From contig OZ020247.1 of assembly GCA_963971285.1 (NCBI GenBank), positions 9,816,614 through 9,880,613 on the forward strand: a stretch of DNA of 64,000 nt, given 5' to 3'. The stretch comes from Astropecten irregularis (lineage: Eukaryota; Echinodermata; Asteroidea; Paxillosida; Astropectinidae). Position 1 is the stretch's first letter. Each line of letters begins with the position of its first letter. The translations under genes and the position numbers were made by a program. Below are positions 1 to 64,000 of the stretch, piece after piece. The notes below the pieces were generated by a model that made no database searches, was not told the origin of the DNA, and saw only the letters and a program-made list of their open reading frames with translations.

Positions 1-275
1 CGTTGTACACCTTTTGAGAAAATCGTGAAAAACGGCCACAATATTTCTGAAGTCTTTTCTCTTTTATTTTTGATCTTTTAATCGAAGATCAAAAAGATTT
101 TCAGTCGTTGTCTGACTAATTTCTGGATAAATGCTCCATTTCAGGCGGAAAATGTTTAACGGTAGGTTTCTACCATCACCATCTCCCGTCATCATTTTTT
201 ATACCCTGTAAGTTAAAACTAAATCTGTGAAGATTTCTGTTTTGGTTTCTTACCAAAGTATGATACTACCTTTAA
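1..275. mobile_element. Family-A hairpin MITE, left-truncated by the window edge
   Basis: Right part of a roughly 350-bp repeat seen at least a dozen times here. It ends CCAAAGTATGATACTACC(T)TTAA; intact copies start with the reverse complement (TTAAAGGTAGTATCATACTT). The centre holds a small palindrome around GATCTTTTAAAAGATC in intact copies. No coding capacity. Confidence 0.85.
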
Positions 276-1191
276 CCCACAGTATAAAATTCATTAAGGT
301 TAAAACTGCGCAAACGTAAAACCTGGGCAAATAATATAGTCCAACGTTTATTACGCAAAATAAATGTAGTGCTAGGGAACAAAAATAATAATTGAAAACC
401 AAACGTATAAATCATGTTTTTTTCCCCCTGCTCGCCAACTTAGAAATCATAAGGTGCTTTGACTGCTTGAACTGGTCAATAGAGGGCGCTAAATGGCAAC
501 TACAAAAAAATAATACAGGCGTACTGTGTGCATTTGTCGAACCATTTCAGACGATAAATTTAATCACACAATCACAGATATCAACACTATAGTCACAGAA
601 AGGCCATGAGATAATTAATTTAGATACTTTAGACCCGAAGGTAAATAATCCAACCCTTCGTGATTACCGCTTGTTGTGTGTAGAGCTTCAGCTTGGCCCT
701 GGGGAAATGTACAACTACAACAAGACAATAGTAAGTGAATCTACAACATGATCTTCAAAAGTGTGTTAGGCCTAATATAACGTTACTCACGATACACGTA
801 CGAACGTGTAGGCCTAGGCCTAGGTGCTTTTTAGTCCAACAATTTTAAGACCCCCATAATTTCCCTAAGAAATCAAAGCCCTGCCCTCTTTCCACAAATT
901 TGGGTGGGGTTAGTGTCTTTTCAATAGCCCACAAGTTCGCAACAAGCTGGTAGGTAAATTGTATTTTTTACACTAAAATATTGTCAAAATATGTTCAATC
1001 TATTTCTAACGTAGGGTTGTCAGGACCCAGGAACATTTAAAAATCTCATTTCGGAACAGTAGAACTTCTAGAAGTTAATAATTGGCTCAACTCTCAAAGT
1101 AATCCTTGTGTGCTAAAAGACACTTATCCCAAAAATTTAACTTTGTTATATCACAACTGGTAAACATATTTAGGTGAGTTAGCATACGGTT
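276..1191. other. Intergenic, no gene seen
   Basis: AT-rich sequence with no credible exon. A roughly 60-bp stretch near 845-900 (CCATAATTTCCCTAAGAAAT and following) recurs near 10583-10630, so it is part of a dispersed repeat. TAGGCCTAGGCCT microrepeats lie near 810. Confidence 0.6.
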
Positions 1192-1344
1192 AGGGTCTGT
1201 TTGTTTAACGCACACAGGATCCTACATTTGCGAATCCACGTCGTATGCTGGGTATGCTAAAATGGGATCCGGATCAGTAGAATCCGTGATCCTGTGCGTT
1301 AAACCTGTGTCTTATTTCTCCATGGTTAAACAAACAGGCCCTTA
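1192..1344. mobile_element. Palindromic MITE with GTTTGTTTAACGCAC-type ends
   Basis: The left end AGGGTCTGTTTGTTTAACGC and right end TAAACAAACAGGCCC are inverted. Internal CACACAGGATC and GATCCTGTGCGTTAAAC also pair. A related copy lies at about 55309-55424. Confidence 0.7.
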
Positions 1345-1974
1345 GTTTACTGTAGTTCACTAGAACTAGAAGCCATGTCTGAAAATAACCCTTGTCATGC
1401 TTGTGGACTAAAGCACACTAACCCCCCTAGTCTTGGTTCCAAGACCTTTGTTGTTGCTTCCCGCGGCCCATAGGGCGCCCCCACGCGGCGGATATGGGAG
1501 AACTCAGTCAGACTTTTGGACCGTCACGAAGGTCTTGGATATTTTGTAAAGCGATGTTTAACTTTTTCTTTACTTTTCGTCGAATCTCCCTTGGATTTCC
1601 AAGGGAGCCAATCAGCAAGCGAGTTTCAGCTCACATCATGAATTATTCATGTCAGACAAACACTGTTGACCATAGGTGTATTTACGTGTCACGTTCGATG
1701 GCCTGGGGCCTATGTCATGCTGCATATCATGCAGTATATTTTGTAAACGTTTCGGGGAAAGATTTTGAGGACTGTACTGTATTGGTCTGTCCATGAAGTT
1801 CGGGCAAAAAGTGTGACATTGGGGTGGAAATTTCAAAAGTAGTGAATTGCCTTCCAAATAGAAGTTTTTAACTAACAATCTACCCTTCTTTTAAAGAAAA
1901 TATAAAGAAATTGGTTCACACCTTTGGGGAAAATGACGTGCAGTGATCAACACTGCAATTGAAAAGCCAAAATA

Positions 1975-3535
1975 CCTACATGTATGCTACATGGACACCA
2001 CTCCAAGTTCCCTACTCATCTAGTCATGTTAATGGTTCATCATTTTCAAGATATCTTTTGTTGTTGAGCAACATCCTTTGTGGTGTGTCACTATAGGAAA
2101 AAAAGGTTGGCATCACTTCTGGAGGATACTTGAAAAAACAACACATCTTTGTTTCAAGTCAGTCGAATTTAACTGACAAAACACACAATCATGAACTGGA
2201 AGTTGGATCACTTATTCATGACACACATACTTGAATATTTCTTATATAAAGAGCAATGAGAGAGTGTTATAGATGAATATGGGGAAAGATAATAACTGTA
2301 TCTCATCCGTTGTTTGCTCAGTAAGCTGCAAAAGGCCCTTCAAACTCTAGGTACCTATGCTACATGGACACCGTGTCTAGGTAGCATACATGTAGGTTAA
2401 TTGGCAAGATGTTGCCTTTCTAGCATCATACAAATATTTTATATGACTTCCTGTTCTCTTGTAATTTTTGATGTGATATGGGGACAATGGAATTAACTGG
2501 TATTCCTTAAAGAAGCTCAGCCTATCTCCTACCTAATCAGTGTAACAACATCTGAACCCATTACTACATTTGTAAAGATTGAGTAATAGTCATGTAAATG
2601 GAGCAGATTACAAATTGGTTGTTTTCCAAAACAAAATATTTGACAAGCAGTGTTCCAAATAATCTTTTGAATTCCCTGCTACACATTAGAGGCATCACTG
2701 TTCCACTCTTGCTGTAAATTCTTAGTGATATGATACCTACACTACATGGACACCACATTCATGTCCCTGTAACATCAACCTCCCTACTTGGGATGTTGAT
2801 GTTAATGCTAGCTCAAACTGCACATTTTTGGAATAAGCCCAGGTTTATCTCTTAAGAAATGTATTACAACTGCCACTATTTCTATAGTATATTTGAGTTC
2901 TGTTGCAGAATACTGAAAAATATGCATTACCTACCCTACATGGACACCGTGTCCAGTTATGCTAAGCCATGGCTAAATCTGAGTTGCGCTAACCTTTCTT
3001 TGGCAAAAAGAAATGTAATTGACACAGTACAAGATGTTACCAAAAATATACTCACCTTTAAATAATTTTCCCCAAAACTTGTCAAAATAGCAAACGTTAA
3101 GTCTACCTACCCTACACAAAAATACCTACCCTACACATGGACACCACAACTTTGCATGTTCATATCAGCCTTCGGAACTTAGAAATCCCCCCTGCAGTGT
3201 TTCCATTTTGAAACTGGTCCAGGTACCAGTCAATATGAGGCTGTTTCATTCTGGTAGAGAGTGGATTTTGTCTGTTCTATCGTAAAGACTGTACCGATGC
3301 TACATTTTACTACATGGACACCAAACAGATGGCTGATTATACTTTTGGTCATTCATGAAAAATACACAAGCAGGGTGAAGTTTCCTTCATTTCACCTTGT
3401 TTGTGACACACTAACCTTACTTACAGCATCAAATATTTTGGGCAAAAACATCAAATAAATAAAATATAGATCTGCAATCTGTACCTATGCTACACCTTCA
3501 TTTTGACCGGACACCACGTGTAGCATAGGTACAGG
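1975..3535. repeat. CTACATGGACACC motif recurring about every 190 bp
   Basis: The core TACATGGACACC (variants allowed) places its ATGG at 1991, 2364, 2746, 2940, 3137, 3314 and, as CCGG, at 3507. Spacings are 373, 382, 194, 197, 177 and 193. Most copies are preceded by TACCTA(C/T)NCTACA; the copies near 2351-2400 and 3481-3532 also have an inverted TAGCATA(G/C) partner. Sequence between copies is not obviously repeated. Confidence 0.7.
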
Positions 3536-4299
3536 GGAATGCAGCAGCAGAGTTCCTGAACAAAGACCGATCAAACCGGCATAATTTGGCATTAATTAAG
3601 GAAAAACATTCTAAAAGTAAATAATTTTTTTGTTTGTTATATTTTATCATTGTATTTTGCTAAAGAAAAATTTGTTTTAAAAATGTATGTTTTCATGTCA
3701 CAACATTTTCAAAAAAATGATGGTGGACACCAATAGTTGTTGATAATTTTTTTAACGAAGTGATAACGACAAATTATTTTTTTTGGCTGAAAGAGATATT
3801 AACACTTGGTCTTCCATATTAAATACATAATACTGGCAATCGTTCCCATTTTACCACATAAAACACACTTCAAATCTCAATAAACTGCTAAATAATGCAG
3901 TTACCCCAACTTCATCATGGACAAACCCATATCATGTACTACACAATCGAGCTGGCTTTTAACTTGGCAGTGCATATTCTATGCCGTCTAGCTCGATGAC
4001 GAGCTAGCGACCGTCAGTCGCGCTGTCGGCCGGGCATGATGGCCTCCGTCAACACGGTTATGCGTTAATTATTTTGTGGAAAGCAGTTAATTTCTTGCAA
4101 AAACTACATTTCACTTAGATCTAAATCCCAGGAAAAAATACCATTTAGTCCAAGAGTTTTCAATGATCACAAATTTACAACCCCAATTGAGGTAGAAACG
4201 ATATATTTTGTGCAACACCTGCCGCCCACAAGTGAAACATGGTGGAAGGAAACATGTACAAAACAAGTACAAAACATGTGATTTAAATTAAATGGTTTT

Positions 4300-4460
4300 G
4301 TATCGTTGAAATTATTTCGTACCGTTGAAATGATAACGTCATATGTTCATTTTTTTTTAACGCTTTCATTTTCTCGATTTAATTTCGTATTCGCAAAATC
4401 ATTTCGTATCGTTGAAATGATTTCGTCATGTTGTATCGTTGAAATGATTTCATTTTCTCA
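4300..4460 (+). repeat. Short direct repeats of TATCGTTGAAATGATTTCGT
   Basis: At least four imperfect copies of a roughly 20-bp unit (near 4301, 4320, 4406 and 4434), itself partly palindromic (GAAATGATTTC). Confidence 0.7.
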
Positions 4461-4542
4461 ATTTTATTTTCACAAACAACATGAAAAAAGTTTGGTCTTC
4501 TGAAGAAAAAACGGCCAACGTTTACAAACTATATAACAGGTT

Positions 4543-4684
4543 GTTGGTTGGCGTACGAGTTGGTTGGCGTACAAGTTGGTCGACGTACGAGTTGGTCGGC
4601 ATACGAGTCGGCCGGCGTACGAGTTACGTTGACCAAACGGCGTACGAGTTGGACAGCGTACCAGTTGGTTGGCGTACCAGTTAA
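4543..4684 (+). repeat. Tandem repeat of TTGGTTGGCGTACGAG-type unit
   Basis: Eight to nine imperfect copies of a 16-bp unit with a GTACGAG core. It keeps several frames open on both strands, which explains the overlapping small ORFs here; none is a credible gene. Confidence 0.85.
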
Positions 4685-5106
4685 CCTCCAACATCATCAT
4701 AATGTTGTCGCCTATATTGCAATGCCTTCAAGGGAATGAATTGACCAAGACGGCCACATACATGCACGCCATGGCTTTGTTGCATTGTATACATACATGT
4801 ACAGATCCGATTGTTCTATTAATTCCTGAAGCTGGCATTTTGCATATTCAATCACCATACGTCACACGTGCTGTGCCTTATTACCATAATCTGGCCCCGC
4901 CCTCAAATACAAAATATCCAAGACCTTCGTGACGATCCAAAAGTCTGACAGAATTCTCCCATACCCGCCGCTTGGGGGCGCCCTATGGGCCGCGGGAAAG
5001 CAACAACGAAGGTCTTGGAACCAAGACTATAACCCCCCATGTGGGCTTGTCAAAGTACCAAAATGTAAATGTTTTACCAGTTCCATTTTAATAGGCCCAA
5101 TTATAC

Positions 5107-5395
5107 TTAAAGGTACAATACATGATTGGTAAAGGTCACAGGACAGCACTCATACTTTGTCTGAACAAACATGTACCGGGGTACATGAAATAATAAACCT
5201 GTGAAAATTTGAGAAAATAGCGAAAGTTGTACCCGACTCAATTTTTCTTATAAAACATAAAGAATGGTTTTGATCTTACCCCGAGATCAAAACTGTTTTC
5301 AGTCTTTGTTTGACTAATTTCTGGATAAATACAGCATTTCAGGTGGAAATATTTTAACGGTATGTTTCTACCAGCACCATCTTCATACCTTGAGT
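5107..5395. mobile_element. Family-B MITE
   Basis: Begins TTAAAGGTACAATACATGAT. The left half is B-specific (TTTGTCTGAACAAACATGTA). The right half matches the family-A right half (ACGGTATGTTTCTACCA, then CACCATCTTCATACC). Confidence 0.75.
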
Positions 5396-5399
5396 GAAA

Positions 5400-5980
5400 G
5401 GAGAACTACAACAACTCAAGTGAGGGTGTCCTTTATGGTTGTTCCAAAAATCGTTCAGATGAACGATCTTTGGAAAAGACACTAAATCTTGATTTCCTTG
5501 AAAAACCCAGCATCTGATGAACCAAGATTTCCCATGGTCAGGGTTCTAGCCAGACCAATTTTAGTGATGGGCTCTAGAAATGAAGTTGAGCCCTAGTCCG
5601 CTACATGTACAGATATACGGTAGGCCTACGCTAAAAATTGGAAATTATATCGTCTTGTAAACATTGAGAATCAGTGCTTCACATTTCAAAACACAGAAAA
5701 GAGTGAACTTTATTGAGGAATGTGATGAAAATTCATGATATTGGCAATACTTTTATCCACTCTGCGGAAATTCGTGCTGGGCAGCAGAGTTTATTTCAGG
5801 CCTATGTTCCGGGCGCAAATTTCCAGTGCCGGGCTGGCCCGCCCAGCGCCGCTCACCGTCGCTAGAACCCTGCCCATGGTGACTGTTTGCACTGTTTATG
5901 AACTGTTGAGTCAATTTTCTGTCTCAAACTCAATACATTTCTTTTAGGCTTTGCAAACCCTATACGCTCCCTTTATTAGC
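5400..5980. mobile_element. Family-C MITE (reverse) interrupted by a hAT-like MITE
   Basis: Sequence 5435-5530 (AAGACACTAAATCTTGATTT, AACCCAGCATCTGATGAACC) continues at 5881-5975 (GTTTGCACTGTTTATGAACT to CTATACGCTCCCTTTAT), matching uninterrupted family-C copies such as 26434-26804. Confidence 0.8.
5539..5872. mobile_element. hAT-like MITE with 8-bp target-site duplication
   Basis: 334-bp insert with ends CAGGGTTCTAGCCAGAC and GCTAGAACCCTG, flanked by direct repeats CCCATGGT at 5531-5538 and 5873-5880. An 8-bp duplication with CAGGG ends is typical of the hAT superfamily. It lies inside a family-C MITE and is therefore younger. Confidence 0.88.
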
Positions 5981-6034
5981 TACACATGCCATGACGTGTA
6001 CTGAAAATGTCCGTACGTTCATTGAGCATTCAGA

Positions 6035-6785
6035 GGCCAATTTCACGAAACTCTTCTTATGTTAGGATCGATCTCAGGACTTAGGACAAGTCCTAGCCGT
6101 AAGATCGATCTTAGCTGTGACGCGTCCTAGGATGGATTTCACCAAACGCGTCTTAGCCAAGATCAGTCTGTCATACTGATAAATAAATTGTAATTTATTG
6201 GACAAGGATGGCCTTTCCAAATACAACGGCTGCACCATGTTTACTTGATTCAATTGGAGCGAGTGCATGCAATAGCCGTAGTTTTATGCTTGCGGTGTGC
6301 GCGTGCAGCATGAATGAAGTATGTAAACTCAAGATGGCTGATTTGTTGTTGTTTGGGCGAAAAGTTTTCGTCTACAGAAATAACGTACTCACATGGGCGA
6401 CGAGGTCAGATTCATATGCCAATCTTGAAATAATCCCTGTCAAACGATAGACCTATATCCTCTACGTCTTTCTCGTCTTTAACAGAATATTAACTCGCCT
6501 AGGCTAGGCCTACCTGCGGCTCCCCGCCCACCGAGTTGCTATCACTCAGCAAGAAGCGTAAGCGCCATTGGCATTGTTGCTATTCAGTATTTAATATGTA
6601 CGTGTTCGGGCAGATAAGACGACCCTCAGACCCGTCCTAAGTTAAGACGAGTTCAGCCGCGTTGCTATGGAAGTTGAGATGCATTGAACGCGTCTTAACT
6701 TTGGTGAAATCGATCCTAGGACACGTCCTGACATTGGACGAGTTACCCTTCCTAAGACGCATCTTAGCGTTTCGTGAAATCGGCC
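6035..6785. mobile_element. Hairpin MITE with GGCCAATTTCACGAAA ends (family E)
   Basis: Ends GGCCAATTTCACGAAACTCT and its inverted partner finishing TTTCGTGAAATCGGCC. Internal palindromic blocks are built from CTTAGGAC, CGATCCTAGGAC and AACGCGTCTTA. The middle (6190-6600) is non-hairpin DNA without a recognised gene. Confidence 0.75.
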
Positions 6786-7020
6786 GTAGGAAAGGTACAT
6801 GATCATAATGGAACATCATGTCCAGTCAAGAGTGGAAAGCTATCGGTATACATTTTAGAAGCAGGAAATAAACCAAGAATAATATGCCACAACTAATAAT
6901 GAATAATATGGTATTTGTGGACAAGTGGTTTCTAAAACTATGTTACAGGAAAGAAAGCAACATTGGTCTTTTAACTGCTCCCAAACGATATTTTTTACTT
7001 TCAGCAAATGTTCCCGAGTC

Positions 7021-7408
7021 CTTAAAGACAGAATTGGTACAACATACCAAAACATAAATTTTCAGAGATTTACGTATAACTTTAAGGGTATGAATGTGAA
7101 GATGATGCTGGTAGACACATATATGTAGGCCTACATGACATAGACCTACCGTTAAAATATTTCTACCCGAAACAGTGTATTTATCCAGAAATTTGTAAAA
7201 CAAAGACCGAAAACAGTTTTGATCTCGGGGTAAGATCAAAACTATTCTTTATGTTTTATAAGAAAAATTGAGTAAAGGTTTTCGCTATTTTCTTGTGACT
7301 CAGATGTCCGTTTGAGTTCAAATTTTCACAGGTTTATTATTTCATGTACATGTTTGATCAGACAAAGTGTGGAGTGCAGTCCTAAAACCTATACCAATCA
7401 TGTATTCA
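7021..7408. mobile_element. Family-B MITE, reverse orientation
   Basis: Right end TTTATTATTTCATGTACATG to ACCAATCATGTATT is the reverse complement of the 5107 copy start. The left part resembles the family-A end (TTTACGTATAACTTTAAGGG). 6790-7020 contains further AT-rich repeat sequence that is partly shared with 10300-10330. Confidence 0.7.
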
Positions 7409-7409
7409 G

Positions 7410-8125
7410 AGATGCCAAGGTCAAAGACCAGCTGGGTGTGAGATTTTTCTTTATTTTCCCGATTGAGTGCGTGCAATGCCGGGGGAGCCAAGCGATGTAT
7501 GAGATGTAGGAGACTTTTTTTAAACAGAAAATTGTGCGCTCTGGTGCATACTGAAATTAATAACTGATTCTTACAATCAACAGGGTCTCAAAATATGCAA
7601 GAAATTATAACAACTTTATAATTACTGTAACCTGCTGGAAAATGGCCGAACAGTCAGCTTGGGGGGGGGACTTTGTATGAGGCTGTACTGTCTATCAATT
7701 TGCAGCAAATTGGGTATTAGTTATGTTAACCTGCCAACTGGATGTGTAAAGAGCATTATTTTCCTAGCAACACCTAGCCCCTGTAATCATAGATTCCCGA
7801 ATGTCAAACAGAGAGAGAAATGACCGGAAGAAGTCAGTCGTGTAGTGTGTTGCCCTTGCCCAGTAACAGAGGCCCACCACGTAGGCCTACCTGCCTATTT
7901 TGAATTTTCGTGGCATGTATGCGCATGTGTGAAGCGCAAATTATTTAGCAATATCGCGCACCCGCACTATAGTTTCCCCCGTTTTCGGGGGGGGGGGAAA
8001 TTCAGAAATCGTCTAGACGTAGTTATCGAAGTCCAAGTTAGTAGTCGTGCACTCGTGTGTCGCTAGCAGATTGTCATGATACGCCCTCTCGTGGTGGCGG
8101 GTTATCACGCATAACGATAACAACG
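7410..8125. other. Upstream flank without recognised gene
   Basis: No credible exon. Contains G-runs at 7661-7670 and 7985-7999. Promoter elements for the SEC14-like gene were not identified. Confidence 0.5.
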
Positions 8126-8127
8126 TC

Positions 8128-8280
8128 TAGCAATCTAGACTAGCAAGCAGGAGGTTGTGGGTTCAAATCCCATCTGAGCCAGCACGTGATGTTTTCACGT
8201 GCACTCACAAGCACTGAGTATACTGCACTTGCTTATCCACGTTGGGCAAGCCTAATTTGCATATCATCTATTTCCCAACC
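8128..8280 (+). mobile_element. tRNA-derived SINE, copy 1
   Basis: B-box GTGGGTTCAAATCCCATCTG at about 8157-8176, followed by the family body (GAGCCAGCACGTGATGTTTT, GGGCAAGCCTAATTTGCATA). The same body follows a tRNA-like head at 34590-34770. Confidence 0.75.
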
Positions 8281-8472
8281 AAAAAATTCAATATTAAGTA
8301 ATTTCATGGTTAGCAATTTTTTTTGCTAAGCAGGGCCGTGAAATTGGCCCCTGGTCCTGAAGCGTGAGAAAATGGTTGCTGGGCATGTGAGCATGAGAGA
8401 GATCCCCGAGGCGTGACTGTCACGCAAGAGGCGTGAGACTTGCTAGGTCTTTGTACTTTAATAGTTGCCGTT

Positions 8473-8998
8473 GGGTACGTCCAGACAGCCTTTTATTCAA
8501 AACCAATTGAGTTAAACCACTCGGCAGCCGCAGGGGGTAATTCACAAGTTAAAATTATGTTGCGTTCATACAGTGTTTTACTGTTTGCAGTTAAAACAGA
8601 TCGGTTTTATTTTTGGTTTTAAGAGGTCATGCACTGTGCCTTGACCCCGTACGAGATTCCAGTTATAAAATATAGCGCACGGATTTATCTGTGTGTTGAA
8701 TATACATGTAAACAAGCGCACCACAACAGGTGTTACGTAACCAGCTGCCAGGCTTCTCTGCACTGAAACAGGATGTCGGACAGTTATTCTGTCCCAACAA
8801 CATTTTAGCAGTAAACTCAATCGGTTTTAAACGCTAAACCCTCCTCCCTAGCAGTTTTAACTTTGGTGTTTTAGCGGCGGATAAAACCGATCGGTTTTAG
8901 ATGTAAAACTATTTTAGAGCGTCCAGACACATATTCCTAGAACCGATCGGGTTAAAACAGTTGTTTTAGCGAATTTAACACGCTGTCTGAACGTACCC
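8473..8998. mobile_element. MITE with GGGTACGTCCAGACAGC ends, upstream of SEC14L
   Basis: Ends GGGTACGTCCAGACAGC and GCTGTCTGAACGTACCC are inverted. The interior carries repeated palindromic blocks containing ACCGATCGGTTTTA (near 8595, 8820, 8887 and 8940). It ends 193 bases before the SEC14L start codon, so it may overlap the promoter or 5' leader. Confidence 0.82.
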
Positions 8999-9191
8999 AT
9001 TGATCATTATAACCCAAGTTCCATGTCACCACTGATGACGGACCGTAGGGTTACGATCATTGCAACTAATTAGAATAGTGTGTGTTGATTGGTTGATTAA
9101 TGTTCTGTTTGTAACTTTCCCCATTTCTTACACATACCAGGTGTGATCTACGTGTAGTATTTGCCTAGCTCATTACTGACTGCTAGACACA

Positions 9192-9245
9192 ATGAGCGGC
9201 TATGTGGGTGACCTGAGTGACAAACAAAAAGATAAACTCAACAGG
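9192..9245 (+). CDS. SEC14L2: SEC14L exon 1 (start codon, residues 1-18)
   Basis: The ATG at 9192 sits in the context gacacaATGAGC. The 18 codons end at AGG before the donor GTAGGT (9246), giving a phase-0 intron. Residues [13 protein letters not shown] align with the conserved start of SEC14L proteins, which decides this start. The exon is squeezed between two MITEs: 8473-8998 upstream and 9294-9740 downstream. Confidence 0.93.
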
Positions 9246-12200
9246 GTAGGTTTATATAGTCTTCCTCTTTTGTCATTCATTGAAATCATTTTGTACGAAG
9301 CTGTTTTAGGGACATGCTGAAAAAACAAATTTGTTTGAGATGTATATCGTACGTACGACTTACATGTACATCTCGTAGGTACATGTACGACATACAATTC
9401 GTACGTACGGCTTATATCTCGTATGTACGACTTATGATGAATCGTATCTCGTGAAAATTTTTTATAAGTCGTACGTACGAGATATGATTCATAAGTCGTA
9501 CGTACGACTTATATCTCATACGTACCACATATAACTCATACGTACGACTTATAAAATATTTTCACGAGATATGATTCATCATAAGTTGTACATACGAGAT
9601 ATAAGTCGTTCGTACGAATTGTATGTCAGACGTACATGAACATAGTCGTACGTACGATATACATCTCAAATTAATTTGTTTGAGTTAGGTCAGAGAGAGG
9701 CAAATTAATTTTTTCGTCATGTCCCTAATACAGCTTCGTAATTTTGTGTCATTTAAATTCATGGAAATCATTTCATGCCTTCTACATATTTTAGTTTGTG
9801 TTGTCAAAATCATTTTGTCATTGAATTACATGTACATGTAATTCATTTTGTGTTCTCAAAAACTGTTTGTGTCCTCGAATTATAATTTGTGTCATTCATG
9901 GAAATCATCCACTTCCAGCCCTAGAAATCTTTTCGTACTCTCAAAATCATTTTGTGTCATTAAATTTAATTTCATGTCTTAAAACTTTATGGACGTAATA
10001 TGCAGTGTGTAAATCAGACATGCCAGAAATGGAGTACTATATCACAAAGACATCATCTTCATATTCAATTGTATGAATCTTTCTTATATTCCACTTTCAC
10101 TCATAGTATGGGGGCAATAGGGTTGGTTTTCTATTTTATATCAATTCAGGGGTGTAACTAATTACTCAAATGGAACATCTCTTTTTCTATGCGACATAAA
10201 CTTGAACATTGTAGCACAGAATTTGTGGGGATTGTGATAAGACGGGATCCCCAAAACACATTGATTATTTTAGCTCTTAAATAGCTTCTACTCCTCTAAA
10301 ATGATACTTTCGACTTTTAGCAAATGTTCCTGGGTCCTTAAAAGCCTAGATAGAAGAAATTTGTGCAACATTTCAGTGTAAAAATGCGATTTTCTTACGA
10401 GCTTCTTGCAAACTTGAAAACAGCCTGTCTGATCGCGTGAGGCCATTTCGTCTGGTCTGGTTAGTCTAGTGCCCAGACCCAACATATGGAGTCCTCAAAA
10501 TGTCAGAGTGGAAACCAGACTAATTCTCGTCTGCGGCCGTCCATGTGGCCGGGCAATGTTACTTCTTCATTACCGTTTTTACCCCATAATTTCCCTCAAA
10601 AATCAAAGCCCTGCCCTCTTTTCACAAAATAAATCTTGCTAATAATGTAGAAGAGGAACACCTCTAACACCTCTATATATTTAGGTATAGGTAAGTAACT
10701 TTTGAAAAGTAGTTTTCCTTTCCTTTATTGTTTTGGGACCCGTCTTATCACAATCCTCAAATTTGTTTTGACCTTAATGGTGATGACATAAACATTGCAT
10801 AATGTTTGCATAATAAGCTTGCACTGCATCACATAGCTAGCCCTATAGCAACAGTGTCTTTAGTCTGGGAAATTCAAACTGGGGTGTTTATGTGCAATGA
10901 AAGAAGTCTGTGTACCAGATACTGCGTACCAGGCACAGCTAGTGCTTCTTAACACACTTGGCTCTGCACATAATGGTTTCATCAAGATAAAACAAGTGCA
11001 TTCCTTGTGAAATACTGACACAGGGCTTGAAATATCCACTAGACCGTCAGTGATGTCAGTGTCGGTGTAGTAAAGTGTGTACTGCACTAGTCCGGCTGTC
11101 TAGTGATTTTGTTTTCCTTGCAATTAAAATGGAGCCTAAATTGATGATTTTGGACACAATATTGCATACAATTACAGTTTTCTATGAATGCCGCAGGTCT
11201 AGTGAAACAAGTTCAGGGGTTGATTTCACCAAACTCATCGTAACTTACTATCAATCATAGGACGTATGATGCATTGCAGCCCCACATAGGATACAATGGG
11301 TTATCCTTCGTAAATCGAGTTACGATCGATCATTGGGCTTCGTGAAATCGACCCCATGTCTAGTAAAATGCTTCAGTTAGTAGACCTGTTGTCCACTGGC
11401 CAATTTAATAGAGCTGCTTAGCACAACAAATATCTAAGCACAAAAATGGCCCGCCCAATAAAAAAAAAACACAACTGAAAATTTGATTTGATATTCATGG
11501 TCAGCGAAAAACAGCCAAAGAACAATTGCAAGTGATACACAACAAATTTGGTTGTTATTCCTGGTTTTAATTAAGACAGAAATGTCATGCTTAGCGAATT
11601 TTTGTGCTATAGCAGCTCATTGAAATTGGCCCCAGTCCTATTTTTCACGAAATTCAAGCCCTGTGACAGATTGTAACATTTATAAAGAATCATGCACTAG
11701 GCATTCCTCTTTACTTGTATACTACATTGCAATATGCTTATTTGAGTAGGAAGGAAAAAAGGATTATACATTGTACTTTTAATTTTTTTTTAATAAATCC
11801 TTTGACCTGGGGTCAATTTCATGAAGCCCTACAATTGATAGTACATGTACTATGTATAAACTGGAGTTACGAAGGATAACCCATCGTATCCTACATAGGG
11901 CTGCAATCCAACGATTGATAGTAAGACTTTACAAAGATATTTGTGAAATCAACCCCAAGACACACAGGCCTAAGAGAGCACTATTTTGATTGTATCATAA
12001 CACACACAGTCTTTCTCCTTGTCAAAAACATGAGAAAAGTGCAAAATCTGTTTTCAAACCACCCAACCAAAAAAATTAAAAATAATAACTGGTAGTAGTC
12101 GCATTGTTGTTCAAATTATGTAATGAACCTGTTGCAATACACGTATAGAAGTGGTTTTTTTTTCGGCATTCAATCGTGGACTAATAACAAAAGGGGCAAT

Positions 12201-15200
12201 AATATGGTCAAAGACTGGGAAAAGGTCCACATTTGGAAAATATTTACATAACCAATGGGAGCTGCTACCAAAAAGTCCAAACAAAACGTAAGGAACAATG
12301 GGGGGTCTACCACGCAAGCATTGACACCCCTGGGTGTGTGTGTGTACTATATATGCATCATGGGTTTACATGTACTGTGTGAAGACACTGTTCAGCATAT
12401 AGGCCTATTATTTAAATGATTGTCTTTACTTCTTTAAATGTAGTATCATACTTTGGTTTTTGTCAAAGGAATACAGATTCTTGGGCAAAAATATCAAGGA
12501 AGATACAGTAATAGTCGTCTGTGAAAATTTCAGTCCCATACGGTACAAACTTTTTGAGAAAACAGTGAAAAAACGGCCACAGTATTTCTTAATTTTTTTC
12601 TCTTTTATTTTTGATCTTTAAAAGTTCAAAAATAATTTTGGTCACTGGTTTTACTCTTCTCTGGATAAATATAGCATTTCAGACCGAACCATTGAAACGG
12701 TATGTTTCTACCATCACCATCTTTATACCCTGTATTAAGTTAGGTAAATCTGTGAAGATTTCTGATTCGGTATTCTACCAAAGCATGATACTACAGTACA
12801 TGATACCTTTAAAGCCGGTTCAAAGTCTGAATTTATAACATGATTATGAAAGCTGCATACTGGGTGAGTCAAAAAGAACTTGAGCGGGATTGGTAATGTT
12901 TTTCAAAACAAACAGCATTCAAAAGTCCAGGAAAGCAAGCACTCTCTCCTGCATATATTAGAAAAAAAAAGAATGAAACAAATTTATCAATGTTCCTAAG
13001 AGGAGTTATGTCTATTTTAATCAAGGTACTGGTACTCACTTTGCAAGCTGTCCATAGAATGTTAATGTTTCACCAGTGTTCACTGATTCTAAACATCTGA
13101 GTAAATTGCAAAGGGTAGTAAAGGTTACTTTTAAAATGTATGTTTTGTCAAGTATTCCATGGACAGCTTTCAAAATACATGTGTGCACCTTTATTAAAAT
13201 AGACATAACTCCTCTTAGGAATGATCAATTTGTTTCGTGTTTTGTTTAAATGATAAGTAGGAGAGAGTGCTTATTAAATACAGATCTGAACAAAATAAAC
13301 TAGACTCGCGCGTGAATGCACGCTAGCCGCCCGCTACCTAGCTACATTGTACTTACAATTTTTCTTTTTTCGTACACGCACTTCACGCGCGAGTATAGTT
13401 TATTTCGTTCTTTAGGCCTAAATGCTTTACTTAACTTTGAATGTCATTTGTTTGTTTTGAAAAACATCACCAATTCCGGTCAACTTCTTTTTGACTTTTT
13501 GACCCGTGTGTTGTGTGATATAGGCCTAACAAAGTTTCCGAAGGCAATCGTAATTTTTGTGATTCAACATACTGACAACTGAAAATGATTTCAGTTTTAG
13601 CTTTATAATCCATCCTAAAAATGTCACCTGCTGACCATGCAGTAGAGTGGTGGTTTGGTGCTAATAAGTACTATGTTGTGTACAAATGACCTGACACTTC
13701 CGTTCACGGCGTTGTTACCAGAAGTCGAAGTGTTATTCAAAATAACTCAAAAATGGAAGGATTTGGGCACATAAAGTTCTACATAAGTGGGCTAAACGAT
13801 AGAGGCATGCATGGGCTGTCAGAAAATATAAGCAATGACATCACACGGGTTGTACATGACCCTCTTCTTTGATTAAAGATATACAGCAAACAATTATGTA
13901 CTTAAAAAGTAAACAATGGATAAGTTTCTGCCAAATGTAGTATGTACTACATGTGTAACATGTGTAAAGCACAGGTTCACCTTGACATGTTTGTGAAGGT
14001 TGAAATCTGTAACATCATTCAACCGGAAGTTATGCTCTTTTAAAAGAAAAAATACGTCATTATTCAATTACTGTTTACTCATTTACTCGGTAATTACGTG
14101 ACCCACATCAAGAAAAATTGTATGCATTGAATGACTTCTGTCAACTTTCAGTTGTTTGTGATGAATTAACCGGAAGTTATTGTCTAGACAATAATCCATA
14201 TTCAAAGAAGACACTACACTCTACACTATCAGTAATAAGTGCACGGATACAGTGCATCAGTATTCGATCAGTCACAAAATTTAGTGTACAAAAAAAAATG
14301 TGCCATTGTATGAGGGAGGATTAATCACAAGGGTAACATTTCCACCATAAAATGAGACACCGAACACCTTGTGTACTAGGTTGTTCCCACAACCACATGT
14401 CTTGTTTGTACTTTTTTGGACCCGGTGGGCAGTATTTTCTAGTAGTTGTTGTTGTTGTTGCAGTTGTTGCTGCTGCTGCTGCTGTTTTTGTTGTTGTCAC
14501 CATACGTTGTTGCTGTTGTTCTTCTACTTCTTGTTCTTCTTCTTAAGGCCTTTTCACATGACGCTATAAAAAACTGTCAACCATTGAGACATTTTCTTAT
14601 GGTTGTGAAATCTTATAAAACGGTTTATGCTGGCCGCTTTTGCATCCTTTCACACGGTACAGTGTAACATTTTGCAAGCCTCCATTGAGACGGAATGCGG
14701 GTAATTGATAAACTATGCATTTTATTAATGTAAAACGCTGCTAGTACAATCACAATGCTTAGCTTGTGTGTAAAGCACTTTGGAGTGCGTGCCGCCTGCA
14801 AAGGCCATGTTTCACATAAAAAACACATGCATGCGCATTGCAAAGCACTTTGCAAGGGACCCACCCTTGAGAAATGTTGTCTGGACCTCGGTCAAAATCT
14901 CTCAAGGGTTCACCAGGGACGTCGGTCACTCTCAAGCATTGGTGTCCTTTCACACGATGACACTTTTGTAAGATTTTGCAACCATGAGAGAATTTCTCAA
15001 TGGTTGAGATTTTCCATTGTGTGAAAAGGCCTTTAGTCTGTTATTGCAATGTTAAATAGACCGATCCATTAAGCCCCGCCCTATTTTGCATTGACCAATC
15101 ACAGCCGCGAAAATCTGATCACCAATTGCAACAGCCATTTTGGTGATCTCATACTGGAGATCGCGGTATTGATTACAGCAGTGTTTAGGTTTATGAACTG

Positions 15201-18200
15201 GAAAAACAATAAATACCTTCCTCTGCAAATGCAGCACAAGTACAGTATATTTCTGCTACAAATTGATGGTGTTTATATTTTCATAGTAATTCTGACTCTA
15301 GATGGCCTGTGCCCGATTTCACGAAACTTTACGCAGTTGCGTAAGTCCACTTGCGCCACGAAATTTGTGGCATAAGTGGACTTACGCAACTGCGTAAAGT
15401 TTCGTGAAATCGACTACTGGTAAGAGACGAAACGTACATTTGTGACCTTTTCCAAAACCAGAGTCCCATAGAGATAAGTGCTTTCGGTGATGGGTTTGCA
15501 ACGCATGTTGGCGATCGTGACACGTTACGCGCGCGCATGTGCGTCGTTGCTTGGCCGTTGCTATGGTGGGCGTGGCCTACTGGATCGGTCTATTGTGTAT
15601 GATTCTCATTTCAACCAAAAGTGTATACATATTGCTTCAGTATCAATGATTTTGTATTGACATCAATATTTTGAATAGATTGTCCAAAGATTTTCATCTG
15701 TTGGGCAAGATAACTTTTTGCCTTTTTTTGTAATTTACAATTTTCATTTATTTATTTATTTATTTTAGTTCAGAGCCAACCTTCAGGATGTTCTAGAGGA
15801 TCACCATGACGACCATTTGCTACTACGGTTCCTCAGAGGTCAGTCAATCCTTCTATAAAAACTTTCAACTTTTTTTGCTGGCAGCCGAAGCCTTTTTAAA
15901 ATGTTTACATTCTTTAAAGGTACATTACAGGATTGGTAATATACCCAAACAGAAATGTTCACAGATTTACGTATAACTTTTAAGGGTATGAAGATGGTGC
16001 TACTAGAAACATACCGTTAAATATTTTCCCTCTGATGTGGTGTATTTATCCAGAAATTAGTCAAACAAAGAGCGAAAATAGTTTTGATCTCGGGGTAAGA
16101 TCAAAACCATTCTTTATGTTTTATAAGAAAAATTGAGTCGGGTTTTCACTATTTTCTTGTGAGACACAGGTTTATCATTTCATGTGCATGCTATGAGTGC
16201 TGTTCTGTGTTCTGGTCATCAAACCCCAGGCAGAAATATCTTGCCTTCCAGCTCGGGATCAGGCTTTATGTCTGTCATCCGTTAGTCTTGGTTCACGACT
16301 TTGTTATTACTCGATCCATACAGGTCTCCATGTTCAAACGTACAAACCGAATGGGTTCACACTAAATGGGGCCGGAGCCCAACTGCCCAAGGCTGGAAGC
16401 CTGAGCAGGAGCCGAGGTTTGAGAGAGGTTCTTGGAACATAAATACCACTATTCTAAAGCCGTGTTCCCAACTTCCCATTGGACTTTTTTTTCCGCGGCC
16501 ACATGGTAACTTACCGCTACATGTACATTCCTTCGTGTCAATCTACCGTGCGTTCCCAATTGGACTTTTATTTACCACCGCGGACAGGTTATTGGCCGTA
16601 AAAACTGCACACATTGCAGACGATGTACAAATCACCTTTGACCCGAGCAGGATATGACGTAACTTTCGCGCGTTGGCATTAATTCTTTCCAGTAGACACA
16701 CACGGCATGTAGATATAAAACTGAAATATTAATTTTTTACTGATAAAAGTTCTGTATCCTAGAAAGAGAGCAACGCGTCACACAAAAACAAACTAGCTGC
16801 CAGCTAAATGACAAGAAAATGGTGTCGCCGAATTCAAAAGGCGCAGTACTCAAGAAAAGTATCTCAAGAAAATACTGACGCTGCCAAACATGAACTTGGC
16901 CTACGTCAAATGACTATATGGGCATTTCCACGGTAACGTAAGTTACCTTTTGAGTGACTTTGACCTATTCCTTGATTAATCATTCTTGAAAGACTCCAAT
17001 TTTAAAAGGTTTTTTTGACCAATTTATAGTTCCTTGAAATTGATGCAAATGTGCAAAAAAGAGGTAACTTAATACATTACAAAATGTCCCAAAACAGTGG
17101 AAATGCCCATATAGCAAGCAAAATAGTGAAATGCGGAAGAAGAATTGGGCCCATGCTGAAACCCAAATCTGCCCAAATCTGTCAAATTTGACAGATTTAA
17201 AGTGCAAGTATTGAATGAGAAACGTACATACACGTACAATTTTTCAAGACACGTTTGCCCGCTATAAATGTTGATGACATGTGCTATAGGCAATTATACG
17301 GGGAACCGTAGTGCAAGTATTTTCGTGCGCTCGCTGTACATACAGTCTGTGTGTACTGGTGACGTAATGCTGGAAGCTGTACTTTTTAACAGCGTGGCCA
17401 CGGTACGTTTATTCACGGGAAGTGTTCCCATTGGACTTTTTGTGTCCCTGTTAAGTTACCGTGGCTGCGTGGAAGTTTTCCGCGACCACTTTCAGCACTT
17501 TCAGTTGACAGGGATGTTAATTTACCGTGCGTTCCCATTGGACTTAATTTTGTCAATTTACAGGATCATTGCGGTAGTTTAACCAAAATAAGTCCAATAA
17601 GAACACGGCTTTAGTCCTTCCCAAAACCTTGCAATGTGAGGGACTGCATTTTTGTTTGAATATTTGAGATGATTGAGGCTAAAATTGTGCATGATTAAAG
17701 TCATGTTCTCTTGTTTGTGTCTATCCACAGCTAGGAGCTTCGACCTGAAGTCCAGCGAGACTCTGTTCAGAAGGGTGAGTTTTTGATCTGAGAAAATACG
17801 GAGCTTTGAATGTTTTGGGCAGAAAGACTGTTTAATGAATATTCCAGGCAGACGTAATTGGTGTCACTGCATCTGTATTCGGAGCTCACAGATTGCAGTC
17901 AGCTCGAAACTACCGATCTATTCAAATGCAAATCAAGTGAAATATAATTATTCTAGCGGTCTGGGGTGTCGTGCTCAAGATCTTGTGGTCAATCTACAGA
18001 TTGTGGGATCGAATCCAGTCATGGGTTAGTGGTGCTTGCATCCTTGGGCAAGACACTTTGACACATATTGCTACTCTCCACCCAGGTGTAAATGGGTACC
18101 TGTGAGGGTAGAGATGGCTTTGTGGTTTGATTAGCCTCTGTGCTCCTATAGCAGCCGGGGTACATGTACATAAAATTTGACGATTTTCTATCGCAAATTT

Positions 18201-21200
18201 CTCTTTAGGGAACACAAATTGGACGTGGGAACAAATCAATTCTTGTTCAGTAATGTCAGATCCACATCCATGCCGAATGGGAACAAATTCGGTGATAATG
18301 ATCACGAAACGAGTGAATAAAAGGCCACGGCCCACGGACTAATAGTGAAAAGTATAGTACCTGTACCTAATGTACTGTACACATACATGTGTGCGAGTTT
18401 GTATTGTGTTTCTATTATACAACCTGCACTGTACACATCGCTGAAATAACTAGGACGAGTCTTAATGCAAGGCTCTTGTGGCTTTGGCGACTTTTTCAGC
18501 GAGGTTTTGTACGCATGCGTCCTGATATGCAAATGTAGGTAAACAGAGGCGAGTGTCTTCTTATTAGAATGGAAAATCCCTTCGGATTTTGGGAAATACC
18601 AACCAAAATAGACAAATAACGGTAACATCCCTTTTTTTAATGTTTCTGCAGGATGTAGAGTGGAAGAAAAGGGTGCACACAGCGTCAATACGACGAGACA
18701 GTATTCCTGAAGTAAGTACAATAATATGAAGCACTAGCTTTTAGGATACTACAGTGGAATGCTGATATAACAAACACTGCTGTACTGAACATTTGGCTTT
18801 ACTGAACCTCATCCTTGACTCCCAATTTTTGTGTACAAAACTTACCGAACATTCCTGGTGAACAAAACAAAAAAATCAGAAGGTTTTACAGAAACGGCCG
18901 GAAAAAGTTACTTGGTATGCTGCTTGGCCGTTTGTAATATGTGAACGTCAATAAAATAGCTCATGTTGTAAATTTGTACATGTATTGTACATGTAGGAAT
19001 GTACAGCGGCAAAAGTGAAGAACATGTATGTAAAAAATGGTCATAAGAGGGCGCACTTCATTGGTCAAGGGGGCACTTTATGAAATTGGCTGCTGAACAC
19101 TGCAGGTGGCTGAAAATCACTATACTGAATGACCTCTATATACCGAACAAATTTGGTGCATCATGCGGTGTTCATTTTATCGACTTTCCACTGTAAACTC
19201 ATACAACAAAAAGATTCTGAAATCTTAAGACTCTTATTGGGAATCTTGATATTCCTGTTCACGAATGACAAAGAGTCAGTACAATTTCGCGTCAAGGGCT
19301 AGAAACTCAGTGATTTCACCAAGCTCATCGTAACTTACTCAATCGTGGGTCTTGTGATGCATTTCAACCCTACGTAGGATACGATGGGTTATCTTTCGTA
19401 ACCTGAGTTACGATCGATCGTAGGGCTTCGCGAAATCGACCCCAGGACTTCTAAAAAATGTCTGTGGCAGTTTCCTTCGTAGCCCTTCAAATGACAATGG
19501 TGGTTTCCCTACGTCATCACTCAAATGATACACTGAATCAAATTGTAGTACCTTGGCGGCAGTACTGTCACCATTTCAAAATGTTTAAACATCTGGGGCC
19601 ATTTTCATGGCGCTGCTTAAGCAGTAAGCAAATTCTGGTGCTTAGCATAGCAGAAAAATTTGCTAAAGCGCAAGCGTATTTCACAGCGACCGTTACATGC
19701 CTGCTATGCTTAGCACAGAAAATGTATGCGCGCGCATCTGAAAACGTTGTTTTGTGCAACTTTTGGTCATGATCGTCTGCTACACTGTGATACTCAGTGA
19801 GAGTCGTCTGCTATCATGTCACCGTGTGACAATAATGGCCAGTGAAGAAATCAAGCACAAATCCTCACTGTTTTCATCAGCGATAGATGTTGCTTTGGCC
19901 ACAAAAGACTTGTTAGAAAAGCATGTAATAGACTGGACATCATGATACGGAGGCCCTCCCAAAGGTTTTGACGGTTGGTTAGCAAAAAACATGTGCTTAT
20001 CAGCGCCGTGAAATTGGCCCCAGTTCATTATTATCCAATAAAACCATTCAAAACCTACCCATATCCATGTCCCCACATTTTGAGGGGCTTTGTGGTTCCA
20101 ACGATGTCCAAGTCTGGAGAAAATGCCACATTGAGATCGTAGCAGCTTGAGGAAGGCATTCAGTATATATGTCCCACAGGGATTAGGGGTTTATAGATAA
20201 GTTGACTAATTACCTTTGTGTTTATTTTTACGTGTGTTTTGACTCACAGGTATTACAGAAGTATTTCCCTGGTGGCTTGTGCGGTTTTGACAAGGAAGGT
20301 AGTCCAGTATGGATCGACTGCTCTGGCAAAGCTGACATGAAAGGTACAAACTGCCACTTTGAACTTGCTCTGATTTTGTTGACGGTACAGCAGATTTAGT
20401 GGACCATAAACATAATAATAAGGCCAAATCACAGAGCTGGGGCCAATTTCATGGAGCTGTTAGAGGGTTCATGCAGTGCTTTTTTCAGTCAGGTTATTTT
20501 ATTGCCTTCATACAGAGAATATACTGACAGATAATGAATGGCAAGTCTTATTTTGGTTTCAAACCAGCATTTGGTTTTCCTTTGAACGGCTTTGCAAAAT
20601 GGGGGATTTTCATGCATACTCATGTAGGGAACCAACAGCCAAAATATAATGAAAAAAACATAAGCAAATGAAGAGGCAAACATGACCCACAGAAATGGTT
20701 GGTCAAAATAATGACACCACCAGTTGAGTGAAAGGAACATATTCAACACAATAAAACCCATTGAGGGGAAAAGGTTTGTCAGAAAACCTATAAAACAACC
20801 CCAACTTTTTGTGCACAAAGCAATTGGATTACTGCTCTCAGTAATACCCAGATGACATCACAGTTTTGCTCATGAATATGGAAATTCTAATTAGCATACA
20901 AACCAAAAACCTGTTGTTAACCCTGAAACAGTGTGAGGAAGTGGGTAAAATAGTCAATTATCTTTGTTTCTTGGCTTCTGACTGCCAAACGAAGAAAGAT
21001 GATTGACTATTGGGGTCACCACCAACGTAGGGCTGGACCGCTCAGTTGGTAGAGCGTCTGTACGGTATTCAGGAGGTCGCCGGTTCGAATCCCGCTCTAG
21101 TCAACTGTTCTTTGTTCACTTTTCAATCAATTAAATTAAATTAAATTTACAGAGCTCCCATCGTCAGACTTGAATCAGCTTAATACTCAATGGGATACTT

Positions 21201-24200
21201 TGGAGAACCTGTCTTCAAGTCAACTGCGCATGCGCACGCAATTGTGAGCATGCGCGCGTTGTTTTTGCGCCTGCGCTGTTGTGCGTGGGTGTGTGCTGTT
21301 GACTTGAAGACCGGTTCTCAAAAGTCTCCCATTGATACCAACCTCTCCCAATCACACTCCAGGTCTGTTGTACTCGGCCAAAACGAGTGACATCATCAAA
21401 TACAACATTGTTGTCGTCGAGGAACTCTACGGAATAATGGAAGAGCAGACACTCAAAGTAAGTCTGTTGTGACAAAACTAAACTGAATCAAACCATTTCA
21501 CTCTCTTTATTCTTGCTGAACTAGATACTTTGATTTTTGCTAAAGAAATGCAGATTTCATGGACAAAAAAATCAAGGAGAATACAGTAACAGTCACTTGT
21601 GAAATTCCCAGTCCCATACGATGCCCACTTTTAGAGAAAACACTGGAAAACTCCATTGGTATTATTTGAATCTCTTCACAGGAGTTATGATCATCCTGAG
21701 ATCAAATTTGTTTTGGGTCAATTGGTTTAATACTCTTTTCTGGATAAACATACAGCATTTCAGGCAGAAAATTGTTAATGGTATGTTTCTACCATCACCA
21801 TCTTTATAGCTGTAAGTTATACGTAAATCTGTGAACATTTCTGTTTTGGTATGCTACCAAAGTATGATACTACCTTTAATAAAGTGATTGTATTTTGTGA
21901 TGATTGTAACATATAGTTCCTTTTAGCTTTTGGATGAAAATTGGCAAAAATTATAACTAATCATCAAATAACTACAATGGATACTTACTGGATTAAGTTA
22001 AAAACATTGGAAGGTGAACATAGAGAAAAATTACTGGAGTGGGATCCGAACATGTTACCTCCTGAATACCATAGAGCCCTGGTACGGTCTTCTATTAAAG
22101 TTAGTATCATACTTTGGTGAGAAACCAAAAGAGAAATGTTCACAGATTTTCGTATAACTTACAGGGTATGAAGATGGTGGGGGGTAGAAACATACCGTTG
22201 AAATTGTTCCGCCTGAAATGGTGTATTTATGCAGAGATTAGCAAAAGTACGCCTGAAAATCTTTTTGATCTTTTAAAAGGTCAAAAATAAAAGAGAAAAT
22301 ACTTAAGAAATACTGTGGCCATTTTTCACTGTTTTCTTAAAAAGTGAGCATCGTATGGGACTGAAATGTTCACAGATGATTATTACTATATCTGTCTTGA
22401 TATGTTTGCCCATGAATCTGTATTTCTTTGATAAAAACCAAAGTATGATATTACCTTTAAGGGGACACAGGTTCGAATCCCTCTCCAGTCACAATGTCTT
22501 GGTTCACCTTTAAAAAATGATTATTGCTACTCAGATTACAAGTAGTGTAGTAGTGTTCTTGTATTTTACGACATGAAATCTAACCATACCTTTGTCGGAC
22601 TCTGTACCCCTTGCAGTGTGGGAAACACATCGAGGGAATTGTATACATCTCGGACTTTGAGGAATTTGGGCTTCACCATCTGTGGAAACCGGGCATTGAA
22701 GTCTTCAAAAAGGTAAAAAGTCGGTTCTTATTGAGCTGCAAGACTGTTAAAAGGGGTCCAAGCTGAACTGAGGTTCAATAATGATAATAATAATAATAAT
22801 TACCGATAATCACGACTTTACTTACCTTTTTCTAAAAATCCTCCAAACCAATGAACTTGAAATTGAAATATGTTCATATTGAGAGCATTCACTGTCTTCT
22901 ATCAAAATATGGACGGCAAAAATATGTCTTTAAGATGTAGAAATATTTTTGGGGAGACAACAAAATGTCTCCCTATTGACCGGTGTCTCCCAAATGTTAA
23001 CTTTCAGATGCTAACCTGTCTCCCTATTATGCAATTAAGAAAAATATATAATATAATATAATGTCACAATCGATGATGTGTCTATGCACGTATTACTATT
23101 ATTCCTGGCTATCGGGCCATAATTCATTTCTGAAAACATCTCACATTTCTGAGTAGTATGCACAATAGCTGTCCTGGACCACCCCGCTCGTGCCCCAGGC
23201 TCGCCCAAGTGTGTGGTCAATATAACGGTGCAAAGGTCACTCAATAGCGCGCGTCGTGTTAATGATTAACACCAATGTTAATCATTAACATCTACCCAAA
23301 GAGGAACCTGGCCTGGATTTCACAAAGCACTAAGATTAATCTTAAGATGATTTGTTCAGTATCACCATAGTGATTTGTATTGTGACATCACATGTTGCTT
23401 AGCAATTAAGATGAATTCACACTTAAGATCAATCTTAGTGCTTCATGAAATCGGGGACAGTACGGTCCAAAGGTCACTCCTGGTTATTGAACCAATTAGA
23501 CATACCTGTTGTGATGGGTATACCTGAGGTATTATATTATAGTATGCGATGAAAAACAATGGGAGACTTTTGAGGACCGGTCTTCAAGTCAACAGCGCAC
23601 GCGCACGCCCATGCGCACGCACAACAGCGCAGGCGCAAAACAACGCATGCATGCTCACATTTGCGTGCGCGTGCGCTGTTGACGTAATTTTCGGTGGGAC
23701 TAGGAGGTACAGGCTTGGTGATTCAATTTGGTGACTTTCGGAGATTGAGACACTCTGAAATCTCTTTCCACGCACGGGAGGGAAAAAAAACGAAGTAAAC
23801 TGACATTAAGAATATTTTGTGTGGGCCTTTTTCCTACGCGAGACACAACTTCAACCGGTCATTTACTGCATGTCCAACATGTTCTTGGACTGAAAGCAGA
23901 ATAAATCAAGCTCTGAACACTTCTAAACACATAAAAGTGTCCTGTGAATCACTGCTAATCTTTCATTATTTAATAAAAACACATTTTGTAACAAATCCCT
24001 GTGAATCTGCGCATAAACACCGGTACCGCTGTAATCTTCCACGCGTTAAACTACGACTGTTTCCTGTCAGCTGAACAAAAGTTCTTTATTTGTACGCGAA
24101 TTTGCTATACAACATTTTGTAAATTCCTTTAACAGTTTCCTGTTGCGCAAAACGGAAGAGGCTCTCAGAACTTTTAAACTTACCTTTGAAATCTTTCAAA

Positions 24201-27200
24201 AAGTAGTCATAAGGTACCGTTTTGGACCGTCCATCATATTCTTTTGCCATTTTATATTTTTTACATCATAAAACTCAATTTATAATTAGTCCCTCCAGAT
24301 GGTACCGACAAATTGGGTGGCTCATGAACTATATAACCTGGCTGCTACAGGCGCACGAAGGCTAATCAAGCACAAAGCCATCTCTTACCTCACAAGTGCA
24401 TGTACCCATTTACACCAGGTTGAAGAGAAGCAATATGTGACAAAGTATCTTGCCCAAGGACGTAAGCACCACTAACCCATGACTGGATTCGAACCCACAA
24501 TCTGTAGATTGGCCCCAAGATCTTGAGTACAAAACGTCCCGAGCCATTAGGCCACAGCCCTCCACAAAGCCATGGTTCAAGCAGGACTCTTATCAAAGGA
24601 TTTTTTTCCCTCCATTTTTGACAGAAGTCCCCCATGATCAAAAAACGAGCCCTTTTAAACCACTATTTGCAAGATACACATCTTGTCATCTTGTAGGGCA
24701 CTGCAGTTTGCTGCAATTTTTCTACATGTATTTCCACCGCTTTTTTCAGTTTAAAGGGAGCATATAGGATTTGTTTGAAATAAAAGGCTCCCATATCTGA
24801 CGTCACGAAATCACACAGATTTGTCTGCTGCCCCCATTGACAAAATTTAGAGAATCTGAATTTTGGGGAGCTTGCGGATTGAGCATGTTGAGTAATTTAA
24901 GGATTATAAGCAAGGTTTGAACATCCACTTTAAGATCAAGATTTCACACTTGCATCGAATCATGATAATGGGAATCGGGCATCAGGTATGTAGACAGATG
25001 ACAAAGTGATCTTCACTCTTTTCTTTTTGCTTCTTTTGGTCATTTTTTGTTTTACCAGAATGCAGCCATTTTTGAGCAGCATTATCCAGAGACATTGAAG
25101 AACATTTTCGTCATCAACGCTCCTAAGATCTTCCCTCTTGCCTTCTCCATCATCAAGCCATTCCTGCAGCAAAATACTCGGAGGAAGGTCAGCGTTTTAG
25201 GAAGTGAGTTATGCCGAGACGTAATGTCAGGGCTTTTGTTTTAATTTTGGGATGCGAACTTGAAAAAACAGAAGATGGTAATGCCACCCCTAGTCACCAA
25301 GGTAATGGCTCAGGGGCACCAAGGCAATGACTAGAGGCAACAAGACAATGACCAGGGGCACCAAGGCAATGACCAGAGGCACCAAGGCAATGACCAGGAG
25401 CACCAAGGCAACGACCAGGGGCACCAAGGCAACGAACAGGGGCACCAAGGCAATGATCAGGGGCACCAAGGCAATGATCAGGGGCAACAAGGCAATGCTC
25501 AGGGGCAACAAGGCAATGATCAGGGGCAACAAGGCAATGACCAGGGGCATCAAGGCAATGACCAGGGGCATCAAGGCAATGACCAGGGGCACCAAGGCAG
25601 TTCTTATGGACACCTAGACAATTTTGTTTGGCGCCGTCATAAAAGTTCAAGCATTAGGCATCAAAACCATTGCCTCCAGTTCTCTGTATATTGTCCCTGT
25701 CCCAGTTATAGTGGAATGCCACTTTAACAAACACGCCGGGATGCACAGATATTGTCCGTTATAGCGGTCATTCGTTATAGTGATCAATGTTCAGCAGGCA
25801 TATACATTGTACACACAAATTGGGAGCCAAGGATGATGTTTGGTATAGCCAAATGTTCGGTATAGCAGCGTTCCACTGTATTTGCTATGTGTGACCTTGA
25901 TTGATCATAGTTCCCTGTATAAGTGATGGATATTCAATGTGACAGTGCATCATATTCTGTTGCCTGTTATGCAATTTCTGCTTGTATGAAAGATACTATC
26001 ATACTTTGGTAGCATGCTGAAACAGAAATCTTCACAGATTTACCTATAACTTACAGGGTATAAAGATAGTGATGGTAGTAACATACTGTTAATATATTTT
26101 AGCCTGACATGCTGTATTTATCCAGAAAAGAGTGAAACAAGTGACCAAAATTATTTTTGAAGATCAAAAATAAGATGTTTTCTCAAAAAATGGGCACCGT
26201 TTGGCTATTGTACCCTGTTCAGGTGATTGGAAGGAGGTCCTGCTGAGGCACGTAGATCCTGATAACCTGCCAGTCCACTGGGGAGGCACTGCTACAGGGC
26301 CAGACGGAGACCCCAAATGCACGCACAAAGTGAGTATGAGGCTGGGATCTTTTTCCTTGTTTGTGTCTTTCCTCGAAGCACTCAGGGGTCGATTTCACGA
26401 AGGTTAACCTCTACAAAGAGCTGCAATGTATCATTAAAAGCAGCGTACAGGATTTGCAAGGCCTCCAAAAAATTTTTTATTGAGTTTGAGACAGAAAATT
26501 GACTCAACAGTTCGTAAACAGTGCAAACAGTCACCATGGGAAATCTTGGTTCATCAGATGCTGGGTTTTTCAAGGAAATCAAGATTTAGTGTCTTTTGAA
26601 AAGATCGTTTGTAGGAACAATTTAGTAGCATTTCGAAAGCGTGGTGTAACCGTGAGGGATTCGAAAGGGGGCAAGATTATTTCAGCCGTATTTCTGCTAT
26701 CCAGATGAACAAAGTGTAAAAAGGTACATGATACAACATCTGTAAGGAAGTTTAAGACCTTCACTTCATTCAGCCAAAGCGCAAATCCTATATGCTCCCT
26801 TTAAGTCTTACAATTGATAGTAAAGTTCCGATGAGTTTGGTGAAATCGACCCCAGAAGTGGTAGGTTTGCTTTTATATCAAAAGTCACTGAATCTCTGCA
26901 TGTATAGCTGGAAAGGATGGTGAACTTGTGGCATGAAGGCTGTTTTCTCTTGGTTGAGGACAATAGACTGCAAAGTCAGCGCTGTGGAACATTTGAGGGC
27001 ACCAAGGCAAAACGAGGCACGGATGACAGAAAAAGAGGGATTTTATTCCATAAGTAAGCGTTTTAGTCTGCAGAACAAGAAGTATGTGTAGGAATAATAA
27101 TGTGTAACCTGTGTATTGAGAAATTAAAATACATGGGTTTACACTTAAGCAGTTTTGATCGCAACTTCAAAGTAAGGCACTTCCACGCATGTGCACTTTT

Positions 27201-30200
27201 CGAAGTGTAAACCCGTGTATTACAAACAGGGAAGGTTGAAGTTCATGCTTTCTTATTTTCTTCATTTGGATCTGCAGATAGTCTTGGGTGGTAAAGTTCC
27301 AGAGAGCTATTATATCAAAGGAAGAGATGTATCCAGTCAAGGAATGACCAGCCATCTACTATCAAGAGGGAACAGCCTGAATCTAACTTACATTGTCACA
27401 AAACCAGGCAGTATACTCAGGTACACGTTGTTTTGTAGTCCGGGGCCCGATTTCATAAAACTTACGACGCGTCGCAGAGTTAAGACGCATCCTTTCTCTG
27501 TAGACTCATCACATAGATGCGACGCGTCGCAGCAACACGATTTGCGACGCGTCGCAGAGCTTTATGAAATCGGCCCCAGGCCCATATGGAAATTTCAGCA
27601 AGCTTGCTGCTAGCTTGTCCATGCTAGCTTGCTGCAAGCTTGTCCGTGCTAGCTTGCTGCAAGCTTGTCCGTGCTAGCTTGCTGCAAGCTTGTCCGTGCT
27701 AGCTTGCTGCAAGCTTGTCCGTGCTAGCTTGCTGCAAGCTTGTCCGTGCTAGCTTGCTGCAAGCTTGTCCTAATTTGCATTTTTGGTATCCTTGCAGCAA
27801 GCTTGCCACCCATATGCCTGCCTGGAAGCTTGCCTGCTTTGCTAACAAGCTTGTCCTAATTTGCGACGACAAGCTTGCATCCAAGCATTATTGCGGCAAG
27901 CTTGCTGCAAGGATACCATCATTGCAAATTATAGGCCTCACTTCTCTCAAGCTGCTTAGCACAAAACTACTACCGGGTTCATTTTTTACTTACCCGAAAA
28001 GTTTTGTAATAAGCAGCTTTCTGTTAGCGGTCCCTCCTGGGGTTGAAACTTGATATAGAAAATTACTGAATTAGAGACTGACTTCCCATTCTTTTGCCGG
28101 AAAAATATCACTGCGGTGCTTGCTGTCGACTTTTTTAAAACTTTAATACAGGAGGGTTTGTTATAGTGGTATGAGGCCCAGAAGAATTATGATTTATACC
28201 CTCAAATCTAGTTGTGGTGTTACCAGGGGTAGATTTCAAGAAGCCCTACAATCGATCGTAACTCGAGTTACAAAAGATAACCCATCGTATCCTATACAAC
28301 TTCAACATGGGGCTGCAATGTATCATGATTTCTACGATTGAAGTTACGATGAGTTTGGTGAAATCGACCCAAGGTCCATTAAAGGGAGCATATAGGATTT
28401 GCAAAGATGTGCTTTTTTGCTGAATTTGGTACTTAAAGGTAGTATCATACTGTGGCGGTCGCGGCGGAGGCAGAACATCTACCAGCGCCTCTTATCCCTC
28501 ACAAATATATTCATTAGCCATGCGAAAGGGTGAGCGGCTATTCAGAGCACAAGAGGGGATATAACGAACGGTGGACAAAGCCTAGGGGCTGTTCGTTGGG
28601 CGGAAGTTTACCACCACTTGGATTATAGTTGATAACATTTTGAATCAGAGCAACAACAAAGTGTGACATAAATAAACCTCACTAACACACAGCGTTTCCA
28701 ATTACTGAACTTGGACTTGATTGGTTTATTCACAGTTAAACAAGGATCAATCAATGAGGATTATGAGAAATCAATATGAGGATTATCAGAAACTATGTGT
28801 CAATCATAACAGCACTGTTTGCATGTGTTCGGTTATACCTCACAGGGTAACCCTCACCACTCAAAGAGTCTCCTAGTCTCCAAGAGGCTAACTCTTGTGG
28901 CTAAACGATCACTCAGGTAAACCTCGCTACCAACTATGTAGGATTCAATGCAATGAATAACCCTCCCACAGTCTACGTGGAAAGTCCCCTTCGGACAGGT
29001 AGTCCAGGTGCAATGAGCCCGAGGATTATAATAACCCTCAAGAGATCCTCAGATCCTCATACAATGAACCTCACACACGGCCAAGCCAGCACATTGATCA
29101 CAGGATCACAATTCAGCCATTACCGCACCAGAATGGTGTCTACAGACGACATGCAACCCGCTATATAACCAACCGATGTCCCACTAGCTATCCAGCCCTA
29201 GGTTCACACTCACGCTCAAACCCGGTTATACTATAACCCTGCCTACTTAACAAGTCCACTTACCGATAGCACTCTGAGCAACCCTCACGTTGAGACCAGA
29301 TCGTTCTCAAACTCTCTCGCTGGCACGGTAACTATGCACAGTCTACACAGTACACATGCATGGACCAGTCTGCCTATCAGACCACTCACACACACACTCT
29401 CAACACATGCGCTCAATAAAAAAACGACTCTTTTATGTAAAGTACACAAGTCTACGGCTGTTTCGTTACAATACTTTGGTAAGAGACCAAAACAGAAATG
29501 TTCACAGTTTTACGTATAACATACAGGGTATGAAGATGGTGGTGGTAGAAACATACCGTTAAATTGTTTCCGCCTGATATGGTGTATTTATCCAGAAATT
29601 AGTAAAACAACGACCGAAAATCATTTTGATCTTTTAAAAGATCAAAAATAAAAGAGAAAAGACTTACCGTGGCTGTTTTTCACTGTTTTCTCAAAAAGTG
29701 GGCACCGTATGGGACTGAAATTTTCACAGATGACTGTTGCTGTATCTGTCTTGATATTTTTGCCCAGGAATCTGCATTTCTGTGATAAAAACCAAAGTAC
29801 GATATTACCTTTAAACAGCAGTGAAGGTCTTTAAATTCCTTACAGACCTTGTTTCATGTACCTTTTTACGCTTTGTTCATCTGGATAGCAGAAATACGGT
29901 TGAAATAATCTTGCCCTCCTCTAAATACTTCACGGTTACACCACGCTTTCGAAATGCTTAAGAAATCGTTCGGACAAACGGATTTAGTGTCTTTTTAAAG
30001 GACACTAAATCTTGATATCCTTGAAAAACCCAGCATCTGATGAACCAAGATTTCCCACGATGACTGTTTGCACTGTTTATGAACTGTTATGTCCATTTTC
30101 TGTCTCAAACTCAATAATTTTTTGTTGGAGGCCTTGCAAAACCTGTACGCTGCCTTTAAAGGCAGTGTCATACTTTGGTAAGAAACCAAAACTGAAATGT

Positions 30201-32533
30201 TCACAGATTTACGTGTAAAATACAGGGTATGCAGATGGTGGTGGTAGAAACATACCGTTAAATTGTTTTTCGCCTGAAATGGTGTATTTATCTAGAAATT
30301 TGTAAAACAACGACCAAACATTTTTTTGATTTTTTAAAGATCAAAAATAAAAGAGAAAAGACTTAATAAATACTGTGGCTGTTTTTCACTGTTTTCTCAA
30401 AAAGTGGGTACCGTATGACAGATGACTGTTACTGTATCTGCCTTGATATTTTTCCCCATGAATCTGTATTTCTTTCAAAGAATAAAAATCAAAGTATGAT
30501 ATTACCTTTGGGAGTGAAAAGGTATCTCTTTTATAAGATGACTTATCAGTTAAAGTATTTGTACGATGTTGATTGCCCAGGTATGAGTTCAAGACAGAGC
30601 AGCATGATCTTGCCTTCAGCATCAGGAGAGTAGCGGAGGACGGCCGTAAAATAGACGTCATCACCAAGCAGAGGTATAACTGCCATCTAGTACCGGAAGA
30701 CGGCGAGATAAGCCTACAGGAAACAGGAACATGTAAGCATCTCCTTAGTCATCACCAAAGATAGTATAGCGCTGCAATGATAGCCTACTCAGCCCAAAAA
30801 GTGAAGTACCGTATCATTTGGCCGCCATTTTAGTAAGCAACGGAGCTTTTTCTGATGTTATTAACATCAAATTCAACTGTGTTCAGACGAAATTTTCACT
30901 CAAGTAATTGTTATAATCATTTTTAAGGCCTATTATTTATTATTTATTTGGCCAGAATCACACACCAAATGAAAACAGTAAATTTTGCTTACTAAAAGTG
31001 CCGCCTGTGCGTACTTCCTCTAGTTGTGCATGATATTGAAAGAGTAGGCTATCTTGCGCAGCTATAGGATCTTTGGTCATCACCCAGTTCCAGATCACTA
31101 CTTAAAAACACAAGATGTCCCTTGTAGTTATTTGATGATTACATTGATTAAAAAGGCTGCATCCTCTTTGAGTGATCCCCCATGTACTGTTTCTCAGGTT
31201 CCAGAGATGATCAGGGAGTCAGGTTGGCGTAGCGGTTCTTTCCTCGCCTTTCACCTCTGCGGACCGGGTTCAAGTCCGGCTTGGTCCACAAGTGGATTGG
31301 GTTTTCAGTCCCTACCTGATTCTGTGGGTTTTACCCAGAATATTTCTCTGGGGTTTTCCTACCACCTCTAAAACTGTATCTTCTTCTCATCTTCTTTCCA
31401 TAAAAGGTTTCATCAGGCTTTGGAGCTACAGTGCCTAGGGCACTTTTGAGCTTTTGATTAATAATAATCAATGGGATATAGCAGGTGGTATGTGACTGGC
31501 CTCTTGGCTTCTGACTGCCAAACGAATAAAGATAATTGACAATTGGGGACACCACCACTAGTTTATCCAGAAAAGTGTTAAACCAAACACCTAAAACATT
31601 ATTGATCTTTGGAAGATCAACAATGAGATAGCTACATGTATTCCCTCACAATTTGGCGTAACCATTTCCACAGTTTTTCGTCGTTTTCGATGATAACATG
31701 AGCTGAACATTTCACAGGTTTGTTTTTATTCCATGACAAATCAAATTATGAACAGACCGCAGCTGCTCTGTCACCTTTACCAATGTATTTTGTACCTGCC
31801 CTTTAAAGGTACTATCATACTTTGGTTTATGTCAAAGAAATGTAGATTCGTATGTGGATCGGTTTGCGGAAACACCATGTAATAATCGTTCATACTTTCG
31901 CACTTCTATATCGTTCGCACTTCTCGCAATTAAGGTCTCAACGTTTTGACTAGTCTGCTCTAGTCCTCATCAGGAGACCTGTAAATCTAAATGTAGATTC
32001 ATTGACAAAAATATCAAGGAAGATACAGCAACACTCATCTGTGAAAATTTCAGTCACATACGGTGCCCAATTTTTTAAACGGCCATGGTATTTTTGATAT
32101 CTTTTCACTGTTATTTTCAGTGATCTGTAAAAAGATAAAACTTTTGGGGGTTCATTGTTTTTACTCTTCTGGATACATGTAAATACAGCATTCCAGGCAG
32201 AATTTTAATGATATGTTTCTACTATCCCCGTCTTTATACCCTGTAGTTATACGTAAATCTGTGAACATTTCTGTTTCGGTATGCTAGCAAAGTATGATAC
32301 TACCTTTAACAGATTAATAATTAATCCCTGTTGTTTTCCCTTTGTTTGTTTGTATTTCTGTTGCTTTTTTAGATGTGGTCAGGTTTGATAACGGCTACAG
32401 CTGGACCAAGACCAAGACCGTCAAGTTCTGGGTGGAGCTTCTGGAGCCGGTCGGGGAGGTGGTGGAAGAGGAGGAGCCTGAGTTTATGGAGGCGTTTAGC
32501 AGCGAAATACAAGATTTGGTGCTCTGCGATTGA
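9192..32533 (+). CDS. SEC14L2: SEC14-like protein (CRAL-TRIO + GOLD), complete 12-exon gene
   Basis: Spliced CDS, join of 9192-9245, 15769-15838, 17731-17774, 18652-18711, 20250-20343, 21363-21457, 22617-22712, 25059-25203, 26223-26329, 27278-27420, 30581-30732 and 32373-32533. It encodes 406 residues; vertebrate SEC14L2 is about 403. Seen: an N-terminal [13 protein letters not shown] start like that of SEC14L proteins, a helical CRAL-TRIO-N region (about 10-57), a CRAL-TRIO domain (about 77-245) with HLWKPG (160-165), YPETL (180-184), APKIFP (192-197) and WGGT (239-242), and a GOLD domain (about 258-378) with HLVPEDG (338-344) and RFDN (357-360), then an acidic tail. Family knowledge: cytosolic lipid-transfer or lipid-sensing proteins that bind tocopherol, squalene or phosphoinositides; the GOLD domain mediates protein or membrane contacts. 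All introns are GT/AG and frame-consistent. It could equally be called SEC14L3 or SEC14L4, because vertebrate paralogues split later. Untranslated ends cannot be fixed from sequence alone. Confidence 0.95.
9294..9740. mobile_element. Foldback MITE packed with GTACGTACGA palindromes
   Basis: Ends TACGAAGCTGTTTTAGGGAC and its inverted partner GTCCCTAATACAGCTTCGTA, flanked by ATTTTG on both sides (9288-9293 and 9741-9746; possibly a 6-bp target duplication). The interior is an extended inverted repeat of TCGTACGTACGACTTAT and CTCGTACGTACGAGATAT-like blocks. The flanking DNA is itself repetitive, so the duplication is tentative. Confidence 0.8.
9741..9990 (+). repeat. Imperfect direct repeats of ATTTTGTGTCATTCATGGAA
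   Basis: Four to five degenerate copies of a unit reading roughly CATTTTGTGTCATTNAATTCATGGAAAT. Another copy lies left of the foldback at 9270-9293, suggesting the foldback inserted into this array. Confidence 0.65.
11216..11355. mobile_element. Family-D hairpin MITE
   Basis: GGGGTTGATTTCACCAAAC...TTCGTGAAATCGACCCC with internal TAACTTACTATCAATCATAG, CATAGGATACAATGGGTTAT and GAGTTACGATCGATC blocks. Other copies: 11809-11956, 19310-19444, 26385-26853 (interrupted), 28226-28370 and 35471-35612. Confidence 0.8.
11399..11633. mobile_element. Family-I hairpin MITE
   Basis: GGCCAATTTAATAGAGCTGCTTAGCACAA start and AGCAGCTCATTGAAATTGGCCCC end; the interior contains ATTCATGGTCAGC and AACCAGG blocks. 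Other copies or relatives: 19595-20021, 34936-35176, 48831-49072, 54339-54584 and 55424-55664. Confidence 0.78.
11809..11956. mobile_element. Family-D hairpin MITE
   Basis: Starts GGGGTCAATTTCATGAAGCC and ends TTTGTGAAATCAACCCC, with the family blocks GAGTTACGAAGGATAACCCA and CGTATCCTACATAGGGCTGC. Confidence 0.8.
12434..12813. mobile_element. Family-A MITE
   Basis: TTAAATGTAGTATCATACTT start and a GCATGATACTACAGTACATG right end finishing CTTTAA. Full length, slightly extended at the right end. Confidence 0.85.
12862..13505. mobile_element. TIR element with a nested hairpin
   Basis: Left end GGGTGAGTCAAAAAGAACTT and right end AACTTCTTTTTGAC...GACCC are inverted. Inside, AGGAGTTATGTCTATTTTAA and TTAAAATAGACATAACTCCT form a second inverted pair. 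A separate hairpin at 13288-13410 (GAACAAAATAAACTAGACTC, CGCGCGTGAA / TTCACGCGCGAG) appears inserted into the right part. Confidence 0.75.
14430..14545 (+). repeat. GTT/GCT/CTT trinucleotide microsatellite
   Basis: Runs of GTT, GCT and TTC triplets. They create artificial poly-Val, poly-Leu, poly-Cys and poly-Ala/Thr ORFs on both strands that are not genes. Confidence 0.92.
14543..15035. mobile_element. MITE with TTAAGGCCTTTTCACA ends
   Basis: Left TTAAGGCCTTTTCACATGAC plus AACCATTGAGAC; right CTCAATGGTTGAGATTTTCC plus GTGTGAAAAGGCCTTTA. Related GTGTGAAAAGG(A/C)C sequence occurs near 33430-33495. Confidence 0.8.
15313..15412. mobile_element. Compact hairpin MITE (family F)
   Basis: Two arms of about 48 bp (CCGATTTCACGAAACTTTAC, GCAGTTGCGTAAGTCCACTT and the inverse) differ at only about three positions and are separated by a few bases. 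Such a long, near-perfect hairpin suggests recent origin or gene conversion. Confidence 0.85.
15769..15838 (+). CDS. SEC14L2: SEC14L exon 2 (residues 19-42)
   Basis: Acceptor TATTTTAG at 15761-15768, after a run of TTTA repeats that forms the polypyrimidine-like tract. Donor GTCAGT at 15839, phase 1. Encodes [20 protein letters not shown] and then FLR, the CRAL-TRIO-N helices. Confidence 0.94.
15913..16205. mobile_element. Family-B MITE
   Basis: TTAAAGGTACATTACAGGAT start. A family-A-like half (TTTACGTATAACTTTTAAGG) is followed by a B half (GATCTCGGGGTAAGATCAAA, GGTTTATCATTTCATG). Confidence 0.72.
16454..17614. mobile_element. 1.16-kb TIR element with CTAAAGCCGTGTTCC ends
   Basis: Left CTAAAGCCGTGTTCCCAACT and right GAACACGGCTTTAG are inverted. 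The phrase CGTGCGTTCCCA(A/T)TTGGAC recurs near 16549 and 17526, with related CCCATTGGACTTTT near 16475 and 17427. No transposase found. Confidence 0.8.
16915..17113. mobile_element. Nested 199-bp MITE with TATATGGGCATTTCCAC ends
   Basis: TATATGGGCATTTCCACGGT left and GTGGAAATGCCCATATA right. A diverged relative in reverse orientation lies at about 56790-56960 (AGAGCATTTCCATCG, GAATAGGTCAAAGCCACTTA). Confidence 0.82.
17731..17774 (+). CDS. SEC14L2: SEC14L exon 3 (residues 42-56)
   Basis: Acceptor TCCACAG ending at 17730; donor GTGAGT at 17775, phase 0. Encodes [15 protein letters not shown], matching the conserved RARSFDL segment that ends CRAL-TRIO-N. Confidence 0.94.
17775..18651 (+). other. 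SEC14L2: SEC14L intron 3
   Basis: Contains a SINE (about 17956-18165). The rest, to exon 4, has no recognised feature. Confidence 0.8.
17956..18165 (+). mobile_element. tRNA-derived SINE (family S)
   Basis: B-box-like GTGGGATCGAATCCAG at about 18002, then the family body TGCATCCTTGGGCAAGACAC, CACCCAGGTGTAAATGGGTA and GTAGAGATGGCTTTG. Other copies: 24345-24555 (minus), 47765-48110 (minus) and 62133-62465 (plus). Confidence 0.85.
18652..18711 (+). CDS. SEC14L2: SEC14L exon 4 (residues 57-76)
   Basis: Acceptor TTTCTGCAG ending at 18651; donor GTAAGT at 18712, phase 0. Encodes [20 protein letters not shown], the linker into the lipid-binding domain. A 139-codon antisense ORF overlaps it and is not coding. 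Confidence 0.93.
18750..19194. mobile_element. Family-K MITE with ACAGTGGAATGCTG ends
   Basis: TACAGTGGAATGCTGATATA left; TTTCCACTGTA right. ACTGAAC and ACCGAACA motifs recur inside. A shorter copy lies at 25707-25880 and a fragment near 35626-35705. Confidence 0.75.
19310..19444. mobile_element. Family-D hairpin MITE
   Basis: GTGATTTCACCAAGCTCATC to TTCGCGAAATCGACCCC, with CGTAGGATACGATGGGTTAT and GAGTTACGATCGATCG. Confidence 0.8.
19595..20021. mobile_element. Family-I hairpin MITE, long form
   Basis: GGGGCCATTTTCATGGCGCT plus GCTTAAGCAGTAAGCAAATT at the left; TTATCAGCGCCGTGAAATTG plus GCCCC at the right. The interior is longer than in other copies. Confidence 0.7.
20250..20343 (+). CDS. 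SEC14L2: SEC14L exon 5 (residues 77-108)
   Basis: Acceptor ACTCACAG ending at 20249; donor GTACAA at 20344, phase 1. Encodes [20 protein letters not shown], then [11 protein letters not shown]: the start of the CRAL-TRIO domain with its conserved GG.CG.D..G.PVW pattern. Confidence 0.95.
20521..20948 (-). repeat. 430-bp interspersed repeat, copy L1
   Basis: Reverse-complement match across its whole length to 42103-42530 with high identity by eye (shared CACAAAAAGTTG, ATTAGAATTTCCATATTCAT, TTTGCCTCTTCATTTG on opposite strands). The unit has no recognisable ends or coding capacity. Confidence 0.85.
20948..21120 (+). mobile_element. tRNA-like SINE head in SEC14L intron 5
   Basis: 21031-21102 is 72 nt and folds as a tRNA: acceptor GGCTGGA/TCTAGTC (two G-U pairs), D-arm GCTCAGTTGGTAGAGC, B-box GGTTCGAATCC. 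Position 8-9 is CC, position 33 is C and the T-stem has a mismatch, so it is a tRNA-derived repeat or pseudogene, not a functional tRNA (a GGT anticodon would be implied). The preceding GGCTTCTGACTGCCAAACGA phrase recurs at 31505-31525 and 44258-44280. Confidence 0.75.
21190..21334. mobile_element. GCGCATGCGC-rich hairpin MITE
   Basis: CAATGGGATACTTTGGAGAA and CTTCAAGTCAAC at the left are inverted at the right (GTTGACTTGAAGACCGGTTC, AAAGTCTCCCATTG). The centre is alternating purine-pyrimidine (TGCGCATGCGCACGCA). A right-truncated second copy lies at 23558-23684. Confidence 0.85.
21363..21457 (+). CDS. SEC14L2: SEC14L exon 6 (residues 108-139)
   Basis: Acceptor ACTCCAG ending at 21362; donor GTAAGT at 21458, phase 0. 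Encodes [20 protein letters not shown], then [11 protein letters not shown], the CRAL-TRIO core. A GCGCATGCGC-rich MITE ends about 28 bases upstream of the exon. Confidence 0.94.
21522..21879. mobile_element. Family-A MITE
   Basis: TAGATACTTTGATTTTTGCT start, CAAAGTATGATACTACCTTT end, in SEC14L intron 6. Confidence 0.83.
22095..22460. mobile_element. Family-A MITE, opposite orientation
   Basis: TTAAAGTTAGTATCATACTT start, AAAGTATGATATTACCTTTA end. A B-box-like GGTTCGAATCCCTCTCCAGT at 22470-22490 follows, probably a SINE fragment. Confidence 0.85.
22617..22712 (+). CDS. SEC14L2: SEC14L exon 7 (residues 140-171)
   Basis: Acceptor CCCTTGCAG ending at 22616; donor GTAAAA at 22713 (weaker than consensus), phase 0. 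Encodes [20 protein letters not shown], then [12 protein letters not shown]. This holds the central strand and HLWKP motif of the CRAL-TRIO fold. Confidence 0.95.
23314..23456. mobile_element. Hairpin MITE (family J)
   Basis: CTGGATTTCACAAAGCACTA plus AGATTAATCTTAAGATGA, inverted at the right as TTAAGATCAATCTTAGTGCT plus TCATGAAATCGGGG. Confidence 0.8.
23558..23684. mobile_element. GCGCATGCGC-type MITE, right-truncated
   Basis: CAATGGGAGACTTTTGAGGA and CGGTCTTCAAGTCAACAGCG match the right arm of 21190-21334. The partner outer arm is missing after GTTGACG. Confidence 0.82.
24345..24555 (-). mobile_element. tRNA-derived SINE (family S)
   Basis: Reverse complement of the 62133 copy: TTGCCCAAGG, TGGATTCGAACCCACAATCT (B-box reversed, near 24484), CTGTAGATTG. 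The head extends to a CATTAGGCCACAGCCC end. Confidence 0.83.
25059..25203 (+). CDS. SEC14L2: SEC14L exon 8 (residues 172-220)
   Basis: Acceptor TTTTACCAG ending at 25058; donor GTGAGT at 25204, phase 1. Contains [18 protein letters not shown], the most conserved stretch of the CRAL-TRIO domain, followed by IIKPFL. A 21-bp minisatellite begins about 90 bases into the next intron. Confidence 0.96.
25293..25607 (+). repeat. 21-bp minisatellite in SEC14L intron 8
   Basis: About 15 copies of GACCAGGGGCACCAAGGCAAT. Because 21 is divisible by three it stays open in several frames on both strands, giving 96-118-codon ORFs that are repeat artefacts. Confidence 0.95.
25707..25880. mobile_element. Family-K MITE, short form
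   Basis: ATAGTGGAATGCCACTTTAA left and GTATAGCAGCGTTCCACTGT right are imperfect inverses; inner GTTATAGCGGTCATTCG matches the family style. Confidence 0.75.
25988..26200. mobile_element. Family-A MITE, right-truncated next to exon 9
   Basis: AGATACTATCATACTTTGGT start; homology runs to TCAAAAAATGGGCACCGT, then breaks 22 bases before SEC14L exon 9. The missing right end may have been removed by selection for the splice acceptor or by deletion. Confidence 0.8.
26223..26329 (+). CDS. SEC14L2: SEC14L exon 9 (residues 220-255)
   Basis: Acceptor CCTGTTCAG ending at 26222; donor GTGAGT at 26330, phase 0. Encodes [20 protein letters not shown], then [15 protein letters not shown], the end of the CRAL-TRIO domain with its W/YGG. 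A truncated family-A MITE ends about 22 bases before the exon. Confidence 0.95.
26385..26853. mobile_element. Family-D MITE interrupted by a family-C MITE
   Basis: GGGGTCGATTTCACGAAGGT at the left and GATGAGTTTGGTGAAATCGA plus CCCC at the right, separated by a complete family-C copy. Confidence 0.82.
26434..26804. mobile_element. Family-C MITE nested in family D
   Basis: TTAAAAGCAGCGTACAGGAT start and CAAATCCTATATGCTCCCTT plus TAA end. Possible TTAA or TA-type target duplication, but the termini themselves contain TTAA, so the exact duplication is uncertain. Confidence 0.78.
27130..27225. repeat. Short hairpin before exon 10
   Basis: TACATGGGTTTACACTT and AAGTGTAAACCCGTGTA form an inverted pair about 60 bases apart; probably a degraded MITE. 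Confidence 0.6.
27278..27420 (+). CDS. SEC14L2: SEC14L exon 10 (residues 256-303)
   Basis: Acceptor ATCTGCAG ending at 27277; donor GTACAC at 27421, phase 2. Encodes the linker [12 protein letters not shown] and the first GOLD-domain strands, including [20 protein letters not shown]. Confidence 0.94.
27442..27577. mobile_element. Hairpin MITE with GCGACGCGTCGC core (family G)
   Basis: GGGGCCCGATTTCATAAAAC left, TTTATGAAATCGGCCCC right. GACGCGTCGCAGAG or GCGACGCGTCGC blocks occur three times. Confidence 0.83.
27590..27775 (+). repeat. 25-bp minisatellite TAGCTTGCTGCAAGCTTGTCC
   Basis: About seven copies of a 25-bp unit (TAGCTTGCTGCAAGCTTGTC plus CGTGC), with degraded and inverted copies continuing to about 27910 (GCAAGCTTGCTGCAAGG). 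The unit includes a GCTTGCTGCAAGC inverted repeat. Confidence 0.93.
28226..28370. mobile_element. Family-D hairpin MITE
   Basis: GGGGTAGATTTCAAGAAGCC to TTTGGTGAAATCGACC; keeps CGATCGTAACTCGAGTTAC. Confidence 0.8.
28433..29814. mobile_element. Family-A MITE split by a solo LTR
   Basis: TTAAAGGTAGTATCATAC (28433-28450) continues at 29471 with ATACTTTGGTAAGAGACC and runs to ATATTACCTTTAA at 29814. Confidence 0.87.
28451..29470. mobile_element. Solo LTR of an LTR retrotransposon
   Basis: 1,020 bp beginning TGTGGCGGTCGCGGCGG and ending CTGTTTCGTTACA, with the TG...CA termini of LTRs, flanked by ATAC at 28447-28450 and 29471-29474. Removing it and one ATAC restores a continuous family-A MITE. 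It contains a TATA-like CTATATAACC at 29161 and CAATAAAAAAACG near 29415 as a possible polyadenylation signal. No internal coding region, so it is a solo LTR from recombination. Superfamily undetermined; a 4-bp duplication fits Ty3 or BEL groups. Confidence 0.82.
29815..30160. mobile_element. Family-C MITE
   Basis: Contains TTCATCTGGATAGCAGAAAT, AACCCAGCATCTGATGAACC, GTTTGCACTGTTTATGAACT and a CGCTGCCTTTAA end. It abuts family-A copies on both sides. Confidence 0.8.
30156..30510. mobile_element. Family-A MITE before exon 11
   Basis: TTAAAGGCAGTGTCATACTT start and AAGTATGATATTACCTTT end, finishing about 70 bases upstream of SEC14L exon 11. Confidence 0.85.
30581..30732 (+). CDS. SEC14L2: SEC14L exon 11 (residues 303-354)
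   Basis: Acceptor TGCCCAG ending at 30580; donor GTAAGC at 30733, phase 1. Middle of the GOLD domain: [16 protein letters not shown], then [13 protein letters not shown] and LQETGT. Confidence 0.95.
31145..31557 (+). mobile_element. Composite SINE in SEC14L intron 11
   Basis: A tRNA-like head (A-box GGTTGGCGTAGCGGTT near 31222, B-box GGGTTCAAGTCCGG near 31266) is followed by GGGTTTTCCTACCACCTCTA. Outer parts TATCCTCTTTGAGTGATCCC-like (31155) and CTTCTGACTGCCAAACGAA (31507) match 44145-44310, where the head is missing; this suggests insertion of one repeat in another. Confidence 0.7.
31803..32309. mobile_element. Family-A MITE split by a retroelement fragment
   Basis: TTAAAGGTACTATCATACTT start and AAGTATGATACTACCTTTAA end, with a 139-bp insert at 31850-31988. 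Confidence 0.87.
31850..31988 (-). mobile_element. Penelope-like fragment with hammerhead-like core, 12-bp duplication
   Basis: The 139-bp insert is flanked by AAATGTAGATTC at 31838-31849 and 31989-32000. On the minus strand it reads GGTCTCCTGATGAGGACTAG, then AGCAGACTAGTC-AAAACGTTGAGACC. A second, about 95% identical copy lies at 57993-58122 on the plus strand. CTGATGAG, a GACTAG/CTAGTC stem and (N)AAACG resemble the hammerhead core reported in Penelope-like elements. The base expected to be G in GAAAC is A here and C in the other copy, so activity is unlikely. Confidence 0.6.
32373..32533 (+). CDS. SEC14L2: SEC14L exon 12 (residues 354-406, stop)
   Basis: Acceptor TGCTTTTTTAG ending at 32372; stop TGA at 32531-32533. 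Encodes the last GOLD strands ([20 protein letters not shown]) and an acidic tail containing [13 protein letters not shown]. The tail is longer and more acidic than in vertebrate SEC14L2. A very G-rich purine tract follows the stop immediately. Confidence 0.95.
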
Positions 32534-32652
32534 CGAGAGAGAAGGCAAGAGGGGGAGGGGGTGGGTGGGCTGAGGGGAGGGGAGGTAGAGAGATGGTGAC
32601 GGGGTGGGAGGGAAGAGGGGGTAGGTAGGGGGGTAGGGAGGGGGTAGGGAGA
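32534..32652 (+). other. G-rich purine tract directly after SEC14L stop
   Basis: About 120 bases of almost only G and A (GAGGGGGAGGGGGTGGGTGG, GGGGAGGGGAGG, GGTAGGGAGGGGG). Multiple G-runs of three or more could form G-quadruplexes in the 3' UTR. Confidence 0.85.
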
Positions 32653-32940
32653 CGTCAGCTTGTTCATCGTATCAATGCAGCTTGGAATCCTTTTTTAAAA
32701 TGTTTTAATGCGAGATTATTTTAGATCTGTAGCATTCCTTTTAGGAGTAAGCATAAGGGTTAAGGAAGGGGGAGGCGAGACAGTTCAAGGGAAATGAAGG
32801 GGATGCCATATCCCTGGAGGTCAAGGCCTGGAAAGGTCAGGGCATTGACAGCGTCTTGAGGTTGCAGTCCTGGTGGGATGGCTTTGGCCTCGTTAGGAGG
32901 CAAATGGATTCAGTTGAATGGCATCTCCATTGACTTCACC

Positions 32941-33285
32941 TTAAAGGTAATATCATACTTTGGTTTTTGTCACAGAAATACAGATCGTGGGCAAAAATAT
33001 CAAAGAAGATACAGTAACAGAAATCTGTGAAAATCTAAGTCCCATACGGTGCCCACTTTTTGAGAAAAACGGCCACAGTATTTCTGAAGTCTTTTCTGTT
33101 CTTTAAAAAAATCAAACATAATTTTGGTCACTGGTTTTACTCTTTTCTGGATGAATACAGCATTTCAGGCAGAAACATTTTAACGGTATGTTTCTACCAT
33201 CACCATCTTCATACCCTGTAAGTTATAGGTAAATCTGTGAACATTTCTGTTTTGGTATCCGACCACAAGTATGATAGCACCTTAA
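32941..33285. mobile_element. Family-A MITE downstream of SEC14L
   Basis: TTAAAGGTAATATCATACTT to AAGTATGATAGCACCTTAA. Starts about 410 bases past the stop, so it may lie in the 3' UTR. Confidence 0.85.
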
Positions 33286-33513
33286 AGGGGAACCACTCGC
33301 ATTGAAAACTGTAATAAATTTTTTTTTTTTAATAATATTGAAATATTTCTGGTTCAATTACTGAAATCTGGAATTTTGTACATATACGGAACGAAAGGAC
33401 AAAATGTTGACTTTGGGGAATTTTGCAGTGTGAAAAGGACAGTCACTTTAACACGGGTCATAACCTGGGAGATATTCTGTAGTGTGAAAAGGCCAATAGT
33501 GCTACACCGAGTC

Positions 33514-33914
33514 TAGTGCTGGATAAAATCAGTTAATTTCATATCCGGTTACTGATTGCCAAACAAAATCAGGTTAAAAGTTAACCTTAGTAACCACCTT
33601 CATTAAATGACAGTGCTAGCCCGATCGTGCTACTAGATCAAATGCTAGATCAAGCATTTAAGGTTTTCTTTAGGTCAAGTATGTGAAAAGTTTGTTTCTA
33701 CTTGACAAAATGGACAAAATAAACAGACTGAAATTCAAGTACCCGGTATGTATTCTACAGTTGACACTTTTTGGGTAGTTGAACAATAGGCAAACGTTCG
33801 TCCTATTTTGTTTTCTTTCAGTTTCGGTTTAATAATTACAGTAAGTGAAAATTTGTAACCGGATAATTGAATCCGTGTCAGTTAACCTATATCCGGATAA
33901 AAATCCTAGCACTA
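33514..33914. mobile_element. MITE with TAGTGCTGGATA ends
   Basis: TAGTGCTGGATAAAATCAGT plus TAATTTCATATCCGGTTAC left; GTTAACCTATATCCGGATAA plus AAATCCTAGCACTA right, imperfectly inverted. Confidence 0.7.
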
Positions 33915-34520
33915 CTCGAGTCCCTTAAAAAAATATTAAAAATAATATTCTTGACTGAAATTTCTTCTTCAACGTACCGATCATCATGCACAGGGCTTTC
34001 ATGAAATGCTTATGACAATCAGAAGAAAAGTCGTAACCTACGCAAAAATACCGTCATAAGGGAAAAAGACCAATGCAGACTATTAAGCAAACAGTGTTTT
34101 ATTTTGATTTAGAATATGCATATTTATCGCAATAAGAATTCCCACAGATTTTATTCCATTTTATTCATTTTTTTTTTGGGTTTGTATTTTTATTTCTTAA
34201 GACCCTCATGCACTCATTTTTATTATAGAGATCTTGTTTTCAAAATTATTTTTATGATAAAAATCATGGTGACTTTTTCATGGTGAAATTTTAAAAAGTG
34301 GTGAATTTCTTCTCTTTTTTTTGCGGTTTTTCAAGTTTCATTGTGCTATTCCTAAAAGTATAAGTATTGTAAATTAGGCTAAGAGATAAATTTTAGACAT
34401 AATAATAATTTTTGTTTTTTGTTGAATTATGAGAATGGTAAGAGTTATTTCTTAAATAGGGTTCCCCATTTTACTAAAACCCTTAGAATCATGTGCTCCT
34501 GAATCTGTTCATGCAATAAT
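33915..34520. other. AT-rich intergenic, no feature seen
   Basis: Long T and A runs (34157-34320), no repeat end or ORF of note. Confidence 0.6.
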
Positions 34521-34522
34521 AA

Positions 34523-34770
34523 CCCGAGCCAGCACGTGATTTTTTTTTGTGCACTCAACAAGCACCGAGTATGCTGTACTCTGCTGACTCCAGCTAGCTT
34601 GGTGGCCTAGCGGTATGGCATCTGCACTAGTAAGCAGGAGGTCGTGGGTTCGAATCCCACCTGAGCCAGTGCATGAATTTTTGTTCACGTGCATTCAACA
34701 AGCACAGATTATGCAGTGCTCGTCCTTGTCGGTGAAGGGCAAGCCTAATTCGCATAATTCTATCTCCCTG
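34523..34770 (+). mobile_element. tRNA-derived SINE, copies 2 and 3 in tandem
   Basis: The tail of one copy (GAGCCAGCACGTGATTTTTT) is followed by a full tRNA-like head at about 34596-34668 (GGTGGCCTAGCGGTATGGCA A-box, GTGGGTTCGAATCCCACCTG B-box) and the same body. A third partial head appears at 34818-34860. Confidence 0.8.
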
Positions 34771-34935
34771 ATGAAAAATATTGCGTTACCCGCCGCGATA
34801 TTGGATTCGATTTACTCTGCTGACCCCAGCTAGCTTGGTAAGCAGGAGGTTGTGGGTCGGCATTCTGCTATTACTAGGTTCTGTTCTGATGCTGCCAGAG
34901 TTTGATTAATTTTCAATTCATCACCAGTGATACCA

Positions 34936-35176
34936 GGGGCCAATTACACGGCCCTGCTTAGCACATTTGCTAAGCATGACACTTCTGTCTTTAATAATAA
35001 CAGGGTTAACAACCAAATTTCCATGTGTTGTGTATCACTTGTGATTGTTCTTTGGCTGTTGTTCGCTGACCATGAATATCAAATGAAATTTTTATCGGTG
35101 GTTTGTTTTATTGGGCGAGGCATTTTTGTGCTAAGCAAATTTTTGTGCTAATAGCAGATCCATGAAATTGGCTCCA
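34936..35176. mobile_element. Family-I hairpin MITE
   Basis: GGGGCCAATTACACGGCCCT to CCATGAAATTGGCTCC, with TTTGCTAAGCATGACACTTC inside. Confidence 0.78.
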
Positions 35177-35470
35177 GTGTATTTGGTTTTCTCTTATCCA
35201 GTAGTATTCTGCCATGCTTAATCTAGTTCACCTGTTTTTATGTACGCCCTTTTAACCAAACTTCACATGGGGCTCTTGGCTCGGGCCTCATCGCCACCAT
35301 GATCCTAAAGTTGAACAAAAAAATACAGATATGGACTCTTTGATGAAGTTAGAGATCCATTTTCCTGATCAGAAGAGAATCTTCCTAGAATCTGTAGCCA
35401 GAAGCTTCATTTTGAAACCTCGTACTCAAAAATAGATGTATAATGGAAGACCACTATAACAATCACACCA

Positions 35471-35612
35471 GGAGTCGATTTCATGAAGCCCTGCGATCGA
35501 TCGTAACTCGAGTTACGAAGGATATTACCCATCGTAGGGGACCTATCCTACGTATGGCTGAAATGCGTCATAAGTCCTACAATTCATAGTAAGTTTGGTG
35601 AAATTGACCCCA
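35471..35612. mobile_element. Family-D hairpin MITE
   Basis: GGAGTCGATTTCATGAAGCC to GTTTGGTGAAATTGACCCC; CGATCGATCGTAACTCGAGT inside. A family-K fragment follows at 35626-35705. Confidence 0.8.
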
Positions 35613-36050
35613 GAATGCACAGAAATTGTTCATTATAGTGTTCACTGTTCAGCATGCCAAAACATTGGACATGAACATTGGGAGCCAAGGATGATGTTCG
35701 GTATAAACATGCCAAAGGTTAGCCTTTGAGCTAGTCAGACACTCCTAACTCCAAAGCACTAAAACAATGTCCTCGCACTTATAAAAAAAAACAACAATCA
35801 TCTGAAATGTACAAAAACAAAATATGCAGAATGCTATTTATACCACACACAGCATTGCTTAGGATTACGTCTATTACTTTTTGCACCAAACCTGAGGGTT
35901 TGTTATTTTATTTATTTGCATGAATGTATTATACAAACCGAATGGACCATATCACTGTAGAGATTAATTGTAGGTAGCACTTTAAACGTTATTAAGAATT
36001 GTAATATTGTTTATAAGAAGACAATAAAATGGCCAAATTATGACAGGAAC

Positions 36051-36897
36051 TGTCGATATGTCCTTATTACATGTGTCGATATGACCTTGTTACATGTGTC
36101 GATATGTCCTTGTTACATGTGTCGATATGACCTTGTTACATGTGTCGATATGTCCTTGTTACATGTGTCGATATGACCTTGTTACATGTGTCGATATGAC
36201 CTTGTTACATGTGTCGATATGTCCTTGTTACATGTGTCGATATGACCTTGTTACATGTGTCGATATGACCTTGTTACATGTGTCGATATGTCCTTGTTAC
36301 ATGTGTCGATATGACCTTGTTACATGTGTCGATATGACCTTGTTACATGTGTCGATATGTCCTTGTTACATGTGTCGATATGTCCTTATTACATGTGTCG
36401 ATATGACCTTGTTACATGTGTCGATATGTCCTTATTACATGTGTCGATATGACCTTGTTACATGTATCGATATGTCCTTATTACATGTATCGATATGACC
36501 TTGTTACATGTGTCGATATGTCCTTGTTACATGTGTCGATATGTCCTTATTACATGTGTCAATATGTCCTTGTTACATGTGTCGATATGACCTTGTTACA
36601 TGTGTCGATATGACCTTGTTACATGTGTCGATATGTCCTTGTTACATGTGTCGATATGACCTTGTTACATGTGTCGATATGACCTTGTTACATGTGTCGA
36701 TATGTCCTTGTTACATGTGTCGATATGTCCTTATAACATGTGTCGATATGACCTTGTTACATGTGTCGATATGTCCTTATTACATGTATCGATATGACCT
36801 TGTTACATGTGTCGATATGTCCTTGTTACATGTGTCGATATGTCCTTATTACATGTGTCAATATGACTTTGTTACATCTGTCTATATGACCTTGTTA
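36051..36897 (+). repeat. 23-bp minisatellite, about 37 units
   Basis: Unit TGTCGATATGACCTTGTTACA (plus TG). Two main variants, GACCTTGTT and GTCCTTGTT (also GTCCTTATT), occur in runs of the order A-A-S, a 69-bp higher-order unit. The order of variants in the first half is partly repeated in the second, at about 15 units (345 bp). ORFs of 134-135 codons through it are artefacts. Confidence 0.97.
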
Positions 36898-37195
36898 CCC
36901 CTTGCCGTTTTTTAATTTTTTGATGAAAAATCAAATGTTCTGAAACGGATTCAATTCTCATCGCACAGGAGAAATACACCTGTTTTCGATCTAGAAATGA
37001 GTTTTTTGCGATCTGGGACATCTTTTAGGATGATTTGGAACACTTTGGGAAAAAGTCAATTTTAAGGGCAAAAATAACAAAAACGGCAAGGGGTACCCCT
37101 TGCCGTTTTTTCAATTTTTGATGAAAAATCGAATGTTCTGAAATGGATTGAATTCTACTCACAGATGCCGAATAGACCTGTTTTTAAACTAGAAA
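36893..37195 (+). repeat. Repeat with CAAGGGGTACCCCTTG palindrome (array P1)
   Basis: Half-palindrome at 36897 and a full 28-bp palindrome centred near 37095 (core CGGCAAGGGGTACCCCTTGC). About 190 bp separates them. The body (GAAATGGATTGAATTCTACT, AGGATGATTTGGAACACTTT) matches the array at 45590-46340. Confidence 0.88.
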
Positions 37196-37320
37196 TGCTC
37201 ATATGTATAACTACAGGTGTACCATGACTACCATCAATCACACACAGGCTTCATAATGTTATAGTTACCATCAATTACGCACAAGCTTCATATGTATAGC
37301 TACCCCGGCGGGATACGAAC

Positions 37321-37515
37321 CTTTTGGTTTTTAGACCAAGTCCAAACCGAAACTCTAAATACATAAGAATTCGCCCAAATATTCCATATGGAACCATTGG
37401 CACAATGGAAGTGCGCGGGACCACAGTGCAGGAGATACTGGGTTCAAGTACTGGTAGGACAGTGAAGTTTTTTGGTTTTAAGACCAAGTCCAAACCGAAA
37501 CTTTAAATATATAAA
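37321..37515 (+). repeat. Short direct duplication
   Basis: TTTTAGACCAAGTCCAAACC-type sequence at 37328-37367 recurs at 37478-37515 (AAGACCAAGTCCAAACCGAA). Confidence 0.75.
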
Positions 37516-37594
37516 AAATCCTTGTAACTTTCAAGTGGTAACAGAGCATCATGTCCGGATGCTCTGCCAAAACTAGGAGACAGAAAATAAGATT

Positions 37595-38395
37595 TTTTTC
37601 TGTCTGGGGGAACTACCGGGGGGCACTACTTCATACTGGGGAACTACTAGGGGGCACTACTTCATACTGGGGGAACTACTAGGGGGCACTACTTCATACT
37701 GGGGGAACTACTAGGGGGCACTACTTCATACTGGGGGAACTACTAGGGGGCACTACTCCATACTAGGGGAACTACTGGGGAACTACTAGGGGGCACTACT
37801 TCATACTGGGGGAACTACTAGGGGAACTACCGGGGGCACTACTTCATACTGGGGGAACTACTAGGGGGCACTACTCCATACTGGGGGAACTACTAGGGGA
37901 ACTACCGGGGGCACTACTTCATACTGGGGGAACTACCGGGGGCACTACTCCATACTGGGGGAACTACTGGGGGCACTACTAGGGGGCACTACTTCATACT
38001 GGGGAACTACTAGGGGAACTACTTGGGGCACTACTTCATACTGGGGAACTACTAGGGGAACTACCGGGGGCACTACTTCATACTGGGGGAACTACTGGGA
38101 GGGGCACTACTCCATACTGGGGGAACTACCGGGGGCACTACTCCATACTGGGGGAACTACTAGGGGAACTACCAGGGGCACTACTCCATACTGGGGGAAC
38201 TACTAGGGGAACTACCAGGGGCACTACTCCATACTGGGGGAACTACTAGGGGAACTACCGGGGGGCACTACTCCATACTGGGGGAACTACTGGGGGAACT
38301 ACTAGGGGGGCACTACTTCATACTGGGGGAACTACCGGGGGCACTACTCCATACTGGGGGAACTACTAGGGGAACTACCAGGGGCACTACTCCAT
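37595..38395 (+). repeat. GGGGGAACTACTAGG minisatellite (about 32-bp units)
   Basis: Roughly 25 copies built from GGGGGAACTACTAGGGGG, GCACTACTTCATACT and shorter GGGGAACTAC blocks; unit length varies because the GAACTACTAGGG sub-block is sometimes doubled. Confidence 0.95.
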
Positions 38396-38830
38396 ACTCC
38401 ATAATGCTGTTTTATGCTTGGAAGTTGTTCCGTTAACTTGTATGCATCCGTTAGGGTGTTCTCGATCAATTAAAGAAAAAGTAAATTTTTGGCCCAAATT
38501 GATAAAAACGACAAGGGGTACCCCTTTGCCATTTTTGTCACTTTTCACCCTTTTTTGACATGTCATGAAAATGCTTTCTAATGCCTTCTTAGACACCAAT
38601 AATGCTGTTTTGTGCTTGGAAGTTGTTCCTTTCACTTGTATACATCCGTTAGGGTGTTCTCGATCAATTAAAGAAAAAGTAAATCTTTGGCCCAAATTGA
38701 TGAAAACTATAAGGGTACCCCTTGCCATTTTTGTCACTTTTCACCCATTTTTTACACGTCATGAAAATGATTTATAATGCCTTCTAAGACATCAATAATG
38801 CTGTTTTGTGCTTAAATGTTGTTCCTTTCA
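38396..38830 (+). repeat. 190-bp tandem repeat with the same GGTACC palindrome (array P2)
   Basis: Two and a fraction copies (about 38401-38590, 38591-38785, start of a third). Each contains AATGCTGTTTT(A/G)TGCTTGGA, GGGTGTTCTCGATCAATTAA and (C)AAGGGGTACCCCTTTGCC or AAGGGTACCCCTTGCC. The body differs from array P1, but the stretch around the palindrome is shared. Confidence 0.9.
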
Positions 38831-39164
38831 CTTGTATGCATCCCTATAGTAGGCCTAGACATGTAAAAATAAAAAGAATTACGTGACCAATAAATGTCAA
38901 TATAAAATACCAGAGTGAGCAAAGATGACAGTATAAAAATACAAAAATGGCCTGAAATTTTGCATTTGTGACATGTTTTAAATATTTCATGTTTATTTAA
39001 CACACAAATGTATACTTAATCAACAAAAGCAAGGTCTCAATTGGATGATGGGAAAAATATACTTCGGAACTAAATGAAAATTGGTGACACATGTAAAGTA
39101 AAAGCTCAAGATGCATACTTTTAAATAAAGGCAAATGTCCACTTTGTTGCTGCCAAATGAAATG
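38831..39164. other. AT-rich spacer, no feature seen
   Basis: No repeat ends or exons recognised between array P2 and the next MITE. Confidence 0.55.
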
Positions 39165-39370
39165 TTAAAGGTAGTATCATACATTGGTTTTTGTCAACAA
39201 AATACAGATTTGTGGGCAAAAATATCAAGGAAGATACAGTAAAAGTCATCTGTGAAAATTTCAGTCCCATACGGTGCCCAATTTTTGAGAAAACAGTGAA
39301 AAACAGCAACAGTATTTCTTAAGTCTTTTCTCTTTTATTTTTGATCTTTTAAAAGATCAAAAAGATTTAC
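39165..39370. mobile_element. Family-A MITE, right half missing
   Basis: TTAAAGGTAGTATCATACAT start; ends at the central GATCTTTTAAAAGATCAAAA. Breaks at the palindrome centre. Confidence 0.82.
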
Positions 39371-39769
39371 TACAGGCAACAAGCTGGCTGTTGACTGGTC
39401 AAATTCTATCGTATTTTTAATAAGCACCAATGCTTATGACTGCCTTGCAACCAACAGCCTCCAGATTACGAGATATCAGTGGCTGACTTTTAGAATGTTT
39501 AAAAACAACAAACTAGCGATTAAGAATCTCTTTTCTTGCCTCCAAACAACCAGGTACAGCAAGCATGATGTACACTGCCATTGACTGCAAGATGGTTGTC
39601 GTTTTTTAACTGGAAAACTTTCCACACAATATGCACAGATAAAAAATACATTAGTTGGGCAAAACGATATCAGGGGTAAAAGAAACCACTCCAGTTAGCC
39701 TTGGAATACATTTTACTTATTTTTATTTATTTATTTCTTGTCTACCCTGGGGCTACCCGCTCAGTGAAA

Positions 39770-40090
39770 CACTGTTTTCCAGAGGTGCCCAGCAATAACA
39801 ATATGAATTATGAAGGATGGTGCTACACGTGACCGAGAAGCAGGCTTTCATGGGCGCCCTTTGGCAGCCAGCCACATCAACCCATAATGATCACGAAGGC
39901 TGACGAAGCACAGCCTAAGATCGAAAGTGTTTGATATTTGTGGAGGGAGGAAAACCGGAGAACCAGGAGAAAAACCCTCGTAGCATAGGAGAGAACCAAA
40001 CGCACAACTCTACTCACATATGACCCATGCCGGGATCAAACCCAGGCCACATTGGTGAGAGGCGAGTGCCTAACACACTTGCCACTTATG
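39770..40090 (-). mobile_element. tRNA-derived SINE, minus strand
   Basis: Reversed B-box CGGGATCAAACCCAGGCC near 40032; head GGCAAGTGTGTTAGGCACTC (minus). The body includes reversed GGAGGAAAACCGGAGAACCA, a phrase common in SINE or LINE-derived repeats. Confidence 0.75.
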
Positions 40091-40135
40091 TCCCCATACA
40101 ATGAATACATAGTTAACTGCAGGGAGTAATGTATA

Positions 40136-40598
40136 CAGGGTGTCCCCAAAAAAACACTTGTGTCGAGAACTATTATATGACAATTAAACTGTTTATCACT
40201 TCAAGATTCAGATATGTGATACAGCTATGTCTTGGCTATCACCATGTGGTTGAGGTGGCTGAAATGCTCCTCTAGGTATCTGTATTTGAGGAAAATTGGA
40301 CTACCATTGAGTAAAAAAACTAAAACTGAATTACCCAACCTCAAAGCCCAATTTTCATCTTCCTTTCATACACATTATGTGTGTATTGACCACTATGCGT
40401 GTTATCCTTGCAAATTTGTTTTTAAAAAGTACTCTTTCAATTGGTCATATTTTCGCCAATTTCACCCCGATTTTGCTTAAATTCTACAATGGTGATATCC
40501 AAGACATGGCAGTATGACATATCTGAATCTTGAAGTGATAAACAGTTAAATCTTAACATTATTGGTCCCGACACAGTGTTTTTTTCTGGGACACCCTG
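40136..40598. mobile_element. TA-flanked MITE carrying an MRPL57 exon fragment (N1)
   Basis: CAGGGTGTCCCCAAAAAAAC left and GGGACACCCTG right, flanked by TA on both sides. Internal inverted CACTTCAAGATTCAGATATG and TATCTGAATCTTGAAGTGAT. Positions 40245-40283 match 41116-41154 (MRPL57 exon 3) at 38 of 39 bases; the sister copy at 51062-51511 has unrelated sequence there. Confidence 0.88.
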
Positions 40599-41101
40599 TA
40601 TACACCAAATTGCACACCAGAAAATGAGTGGGAAATTGTTGCATTACCATGGTTGCTTTAGCCTGATCAGCTATTCAAAAGGACAAAAACTGTCAACTTA
40701 TATTGTATTTAAATCACTCCTGTTGTTCCAAGTTCAACAGACAGAGGAAGATAGTTCCACGTTGTCATAATCTATTCAAAGCTCTCGTATCTTTCCACTG
40801 GTCATGCCAGAAGTGATATCTCACATTTGGGAAATTGTGCAGTTATCCTGTGCAGTTTGTGCTGCAAAATTTAGATAGCCGCAAAAAAAAAAAAAACTGA
40901 ATAATTCTCAATGAATGTAACTTCAAGACGTCAAATGCAAAAAAAGAAATTCGTCTCACTTTGATGGACAAACAAATGAATGGAAGAGCAAATCCTCAAG
41001 TTTCACGTCCAAGTGATTTCAGCTAGAGATGTTTCCGGTCCCTTGTTAGGTGCATGTACAAGTGACGCATTTACAGAGTTAGACACGCACCAGTCCCTCC
41101 G

Positions 41102-41242
41102 TTACCATCGTCTGCTGTGGTTGAGGTGGCTGAAATGCTCTTCTAGGTATCTGTGGGGTTTCATCTTCTCGTGTCGTTGCTTACAGACGATCTCTCCGTA
41201 CTCACGGTAGTTCTGCTCTTTGTTGTGTCCAAACTCCTCCTC
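41102..41242 (-). CDS. MRPL57: MRPL57 exon 3 (residues 64-109, stop)
   Basis: Acceptor CTATTGACAG above 41242; stop TAA at 41104-41102. Encodes EEEFGHNKEQNYREYGEIVC, then a basic C-terminus ending SRRW. A 39-bp piece of this exon (41116-41154) recurs at 40245-40283 inside a MITE. Confidence 0.94.
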   Translation of the reverse strand, partial: EEEFGHNKEQNYREYGEIVCKQRHEKMKPHRYLEEHFSHLNHSRRW

Positions 41243-44200
41243 CTGTCAATAGAAGAAAAAAAGAACAAGATTGTAGACTTTTTAATATTGAGAACTGAAA
41301 TGTAAACACTCTTATATACCAGTACATGAATCAACCATTAGGGGCCAATTTCACAGAGCTGCTTAAAGGTACAATATATGATTGGTAAAGGTCACATGAC
41401 AGCACTCATACTTTGTCTGATCAGACATGTACATGAAATAATAAACCTGTAAAATATTTGAGCTCAATCGGACACCTTAGTCACGAGAAAATATTGATCT
41501 TTATAAAAGACACAAAATCTTGATTTGCTTGAAAAAACCCAGCATCTGATGAACCAAGATTTCCCACGGTGACTGTTTGCACTGTTTACGAACTGTTGAG
41601 TCCATTTTCTGTCTCAAACTCGATAATTTTTTTGGAGGCCTTGCAAATTCTATATGCTCCCTTTAAGCACCAACATTTGTTTATGGCACAACCTTTCGCA
41701 CCAAAAAACCTTAGATTAATATCAGTACCGGTATGCCAGCCAAAACTCCTCGTGAACTTACTCAGCAAAAAATGACCGAATACAAGTCCAAAGCAGTAAA
41801 CATCACATGAACATTTGGTTGGTAATTTCCTGTTTGATCAAGGAAGACTCTACAAGGTCACCGTTAGCAGTTTTCAAAGTCAAATATGCTCTTTATCACG
41901 AACCAAACTAGTCTGTTGGATAAACAGCCTCTCTCAGTCTAATTCTGTGTGTCTTTTAGGTAAATATGAATGTATATTCATCACTTTTAAGTAATCATGC
42001 CATTTCATTGGACCAAGTTACAAACTGAATTAAAGGGTCTATGCAATAGGAATATTATGGCTTGAACATGTGCCAAAAAGAAATTGTTACATGGGGCCTT
42101 TGATTTTACCCACTTCCTCACACTGTTTCAGGGTTAACAACAGTTTTTTGGACTGTATGCTAATTAGAATTTCCATATTCATGAGCAAAACAGTGATGTC
42201 ATCTGCGTAAGTGAGAGCAGTAATCCAATTGCTTTGTGCACAAAAAGTTGGGATTGTTATATAGGTTTTCTGACAAGCCTTTCCCCCTCGATGGGTTTTA
42301 TTGTGCTGAATATGTTCCTTTCACTCAACTGGTGGTGTCATTTTTTTGACCAACCATTTTTGTAGGTCATGTTTGCCTCTTCATTTGTTTATGTTTTTTC
42401 ATTATGTTTTGGCTGTTGGTTCCCTGCATGAGTGTCCAGGAAAATCTCCCATTTTGCAAATCCATTAAAACGAAAACCAAATGCTGGTTTGAAACCAAAA
42501 TAAGACGTGCCATTCATTATCTGTCACTATAAGGATCTGGTAGAAATTTCTTTTTTTTTTTAGGCAAATTCATGATCTAGGAGTAGAGGTAGGTGCTGCA
42601 ATGTTTCATCAATATTTCATCAATCGTCTTGTAAAAGAAAATATAGCATTTTGGCACCTCAACAAGTTATAGTGTCCTTACGCATTTTTGTGGCCGCCAT
42701 GACATATGACATTATGGGTGAATCACAACCACTAACTGCATACAGTTATTGCGCTTTTTGCGGCAGTTGACCGCTGTTTTAATAACTTTTTTCGTACATT
42801 TACATGTAACTTGATTTCTAATTATCGTCAACAAAAGCAAGAAAAGATTTTTCAGAAAAACTCATGCCACTATAAAAGACATACAAATAAAAATGTGCGC
42901 AGATTTGTGTTGTACCATGTATACCTCATTATAATGCATGTGCAAACATTGCATAACAAAACTGCGCAGATATTTGTGAAGTTGTGATGTACGATGTACC
43001 AAACTTCACAAATATGTGCAAAGATGTTTTTGATGTTCGATGTTCCTCCTGCGCTACCTTTCTTTGCCGTCTTGCGCATGATATTCATAGTTAATTTCAC
43101 ACTGTGAGTAGTGTAATGCGCGTCCCAAGTGTCATGTGACATGGCGACCACCGCATTTTGCACTGGATACGAAACCACACTATAGGCTGAATGAGGAGCA
43201 TTCTAGCTCTAATACAATACATGGGTACCAAAGGCAAAAGAAGTACTGTAGTCAATAAATAAATGTCCACTTACTTTTGTCAGATACGGTGTATTGAGGT
43301 AACTTTCGTTCTCTTTCTCAATCTCGAGTCTCTTCAGGACGTTCCTCACCATGTTGTCCGTCACCGGTCGGAATTTTCGGTGTTTCCTGTTCAGAAGAGA
43401 AGCAAAGTCCTGAGTGAGACTTACGCAATGCATATCAGGCCAATTCAAAAGACATGTGGGGCTTAAAATATCCAAAACCTTTAGAAGCCAAAACAGAAAT
43501 GTTCACAGATTTATGTATAAGGGGCCACTCAAACTTTTCAATGTTTTTGAATTTCGATTTTTTTTTTCGAAATAGAGGGTGGGTGGGTCAAGGGCATAAA
43601 TTGAAGTAAATTGTTAATCGAAATTAACTTTTTGTATTAAAATTCAGAATTTTTCTCTCACTTGCCTGAGAAAAGGATCATGATTCTTTCACCAAATATC
43701 AATGTCAGATAAGGTATTTCTTTGTGGCACATACATTAGAGCTAATGTTGCATGGATTCATAAATTACTTTAAAAAACATGGAGCGGAAAAGCCCTATGC
43801 TCTGTTGCAGACAGACAAAGATCTCTAGTTTTACCATGCATTTGAATTTATATCAAATGTACAATGTACTTGATGAAAAATCAGGGTTTTTTTTAATCAA
43901 AATTGGGGGTGGTTGGGTGGGTCAAAACAATTTGGAAAAAAAAATCGAAATTCAAAAACATTGAAAATTTTGAGTGGCACTAACTTACAGGGTATCAAGA
44001 TGGTGGTGGTAAAAACATACCGTTAAAATGTTTCCGCCTGAAATGGTGTATTTATCCAGGAAAGAGTAAAACAACGACCGAAAATCTTTTTGATCTTTTA
44101 AAAGATTAAAAACATTCGATGATTAGGGGGCCTATATTAATTAAAAAGCTGTATCCTCTTTGAGTGATCCCCCATGTACCGTTCCCAGGTTGCAGCATTG

Positions 44201-45437
44201 CTGCGTGTATCATTGAAACGATCCGTGGGGTATGGCAGTACACGTGTGAGTGGTTTCATGGCTTCTGACTGCCAAACGAACAAAGAAAATTGACTATTGG
44301 GGTCAACACATTTCGCGTGACGTGTTTTGGTCGAGATGGCACTGCGCACTATTCAAAATGGCCGACCGAGGGCAAACGGGGGGAATCTAGACACCTTCGG
44401 TAAGTTTTGGGTCGTTTTTTCTGCAGAAAATGATCTTTCGATATTCAAAGTGGTTTTATATGACAAGTACCAGATTTTGTGTTTGGATTTTAGAAAGTGC
44501 AAAGTTAAGGGGAAACATATTTCAGGAGTTGGCCAAAAAGTGTTTCGATCGGTTTTTATTCACAAACTGACAAAGTGTCGTAACCCTAACAGGTCCCAGT
44601 CCCCATGTCAGACCTAGGCTAGGGTTACGATCATCGCACTAGTTTACGGGAAGCATAATATCAGTCTGGAAAGGGGCCGTCCATAAAGTATGTACGCACG
44701 AAATGCCGACTTTTTTGACCCCCCCTCCCCCTCTGTACGCATGGCGTACGCATTGATCCCAACCCCCCCTCCCCCCCTGTACGCATACACATTCAACATT
44801 AGGTTTTTCACTTCTCGTGGTCCCTAATTGCTTTAGCATCATTAAAATGTCACCGTAATCCGGGCCGGTACCGTTATTGGGACGTCACTTTCAAATTCTG
44901 AAATGAATGACTAAAGTTTAACAGGTTTGTATACATTTACAGATGGATTTTACTATTTTTACCATGTTGAATAAGAAAAAAAAGGAAAAAACAAAACAAT
45001 CCCGGTGCTTTTTTCACGTTTTTTACCTCTCTTTTCGCGAGATAATGCTATGCAAATTTTTCGTTTGCGTACGGTACGCATTGGCCTTAACCCCCCCCCC
45101 TCCCCCCCTGTACGCATGTCGTACGCATCGGTAACAACCCCCCCTCCCCCCCTTCGTGCGTACGTACTTTATGGACGGCCCCTGAAAGTGGGTTTTACGG
45201 AGTGTTTTCACCCTATCATTTTTCTCAAAACGCCCTCTGTCGGTTCCATAGTCACCTGATAGTTTTGTGTACACTACAAGTGATGGCCATTGCATTGCCA
45301 TTGCAGTGGAATTCTTCCCACGAAGACGAAGGATACCGTAAAAATAGAGTATTCACTTACCCTATAAACTGCCGACCTGGCGTCCACTTTGACGAACGAA
45401 TTCGTCGCACGACCATCAGTGTCCTTGTAAGCCACAT
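41102..45437 (-). CDS. MRPL57: Mitochondrial ribosomal protein L57 (mL63), complete 3-exon gene
   Basis: Spliced CDS on the minus strand: 45437-45361, 43386-43275, 41242-41102. It encodes 109 residues; human MRPL57/MRP63 is 102. Seen: an MWLT start that aligns with the MFLT start of the human protein, then PGRQFIGKHRKFRP, KRLEIEKENESYLNTPYLTK, a GHN..Q charged helix, and a C-terminal PHRYLEEHFSHLNHSRRW. Together these are diagnostic of the mL63 family. Family knowledge: a small metazoan-specific component of the large subunit of the mitochondrial ribosome. Compared with human there is a short extension between the start and PGRQ. A possible acceptor (CTCTGTTTAG) 17 bases upstream of the ATG suggests an upstream non-coding exon. 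It converges with the SEC14-like gene across about 8.6 kb of repeats. Confidence 0.94.
41363..41666. mobile_element. Chimeric B/C MITE in MRPL57 intron 2
   Basis: The left part is family B (TTAAAGGTACAATATATGAT, TTTGTCTGATCAGACATGTA). From about 41495 it becomes family C (AAAAGACACAAAATCTTGAT to CTATATGCTCCCTTTAA). Confidence 0.82.
42103..42530 (+). repeat. 430-bp interspersed repeat, copy L2
   Basis: Inverted partner of 20521-20948. Lies in MRPL57 intron 2 (41243-43274), whose remainder (42535-43270) has no recognised feature. Confidence 0.85.
43275..43386 (-). CDS. MRPL57: MRPL57 exon 2 (residues 26-63)
   Basis: Acceptor TTCTGAACAG just above 43386; donor GTAAGT at 43274-43269, phase 0. 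Encodes KHRKFRPVTDNMVRNVLKRL, then EIEKENESYLNTPYLTK, the core that identifies the family. Confidence 0.94.
43485..44113. mobile_element. Family-A MITE split by a PIF/Harbinger-like MITE
   Basis: AGAAATGTTCACAGATTTAT and GTATAA (to 43520) continue at 43984 with CTTACAGGGTATCAAGATGG. Truncated at both outer ends. Confidence 0.83.
43521..43980. mobile_element. MITE with TAA duplication (PIF/Harbinger-like)
   Basis: Ends GGGGCCACTCAAACTTTTCA and TGAAAATTTTGAGTGGCAC, flanked by TAA at 43518-43520 and 43981-43983. A 3-bp TAA/TTA duplication is typical of PIF/Harbinger elements. Long inverted arms continue as AATGTTTTTGAATTTCGATT. Confidence 0.85.
44140..44315 (+). mobile_element. SINE-associated repeat without tRNA head
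   Basis: TATCCTCTTTGAGTGATCCC to GGCTTCTGACTGCCAAACGA and ATTGACTATTGGGGTC; matches the outer parts of 31145-31557. Confidence 0.7.
44672..45183. mobile_element. MITE with AGGGGCCGTCCATAAAG ends in MRPL57 intron 1
   Basis: AGGGGCCGTCCATAAAGTAT plus GTACGCACGAA left; TTCGTGCGTACGTACTTTAT plus GGACGGCCCCT right. Inner C-runs next to TGTACGCAT blocks occur four times. Confidence 0.87.
45361..45437 (-). CDS. MRPL57: MRPL57 exon 1 (start codon, residues 1-26)
   Basis: ATG at 45437-45435. Encodes MWLTRTLMVVRRIRSSKWTP, then GRQFI, arginine-rich as expected of a mitochondrial protein. Donor GTAAGT lies at 45360-45355, phase 2. The alternative frame that also reads through this exon joins to a frame with a stop in exon 2, so it is excluded. 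Confidence 0.92.
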
Positions 45438-45589
45438 TTCTGACGCTACTGCCTCTAAACAGAGATGAAATTAGTAAGGAAACGTACAGAATCTACATCT
45501 TTTACGTTACCAATACCAGAAACATGCGACCATTTTACACATGTAATAGGACGCCCTCTCGTGTTGGATTATCGACCAACTTCAGGATG

Positions 45590-46340
45590 ATTTTTTTGGA
45601 GCACTTTGGGAAAGAGTCAACTTTGGGGCAAAAACGCCAAGGGTACCCATTGATCTCTATATAATGGAGATCAATGGGGGTACGTACCCCTTTTTCATTT
45701 TTTGATGAAAAATTAAATGTTCTGAAATGGATTCAATTCTCATCGCAGAGGAGAAATACACCTGTTTTCGATCTAGAAATGAGTTCTTTGCGATCTGAGA
45801 CATATTAGGATGATTTGGAACACTTTTAAATTACAAAAAAGAGAAGGGGTACCCCTTGCCGTTTTTTCAATTTTTAAAGAAAAATCAAATGTTCTGAAAT
45901 GGATTCAATTCTACTCACAGATGCCAAATAGACCTGTTTCCAACTAGAGTTTATAGGATGATTTGGAACACATTGGGAAAAAGAAAATGTTTGGGCAAAA
46001 AAATAACCATAACGACAAGGGGTAACCCTTGCCATTTCTTCAAAAATTTTTATGAAAAATCGAATGTTCTGAAATGGATTCAATTCTACTCAGATGCCAA
46101 ATAGATCTGTTTTTATCTAGAAATTTGCTTACCCATTATTAGGAAGATTAGGAACACTTTGGGAAAAAGGACATTTTCGGTGAAAAATTACCAAAACGAC
46201 GAGGGGTACCCCTTGCAATTTTTTAACCAAATTTTTATGAAAAATCAAATGTTCTGAAATGGGTTCAATTCTACTCACAGATGCCGAATAGATATGTTTT
46301 TCAACTAGAAATGCTCAGAGACACCTATTAGGATGATTCG
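45590..46340 (+). repeat. 170-190-bp tandem array with GGTACC palindrome (array P3)
   Basis: Four or so units with palindromes near 45850, 46020 and 46206 (AAGGGGTACCCCTTG and variants) and a rearranged one near 45640-45695. The body GAAAAATC(A/G)AATGTTCTGAAATGG matches array P1 at 36.9 kb. Confidence 0.9.
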
Positions 46341-46344
46341 GAAC

Positions 46345-46964
46345 ACGCATGATTACATTCCACACTGTAACCAAATCTGATACTCGATGAATCAGTATGC
46401 ACTTACTAGGTCTACTGTGCAGATGGCTAGGGGAACAATAAAAAGATCATAAAAATATGTATTATTATAATTTTCATTCATTGTCTGTGAGCGAACATAT
46501 AAAATACCCAAAATATCATTAAATGCATAGAAAACAATACAAAAATGATGATTATCAGACAAACTTCATTTTTTCTGGTGCACTGCACATTAAATATCGG
46601 ATTTTATTAAAATAATTTCTATATATTATAATTCCAATAATTTGTTTGCACAGACAAAAATAAAATGGTACAGTACAACATGTATTACAAGCTATTCACG
46701 ACTGTACATGGTGTTTGGGACTGAAGAGTATACACCAACTAAGAAAAAAGCGTCTTTTTTTTTCCTTTGGAACTTGTCTAAACGTGTCCCAATAGTTTCT
46801 TGAAACCACTTGGAATTTTGGTGTTGAAGTTATCAGTAAAGACGGCTTATAGTTTCAAACGGAGAAAAAGCAATATTGCAAATTAATACCACCGATGCAT
46901 TATTAATTAATATATTTATTCATTTATTCATTTGACCACAGAACTTAAACCAATGATAATTTGC
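46345..46964. other. AT-rich intergenic, no feature seen
   Basis: No exon or repeat boundaries recognised. Confidence 0.55.
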
Positions 46965-47299
46965 TTAAAGGTAGTATCATACTTTGGTTTTTGTAAAAGA
47001 AATGCAGACTCATGGGGAAAAATATCAAGACAGATACAGTAACAGTCATCTGTGGAAATTTCAGTCCCATACGGTGCCCACTTTTTGAGAAAACAGTGAA
47101 AAACGGCCACAGTATCTTGTAAAAGATCAAAAAGATTTTCGGTTGTTGTTTTACTCTTTACTGGATAAATACACCATTTCAGGCAGAAAAGATTTAACGG
47201 TATGTTTCTACCACCACCATCTTCATACCCTGTAAGTTATTGGTAAATCTGTGAACATTTCTGTTTTGGCTTCTAACCAAAGTATGATACTACCTTTGA
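46965..47299. mobile_element. Family-A MITE
   Basis: TTAAAGGTAGTATCATACTT to AAAGTATGATACTACCTTT; a deletion removes part of the central palindrome. Confidence 0.86.
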
Positions 47300-47764
47300 G
47301 CAGATTATAAACATAATTTCTACCTTAAACAGCCATTAATTTTGGCCTTTTAAAACAAAACTGCTGGAACAAATTTGCAGTTTTGTTTCACGTAAGATCT
47401 AGTCTTGAAGATTTGACAGGAACTGGAAGAGACAGAATGCGTTAGCATGAGCAAATGTTGTCTTTGCATATTATGCTAATTCCTAAGCTCAAATTGAGTG
47501 CATAGAATCCAAAGTTCAATTTTTGCAGATGATAAAAGACAGCTTTCAGTGAAGTGAACAGCACCAGATTTCATTCTAAAAACCAAAATCATCAGATTGG
47601 GGTATTTTTTACCCTTTTTCATTGTACCCCAACAAAATTACTTTCATCCAGCAACACGAAGTATAAAGACAAATGGTCGAAGTTGTAGTTACTGGACTGT
47701 ATGAGTCTATACCTTCCCTTGGTCCTTTAGGTCGGAATTTCATCTGTAAATCTCTCCAAAATCA

Positions 47765-48110
47765 TAACATAACAATAATTATGGCATTTATATAGCGTTC
47801 TTACACAAGTGGTATCACTATCATAATCCCTGGTCATTGGGCTACATTAATATTCCTTAAACCATCAACTCCCTGGGGAGTATACAGCCCCAGCTGCCTG
47901 CAAAGCGCACGAGGGCTAATCAAGCACACAAAGCCATCTCTACCCTCACAGGTACCCATTTACACCTGGGTGACGAGGAGCAATATGTGACAAAGCGTCT
48001 TGCCCAAGGATGCAAGCACCACTAATCCATGGCTGGATTCGAACCCACAATTTGTAGATTGACCACAAGACCTTGAGTACAGACACACCAGACCACTAGG
48101 CCATGACATT
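47765..48110 (-). mobile_element. tRNA-derived SINE (family S), full length
   Basis: Reverse of the 62133 copy, from TAATTATGGCATTTATATAG and CTCCCTGGGGAGTATACAGC to the reversed B-box TGGATTCGAACCCACAATTT (about 48034) and TAGGCCATGAC. Confidence 0.88.
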
Positions 48111-48114
48111 AAAC

Positions 48115-48830
48115 AAAACTCACTGACGTTTTTAAACACACTACTTCCTCAAATTCACTCCATCACCAAAAATTCACCATAGCAACTTCTGATATGATAA
48201 TGTGATACACCTTCAATAACAGACGTGTTTGTAAGTTAACGATGTTGTGCTACCTATCCCCCCACAGTAATTAGACTGAAAATAGTTTTTCAGATCGACA
48301 ATTCTTCAGCAAGCCTAAGCTCCTTGAACGCTATTTCACAATTTCTTTTAATAAACAATTTTTAAGAACATGATTATTATTAAACTTTACAGACATAAAA
48401 TTATACAACTAGAATTATTTCACATGATCAAGTACATTATTTTGTTTGACTCGTAGGCTAAGTGCAGATATTTCATATTTTTTCACTATTTGCAAAACAT
48501 GTACAACACCAAAATACCCTTTTTCACTTAACTTGGCTGCCACGCCTTTACCCTTTCTCCCCAAAACCCAGAAAGTTTGTCAGAACGCTACAAACCATAT
48601 TTCATAGTTTTATGGGTGGATTTAAAGTGTTTTTGTTATTCCTACTTCAAATTGTACAAAAGTGAAAATAAATTTGACGTCCTTTAAAAAAAAAAAGAGT
48701 AAGGAACAGTAGATCTGTAAAGAATAGATAAGTCATACATTTATAAATAATGTATATTTAAAAGAGCACAATAAAACTAGGGGAAATTAAAGAGCTGCTT
48801 AAGCATGAAAAATCTTCCTGATTACCAACA
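48115..48830. other. AT-rich intergenic, no feature seen
   Basis: No credible exon; a 67-codon ORF at 48462 has no recognisable similarity and is in repeat-like AT-rich DNA. Confidence 0.55.
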
Positions 48831-49243
48831 GGGGCCAATTTCACGGCGCTGCTAAGCACAACAATTTGCTTACCACAAAAATGTCTTGCCCAATAAAACA
48901 AACCACAGTTAAAAATTCCATTTGATATTCATGGTCAGTCAACAACAGCCAAAGAACAATCACAAGGCGATACATAACACATGGATATTTTTTGTTAACC
49001 CTGTTTTTAGTAAGACTGAAATGTCATGCTTAGCAAATTTTTGTGCCTAACAGTTTTATGAAATTGGCCCCAGGATTACCAACCAAATTTTCATGTGATA
49101 TTTACTGCTATTGACTCGTGTTTCAGCCAGTGTTTGCTGAGCATAACATTCACAATGAGTTTTGGCTGACACTAATTTCATTTACCAAGGTTTTTTGGTG
49201 CTTAGCAAGTTTTGATACTTTAGCACCTCTATGAAATTGTCCC
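48831..49243. mobile_element. Family-I hairpin MITE plus an adjoining partial copy
   Basis: GGGGCCAATTTCACGGCGCT to TTTATGAAATTGGCCCC (49072), then a second left-truncated copy ending CACCTCTATGAAATTG (49243). Confidence 0.75.
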
Positions 49244-49249
49244 TGATCT

Positions 49250-51050
49250 GATTAAAGTAGCTAAATTTCCCCCAAATACAGATAGATTTCAATAACAATC
49301 TGTATTTTTTTTTTCTGGGAAGAACTTTATTGACGACCATCACTTGTGCACAAACCGTATGGGACAGACAGAGGGAGTTTTGGAGAAAAAAAGGCTGCCG
49401 ACGCATTCAAAGTGCATAGGTCAAGAAACCCCATAAAACTCACTATTCATATATGCTACCCCAGTATCATACACCTGAGGGTGTAGTTCATTATGACTTG
49501 CATCCCAATAAGTTAACTCTTAGAGGATATAACCCCTTTTCCGTAATGGTTACCACTTGAATTCTTACCTATTGTTCTTGGCAGGATATCCCATCCCATG
49601 TTTGTTTTGTTTTCATGCATAGGAGTTTGAGAAATGTTATTTGGGGGAAGGGGGGGGGGTCGAGAATAATTCCTTTGCTTGAGTTGGAGCTTAGTGACAA
49701 GGTTTTTGATTTCTCTATACTAGCCCCATCCTGAAGAAAGTAAATAAATAAATAAAAACAGCAAAACATCAAGAAGTTATTATGCACGAGAATCAACATG
49801 GTATCACTTCTGAGGTATGTGGTACACTAATGACGAAACAATGGACAACGCACAGCAAGGGAGCAAAGCGCAACATCAAATCAGTTGAGGATGACCCCAG
49901 TATTCAAATGAGGTCATATGCAAAACGGTCTACTCTTCCTCCATCCATTCTGGGTTGATATAATGTTAATATTTTCACACGATAAAGCATGAAAACTTGT
50001 GCAGGATGTCTAAGAGGTTTTTGGCTGCGGTTCTGAAGTAGATTCTCTGGTTTGAAAAGGAAAACAGAGTTTCAGCTTCAATGAAAAACCACAACCTATG
50101 TTTTCAGCATTTGGATGTCAGAGCTGGAGCCTGAGCCTAAGCCTACGTTTCGTAAACGCCCCTCCAAACACAATCACCCAAATAACAATTGATATCCCCA
50201 ATATACCATTAAATGCTTATGTTCTACTAAATATTAATAATACATATCCCCCCGAAATAAAATTAAAATTATTCAATCAAAATAAGAACAAATTTATTTG
50301 AAATATGACTAACAATTAATGGCCCCCAACATGCAGGGATCTGTAAGCAGTGCAAGGTGGTGAGTCCGGTATCAGACACACACAAAATCACATACTATAA
50401 ACACTGGCAAAGTAGACTGGCTCCGGAGGGATACTTCAATACTTGGCGTAGTTTTTTTTTTTTACAACTTAACAAAGAAATTAAATACAGTGACGTTCTT
50501 AGTTTCTACAAAAATATGGCCACTTCTGTAATAAAATGGTTGCATTTCCCTGTTAGACAAGCCAAGTGCTATCGTTGAATGAGACAATGCACCCTTGAAA
50601 CGAAGCTAGCAAACTAAAAGCCAGTTCAAAATGAACGGCTACGATTGCGGCTACAGCTGTTGCCGAGGGTAACACAAGGATTTCCACCTAGCCACAGCCA
50701 CTGCTGTAGCTATTGCTTCCTATCCGTACTACTGACAAATATACCCTTCACCCCCATCTTCCCAAAATGTTTATTTTGATTCAAATTTTTTGGTGTTTTT
50801 TTTTATAGTTCATAGAAATATGCAAATTAGGCTTGCCCTAATTTGCATGGAAACTTTATACAAAAGATCACAAAGTCCAACTTCAGCACAGTATTGCCTA
50901 TACAATATTCCTCATAATCTTCTTTGTCCGAGCGTGGAGGAATACCACCATGGTCCAAGACTCGCAGCTAAAAAAAATTAAATCAAAGCACTGTTGGAAT
51001 TCAATAAATAAATTTTCTAAAAAGAAGAATATTTCACCAAACAAGAATCA
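49250..51050. other. Intergenic, nothing recognised
   Basis: AT-rich; G-run at 49649-49659, a small TTTGCAT/ATGCAAATTAGG inverted pair near 50820-50846. No repeat ends or exon seen. Confidence 0.5.
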
Positions 51051-51061
51051 TGATGTATGTA

Positions 51062-51511
51062 CAGGGTGTCCCCAAAAAAAACGCAACACTTTTGTGTCAA
51101 GAACTATTATATGAAAATTAAACCGTTTACCACTTCAAGATTCACATATGTGATACAGCTATGTCTTGGCTATCACCATGTAGAATTTGAGCAAAATTGG
51201 ACTGAAATTGAGAAACAAAACTAAGACGGAATCACCCAACCTTAAAACCAAATTTCCATGTTTCTTTCAATACACATTATGTGTGCACTGACCACTTATT
51301 CTGGAATAGTGCAAATTTGTTTTTAAAGAGTACTCTTTCAATTGGTCATATTTTTGCCAATTTCAGCCCGGTTTTGCTTACATTCTACATGGTGATAGCC
51401 AAGACATGGTTGCATCATAAAACTGAATCTTGAAGATATAAACAGTTAAATTTTAACATAATGGATCCCAACAAAGTGTTGCATTTTTTTTGGGGGGGGG
51501 GGGACATGCTG
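51062..51511. mobile_element. TA-flanked MITE (N2)
   Basis: CAGGGTGTCCCCAAAAAAAA left and an imperfect right end, GGGACATGCTG, next to a G-run. Same family as 40136-40598 but without the MRPL57 fragment: here the corresponding position reads CACCATGTAGAATTTGAGCA. Confidence 0.83.
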
Positions 51512-51867
51512 TATACATTTCATTTGCCCCCACGGCTTGGACCAAATCTGATTCACTGTCGCTGTTTCTACCATCAAATCCAGCTTTTGCTTCCATTTTT
51601 CGAGTCGCACAACCAAAAATTTTTATCCACCATATGCTGTTTTATACACAGTGGACTGCCAAGACAGATATGGAATAAAGAAAGAACCCAAAACATAACA
51701 AAATGCAGTGTATTTTTAAAGCTATACAAAATGTACAAGTTATTCTATACACAAATTTCTTTCTTTCTTTTTTTACCCTTCTTATATTATTTGTGTGTGG
51801 TAATATGACTGGAAGGGGTTGGTTTAAAAAACTGAAGATAGCCCAAGTTGGGAGTGAAATCTAGCGA

Positions 51868-52320
51868 TGAGTCCTCCATTGCTATGGTGTGGAGAAACCA
51901 GTCCCTCACACTGAAACAAGACTGATGGTCTCTTCATAGTACAAATAGGACTGGAAGGGGTGCCTAGTCTACAGCAAGGCAATGGATGCCTCCACCCCTA
52001 TGGTGTGGAGAAACCAGTCCCTCACACTGAAACAAGACTAATGGTCTCTTCATAGTACACATAGGACTGGAAGGGGTACCTAGTCTACAGCAAGGAAATG
52101 GATGCCTCCACCCGTATGGTATGGAGAAACCAGTCCCTCACACTGAAACAAGACTGATGGTCTCTTCATAGTACAAATAGGACTGGAAGGGGTACCTAGT
52201 CCACAGCAAGGCAATGAATGCCTCCACCCCTATGGTGTGGAGAAACCAGTCCATCACACTGAAACAAGACTGATGGTCTCTTTACAATACAAATTGGACC
52301 GAAAGGGACATAGGTTATAA
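51868..52320 (+). repeat. 116-bp tandem repeat, about four copies
   Basis: GGAGAAACCAGTCCCTCACA starts at 51891, 52007, 52123 and 52239, exactly 116 bp apart; units also contain GACTGATGGTCTCTTCATAG and GGACTGGAAGGGGT. Confidence 0.95.
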
Positions 52321-52399
52321 AATACAACTGCTGTCAATGTTACCATAGTACCAGTTCTTCAGTTGCTCTGTTTTTCTTTTATATCCCCATCAACCAAAT

Positions 52400-52690
52400 T
52401 TAAGTTATTTTTCCTATTCCCTTTTTTTGTCAGAGAAAAAGGTTTGAGGCTTTGCATTGGTTGTGGTACTAAAGATCAGTGACACTAATTTGTTCGGAGT
52501 ATATTTGAAACTTTTTGGGGTTGGTCTTTTTGGGGTTGGTTGACAATTCTTCCAAGAAGTTATTTTTCCTTTCCCCTTTTTTTTCCAGTGAAAAAGGTTT
52601 GAGGCTGGGGATTGGTTGTGGTACTAAAACACTAATTTTTTTCGTAGTATATTTGACACTTTTTGGTGTTGGTTGAAAATTCTTCCATGC
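52400..52690 (+). repeat. 156-bp direct duplication
   Basis: GTTATTTTTCCTATTCCCTT (52404) and GTTATTTTTCCTTTCCCCTT (52559) begin two similar units containing AAAAAGGTTTGAGGCT and GGTTGTGGTACTAAA. Confidence 0.85.
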
Positions 52691-52699
52691 AAGTGATAC

Positions 52700-53880
52700 A
52701 CTCAAACCTGGTCTGGGAGGACATGGGCCTGAAACATTCTGCAGAACGACGTACACCTTTTCACCAACATACAACTGACAGTCTCAAAAGAATAAACCAA
52801 TTCTGCCCTACAATTCAATCAATGTCATAAAATGTATCATTCAGAAAAAATATAATATTAATCTTAGAAATGATATTCAAAGTGATATTTTAATCATGTA
52901 TTTTTATACAAAACAATTACGACAAATAACAAGATTGTAATATTTCATTCTTCTTTACATAATATATTCTTTGCTTTTACAGATTTTCATGTAGGCAAAT
53001 GAAAAATGTTCAGTTGATGATTTATGCATTGAGAATTGAAACTGATATGTACACTGAATAGTCCAATGAGTATAAGGACATCATGACTTCAATTTGAAAC
53101 AGTGTAAAGGGTTATAGGCTGGGAACCTGAAGCTGCTTAGCCACAAATATTTGCTAAGCTTGATAAAAAAACAAATTGGGATGACCAACAACTTCATCTG
53201 ATTAAGTTCTCTGATTTTAAATTGAATCAGAATCTTGTTTGTGTTACGGCAAAAAAACAAATTTGCAAAGGAATTTTGGTCGGCAAGTTCTTTCGCAAGG
53301 CTTTTAGTGCTCGGGCAAAATTAGAGTATTTAAGCAGTCCTATGAAATTTAAGTTGCTCCAGACCTTAAATCTGCTTATATTACCGGGTTTGTTTTTCTG
53401 GCAAACTGTCAGATAACACAGCTGAGTGGTCAATGTGCTTTTTCTGAACTTACAGACCAATGTGATCGATACATTTAAAAAAAATTCATTCATTCAATTG
53501 GGGGTGGGCGTGTCATTAGTTTCACCACTGTTATTAGGCCAATAACCCAACCAATAGCAGCACAGTAATTACTTATGAATATGCATATAAGTCATTACTC
53601 ATGAATGCATGATCTACTGTGGCGAACGACATTTTGCAAACAACTAATAACTGGGATCATGGAGGTGACATGCTATGTGAAGGGGGAAAAAGAGAGAAGA
53701 TTTCCACTTTTCAGATGATGCAATTTTTATAAGAATTTGTCTAAAAAAATATGGCAGCAATACAGAGGGGCACACCTCACTTCTACGAGCTTTACAAATA
53801 CATGTAGCAAGCTTTCAGACCGAAACGAAACAAATGATGGTTTTGGAACCTTACAAACTCAGTGCTCTACCTGTTTAATA
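52700..53880. other. Intergenic, no feature seen
   Basis: AT-rich. A partial family-I-like phrase (GAAGCTGCTTAGCCACAAAT, 53130) is present. No exon recognised. Confidence 0.5.
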
Positions 53881-53929
53881 AAGATGGTCTATACCTAGGA
53901 GACTTGAGGGGAGACAGATGAGAGCTGGT

Positions 53930-53980
53930 TGGCTGGATGGCTCGCTGGCTGGATGGCTCGCTTGCTGGCTGGTCTCCGAG
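53930..53980 (+). repeat. GGCTGGATGGCTCGCT short tandem repeat
   Basis: Three to four copies of GGCTGGATGGCTCGCT-like 12-16-bp units. Confidence 0.8.
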
Positions 53981-54028
53981 GAACTACTCATCTTTTGTGC
54001 GTGGAAGACATGGTCTACAGGGGCATCA

Positions 54029-54135
54029 TTAAATGTAGAGCAGGGGACCGGTTGTCATCTGTAGGACCTGGGATGAGACGCTATAGTACGACTGGTCAGT
54101 GTTAGCTGACCTGGGCATGCAGTACTGCACTCCGT
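54029..54135 (-). CDS. Candidate terminal exon of an unidentified minus-strand gene
   Basis: On the minus strand an AG (54137-54136) precedes an open frame reading GVQYCMPRSANTDQSYYSVS, then SQVLQMTTGPLLYI and TAA (54031-54029). It is GC-balanced and non-repetitive, unlike its surroundings, and would enter in phase 1. The acceptor has a poor polypyrimidine tract, no upstream exon was found up to the window end, and the plus strand is also open across the same bases. Product not recognised. Confidence 0.22.
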
Positions 54136-54338
54136 CTGTTCACGTTGTATGTTCCTAATAAGATGGCAAAGGTTGAGGGAAACAATGGAAAGAATGTACT
54201 AATTAGAATCAATTCAACAATGGTTAACTATAGACTATGAAGGATATGACATCAAACCAATCTAGCAAAATGAGGCATAAAACGCAGACCCCAAATTCAC
54301 AGAGCTTTTTGAACATTGCTTAGCAGGAATGAGGACCA

Positions 54339-54584
54339 GGGGCCAATTTCATATAGCTGCAAGTTAAGCACAAAATTTGCTTAAGCATGAAAAGTCTTCC
54401 TTGATCAGACAGGATTGCCAACCAAATTTTTATGTGATGTTTATTGCTTTTGACTTGTATTCGGTCATTGTTTGCTGAGCAAAACATTCACAAGGAGTTT
54501 GGGGTGGCATACTGATTTTATTTACCAAGGTTTTTGGTGCTTAAGCAAATTTTTGTGCTGAAGCAGCTCTATGAAATTGGCCCC
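54339..54584. mobile_element. Family-I hairpin MITE
   Basis: GGGGCCAATTTCATATAGCT to AGCTCTATGAAATTGGCCCC. Confidence 0.8.
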
Positions 54585-54833
54585 AGATTAGTATGCATCA
54601 CACTGAATTTTGGTTGTTAACCTACATGGGTATAAGCATGTTTTACCGTAAATGCTTACCAAATGTGAGTGTTTTCAAACTCCATTAAAATGAGAACACT
54701 GGTTTGCTCTATAGCGAGGTATATTTTTTGGGCCTCAAAATATGAGCATTCTTTTTTGACTCCCAAACTTCTACTTAGTTTTCAAGAAGTATTGTGTTCT
54801 TTTACATAGAATGCCATAATATTAACTACCAGG

Positions 54834-55195
54834 GGCCGATTTTACTAACGCTTGCGATCATCGTTAAAGTCAAAATCCATCGCTAAACGGAAAATCGATT
54901 GCTATTTTGCATAGCAATTTTCCGTGTAACATGGATCGGCCTAAGAATCACCAAGTCAGTATCTTCTCATCCCACCAAATACCCTTACCCTTTCCTCAAC
55001 TGATTACTGCAAAATGCAACGATGAGACACTGTTTGACCTGGAGCTGATTTCACTAACGCTTTGTGATATTTCGCTAAAGCACAAATCCATCGCTAAAAG
55101 AAAAATTGCTACGCAAAGTAGCGATCGATTTTCTGTAAAGCGCTGGATTTTGGCTTTAGCGATGATCACAAAGCGTTAGTGAAATTGGCCCCTGG
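54834..55195. mobile_element. Family-H hairpin MITEs, first cluster
   Basis: A left partial copy (GGGGCCGATTTTACTAACGC, 54834-54925) and a full copy (GAGCTGATTTCACTAACGCT to TAGTGAAATTGGCCCC, about 55042-55195) with GCGATCGATTTTCTGTAAAG in the hairpin. 54931-55195 is directly duplicated at 59167-59423. Confidence 0.82.
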
Positions 55196-55308
55196 TGCTA
55201 ATACAATCTACCAATGACAAAAAACACTAACAACCACATGATTACAATGTTACCTCGAAGGAAAATCACAATCAATACATCTACACAATGGCACAGACAC
55301 ATAGGTTT

Positions 55309-55664
55309 CAGTTTGTTTCGCACACAAGATCAGTGATCTTGCAGATCCCAACCCAATGCAGGATATGCTAAAATGGGATCTAGATCAGCAGGATCCATGA
55401 TCTCATGCACGAAACAAACAGGGCCAATTTCACAGCCCTGCTTAGCACAAACATTTGCTAACCATGACATTTTTGTCTTAATAAAAACAGGACCAACAAC
55501 CAAATGTCCATTTGTTGTGTATCACATGTGATTGTTCTTTGGCTGTTGTTTGCTGACCATGAATATCAAATCGAATTTGTACAGGTGGTTTGTTTTATTG
55601 GCCAAGACCTTTTTGTGTTAAGCAATTTTTTTGTGCTGAGCAGCTCCATGAAATTGGCCCCGGG
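55309..55664. mobile_element. GTTTGTTT palindrome MITE followed by a family-I copy
   Basis: 55309-55424 is related to 1192-1344 (GATATGCTAAAATGGGATCT shared). It runs into GGGCCAATTTCACAGCCCTG to CATGAAATTGGCCCC (55424-55664). Confidence 0.75.
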
Positions 55665-55808
55665 TCCTATTATTATTTTATCAGATTTCGACTTGGGAAT
55701 GTGTTGAGAAAAAAAAAAAAATTAGGGGGCTGGGGAACTGAAAGAAGAATACCAAAGGTGCAGAGTTCAAACTGAAATGTGTCTGAAATACGTGTACATG
55801 TAGAACAG

Positions 55809-55973
55809 GTAATAGGGCTCCACGCTCGAGCTATTTATAGAATACGCCCTTAAGCTATAGTTACCCGAATGCTCAGACAAATATCACAACGTTTATGTGT
55901 AAGTTAATGGGGCAACGTGCGACTTGTTTGTCCAAACATCTGAATATGACGTCACGAGTGCGGAGCCCTATTA
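55809..55973. mobile_element. MITE with TAATAGGGCTCC ends
   Basis: TAATAGGGCTCCACGCTCG left and CGAGTGCGGAGCCCTATTA right, a clear inverted pair around a 125-bp centre. Confidence 0.8.
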
Positions 55974-56960
55974 TTATGACGTGATATACAGTTGTGATGG
56001 TGGAAGTAGAACAATAACTAGTTTGCGGAGTATTAATGTGGCCAGTTTGCCACACAGTGTCTACTTAATGAAATGTATAATTAAAGGTGTCAGAAATTTG
56101 TGGATGACCATTTCAAAGGAGAGGAAAGTCACCTGAATCGCAAACAAAATATTACAAAACAAAATCACCAACTCAATAAAAGTAAATGGAATTCACTACA
56201 CATCAAATCAAAAACAGCTCACAACAAAAGGACACAGCGATAATATTTCTGTTAGCCAAAACAACCATGCAATGAACATGCACCTAATAAACATTGAAAT
56301 TAACCTGTGTATTTCAACATGTGAATGTGAAGACTGCACAGCAATACATTATCACACCAGCATAACAACTGCGCAAATGTACACACAGTGCCTATAATAT
56401 TGTAATAGCTAGGGCTGTCAAACAGTGTGGAATGATTTGCATTATCATGAATATTCATAACTTGAATAACACAAATTTGCATATCCTGTATAAACTTGAA
56501 GTTTTCTAAATCAATGAAAAATATTCTGAAACATAATCATTAAAAAAATGCCAGTGCCCACCCAAAAAACAAAAAAGAAATATATAAAATGTATACCAAC
56601 ATCAAAATGATAAGGGGACAATTTAAAAAGTGTGACACAATTTAGTCAATCTTGAACAAACCACTGAAGAATCATACAATGCTACGTAAAGCCATGGAAC
56701 ACACAATCGCAAAGTTTGAGAAACAATACGTATCTGTTCTTGTTGCTAAATTTAAAGGTGGTAGACGGCCAATTTTTCAAACAGCTACATGAAGAGCATT
56801 TCCATCGTAATGGTTCAGGGACATTTTTGTAAGTTACATCTTGTTTGCATATTTGTATGCATTTCAAGGAACCATAAGTGGTATTCTTGCTGATTCCAAT
56901 AAGACATTTTTTAATTGGAGTCTTTCAAGAAGGATTGATCAAGGAATAGGTCAAAGCCAC

Positions 56961-57308
56961 TTAAAGGTATATATCATACTTTGGTTTTTGTCAAAGAAAT
57001 ACAGATTCATGGGCAAAAATACCAAGACAGATACAGTAACAGTCATCTGTGAACATTTCAGTCCCATACGATGGCCACTTTTTGAGAAAACAGTGAAAAC
57101 GGTTACAGTATTTCTTAAGTATTTTCTCTTTTATTCTTGATCTTTTAAAAGATCAAAAATAATTTTGGTCATTGGTTTTACTCCTTTCTGGATAAATAAA
57201 GCATTTCACCATGTTTCTACCATCACCATCTTTATACCCTGTAAGTTATAGGTAAATCTGTGAAGATTTCTGTTTCGGTATGCTACCAAAGTATGATACT
57301 ACCTTTAA
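56961..57308. mobile_element. Family-A MITE
   Basis: TTAAAGGTATATATCATACT to AAGTATGATACTACCTTTAA. It joins the end of a diverged 16915-type MITE (about 56790-56960). Confidence 0.86.
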
Positions 57309-57531
57309 CATGTAACTTTATAGGTTATCGTGGAATTGCCCTAGTGAATACTTTGTTGAATTTCCGGTAAAAAGAAGGCTCATTATCTGATGAGCCACAT
57401 GCACAGAGACTATAAACAGCATGCAACTACACTTGTACGAACACACAAATCGGGATGTGTACAAATCAACAAAAATCTACAAGAAAACACTACAAGAAAA
57501 CATTGATAGAAAGTTCAATTGTTACTCACTA

Positions 57532-57577
57532 GTAACCCTCACTGGTAACCCTCACTGGTAACCCTCACTGGTAACCC
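57532..57577 (+). repeat. 14-bp tandem repeat GTAACCCTCACTG
   Basis: Three full copies of GGTAACCCTCACT-type unit plus partial flanking copies. Confidence 0.9.
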
Positions 57578-57678
57578 GGAATTCTATTTGTTCCTTGCTG
57601 GTTCAGTAACGCACTAGAAATCTGACAGTTTTCCTTTGATAAAGTGTGTGAATGTGTACATGGTGTGTGTGTATATAG

Positions 57679-57942
57679 TGGCATATCTAGGGGGAAGATG
57701 GTGGGGGGGGGGGGGGGGCAAGTGCCCCAGGTGCCATTTTTAGGGCGTGCAAACAAAAAATGCAAAGAAAGAAAACAAAAGTTTTTGTTCTCTTGAAGTT
57801 ATTGGACATAGAATCCAATGAACTAACAAAGAAATATTCTCATTTCAAATTGTCTGATTTTTTTTTCACTGGCATCAGAAGTTGGAATTAGGGGCGAAAT
57901 TTTAGCGCTTGCCCCAGCCGCCGTTTTCCCTAGATATGCCGC
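57679..57942. mobile_element. MITE with GTGGCATATCTAGGG ends
   Basis: GTGGCATATCTAGGGGGAAG left, with a 17-base G run, then GGCAAGTGCCCC; right GGCGCTTGCCCC-like, CCCTAGATATGCCGC. Confidence 0.8.
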
Positions 57943-57992
57943 TTGTGTGTATTCCATTCTGGACACGGATTCCTAAGTGCTATTCTGCATGT

Positions 57993-58122
57993 GGTCTCCT
58001 GATGAGGACTAGAGCAGACTAGTCCAAACGTTGAGACCTAATTGCGAGAAGTGCGAACGATGTAGAAAAGCGAAAGTACGAACGATTATTACATGGTGTT
58101 TCCACAAACCGATCCACATACC
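57993..58122 (+). mobile_element. Penelope-like fragment, second copy
   Basis: GGTCTCCTGATGAGGACTAG, AGCAGACTAGTCCAAACGTT, GAGACC, then AATTGCGAGAAGTGCGAACG and AAACCGATCCACATAC. It is about 95% identical by eye to the minus strand of 31850-31988. Confidence 0.6.
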
Positions 58123-58124
58123 AA

Positions 58125-59160
58125 TTATCACTATGCAAAGCCTCAAATCTTTCTTACTATTCTGCAGTTCAATAGACTGATTAAAGGGAAGATGGAGTGT
58201 TTCTGGGTGGGTTGGGCATTCAACAAGCTATTGAGGAGTTCTGAGGACTTTCCTCTGTCCCCGCAGCGGAAATTTGTGTCCCCACAATGCAGGCATCTGG
58301 CAGTGCCTGTTAGGACATGTCCATCATTTCAAAACCACAACTTTGCTGTTGGTTCTCCAGAGGGGACTTTACCGACAAGTTAACAACTAACTGCAAAAAG
58401 GGGCCCATTTTGTTGTCAAAGGTAAGAAAATAGTCCAACAAAGTCCACAATTTGAAGACCGCTGTTTTAAAGAAAGCCAGAGTACTTGAGATACATTTGC
58501 ATCTGAACACATCTATTTTGCAAGTTTCCAGTCCTTAAAAGTTGGCTTTTCTTCAAGCCGATCGTGTTTCGTGAGGAAAAGTTCGAAAGCAAAGCGACAT
58601 GATATGATATGAACTTCTTTTCACCAATTTATTTTCATATTTTTTTGTTTAAAGACGGAGCCTTTCTGAAAGGACAAAAGATATTAATGGAGTCATCACC
58701 ATGTCAACGGGTTCAAGTACCTCCCTAACCAGTGTAGAGTTTTAATAAGACTACACAAAAAGCAAGCCAATAGATAAAATCAATACAGTATCATTACTGA
58801 CTGCAATATATAAATGACTGTTACAGCCTAAAGTTTGGATCTAGATCACAGTTTCAAAACCAAAGTAACCGAAAAATAAATCCTGAATAAATAAATACAT
58901 AAACAAACATTCATATGTAGATATTTGATAGATATGCCTTTTTTTTCTCTTTTCGTTTTTTTTTTCTTTGTAAGGGTTGACACAATCAGGCTGATTTTGG
59001 AAACTAAAACATGCTTGCCGCGGAATCGACAAACATTCTCAATCGGATCTCGTAAAATCATAAATTACTCGCCCTAGAAATATACAAATACAGACTACGA
59101 GAAGGCAGAATACAAAATACCAACAAAAGAGAAATTATGTCATTGTTGGCGAGGTACAAA
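58125..59160. other. Intergenic, nothing recognised
   Basis: No repeat end or credible exon. A 96-codon plus-strand ORF at 58093-58383 overlaps the retroelement fragment and has no recognisable motif. Confidence 0.5.
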
Positions 59161-59166
59161 CTTGGG

Positions 59167-59640
59167 ACGGCCTTAGGATCAACAAGTCAGTGTCTTCTCA
59201 TCCCACCAAATCCCCTTACCCTTTCCTCAACTGATTGCTGCAAAATGCAATGATGAGACACTGTTTGACCTGGAGCTGATTTCACTAACGCTTTGCGATC
59301 ATTGCTAAAGCCCAAATCCATCGCTAAAAGAAAAATTGCAATGCAAAGTAGCGATTGATTTTCTGTAAAGCAATGGATTTGGGCTTCAGCGATGATCGTA
59401 AAGCGTTAGTGAAATCGGCGCCTGGATCAAGGAGGGAAGTATCCTCTGAGACTACGTTCACTATTAAACATCATCAAAGAGGGACCAGGGGCTGATGTTA
59501 CTAACGCTTTGCGATCATCACTAAAGCCTAAATCCATCGCTTAACGGAAAATCGATCCCTACATCGTGTAGAAATTTTCCATTTAGCGAAGGATTTGGGG
59601 TTTTAGCAATTGTCGCAACAGGTTAGCGACATCGGCCACT
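59167..59640. mobile_element. Family-H hairpin MITEs, second cluster
   Basis: 59167-59423 repeats 54931-55195, including non-MITE flank (CTTCTCATCCCACCAAAT, CTGATTGCTGCAAAATGCAA). Another copy at 59487-59640 (GGGGCTGATGTTACTAACGC). Confidence 0.85.
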
Positions 59641-59857
59641 GGTTAGATTGGTATGTGTCCAGCGACTTAATAATCCATTTGGGATTTGGTGAGAGTATGT
59701 TTTGAGGGAGGCACAACAACTACCTTGATGACAAGGTAGAACCCTAGATGCCTAGGACTCATCTAGGAGCCTGATCCCCACCAGTCTGTCAAGCATCCGA
59801 GGGAGAACCCCTTACGACCCAGATTGATAGGACCAGCCTTTACCAAGGTAAAGACCC

Positions 59858-60076
59858 TTAAGATCTAAGATCCAGCCTCTCTCTGAATAATTCCTCCATT
59901 TTTGTTAAATTGTTGTCGCACAAAGCAAACGTCTGAAACCTAGCTTTTAGTTCTAACCAAAAAGCATATTCTGGAGGATAAGATGTAATTTTTATCATTT
60001 TGGACAGTTGTCGAATATTATCACATCCGTAACAATCTTGATTCCTTAGAGTCTGGTCACATGCTGTAACAGACAA
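59858..60076 (-). CDS. Open frame of unknown nature, possible exon or retroelement remnant
   Basis: The minus-strand frame has a protein-like composition (CDQTLRNQDCYGCDNIRQLS, YPPEYAFWLELKARFQTFAL, MEELFRERLDLRS) ending in TAA. An AG lies before the CDQT segment but follows a G run rather than a pyrimidine tract. Two CxxC-like cysteines are visible. No family recognised. AT-rich codon use suggests a mobile-element remnant as much as a host exon. Confidence 0.25.
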   Translation of the reverse strand: MSVTACDQTLRNQDCYGCDNIRQLSKMIKITSYPPEYAFWLELKARFQTFALCDNNLTKMEELFRERLDLRS

Positions 60077-60079
60077 CCC

Positions 60080-60093
60080 CCCCCCCCCCCAAC
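60080..60093 (+). repeat. Poly-C run
   Basis: A run of about 14 C residues. Confidence 0.9.
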
Positions 60094-60525
60094 TCCCCTC
60101 AGCAAAAAAATGTGTGGAAATTTGTTTAATTTTTCTTTCGCTAACAAAAATCAGTCCATCACTTGTCCATCACTTCAAAATTCTCTCCAACAATTTCAAG
60201 TTTGTACCTCAATCCCAACAGATAAAGAACAATGTGAGAAGAGTCATTAATAGCTATTAATACCAAAACAACGAGGCATTAAAAAAAAACATCATAATTT
60301 ATGTCTAATTCTAGTTCTTTACTTATCAAATATTGTCAATAAATATTGAGGCAAATCGTTTTATCAATAAAATGAACGTTTTGTTTTTAGTCCAACATTT
60401 ATAAAGAAACTACAAATGCCGCAGCACTCTACACAATGATTGGTTAGTTTTTTTGCCAATTCAATGGAGCCTATAATATGATAAAAATGATAATAAACTA
60501 TTGCACCATGATGAATGAAGAAGCG

Positions 60526-60590
60526 TTCAAACAAACAAACAAACAAACAAACAAACAAACAAACAAAACAAAACAAACAGACAAAAAGTG
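60526..60590 (+). repeat. CAAA microsatellite
   Basis: About ten CAAA units followed by CAAAA variants; explains the VCLFVCLFVCLF minus-strand ORF. Confidence 0.95.
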
Positions 60591-60779
60591 AATATGTATA
60601 GGGGTTATATGTCTGTGCATCCCAACATACAAACATTCAGTCATTTATCATACAGGAAATTGTTGGACCATTCATTGGTGGATTTTAACAAACAAATAAA
60701 CAAGCCCCAAAACCTATTTTCAGAATGTACGTCTACACCGCAATTTTTTGTACTGAAGTTTTCAAGGAGCACTTAAGTT

Positions 60780-61135
60780 TTAAGCATCACCATGGTAGTA
60801 CTGTGGTGGTGTTACTATGGCAGTTATTACCATGGTTTCATTGGTGGAGTTTCATTGTATCATTCATGATGCTATTACCATGGGATTATTACCACGGTAT
60901 TATAACCAAAGTAGTTCAATAGTGTCACCATGGTATTACAGTGATACATGATAAAACTATGAAAAAACCATGGTACAACCACAAAGGTACCACCAACATT
61001 ATACCGTGGTAATAACATTTACCATGGGAAAGGATGGTAAGAATATTTACCATGTTTAACATAATTTACCACGGTAATATCATTTACCACGGTAATATCC
61101 TTGACTGTGTGAATAGCATTTACCATGGTAATACT
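60780..61135. repeat. Cluster of TTACCATGGTAATA palindromes
   Basis: At least twelve copies or near copies of ACCATGGT/TACCACGGTA in 355 bp, in both orientations, irregularly spaced and often flanked by AT(T)A or ATTTACC. No overall end sequence is obvious. Confidence 0.8.
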
Positions 61136-61420
61136 CTTCAAAAACAAAGCAAGTTGACTGAAACGCTGAGGTTAAAGACCTCTGCTTCTTCACAAAACCG
61201 ACCAAAATCCTAACCGCAAGCTGAACAGAATTCTGCTTTCCACCGTGAAAAGTCTTCCAGATTTCTACAAGTTAGTGCTTAACACCCCCTAATTAATGTT
61301 TTACTTCTTTCCTAACGGTTCCTTTACCTGTATTTGTACCATCCATCTATACACAACACACACAGACATTTTAATAGCATTTTCTTGTCTAATTCAACTT
61401 GTGTTTCCTATTATGACCGG

Positions 61421-61520
61421 CAGAAGTCGGGAACATCGAAAAATGAAAATGGACGAGGTGCTGGAAACAATCACGTTGCAGATAACGACAGGCAAACCTG
61501 GAAGCGTTGCCATGAAAACG
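61421..61520 (+). CDS. Weak candidate exon
   Basis: GC-balanced, non-repetitive stretch after ATTATGACCGGCAG with an open frame reading KSGTSKNENGRGAGNNHVAD, then NDRQTWKRCHEN, before a possible donor GTGAAA. Both strands are open in more than one frame and no family is recognised, so coding status is doubtful. Confidence 0.15.
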
Positions 61521-62132
61521 TGAAAGTTTGTGAGACACAGATAGGGAGAGACCATGACGTAACATTTCAAGAACCGTGGACAGTTCTTGGTCATTCTTAA
61601 AGCCAAGTTTAATAACATGTACATTGTACACATCTTGAAATCAACTATTATTCTTTTTTGTTTTTTTACATGTTAAACTGCTGCGGTTTAAGTTCTTTCG
61701 CACCTTTCCATTTTATACACGTTCAAATTGTCTTTCCCATTTTGGGTTTCTAATTTTCTGTGTGTGTGACGTTTTTATTACATTTTTTCTTTTATGCAAA
61801 GAGACAGGCATATTTAGAGATGGATTTTGTTTGTGAGTGTAAAGGGATTTGCTTGGGAACTAAAAACTGCTTGATTCAGCACCAAACTATTATCGTTTAT
61901 GTAATCATTATGTACATGTATAATATGTAAGCATAGATAGGTAGAATTTGCATCTGTGATATCAAATTATGGTATATGTTGTCTGTTAAGGGTTGGGTTC
62001 GAACCTAGAACATCTTAGATTCTTTGGTGAAGATTTAACAACATGGACATCTAAACATTCCTGGGTCAAAGGTCAACTGGCTATATATGTCAAAATAAAC
62101 ATATATATTTCTATTTACTATCAAATTGGCAG

Positions 62133-62465
62133 AGTGGTCTGGCGTGTCGAACTCAAGTTCTTGTAGTCAATCTACAGATTGTGGGTTCGAATCCAGCCAT
62201 GGGTTAATGGTGCTTGCATCCTTGGGCAAGACACTTTGTCACATATTGCTCCTCTTCACCCAGGTGTGAATGGGTATCTGTGAGGGTAGAGATGGCTTTG
62301 TGTGCTTGATTAGCCTCTGTGCGCTTTAAAGTAGCCAGGGCTGTATGCTCCCCAGGGAGTTGAGATTGTTTCAGGAATGTAAATTATGGCCCGATGACCA
62401 GGGATATAATAATATGTAAAGCGGCGCATAGAAAATCTTCGATTATTATGCACTATATAAGTAGA
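62133..62465 (+). mobile_element. tRNA-derived SINE (family S), most complete copy
   Basis: Head GTGGTCTGGCGTGTCGAACT, B-box GTGGGTTCGAATCCAGCC (about 62178), body CTTGGGCAAGACACTTTGTC, CCCAGGTGTGAATGGGTA, CCCCAGGGAGTTGAGA, GTAAAGCGGCGCATAGAAAA and an ATTATTATTATT tail. Confidence 0.9.
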
Positions 62466-62514
62466 TAATATGATTACAATAATATTATTATTATTACTAG
62501 CTGAGCTGACACAG

Positions 62515-62640
62515 GCAGGGTTAGAAGTTTGGTTTTTCCCAGACCCATGGCTGGAGGAAGTTACAGGTTCGAATCCAGCCCAGGCAGACTGCTATATATC
62601 TTGCAATACAGGCACTTCAAAGTACCAAGTACAACAATGT
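62515..62640 (+). mobile_element. SINE-like fragment
   Basis: B-box ACAGGTTCGAATCCAGCCCA near 62563 directly after the A/T tail of the previous SINE; no full body recognised. Confidence 0.45.
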
Positions 62641-62644
62641 TTGG

Positions 62645-63940
62645 AGAAAAACTTCATTCTTCATATGGTGGGACTATCATAAAAGTATTCATCAAAATAC
62701 CATTCAGGTATTTTTGAAGTATATCTTCAGAAGCAGTATTTTTTAGAATAGCACTGTGGTAATTTTGGAATACCTTTACACTCTTTTTGGTAATATTTGT
62801 TTCCTACGACATCGGGGTATTTTTTTTTAAATGCTATTGGGATACTTTGGAATAGCATTAATGTATTCTGGAAATACTTCTATAGTTTTGCCCATCAGTG
62901 CAGTAATCTTGTATTAATACATCGCTAGTCGTATTCTACAGCTTGGCAACTGTGTGTTAGAAACGCAGGGCATTTGGCCTCTATCTATGTCTAGTGTCCT
63001 GGGGGGTGGGGGCGCAAAAGGTTTGGGGTGGGGGTGACTGGGGCGGGGTTTTTGATACGTGCACACCTATACATTACCACACATCCAAGGACAGTCTGTG
63101 CTATTATCATTGGTGCATAATATTATTGATATTTTGTGACGATTCCCTCTTTACATTTTACTATAAGTCTCACCATTACATGTACTTCATTTTAATATAA
63201 GAAATTGTACTTTGTTGAGACAGTTCAGTTTTTAACGTCTTTACTTTTCTCTTTTGTTTTTCTTCTCTCTGTAAAATTTACATTAGTAGTGATGAAAAGA
63301 CATTACACAACAGAAAATTAAGCAATGAGGAGTACATTCAACTCAAAACCGTTACGTTTTTGAGAAGAAGAAGAAACAAAAAAGTTACAGAATCAACTAC
63401 AGGCAAGACAGGTAGAAGCCATTTTGTTTTTTCATTCTGAAAGCTGTCTGCGTACACAGATTCAGCCATCATGATGTGCATATTATTAAAGATCCGTCAT
63501 GTTCCTACGTAAAAACTCGCAACGATGGTTTGAATTTTTATATCACTAAGGTGACTAAAAACAGTCTCGGTAATCGTGGCAACTAAAAAAAAAAACAGCA
63601 CTAAGAAAACTTGGAATACACGAAGAAACAATTTCCACCGGCGAAATTATGTGAACAAGGAAGATACACACATTTTGAGATCCAATGAAATAATTAAGAA
63701 ATGCATACAGTTTAACCCTAAAGCAGAAGTGCGGCAAATTTCCAACTAGAATTATGGATATTTGGCAAGGGTGAATTCAATATGTGAATTTATTTTATTT
63801 TAACAATTTTGTGTTGGTGCACGTTTGGGACGATATTAACATCAAAACAAAAATCTGGTGTCTTTGTTTGTGAATAATTAGCAAAAAGTGATCATATGCA
63901 AATGTCACTCGTAATTTTTGTTTTCCTTAACTTTTTTTTT
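62645..63940. other. AT-rich intergenic, nothing recognised
   Basis: TGGAATA and GGTAAT-type short repeats at 62700-62890, a G-rich patch at 63000-63050. No exon recognised. Confidence 0.5.
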
Positions 63941-63956
63941 TTTTTTTTTTTTACAG

Positions 63957-64000
63957 CACATGCGGTGAAAAGGTGTATAATAATAAAATGACTCAGACGA
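63957..64000 (+). CDS. Possible exon start at the window edge
   Basis: A strong acceptor-like sequence (24 T then ACAG) ends at 63956; the following bases are open in one frame (TCGEKVYNNKMTQT) to the window end. Too short to assign. Confidence 0.15.

Follow-up and report, generated by a model that had tools for sequence, protein, structure and literature searches.

Within the window (the whole 64,000-nucleotide stretch analysed, C10:9816614-9880613 in a genome of 475.7 Mb) lies a segment, 1428-5029, that the first-pass annotation took for a single 3.6-kb element with 120-bp inverted ends, holding a motif at multiples of about 190 bp. The motif and its spacings are real; the single element is not. 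On comparison with the rest of the genome the segment splits: 1428-1782 and 3933-5029 together form a unit of about 1.45 kb that recurs at many places, and this unit has been broken by a 2.15-kb insert that carries the motif, here called the box. The parts are these.

1419-1427, no strand: 9-bp target site duplication TAACCCCCC, left copy, identical to 5030-5038
1428-1782, plus strand: left part of the outer element, with an inverted end of about 120 bp at 1428-1548 (arms, genome copies)
1783-3932, plus strand: nested insert bearing the boxes (missing from 30 outer copies, present elsewhere)
1783-1800, plus strand: inverted end on the insert's left, starting with T against G in the C15 and C17 copies
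1983-1999, plus strand: box 1, TATGCTACATGGACACC, core 1987-1999 (similar place in relatives X and Y)
2352-2387, plus strand: box 2, palindromic form, core 2360-2372 (motif scan, folding, partner half-site)
2734-2765, plus strand: box 3, core 2742-2754 (partner half-site within 2751-2792)
2928-2959, plus strand: box 4, core 2936-2948 (a marginal partner half-site)
3123-3145, plus strand: box 5, core 3133-3145, 2 mismatches (motif scan)
3292-3322, plus strand: box 6, core 3310-3322, with TACCGATGCTACA and core pushed apart
3479-3534, plus strand: box 7, degenerate, a perfect stem of 17 bp whose loop holds GGACACC (folding z -5.94)
3722-3731, plus strand: possible box 8, GGTGGACACC only (sequence match)
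3908-3928, plus strand: right inverted end of the insert, with CATGGACA common to the box (end comparison)
3933-5029, plus strand: right part of the outer element, with 4908-5029 as its inverted end (arms, genome copies)
5030-5038, no strand: 9-bp target site duplication, right copy, identical to 1419-1427

Mutator-like elements have long inverted ends and a target duplication of about 9-11 bp, and the outer element has both. Its arms (1428-1548 and 4908-5029, about 120 bp) are 94-95% complementary, and the duplication agrees at nine bases of nine in 17 of the 23 testable copies (the window's included), at eight of nine in 3 and at fewer in 3. A first look at this unit gave 1466 candidates, 40 of which were scored; in 26 of the 30 copies fetched the point of insertion could be aligned across and was empty, and the remaining four loci lack the length to contain the insert, so none of the 30 long-TIR copies holds it. 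With its ends, duplication and empty sites, the outer element is a Mutator-like transposon, and the boxes do not belong to the long-TIR element in which they had been placed. The window copy has no long reading frame, and 16-bp GTTGGTCGGCGTACGA repeats lie within it at 4543-4682.

What, then, is the insert? It has discrete inverted ends (GGGTCTGTCCATGAAGTT/AACTTCATGGACARACCC), empty sites and copies elsewhere, as a cut-and-paste DNA transposon should. A whole copy, 98% alike, is on C17; that on C15 is in two pieces (93% and 90%) with a gap between them; that on C1 (89%) is missing its left part; a fragment at C10:4355227 is 75% alike; and C9:20835873 and C21:17742158 have the left end only. 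On the right the insert closes with CCC at 3926-3928, and the ATAT beyond it (3929-3932) may be a target duplication, the flanks being ACAT/ACAT at C15, ATGT/ATAT at C17 and, with 3 extra bases, GTAT/ATAT in the window. Galileo and the P superfamily leave target duplications of 7-8 bp, and none of that length was found in the three insert copies that have both ends. A long reading frame is absent, the longest ORF wholly inside being 68 aa. On the best reading, the insert is a member of an unnamed, low-copy transposon family whose inverted ends are short. Other sources may already list this family; in a literature search of titles and abstract openings (repeat databases and subscription papers lay outside its scope), no paper was recognised as being on the element. 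Both ends of the insert contain the core ATGGACA, which was striking initially; it is missing from the left ends of the two relatives, X and Y, described below (their right ends were not found), and should carry no weight. The box core as a general part of inverted ends was rejected, since in the ends compared it is confined to the insert family.

Inside the insert, CTACATGGACACC cores begin at 1987, 2360, 2742, 2936, 3133 (2 mismatches) and 3310, at spacings of 373, 382, 194, 197 and 177 bp, and 193 bp farther on a GGACACC lies in a stem-loop; these spacings are the ones first reported. Every CTACATGGACACC site with up to 2 mismatches within 1428-5029 falls in the insert; the outer part holds one weak site, at 4758, with 3 mismatches. 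The best period of the six cores is 190 bp, a fit equalled by 20 of 20,000 random placements, by 5 of 20,000 when the two insert ends are added, and by none of 20,000 when two degenerate sites, chosen post hoc, are added as well. Does anything besides the box recur at this period? Aligned as 190-bp slices, in the way the first-pass annotation had proposed, the insert shows a mean pairwise identity per 10-bp bin of 24-35% outside the box, 41% over the 10 bp that precede the core and 64% in the core; local alignment of the spacers with the boxes masked finds only a trace above shuffles (4 of 100 shuffle sets equal it; mean z 0.33). (Box 7 is anchored at 3506 in the slice-identity, period, substitution and partner tests and at 3507, one base off, elsewhere.) A tandem repeat finder gave no row inside the insert, and the units are not alike throughout, as those of an ordinary tandem repeat would be, identity outside the box being near background. 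The claim that only the motif is kept is thus borne out in the window, and it holds in family Y as well.

Elsewhere in the window there are a 23-bp minisatellite (36051-36898, 37 copies, 93% matches), a 196-bp tandem repeat (38401-38843, 2.2 copies) adjoining a complex 31/43-bp array at 37604-38398, and a 116-bp tandem repeat (51882-52307, 3.7 copies). Some boxes have ACATGT-like insertions after TACC or TACCTAC, at 1977-1983 in the window and at aligned places in L010 and L012; they fall in different boxes in different copies, as if the point gains short palindromic repeats.

How might such an arrangement have come about? One answer is the plain decay of an old tandem repeat, with the box as the part slowest to vanish or latest to be homogenised and with no present function. 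Such decay would have to leave six identical 10-bp cores standing among spacers of near-background identity, and it would have to do so while the boxes, in three of the four insert relatives, diverged less than the spacers. Counted against the window copy, with hand-set box limits, substitutions number 0/196 in the box and 31/1937 in the spacer for C17 (one-sided Fisher p 0.049), 2/195 and 80/1780 for C15 (p 0.009), and 2/153 and 84/1270 for C1 (p 0.003), p values that are not independent, since the insert copies are related by descent. The C10 fragment (9/76 and 104/588; p 0.13) shows no significant constraint on the box, as plain decay would have it. Gaps, which these counts exclude, number 6, 7, 0 and 6 in the box and 10, 167, 27 and 81 in the spacer (C17, C15, C1 and C10), and in C17 they make up a larger share of the box than of the spacer. 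The suggestion of selection at one segment is in this way supported in three relatives of four.

Some boxes are palindromes. The partner half-site is kept beyond chance at three of the seven boxes, each score being reached by none of 2,838 spacer windows; it is marginal at box 4 (reached by 78 of 2,838) and is not kept beyond chance at the remaining three. One might imagine that the palindrome acts in folded form, as RNA or as extruded DNA, and besides the three kept partners, 2340-2410 and 3475-3540 form stems with z values of -2.14 and -5.94 respectively, set against -1.00 to 2.16 for seven spacer stretches. We consider such a hairpin or cruciform signal very unlikely: four of the seven boxes, with z between -0.79 and 0.31, fold no better than chance, an adjoining inverted repeat accounts for most of the strong z at 2724-2810, and the left half-site is kept even at boxes where the right one has been lost.

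The relatives of the insert tell more. Family X is known from two C1 loci, 98% alike over a length of 1.08 kb. Its left 230 bp, through box 1, can be aligned with the insert at 62-63% (BLAST; E between 1e-9 and 1e-10, the search covering a few kb). Its boxes, with intervals of 363, 168, 202 and 170 bp in X1, have the near-palindromic form GATGyTACATGGACAC-C-GTGTCCTGTwACATC and are the best-kept part of units that are a true tandem repeat, alike along their length: dimers of about 370 bp are about 90% alike (in pieces of 168 and 314 bp), and half-units are 62-71% alike over 96-310 bp. A profile of the X unit matches the insert with E <1 at the boxes only. The earlier idea of a very old satellite of about 190 bp, with one segment under selection, finds support here, in that X is still a tandem repeat; plain decay, too, draws on X as a real array with its dimer duplication.

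A search with the left-end pattern found 12 places (the control found 1): the six already known, C9:14608016, C29:3649280 and four that belong to a third family, Y, whose copies lie at C17:11516k, C20:4248k, C21:538k and C30:1144k. Recent movement of Y is suggested by two copies, each at its own site, that agree at 99.6% over 1.95 kb. Y shares the left 53 bp with the insert (77%, E 2.6e-7) and 78 bp with X (74%, E 3e-9); within Y, BLAST similarity is limited to 43 bp around two boxes, and the boxes, GATGTAACATGGGACACC and variants with one-base gaps, are separated by unrelated spacers. No transposase was identified in a Pfam scan of four ORFs from the last 1.0 kb of the 3.0 kb of Y that was read, the one match, below cut-off, being GTP_cyclohydro2 (E 0.029); nor did the window ORF at 27191-27613 have a Pfam match. 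One locus on C17 (L011) holds both a young Y copy (1-2112, minus strand) and an insert-family copy (4110-6250, plus strand), about 2 kb apart with their left ends facing.

Motif spacing, which was to be compared in other copies, was compared among the insert, X and Y. Measured from a left-end anchor, boxes start at 181, 554, 936, 1130, 1330 and 1507 in the insert (C17 copy), at 181, 544, 712, 914 and 1084 in X, and at 179, 541 and 903 in Y, so that the first three shared registers (insert/X/Y) stand at 181/181/179, 554/544/541 and 936/914/903 bp. Y fits X within 11 bp, which 4 of 20,000 random placements equal, and its fit to the insert, within 33 bp, is equalled by 209 of 20,000, in a test that is post hoc, the Y box patterns having been picked by eye from the sequence. 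With all boxes counted, X fits the insert no better than chance (11,309 of 20,000), because the X boxes at 712 and 1084 have no counterpart in the insert. The spacers between families align locally no better than shuffles in six of seven comparisons, the exception being insert and Y at 210-540, reached by 14 of 300 shuffles. Under stricter scoring the stretch from left end to box 1 is not significant either (76, 40 and 202 of 300 shuffles), the same stretch that the looser BLAST aligned between X and the insert.

Similar registers in X and Y, whose spacers are unrelated, are hard to square with plain decay. Are they perhaps a matter of chromatin? The boxes might occupy linkers and either set up or make use of a nucleosome array of about 185 bp over the element; in favour are the best period of 190-192.5 bp and the first three shared registers, which stand about 180, 545 and 915 bp in from the left end. 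X spacings, though, vary from 168 to 202 bp, and tandem duplication alone accounts for the period; nucleosome phasing as the explanation strikes us as improbable. A different proposal is that the spacing is itself a code: a dimer-binding box recurring about one nucleosome repeat apart, counted from one end, in an array that would organise chromatin or a multi-subunit transposition complex, its positions kept while the sequence between was free to change. We regard this as rather doubtful.

The box also occurs beyond these families. Exact CTACATGGACACC occurs 385 times in the genome (21 times for the reversed pattern), and the 30 places fetched, which were the first in the list and not a random sample, comprise 3 of the insert family, 5 of family X, 11 75-bp satellite arrays, 10 dispersed satellite-like copies (assigned by eye, and with a profile in which they were themselves included) and 1 seemingly unrelated. 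A large hidden class of 185-bp exact-core arrays was rejected, as CATGGACAC pairs 173-203 bp apart are not in excess, with 21 places against 30 for the reversed pattern; judged from the listing, 10 of the 21 are in four insert loci, 1 is in X and 10 are elsewhere. Box arrays spaced at 75 bp were seen at C9:23865511-23867698, C1:25608672, C8:4840548, C10:14684193 and C11:15739237; the unit read at C1 is non-coding, its GGTGGAATGACCC resembles the X inverted end by eye, and single degenerate copies of the 75-bp unit are scattered. Two exact cores, C11:1334009 and C11:1334310, lie 301 bp apart on the same strand.

The presence of the box in 75-bp satellites and in dispersed single repeats means that it spreads within repeats, a further point for plain decay, which on balance we think unlikely. 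Could the boxes instead be remnants of a repeated exon, reading DATWTP in one frame? The frame GAT GCT ACA TGG ACA CC is common to many copies. Translation of two 75-bp arrays, X1 and 11 single loci showed stops in the frames that run through their boxes, and the idea, largely rejected on that account, is barely credible.

What we propose, with a probability of roughly 0.55, is a decayed array of 170-200-bp repeats inside an unnamed transposon family, in which a palindromic box has been kept, probably as a docking site. The interior of the insert would have begun as units of about 170-200 bp repeated in tandem, as is still visible in X; the DNA between boxes would then have decayed, leaving the box, some 16-32 bp long and palindromic at first, with a half-site of about GATGYWACAtGGACAC, whose kept copies count off from the left end. 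Such a box could be the docking site of a dimeric DNA-binding protein, either the family's transposase or a host factor that it exploits, and several sites would help in the recognition or assembly of the transposition complex. Going by sequence, a putative protein-binding site fits the box best, and binding by a dimeric protein would be the simplest cause of its persistence at similar distances.

Repeats inside transposons are often taken as passive. Here, three families with a common end, similar box positions and no recognisable likeness in their spacers amount to a natural footprint experiment, one that singles out the few bases of importance and perhaps the distances too. Should the box indeed be bound by a protein, transposon function, the birth of satellites (the 75-bp ones) and perhaps chromatin spacing would be linked in one testable system.

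Known systems share one or another of these features. In Sola2-type elements the inverted ends are short and the target duplications are AT-rich and 4 bp long (PMC3627910); the insert is like them in its short ends, and its own 4-bp duplication is only suggested. The Helentron-borne arrays of Crassostrea, HINE and Pearl, are mobile elements with central tandem repeats, of about 160 bp in Pearl (PMC7492417), whereas the insert, set beside Helentrons by description, is bounded by inverted ends, and no tandem run was reported within it. Meloidogyne satellites that share a CENP-B-box-like motif are given as 32-64% alike with short motifs kept (PMC3694981); they resemble the insert in a motif shared amid divergence and differ from it in being satellite arrays, not the interior of a transposon. 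In Tetris (TIR-220) of Drosophila virilis, internal repeats feed satellites (PMC4079207); TIR-220 units are reported to be about 94% alike, whereas the window's insert copy keeps the box only. Galileo, a foldback-like element of the P superfamily in Drosophila, has internal tandem repeats that hold extra sites for the transposase domain, tested there by band shift (PMC3688188). Its sites lie in long inverted ends, whereas the array of the insert fills the interior and the ends are short. In the anatomy of their internal repeats the two are alike, here as read from bases alone, and Galileo is the nearest tested precedent among those seen.
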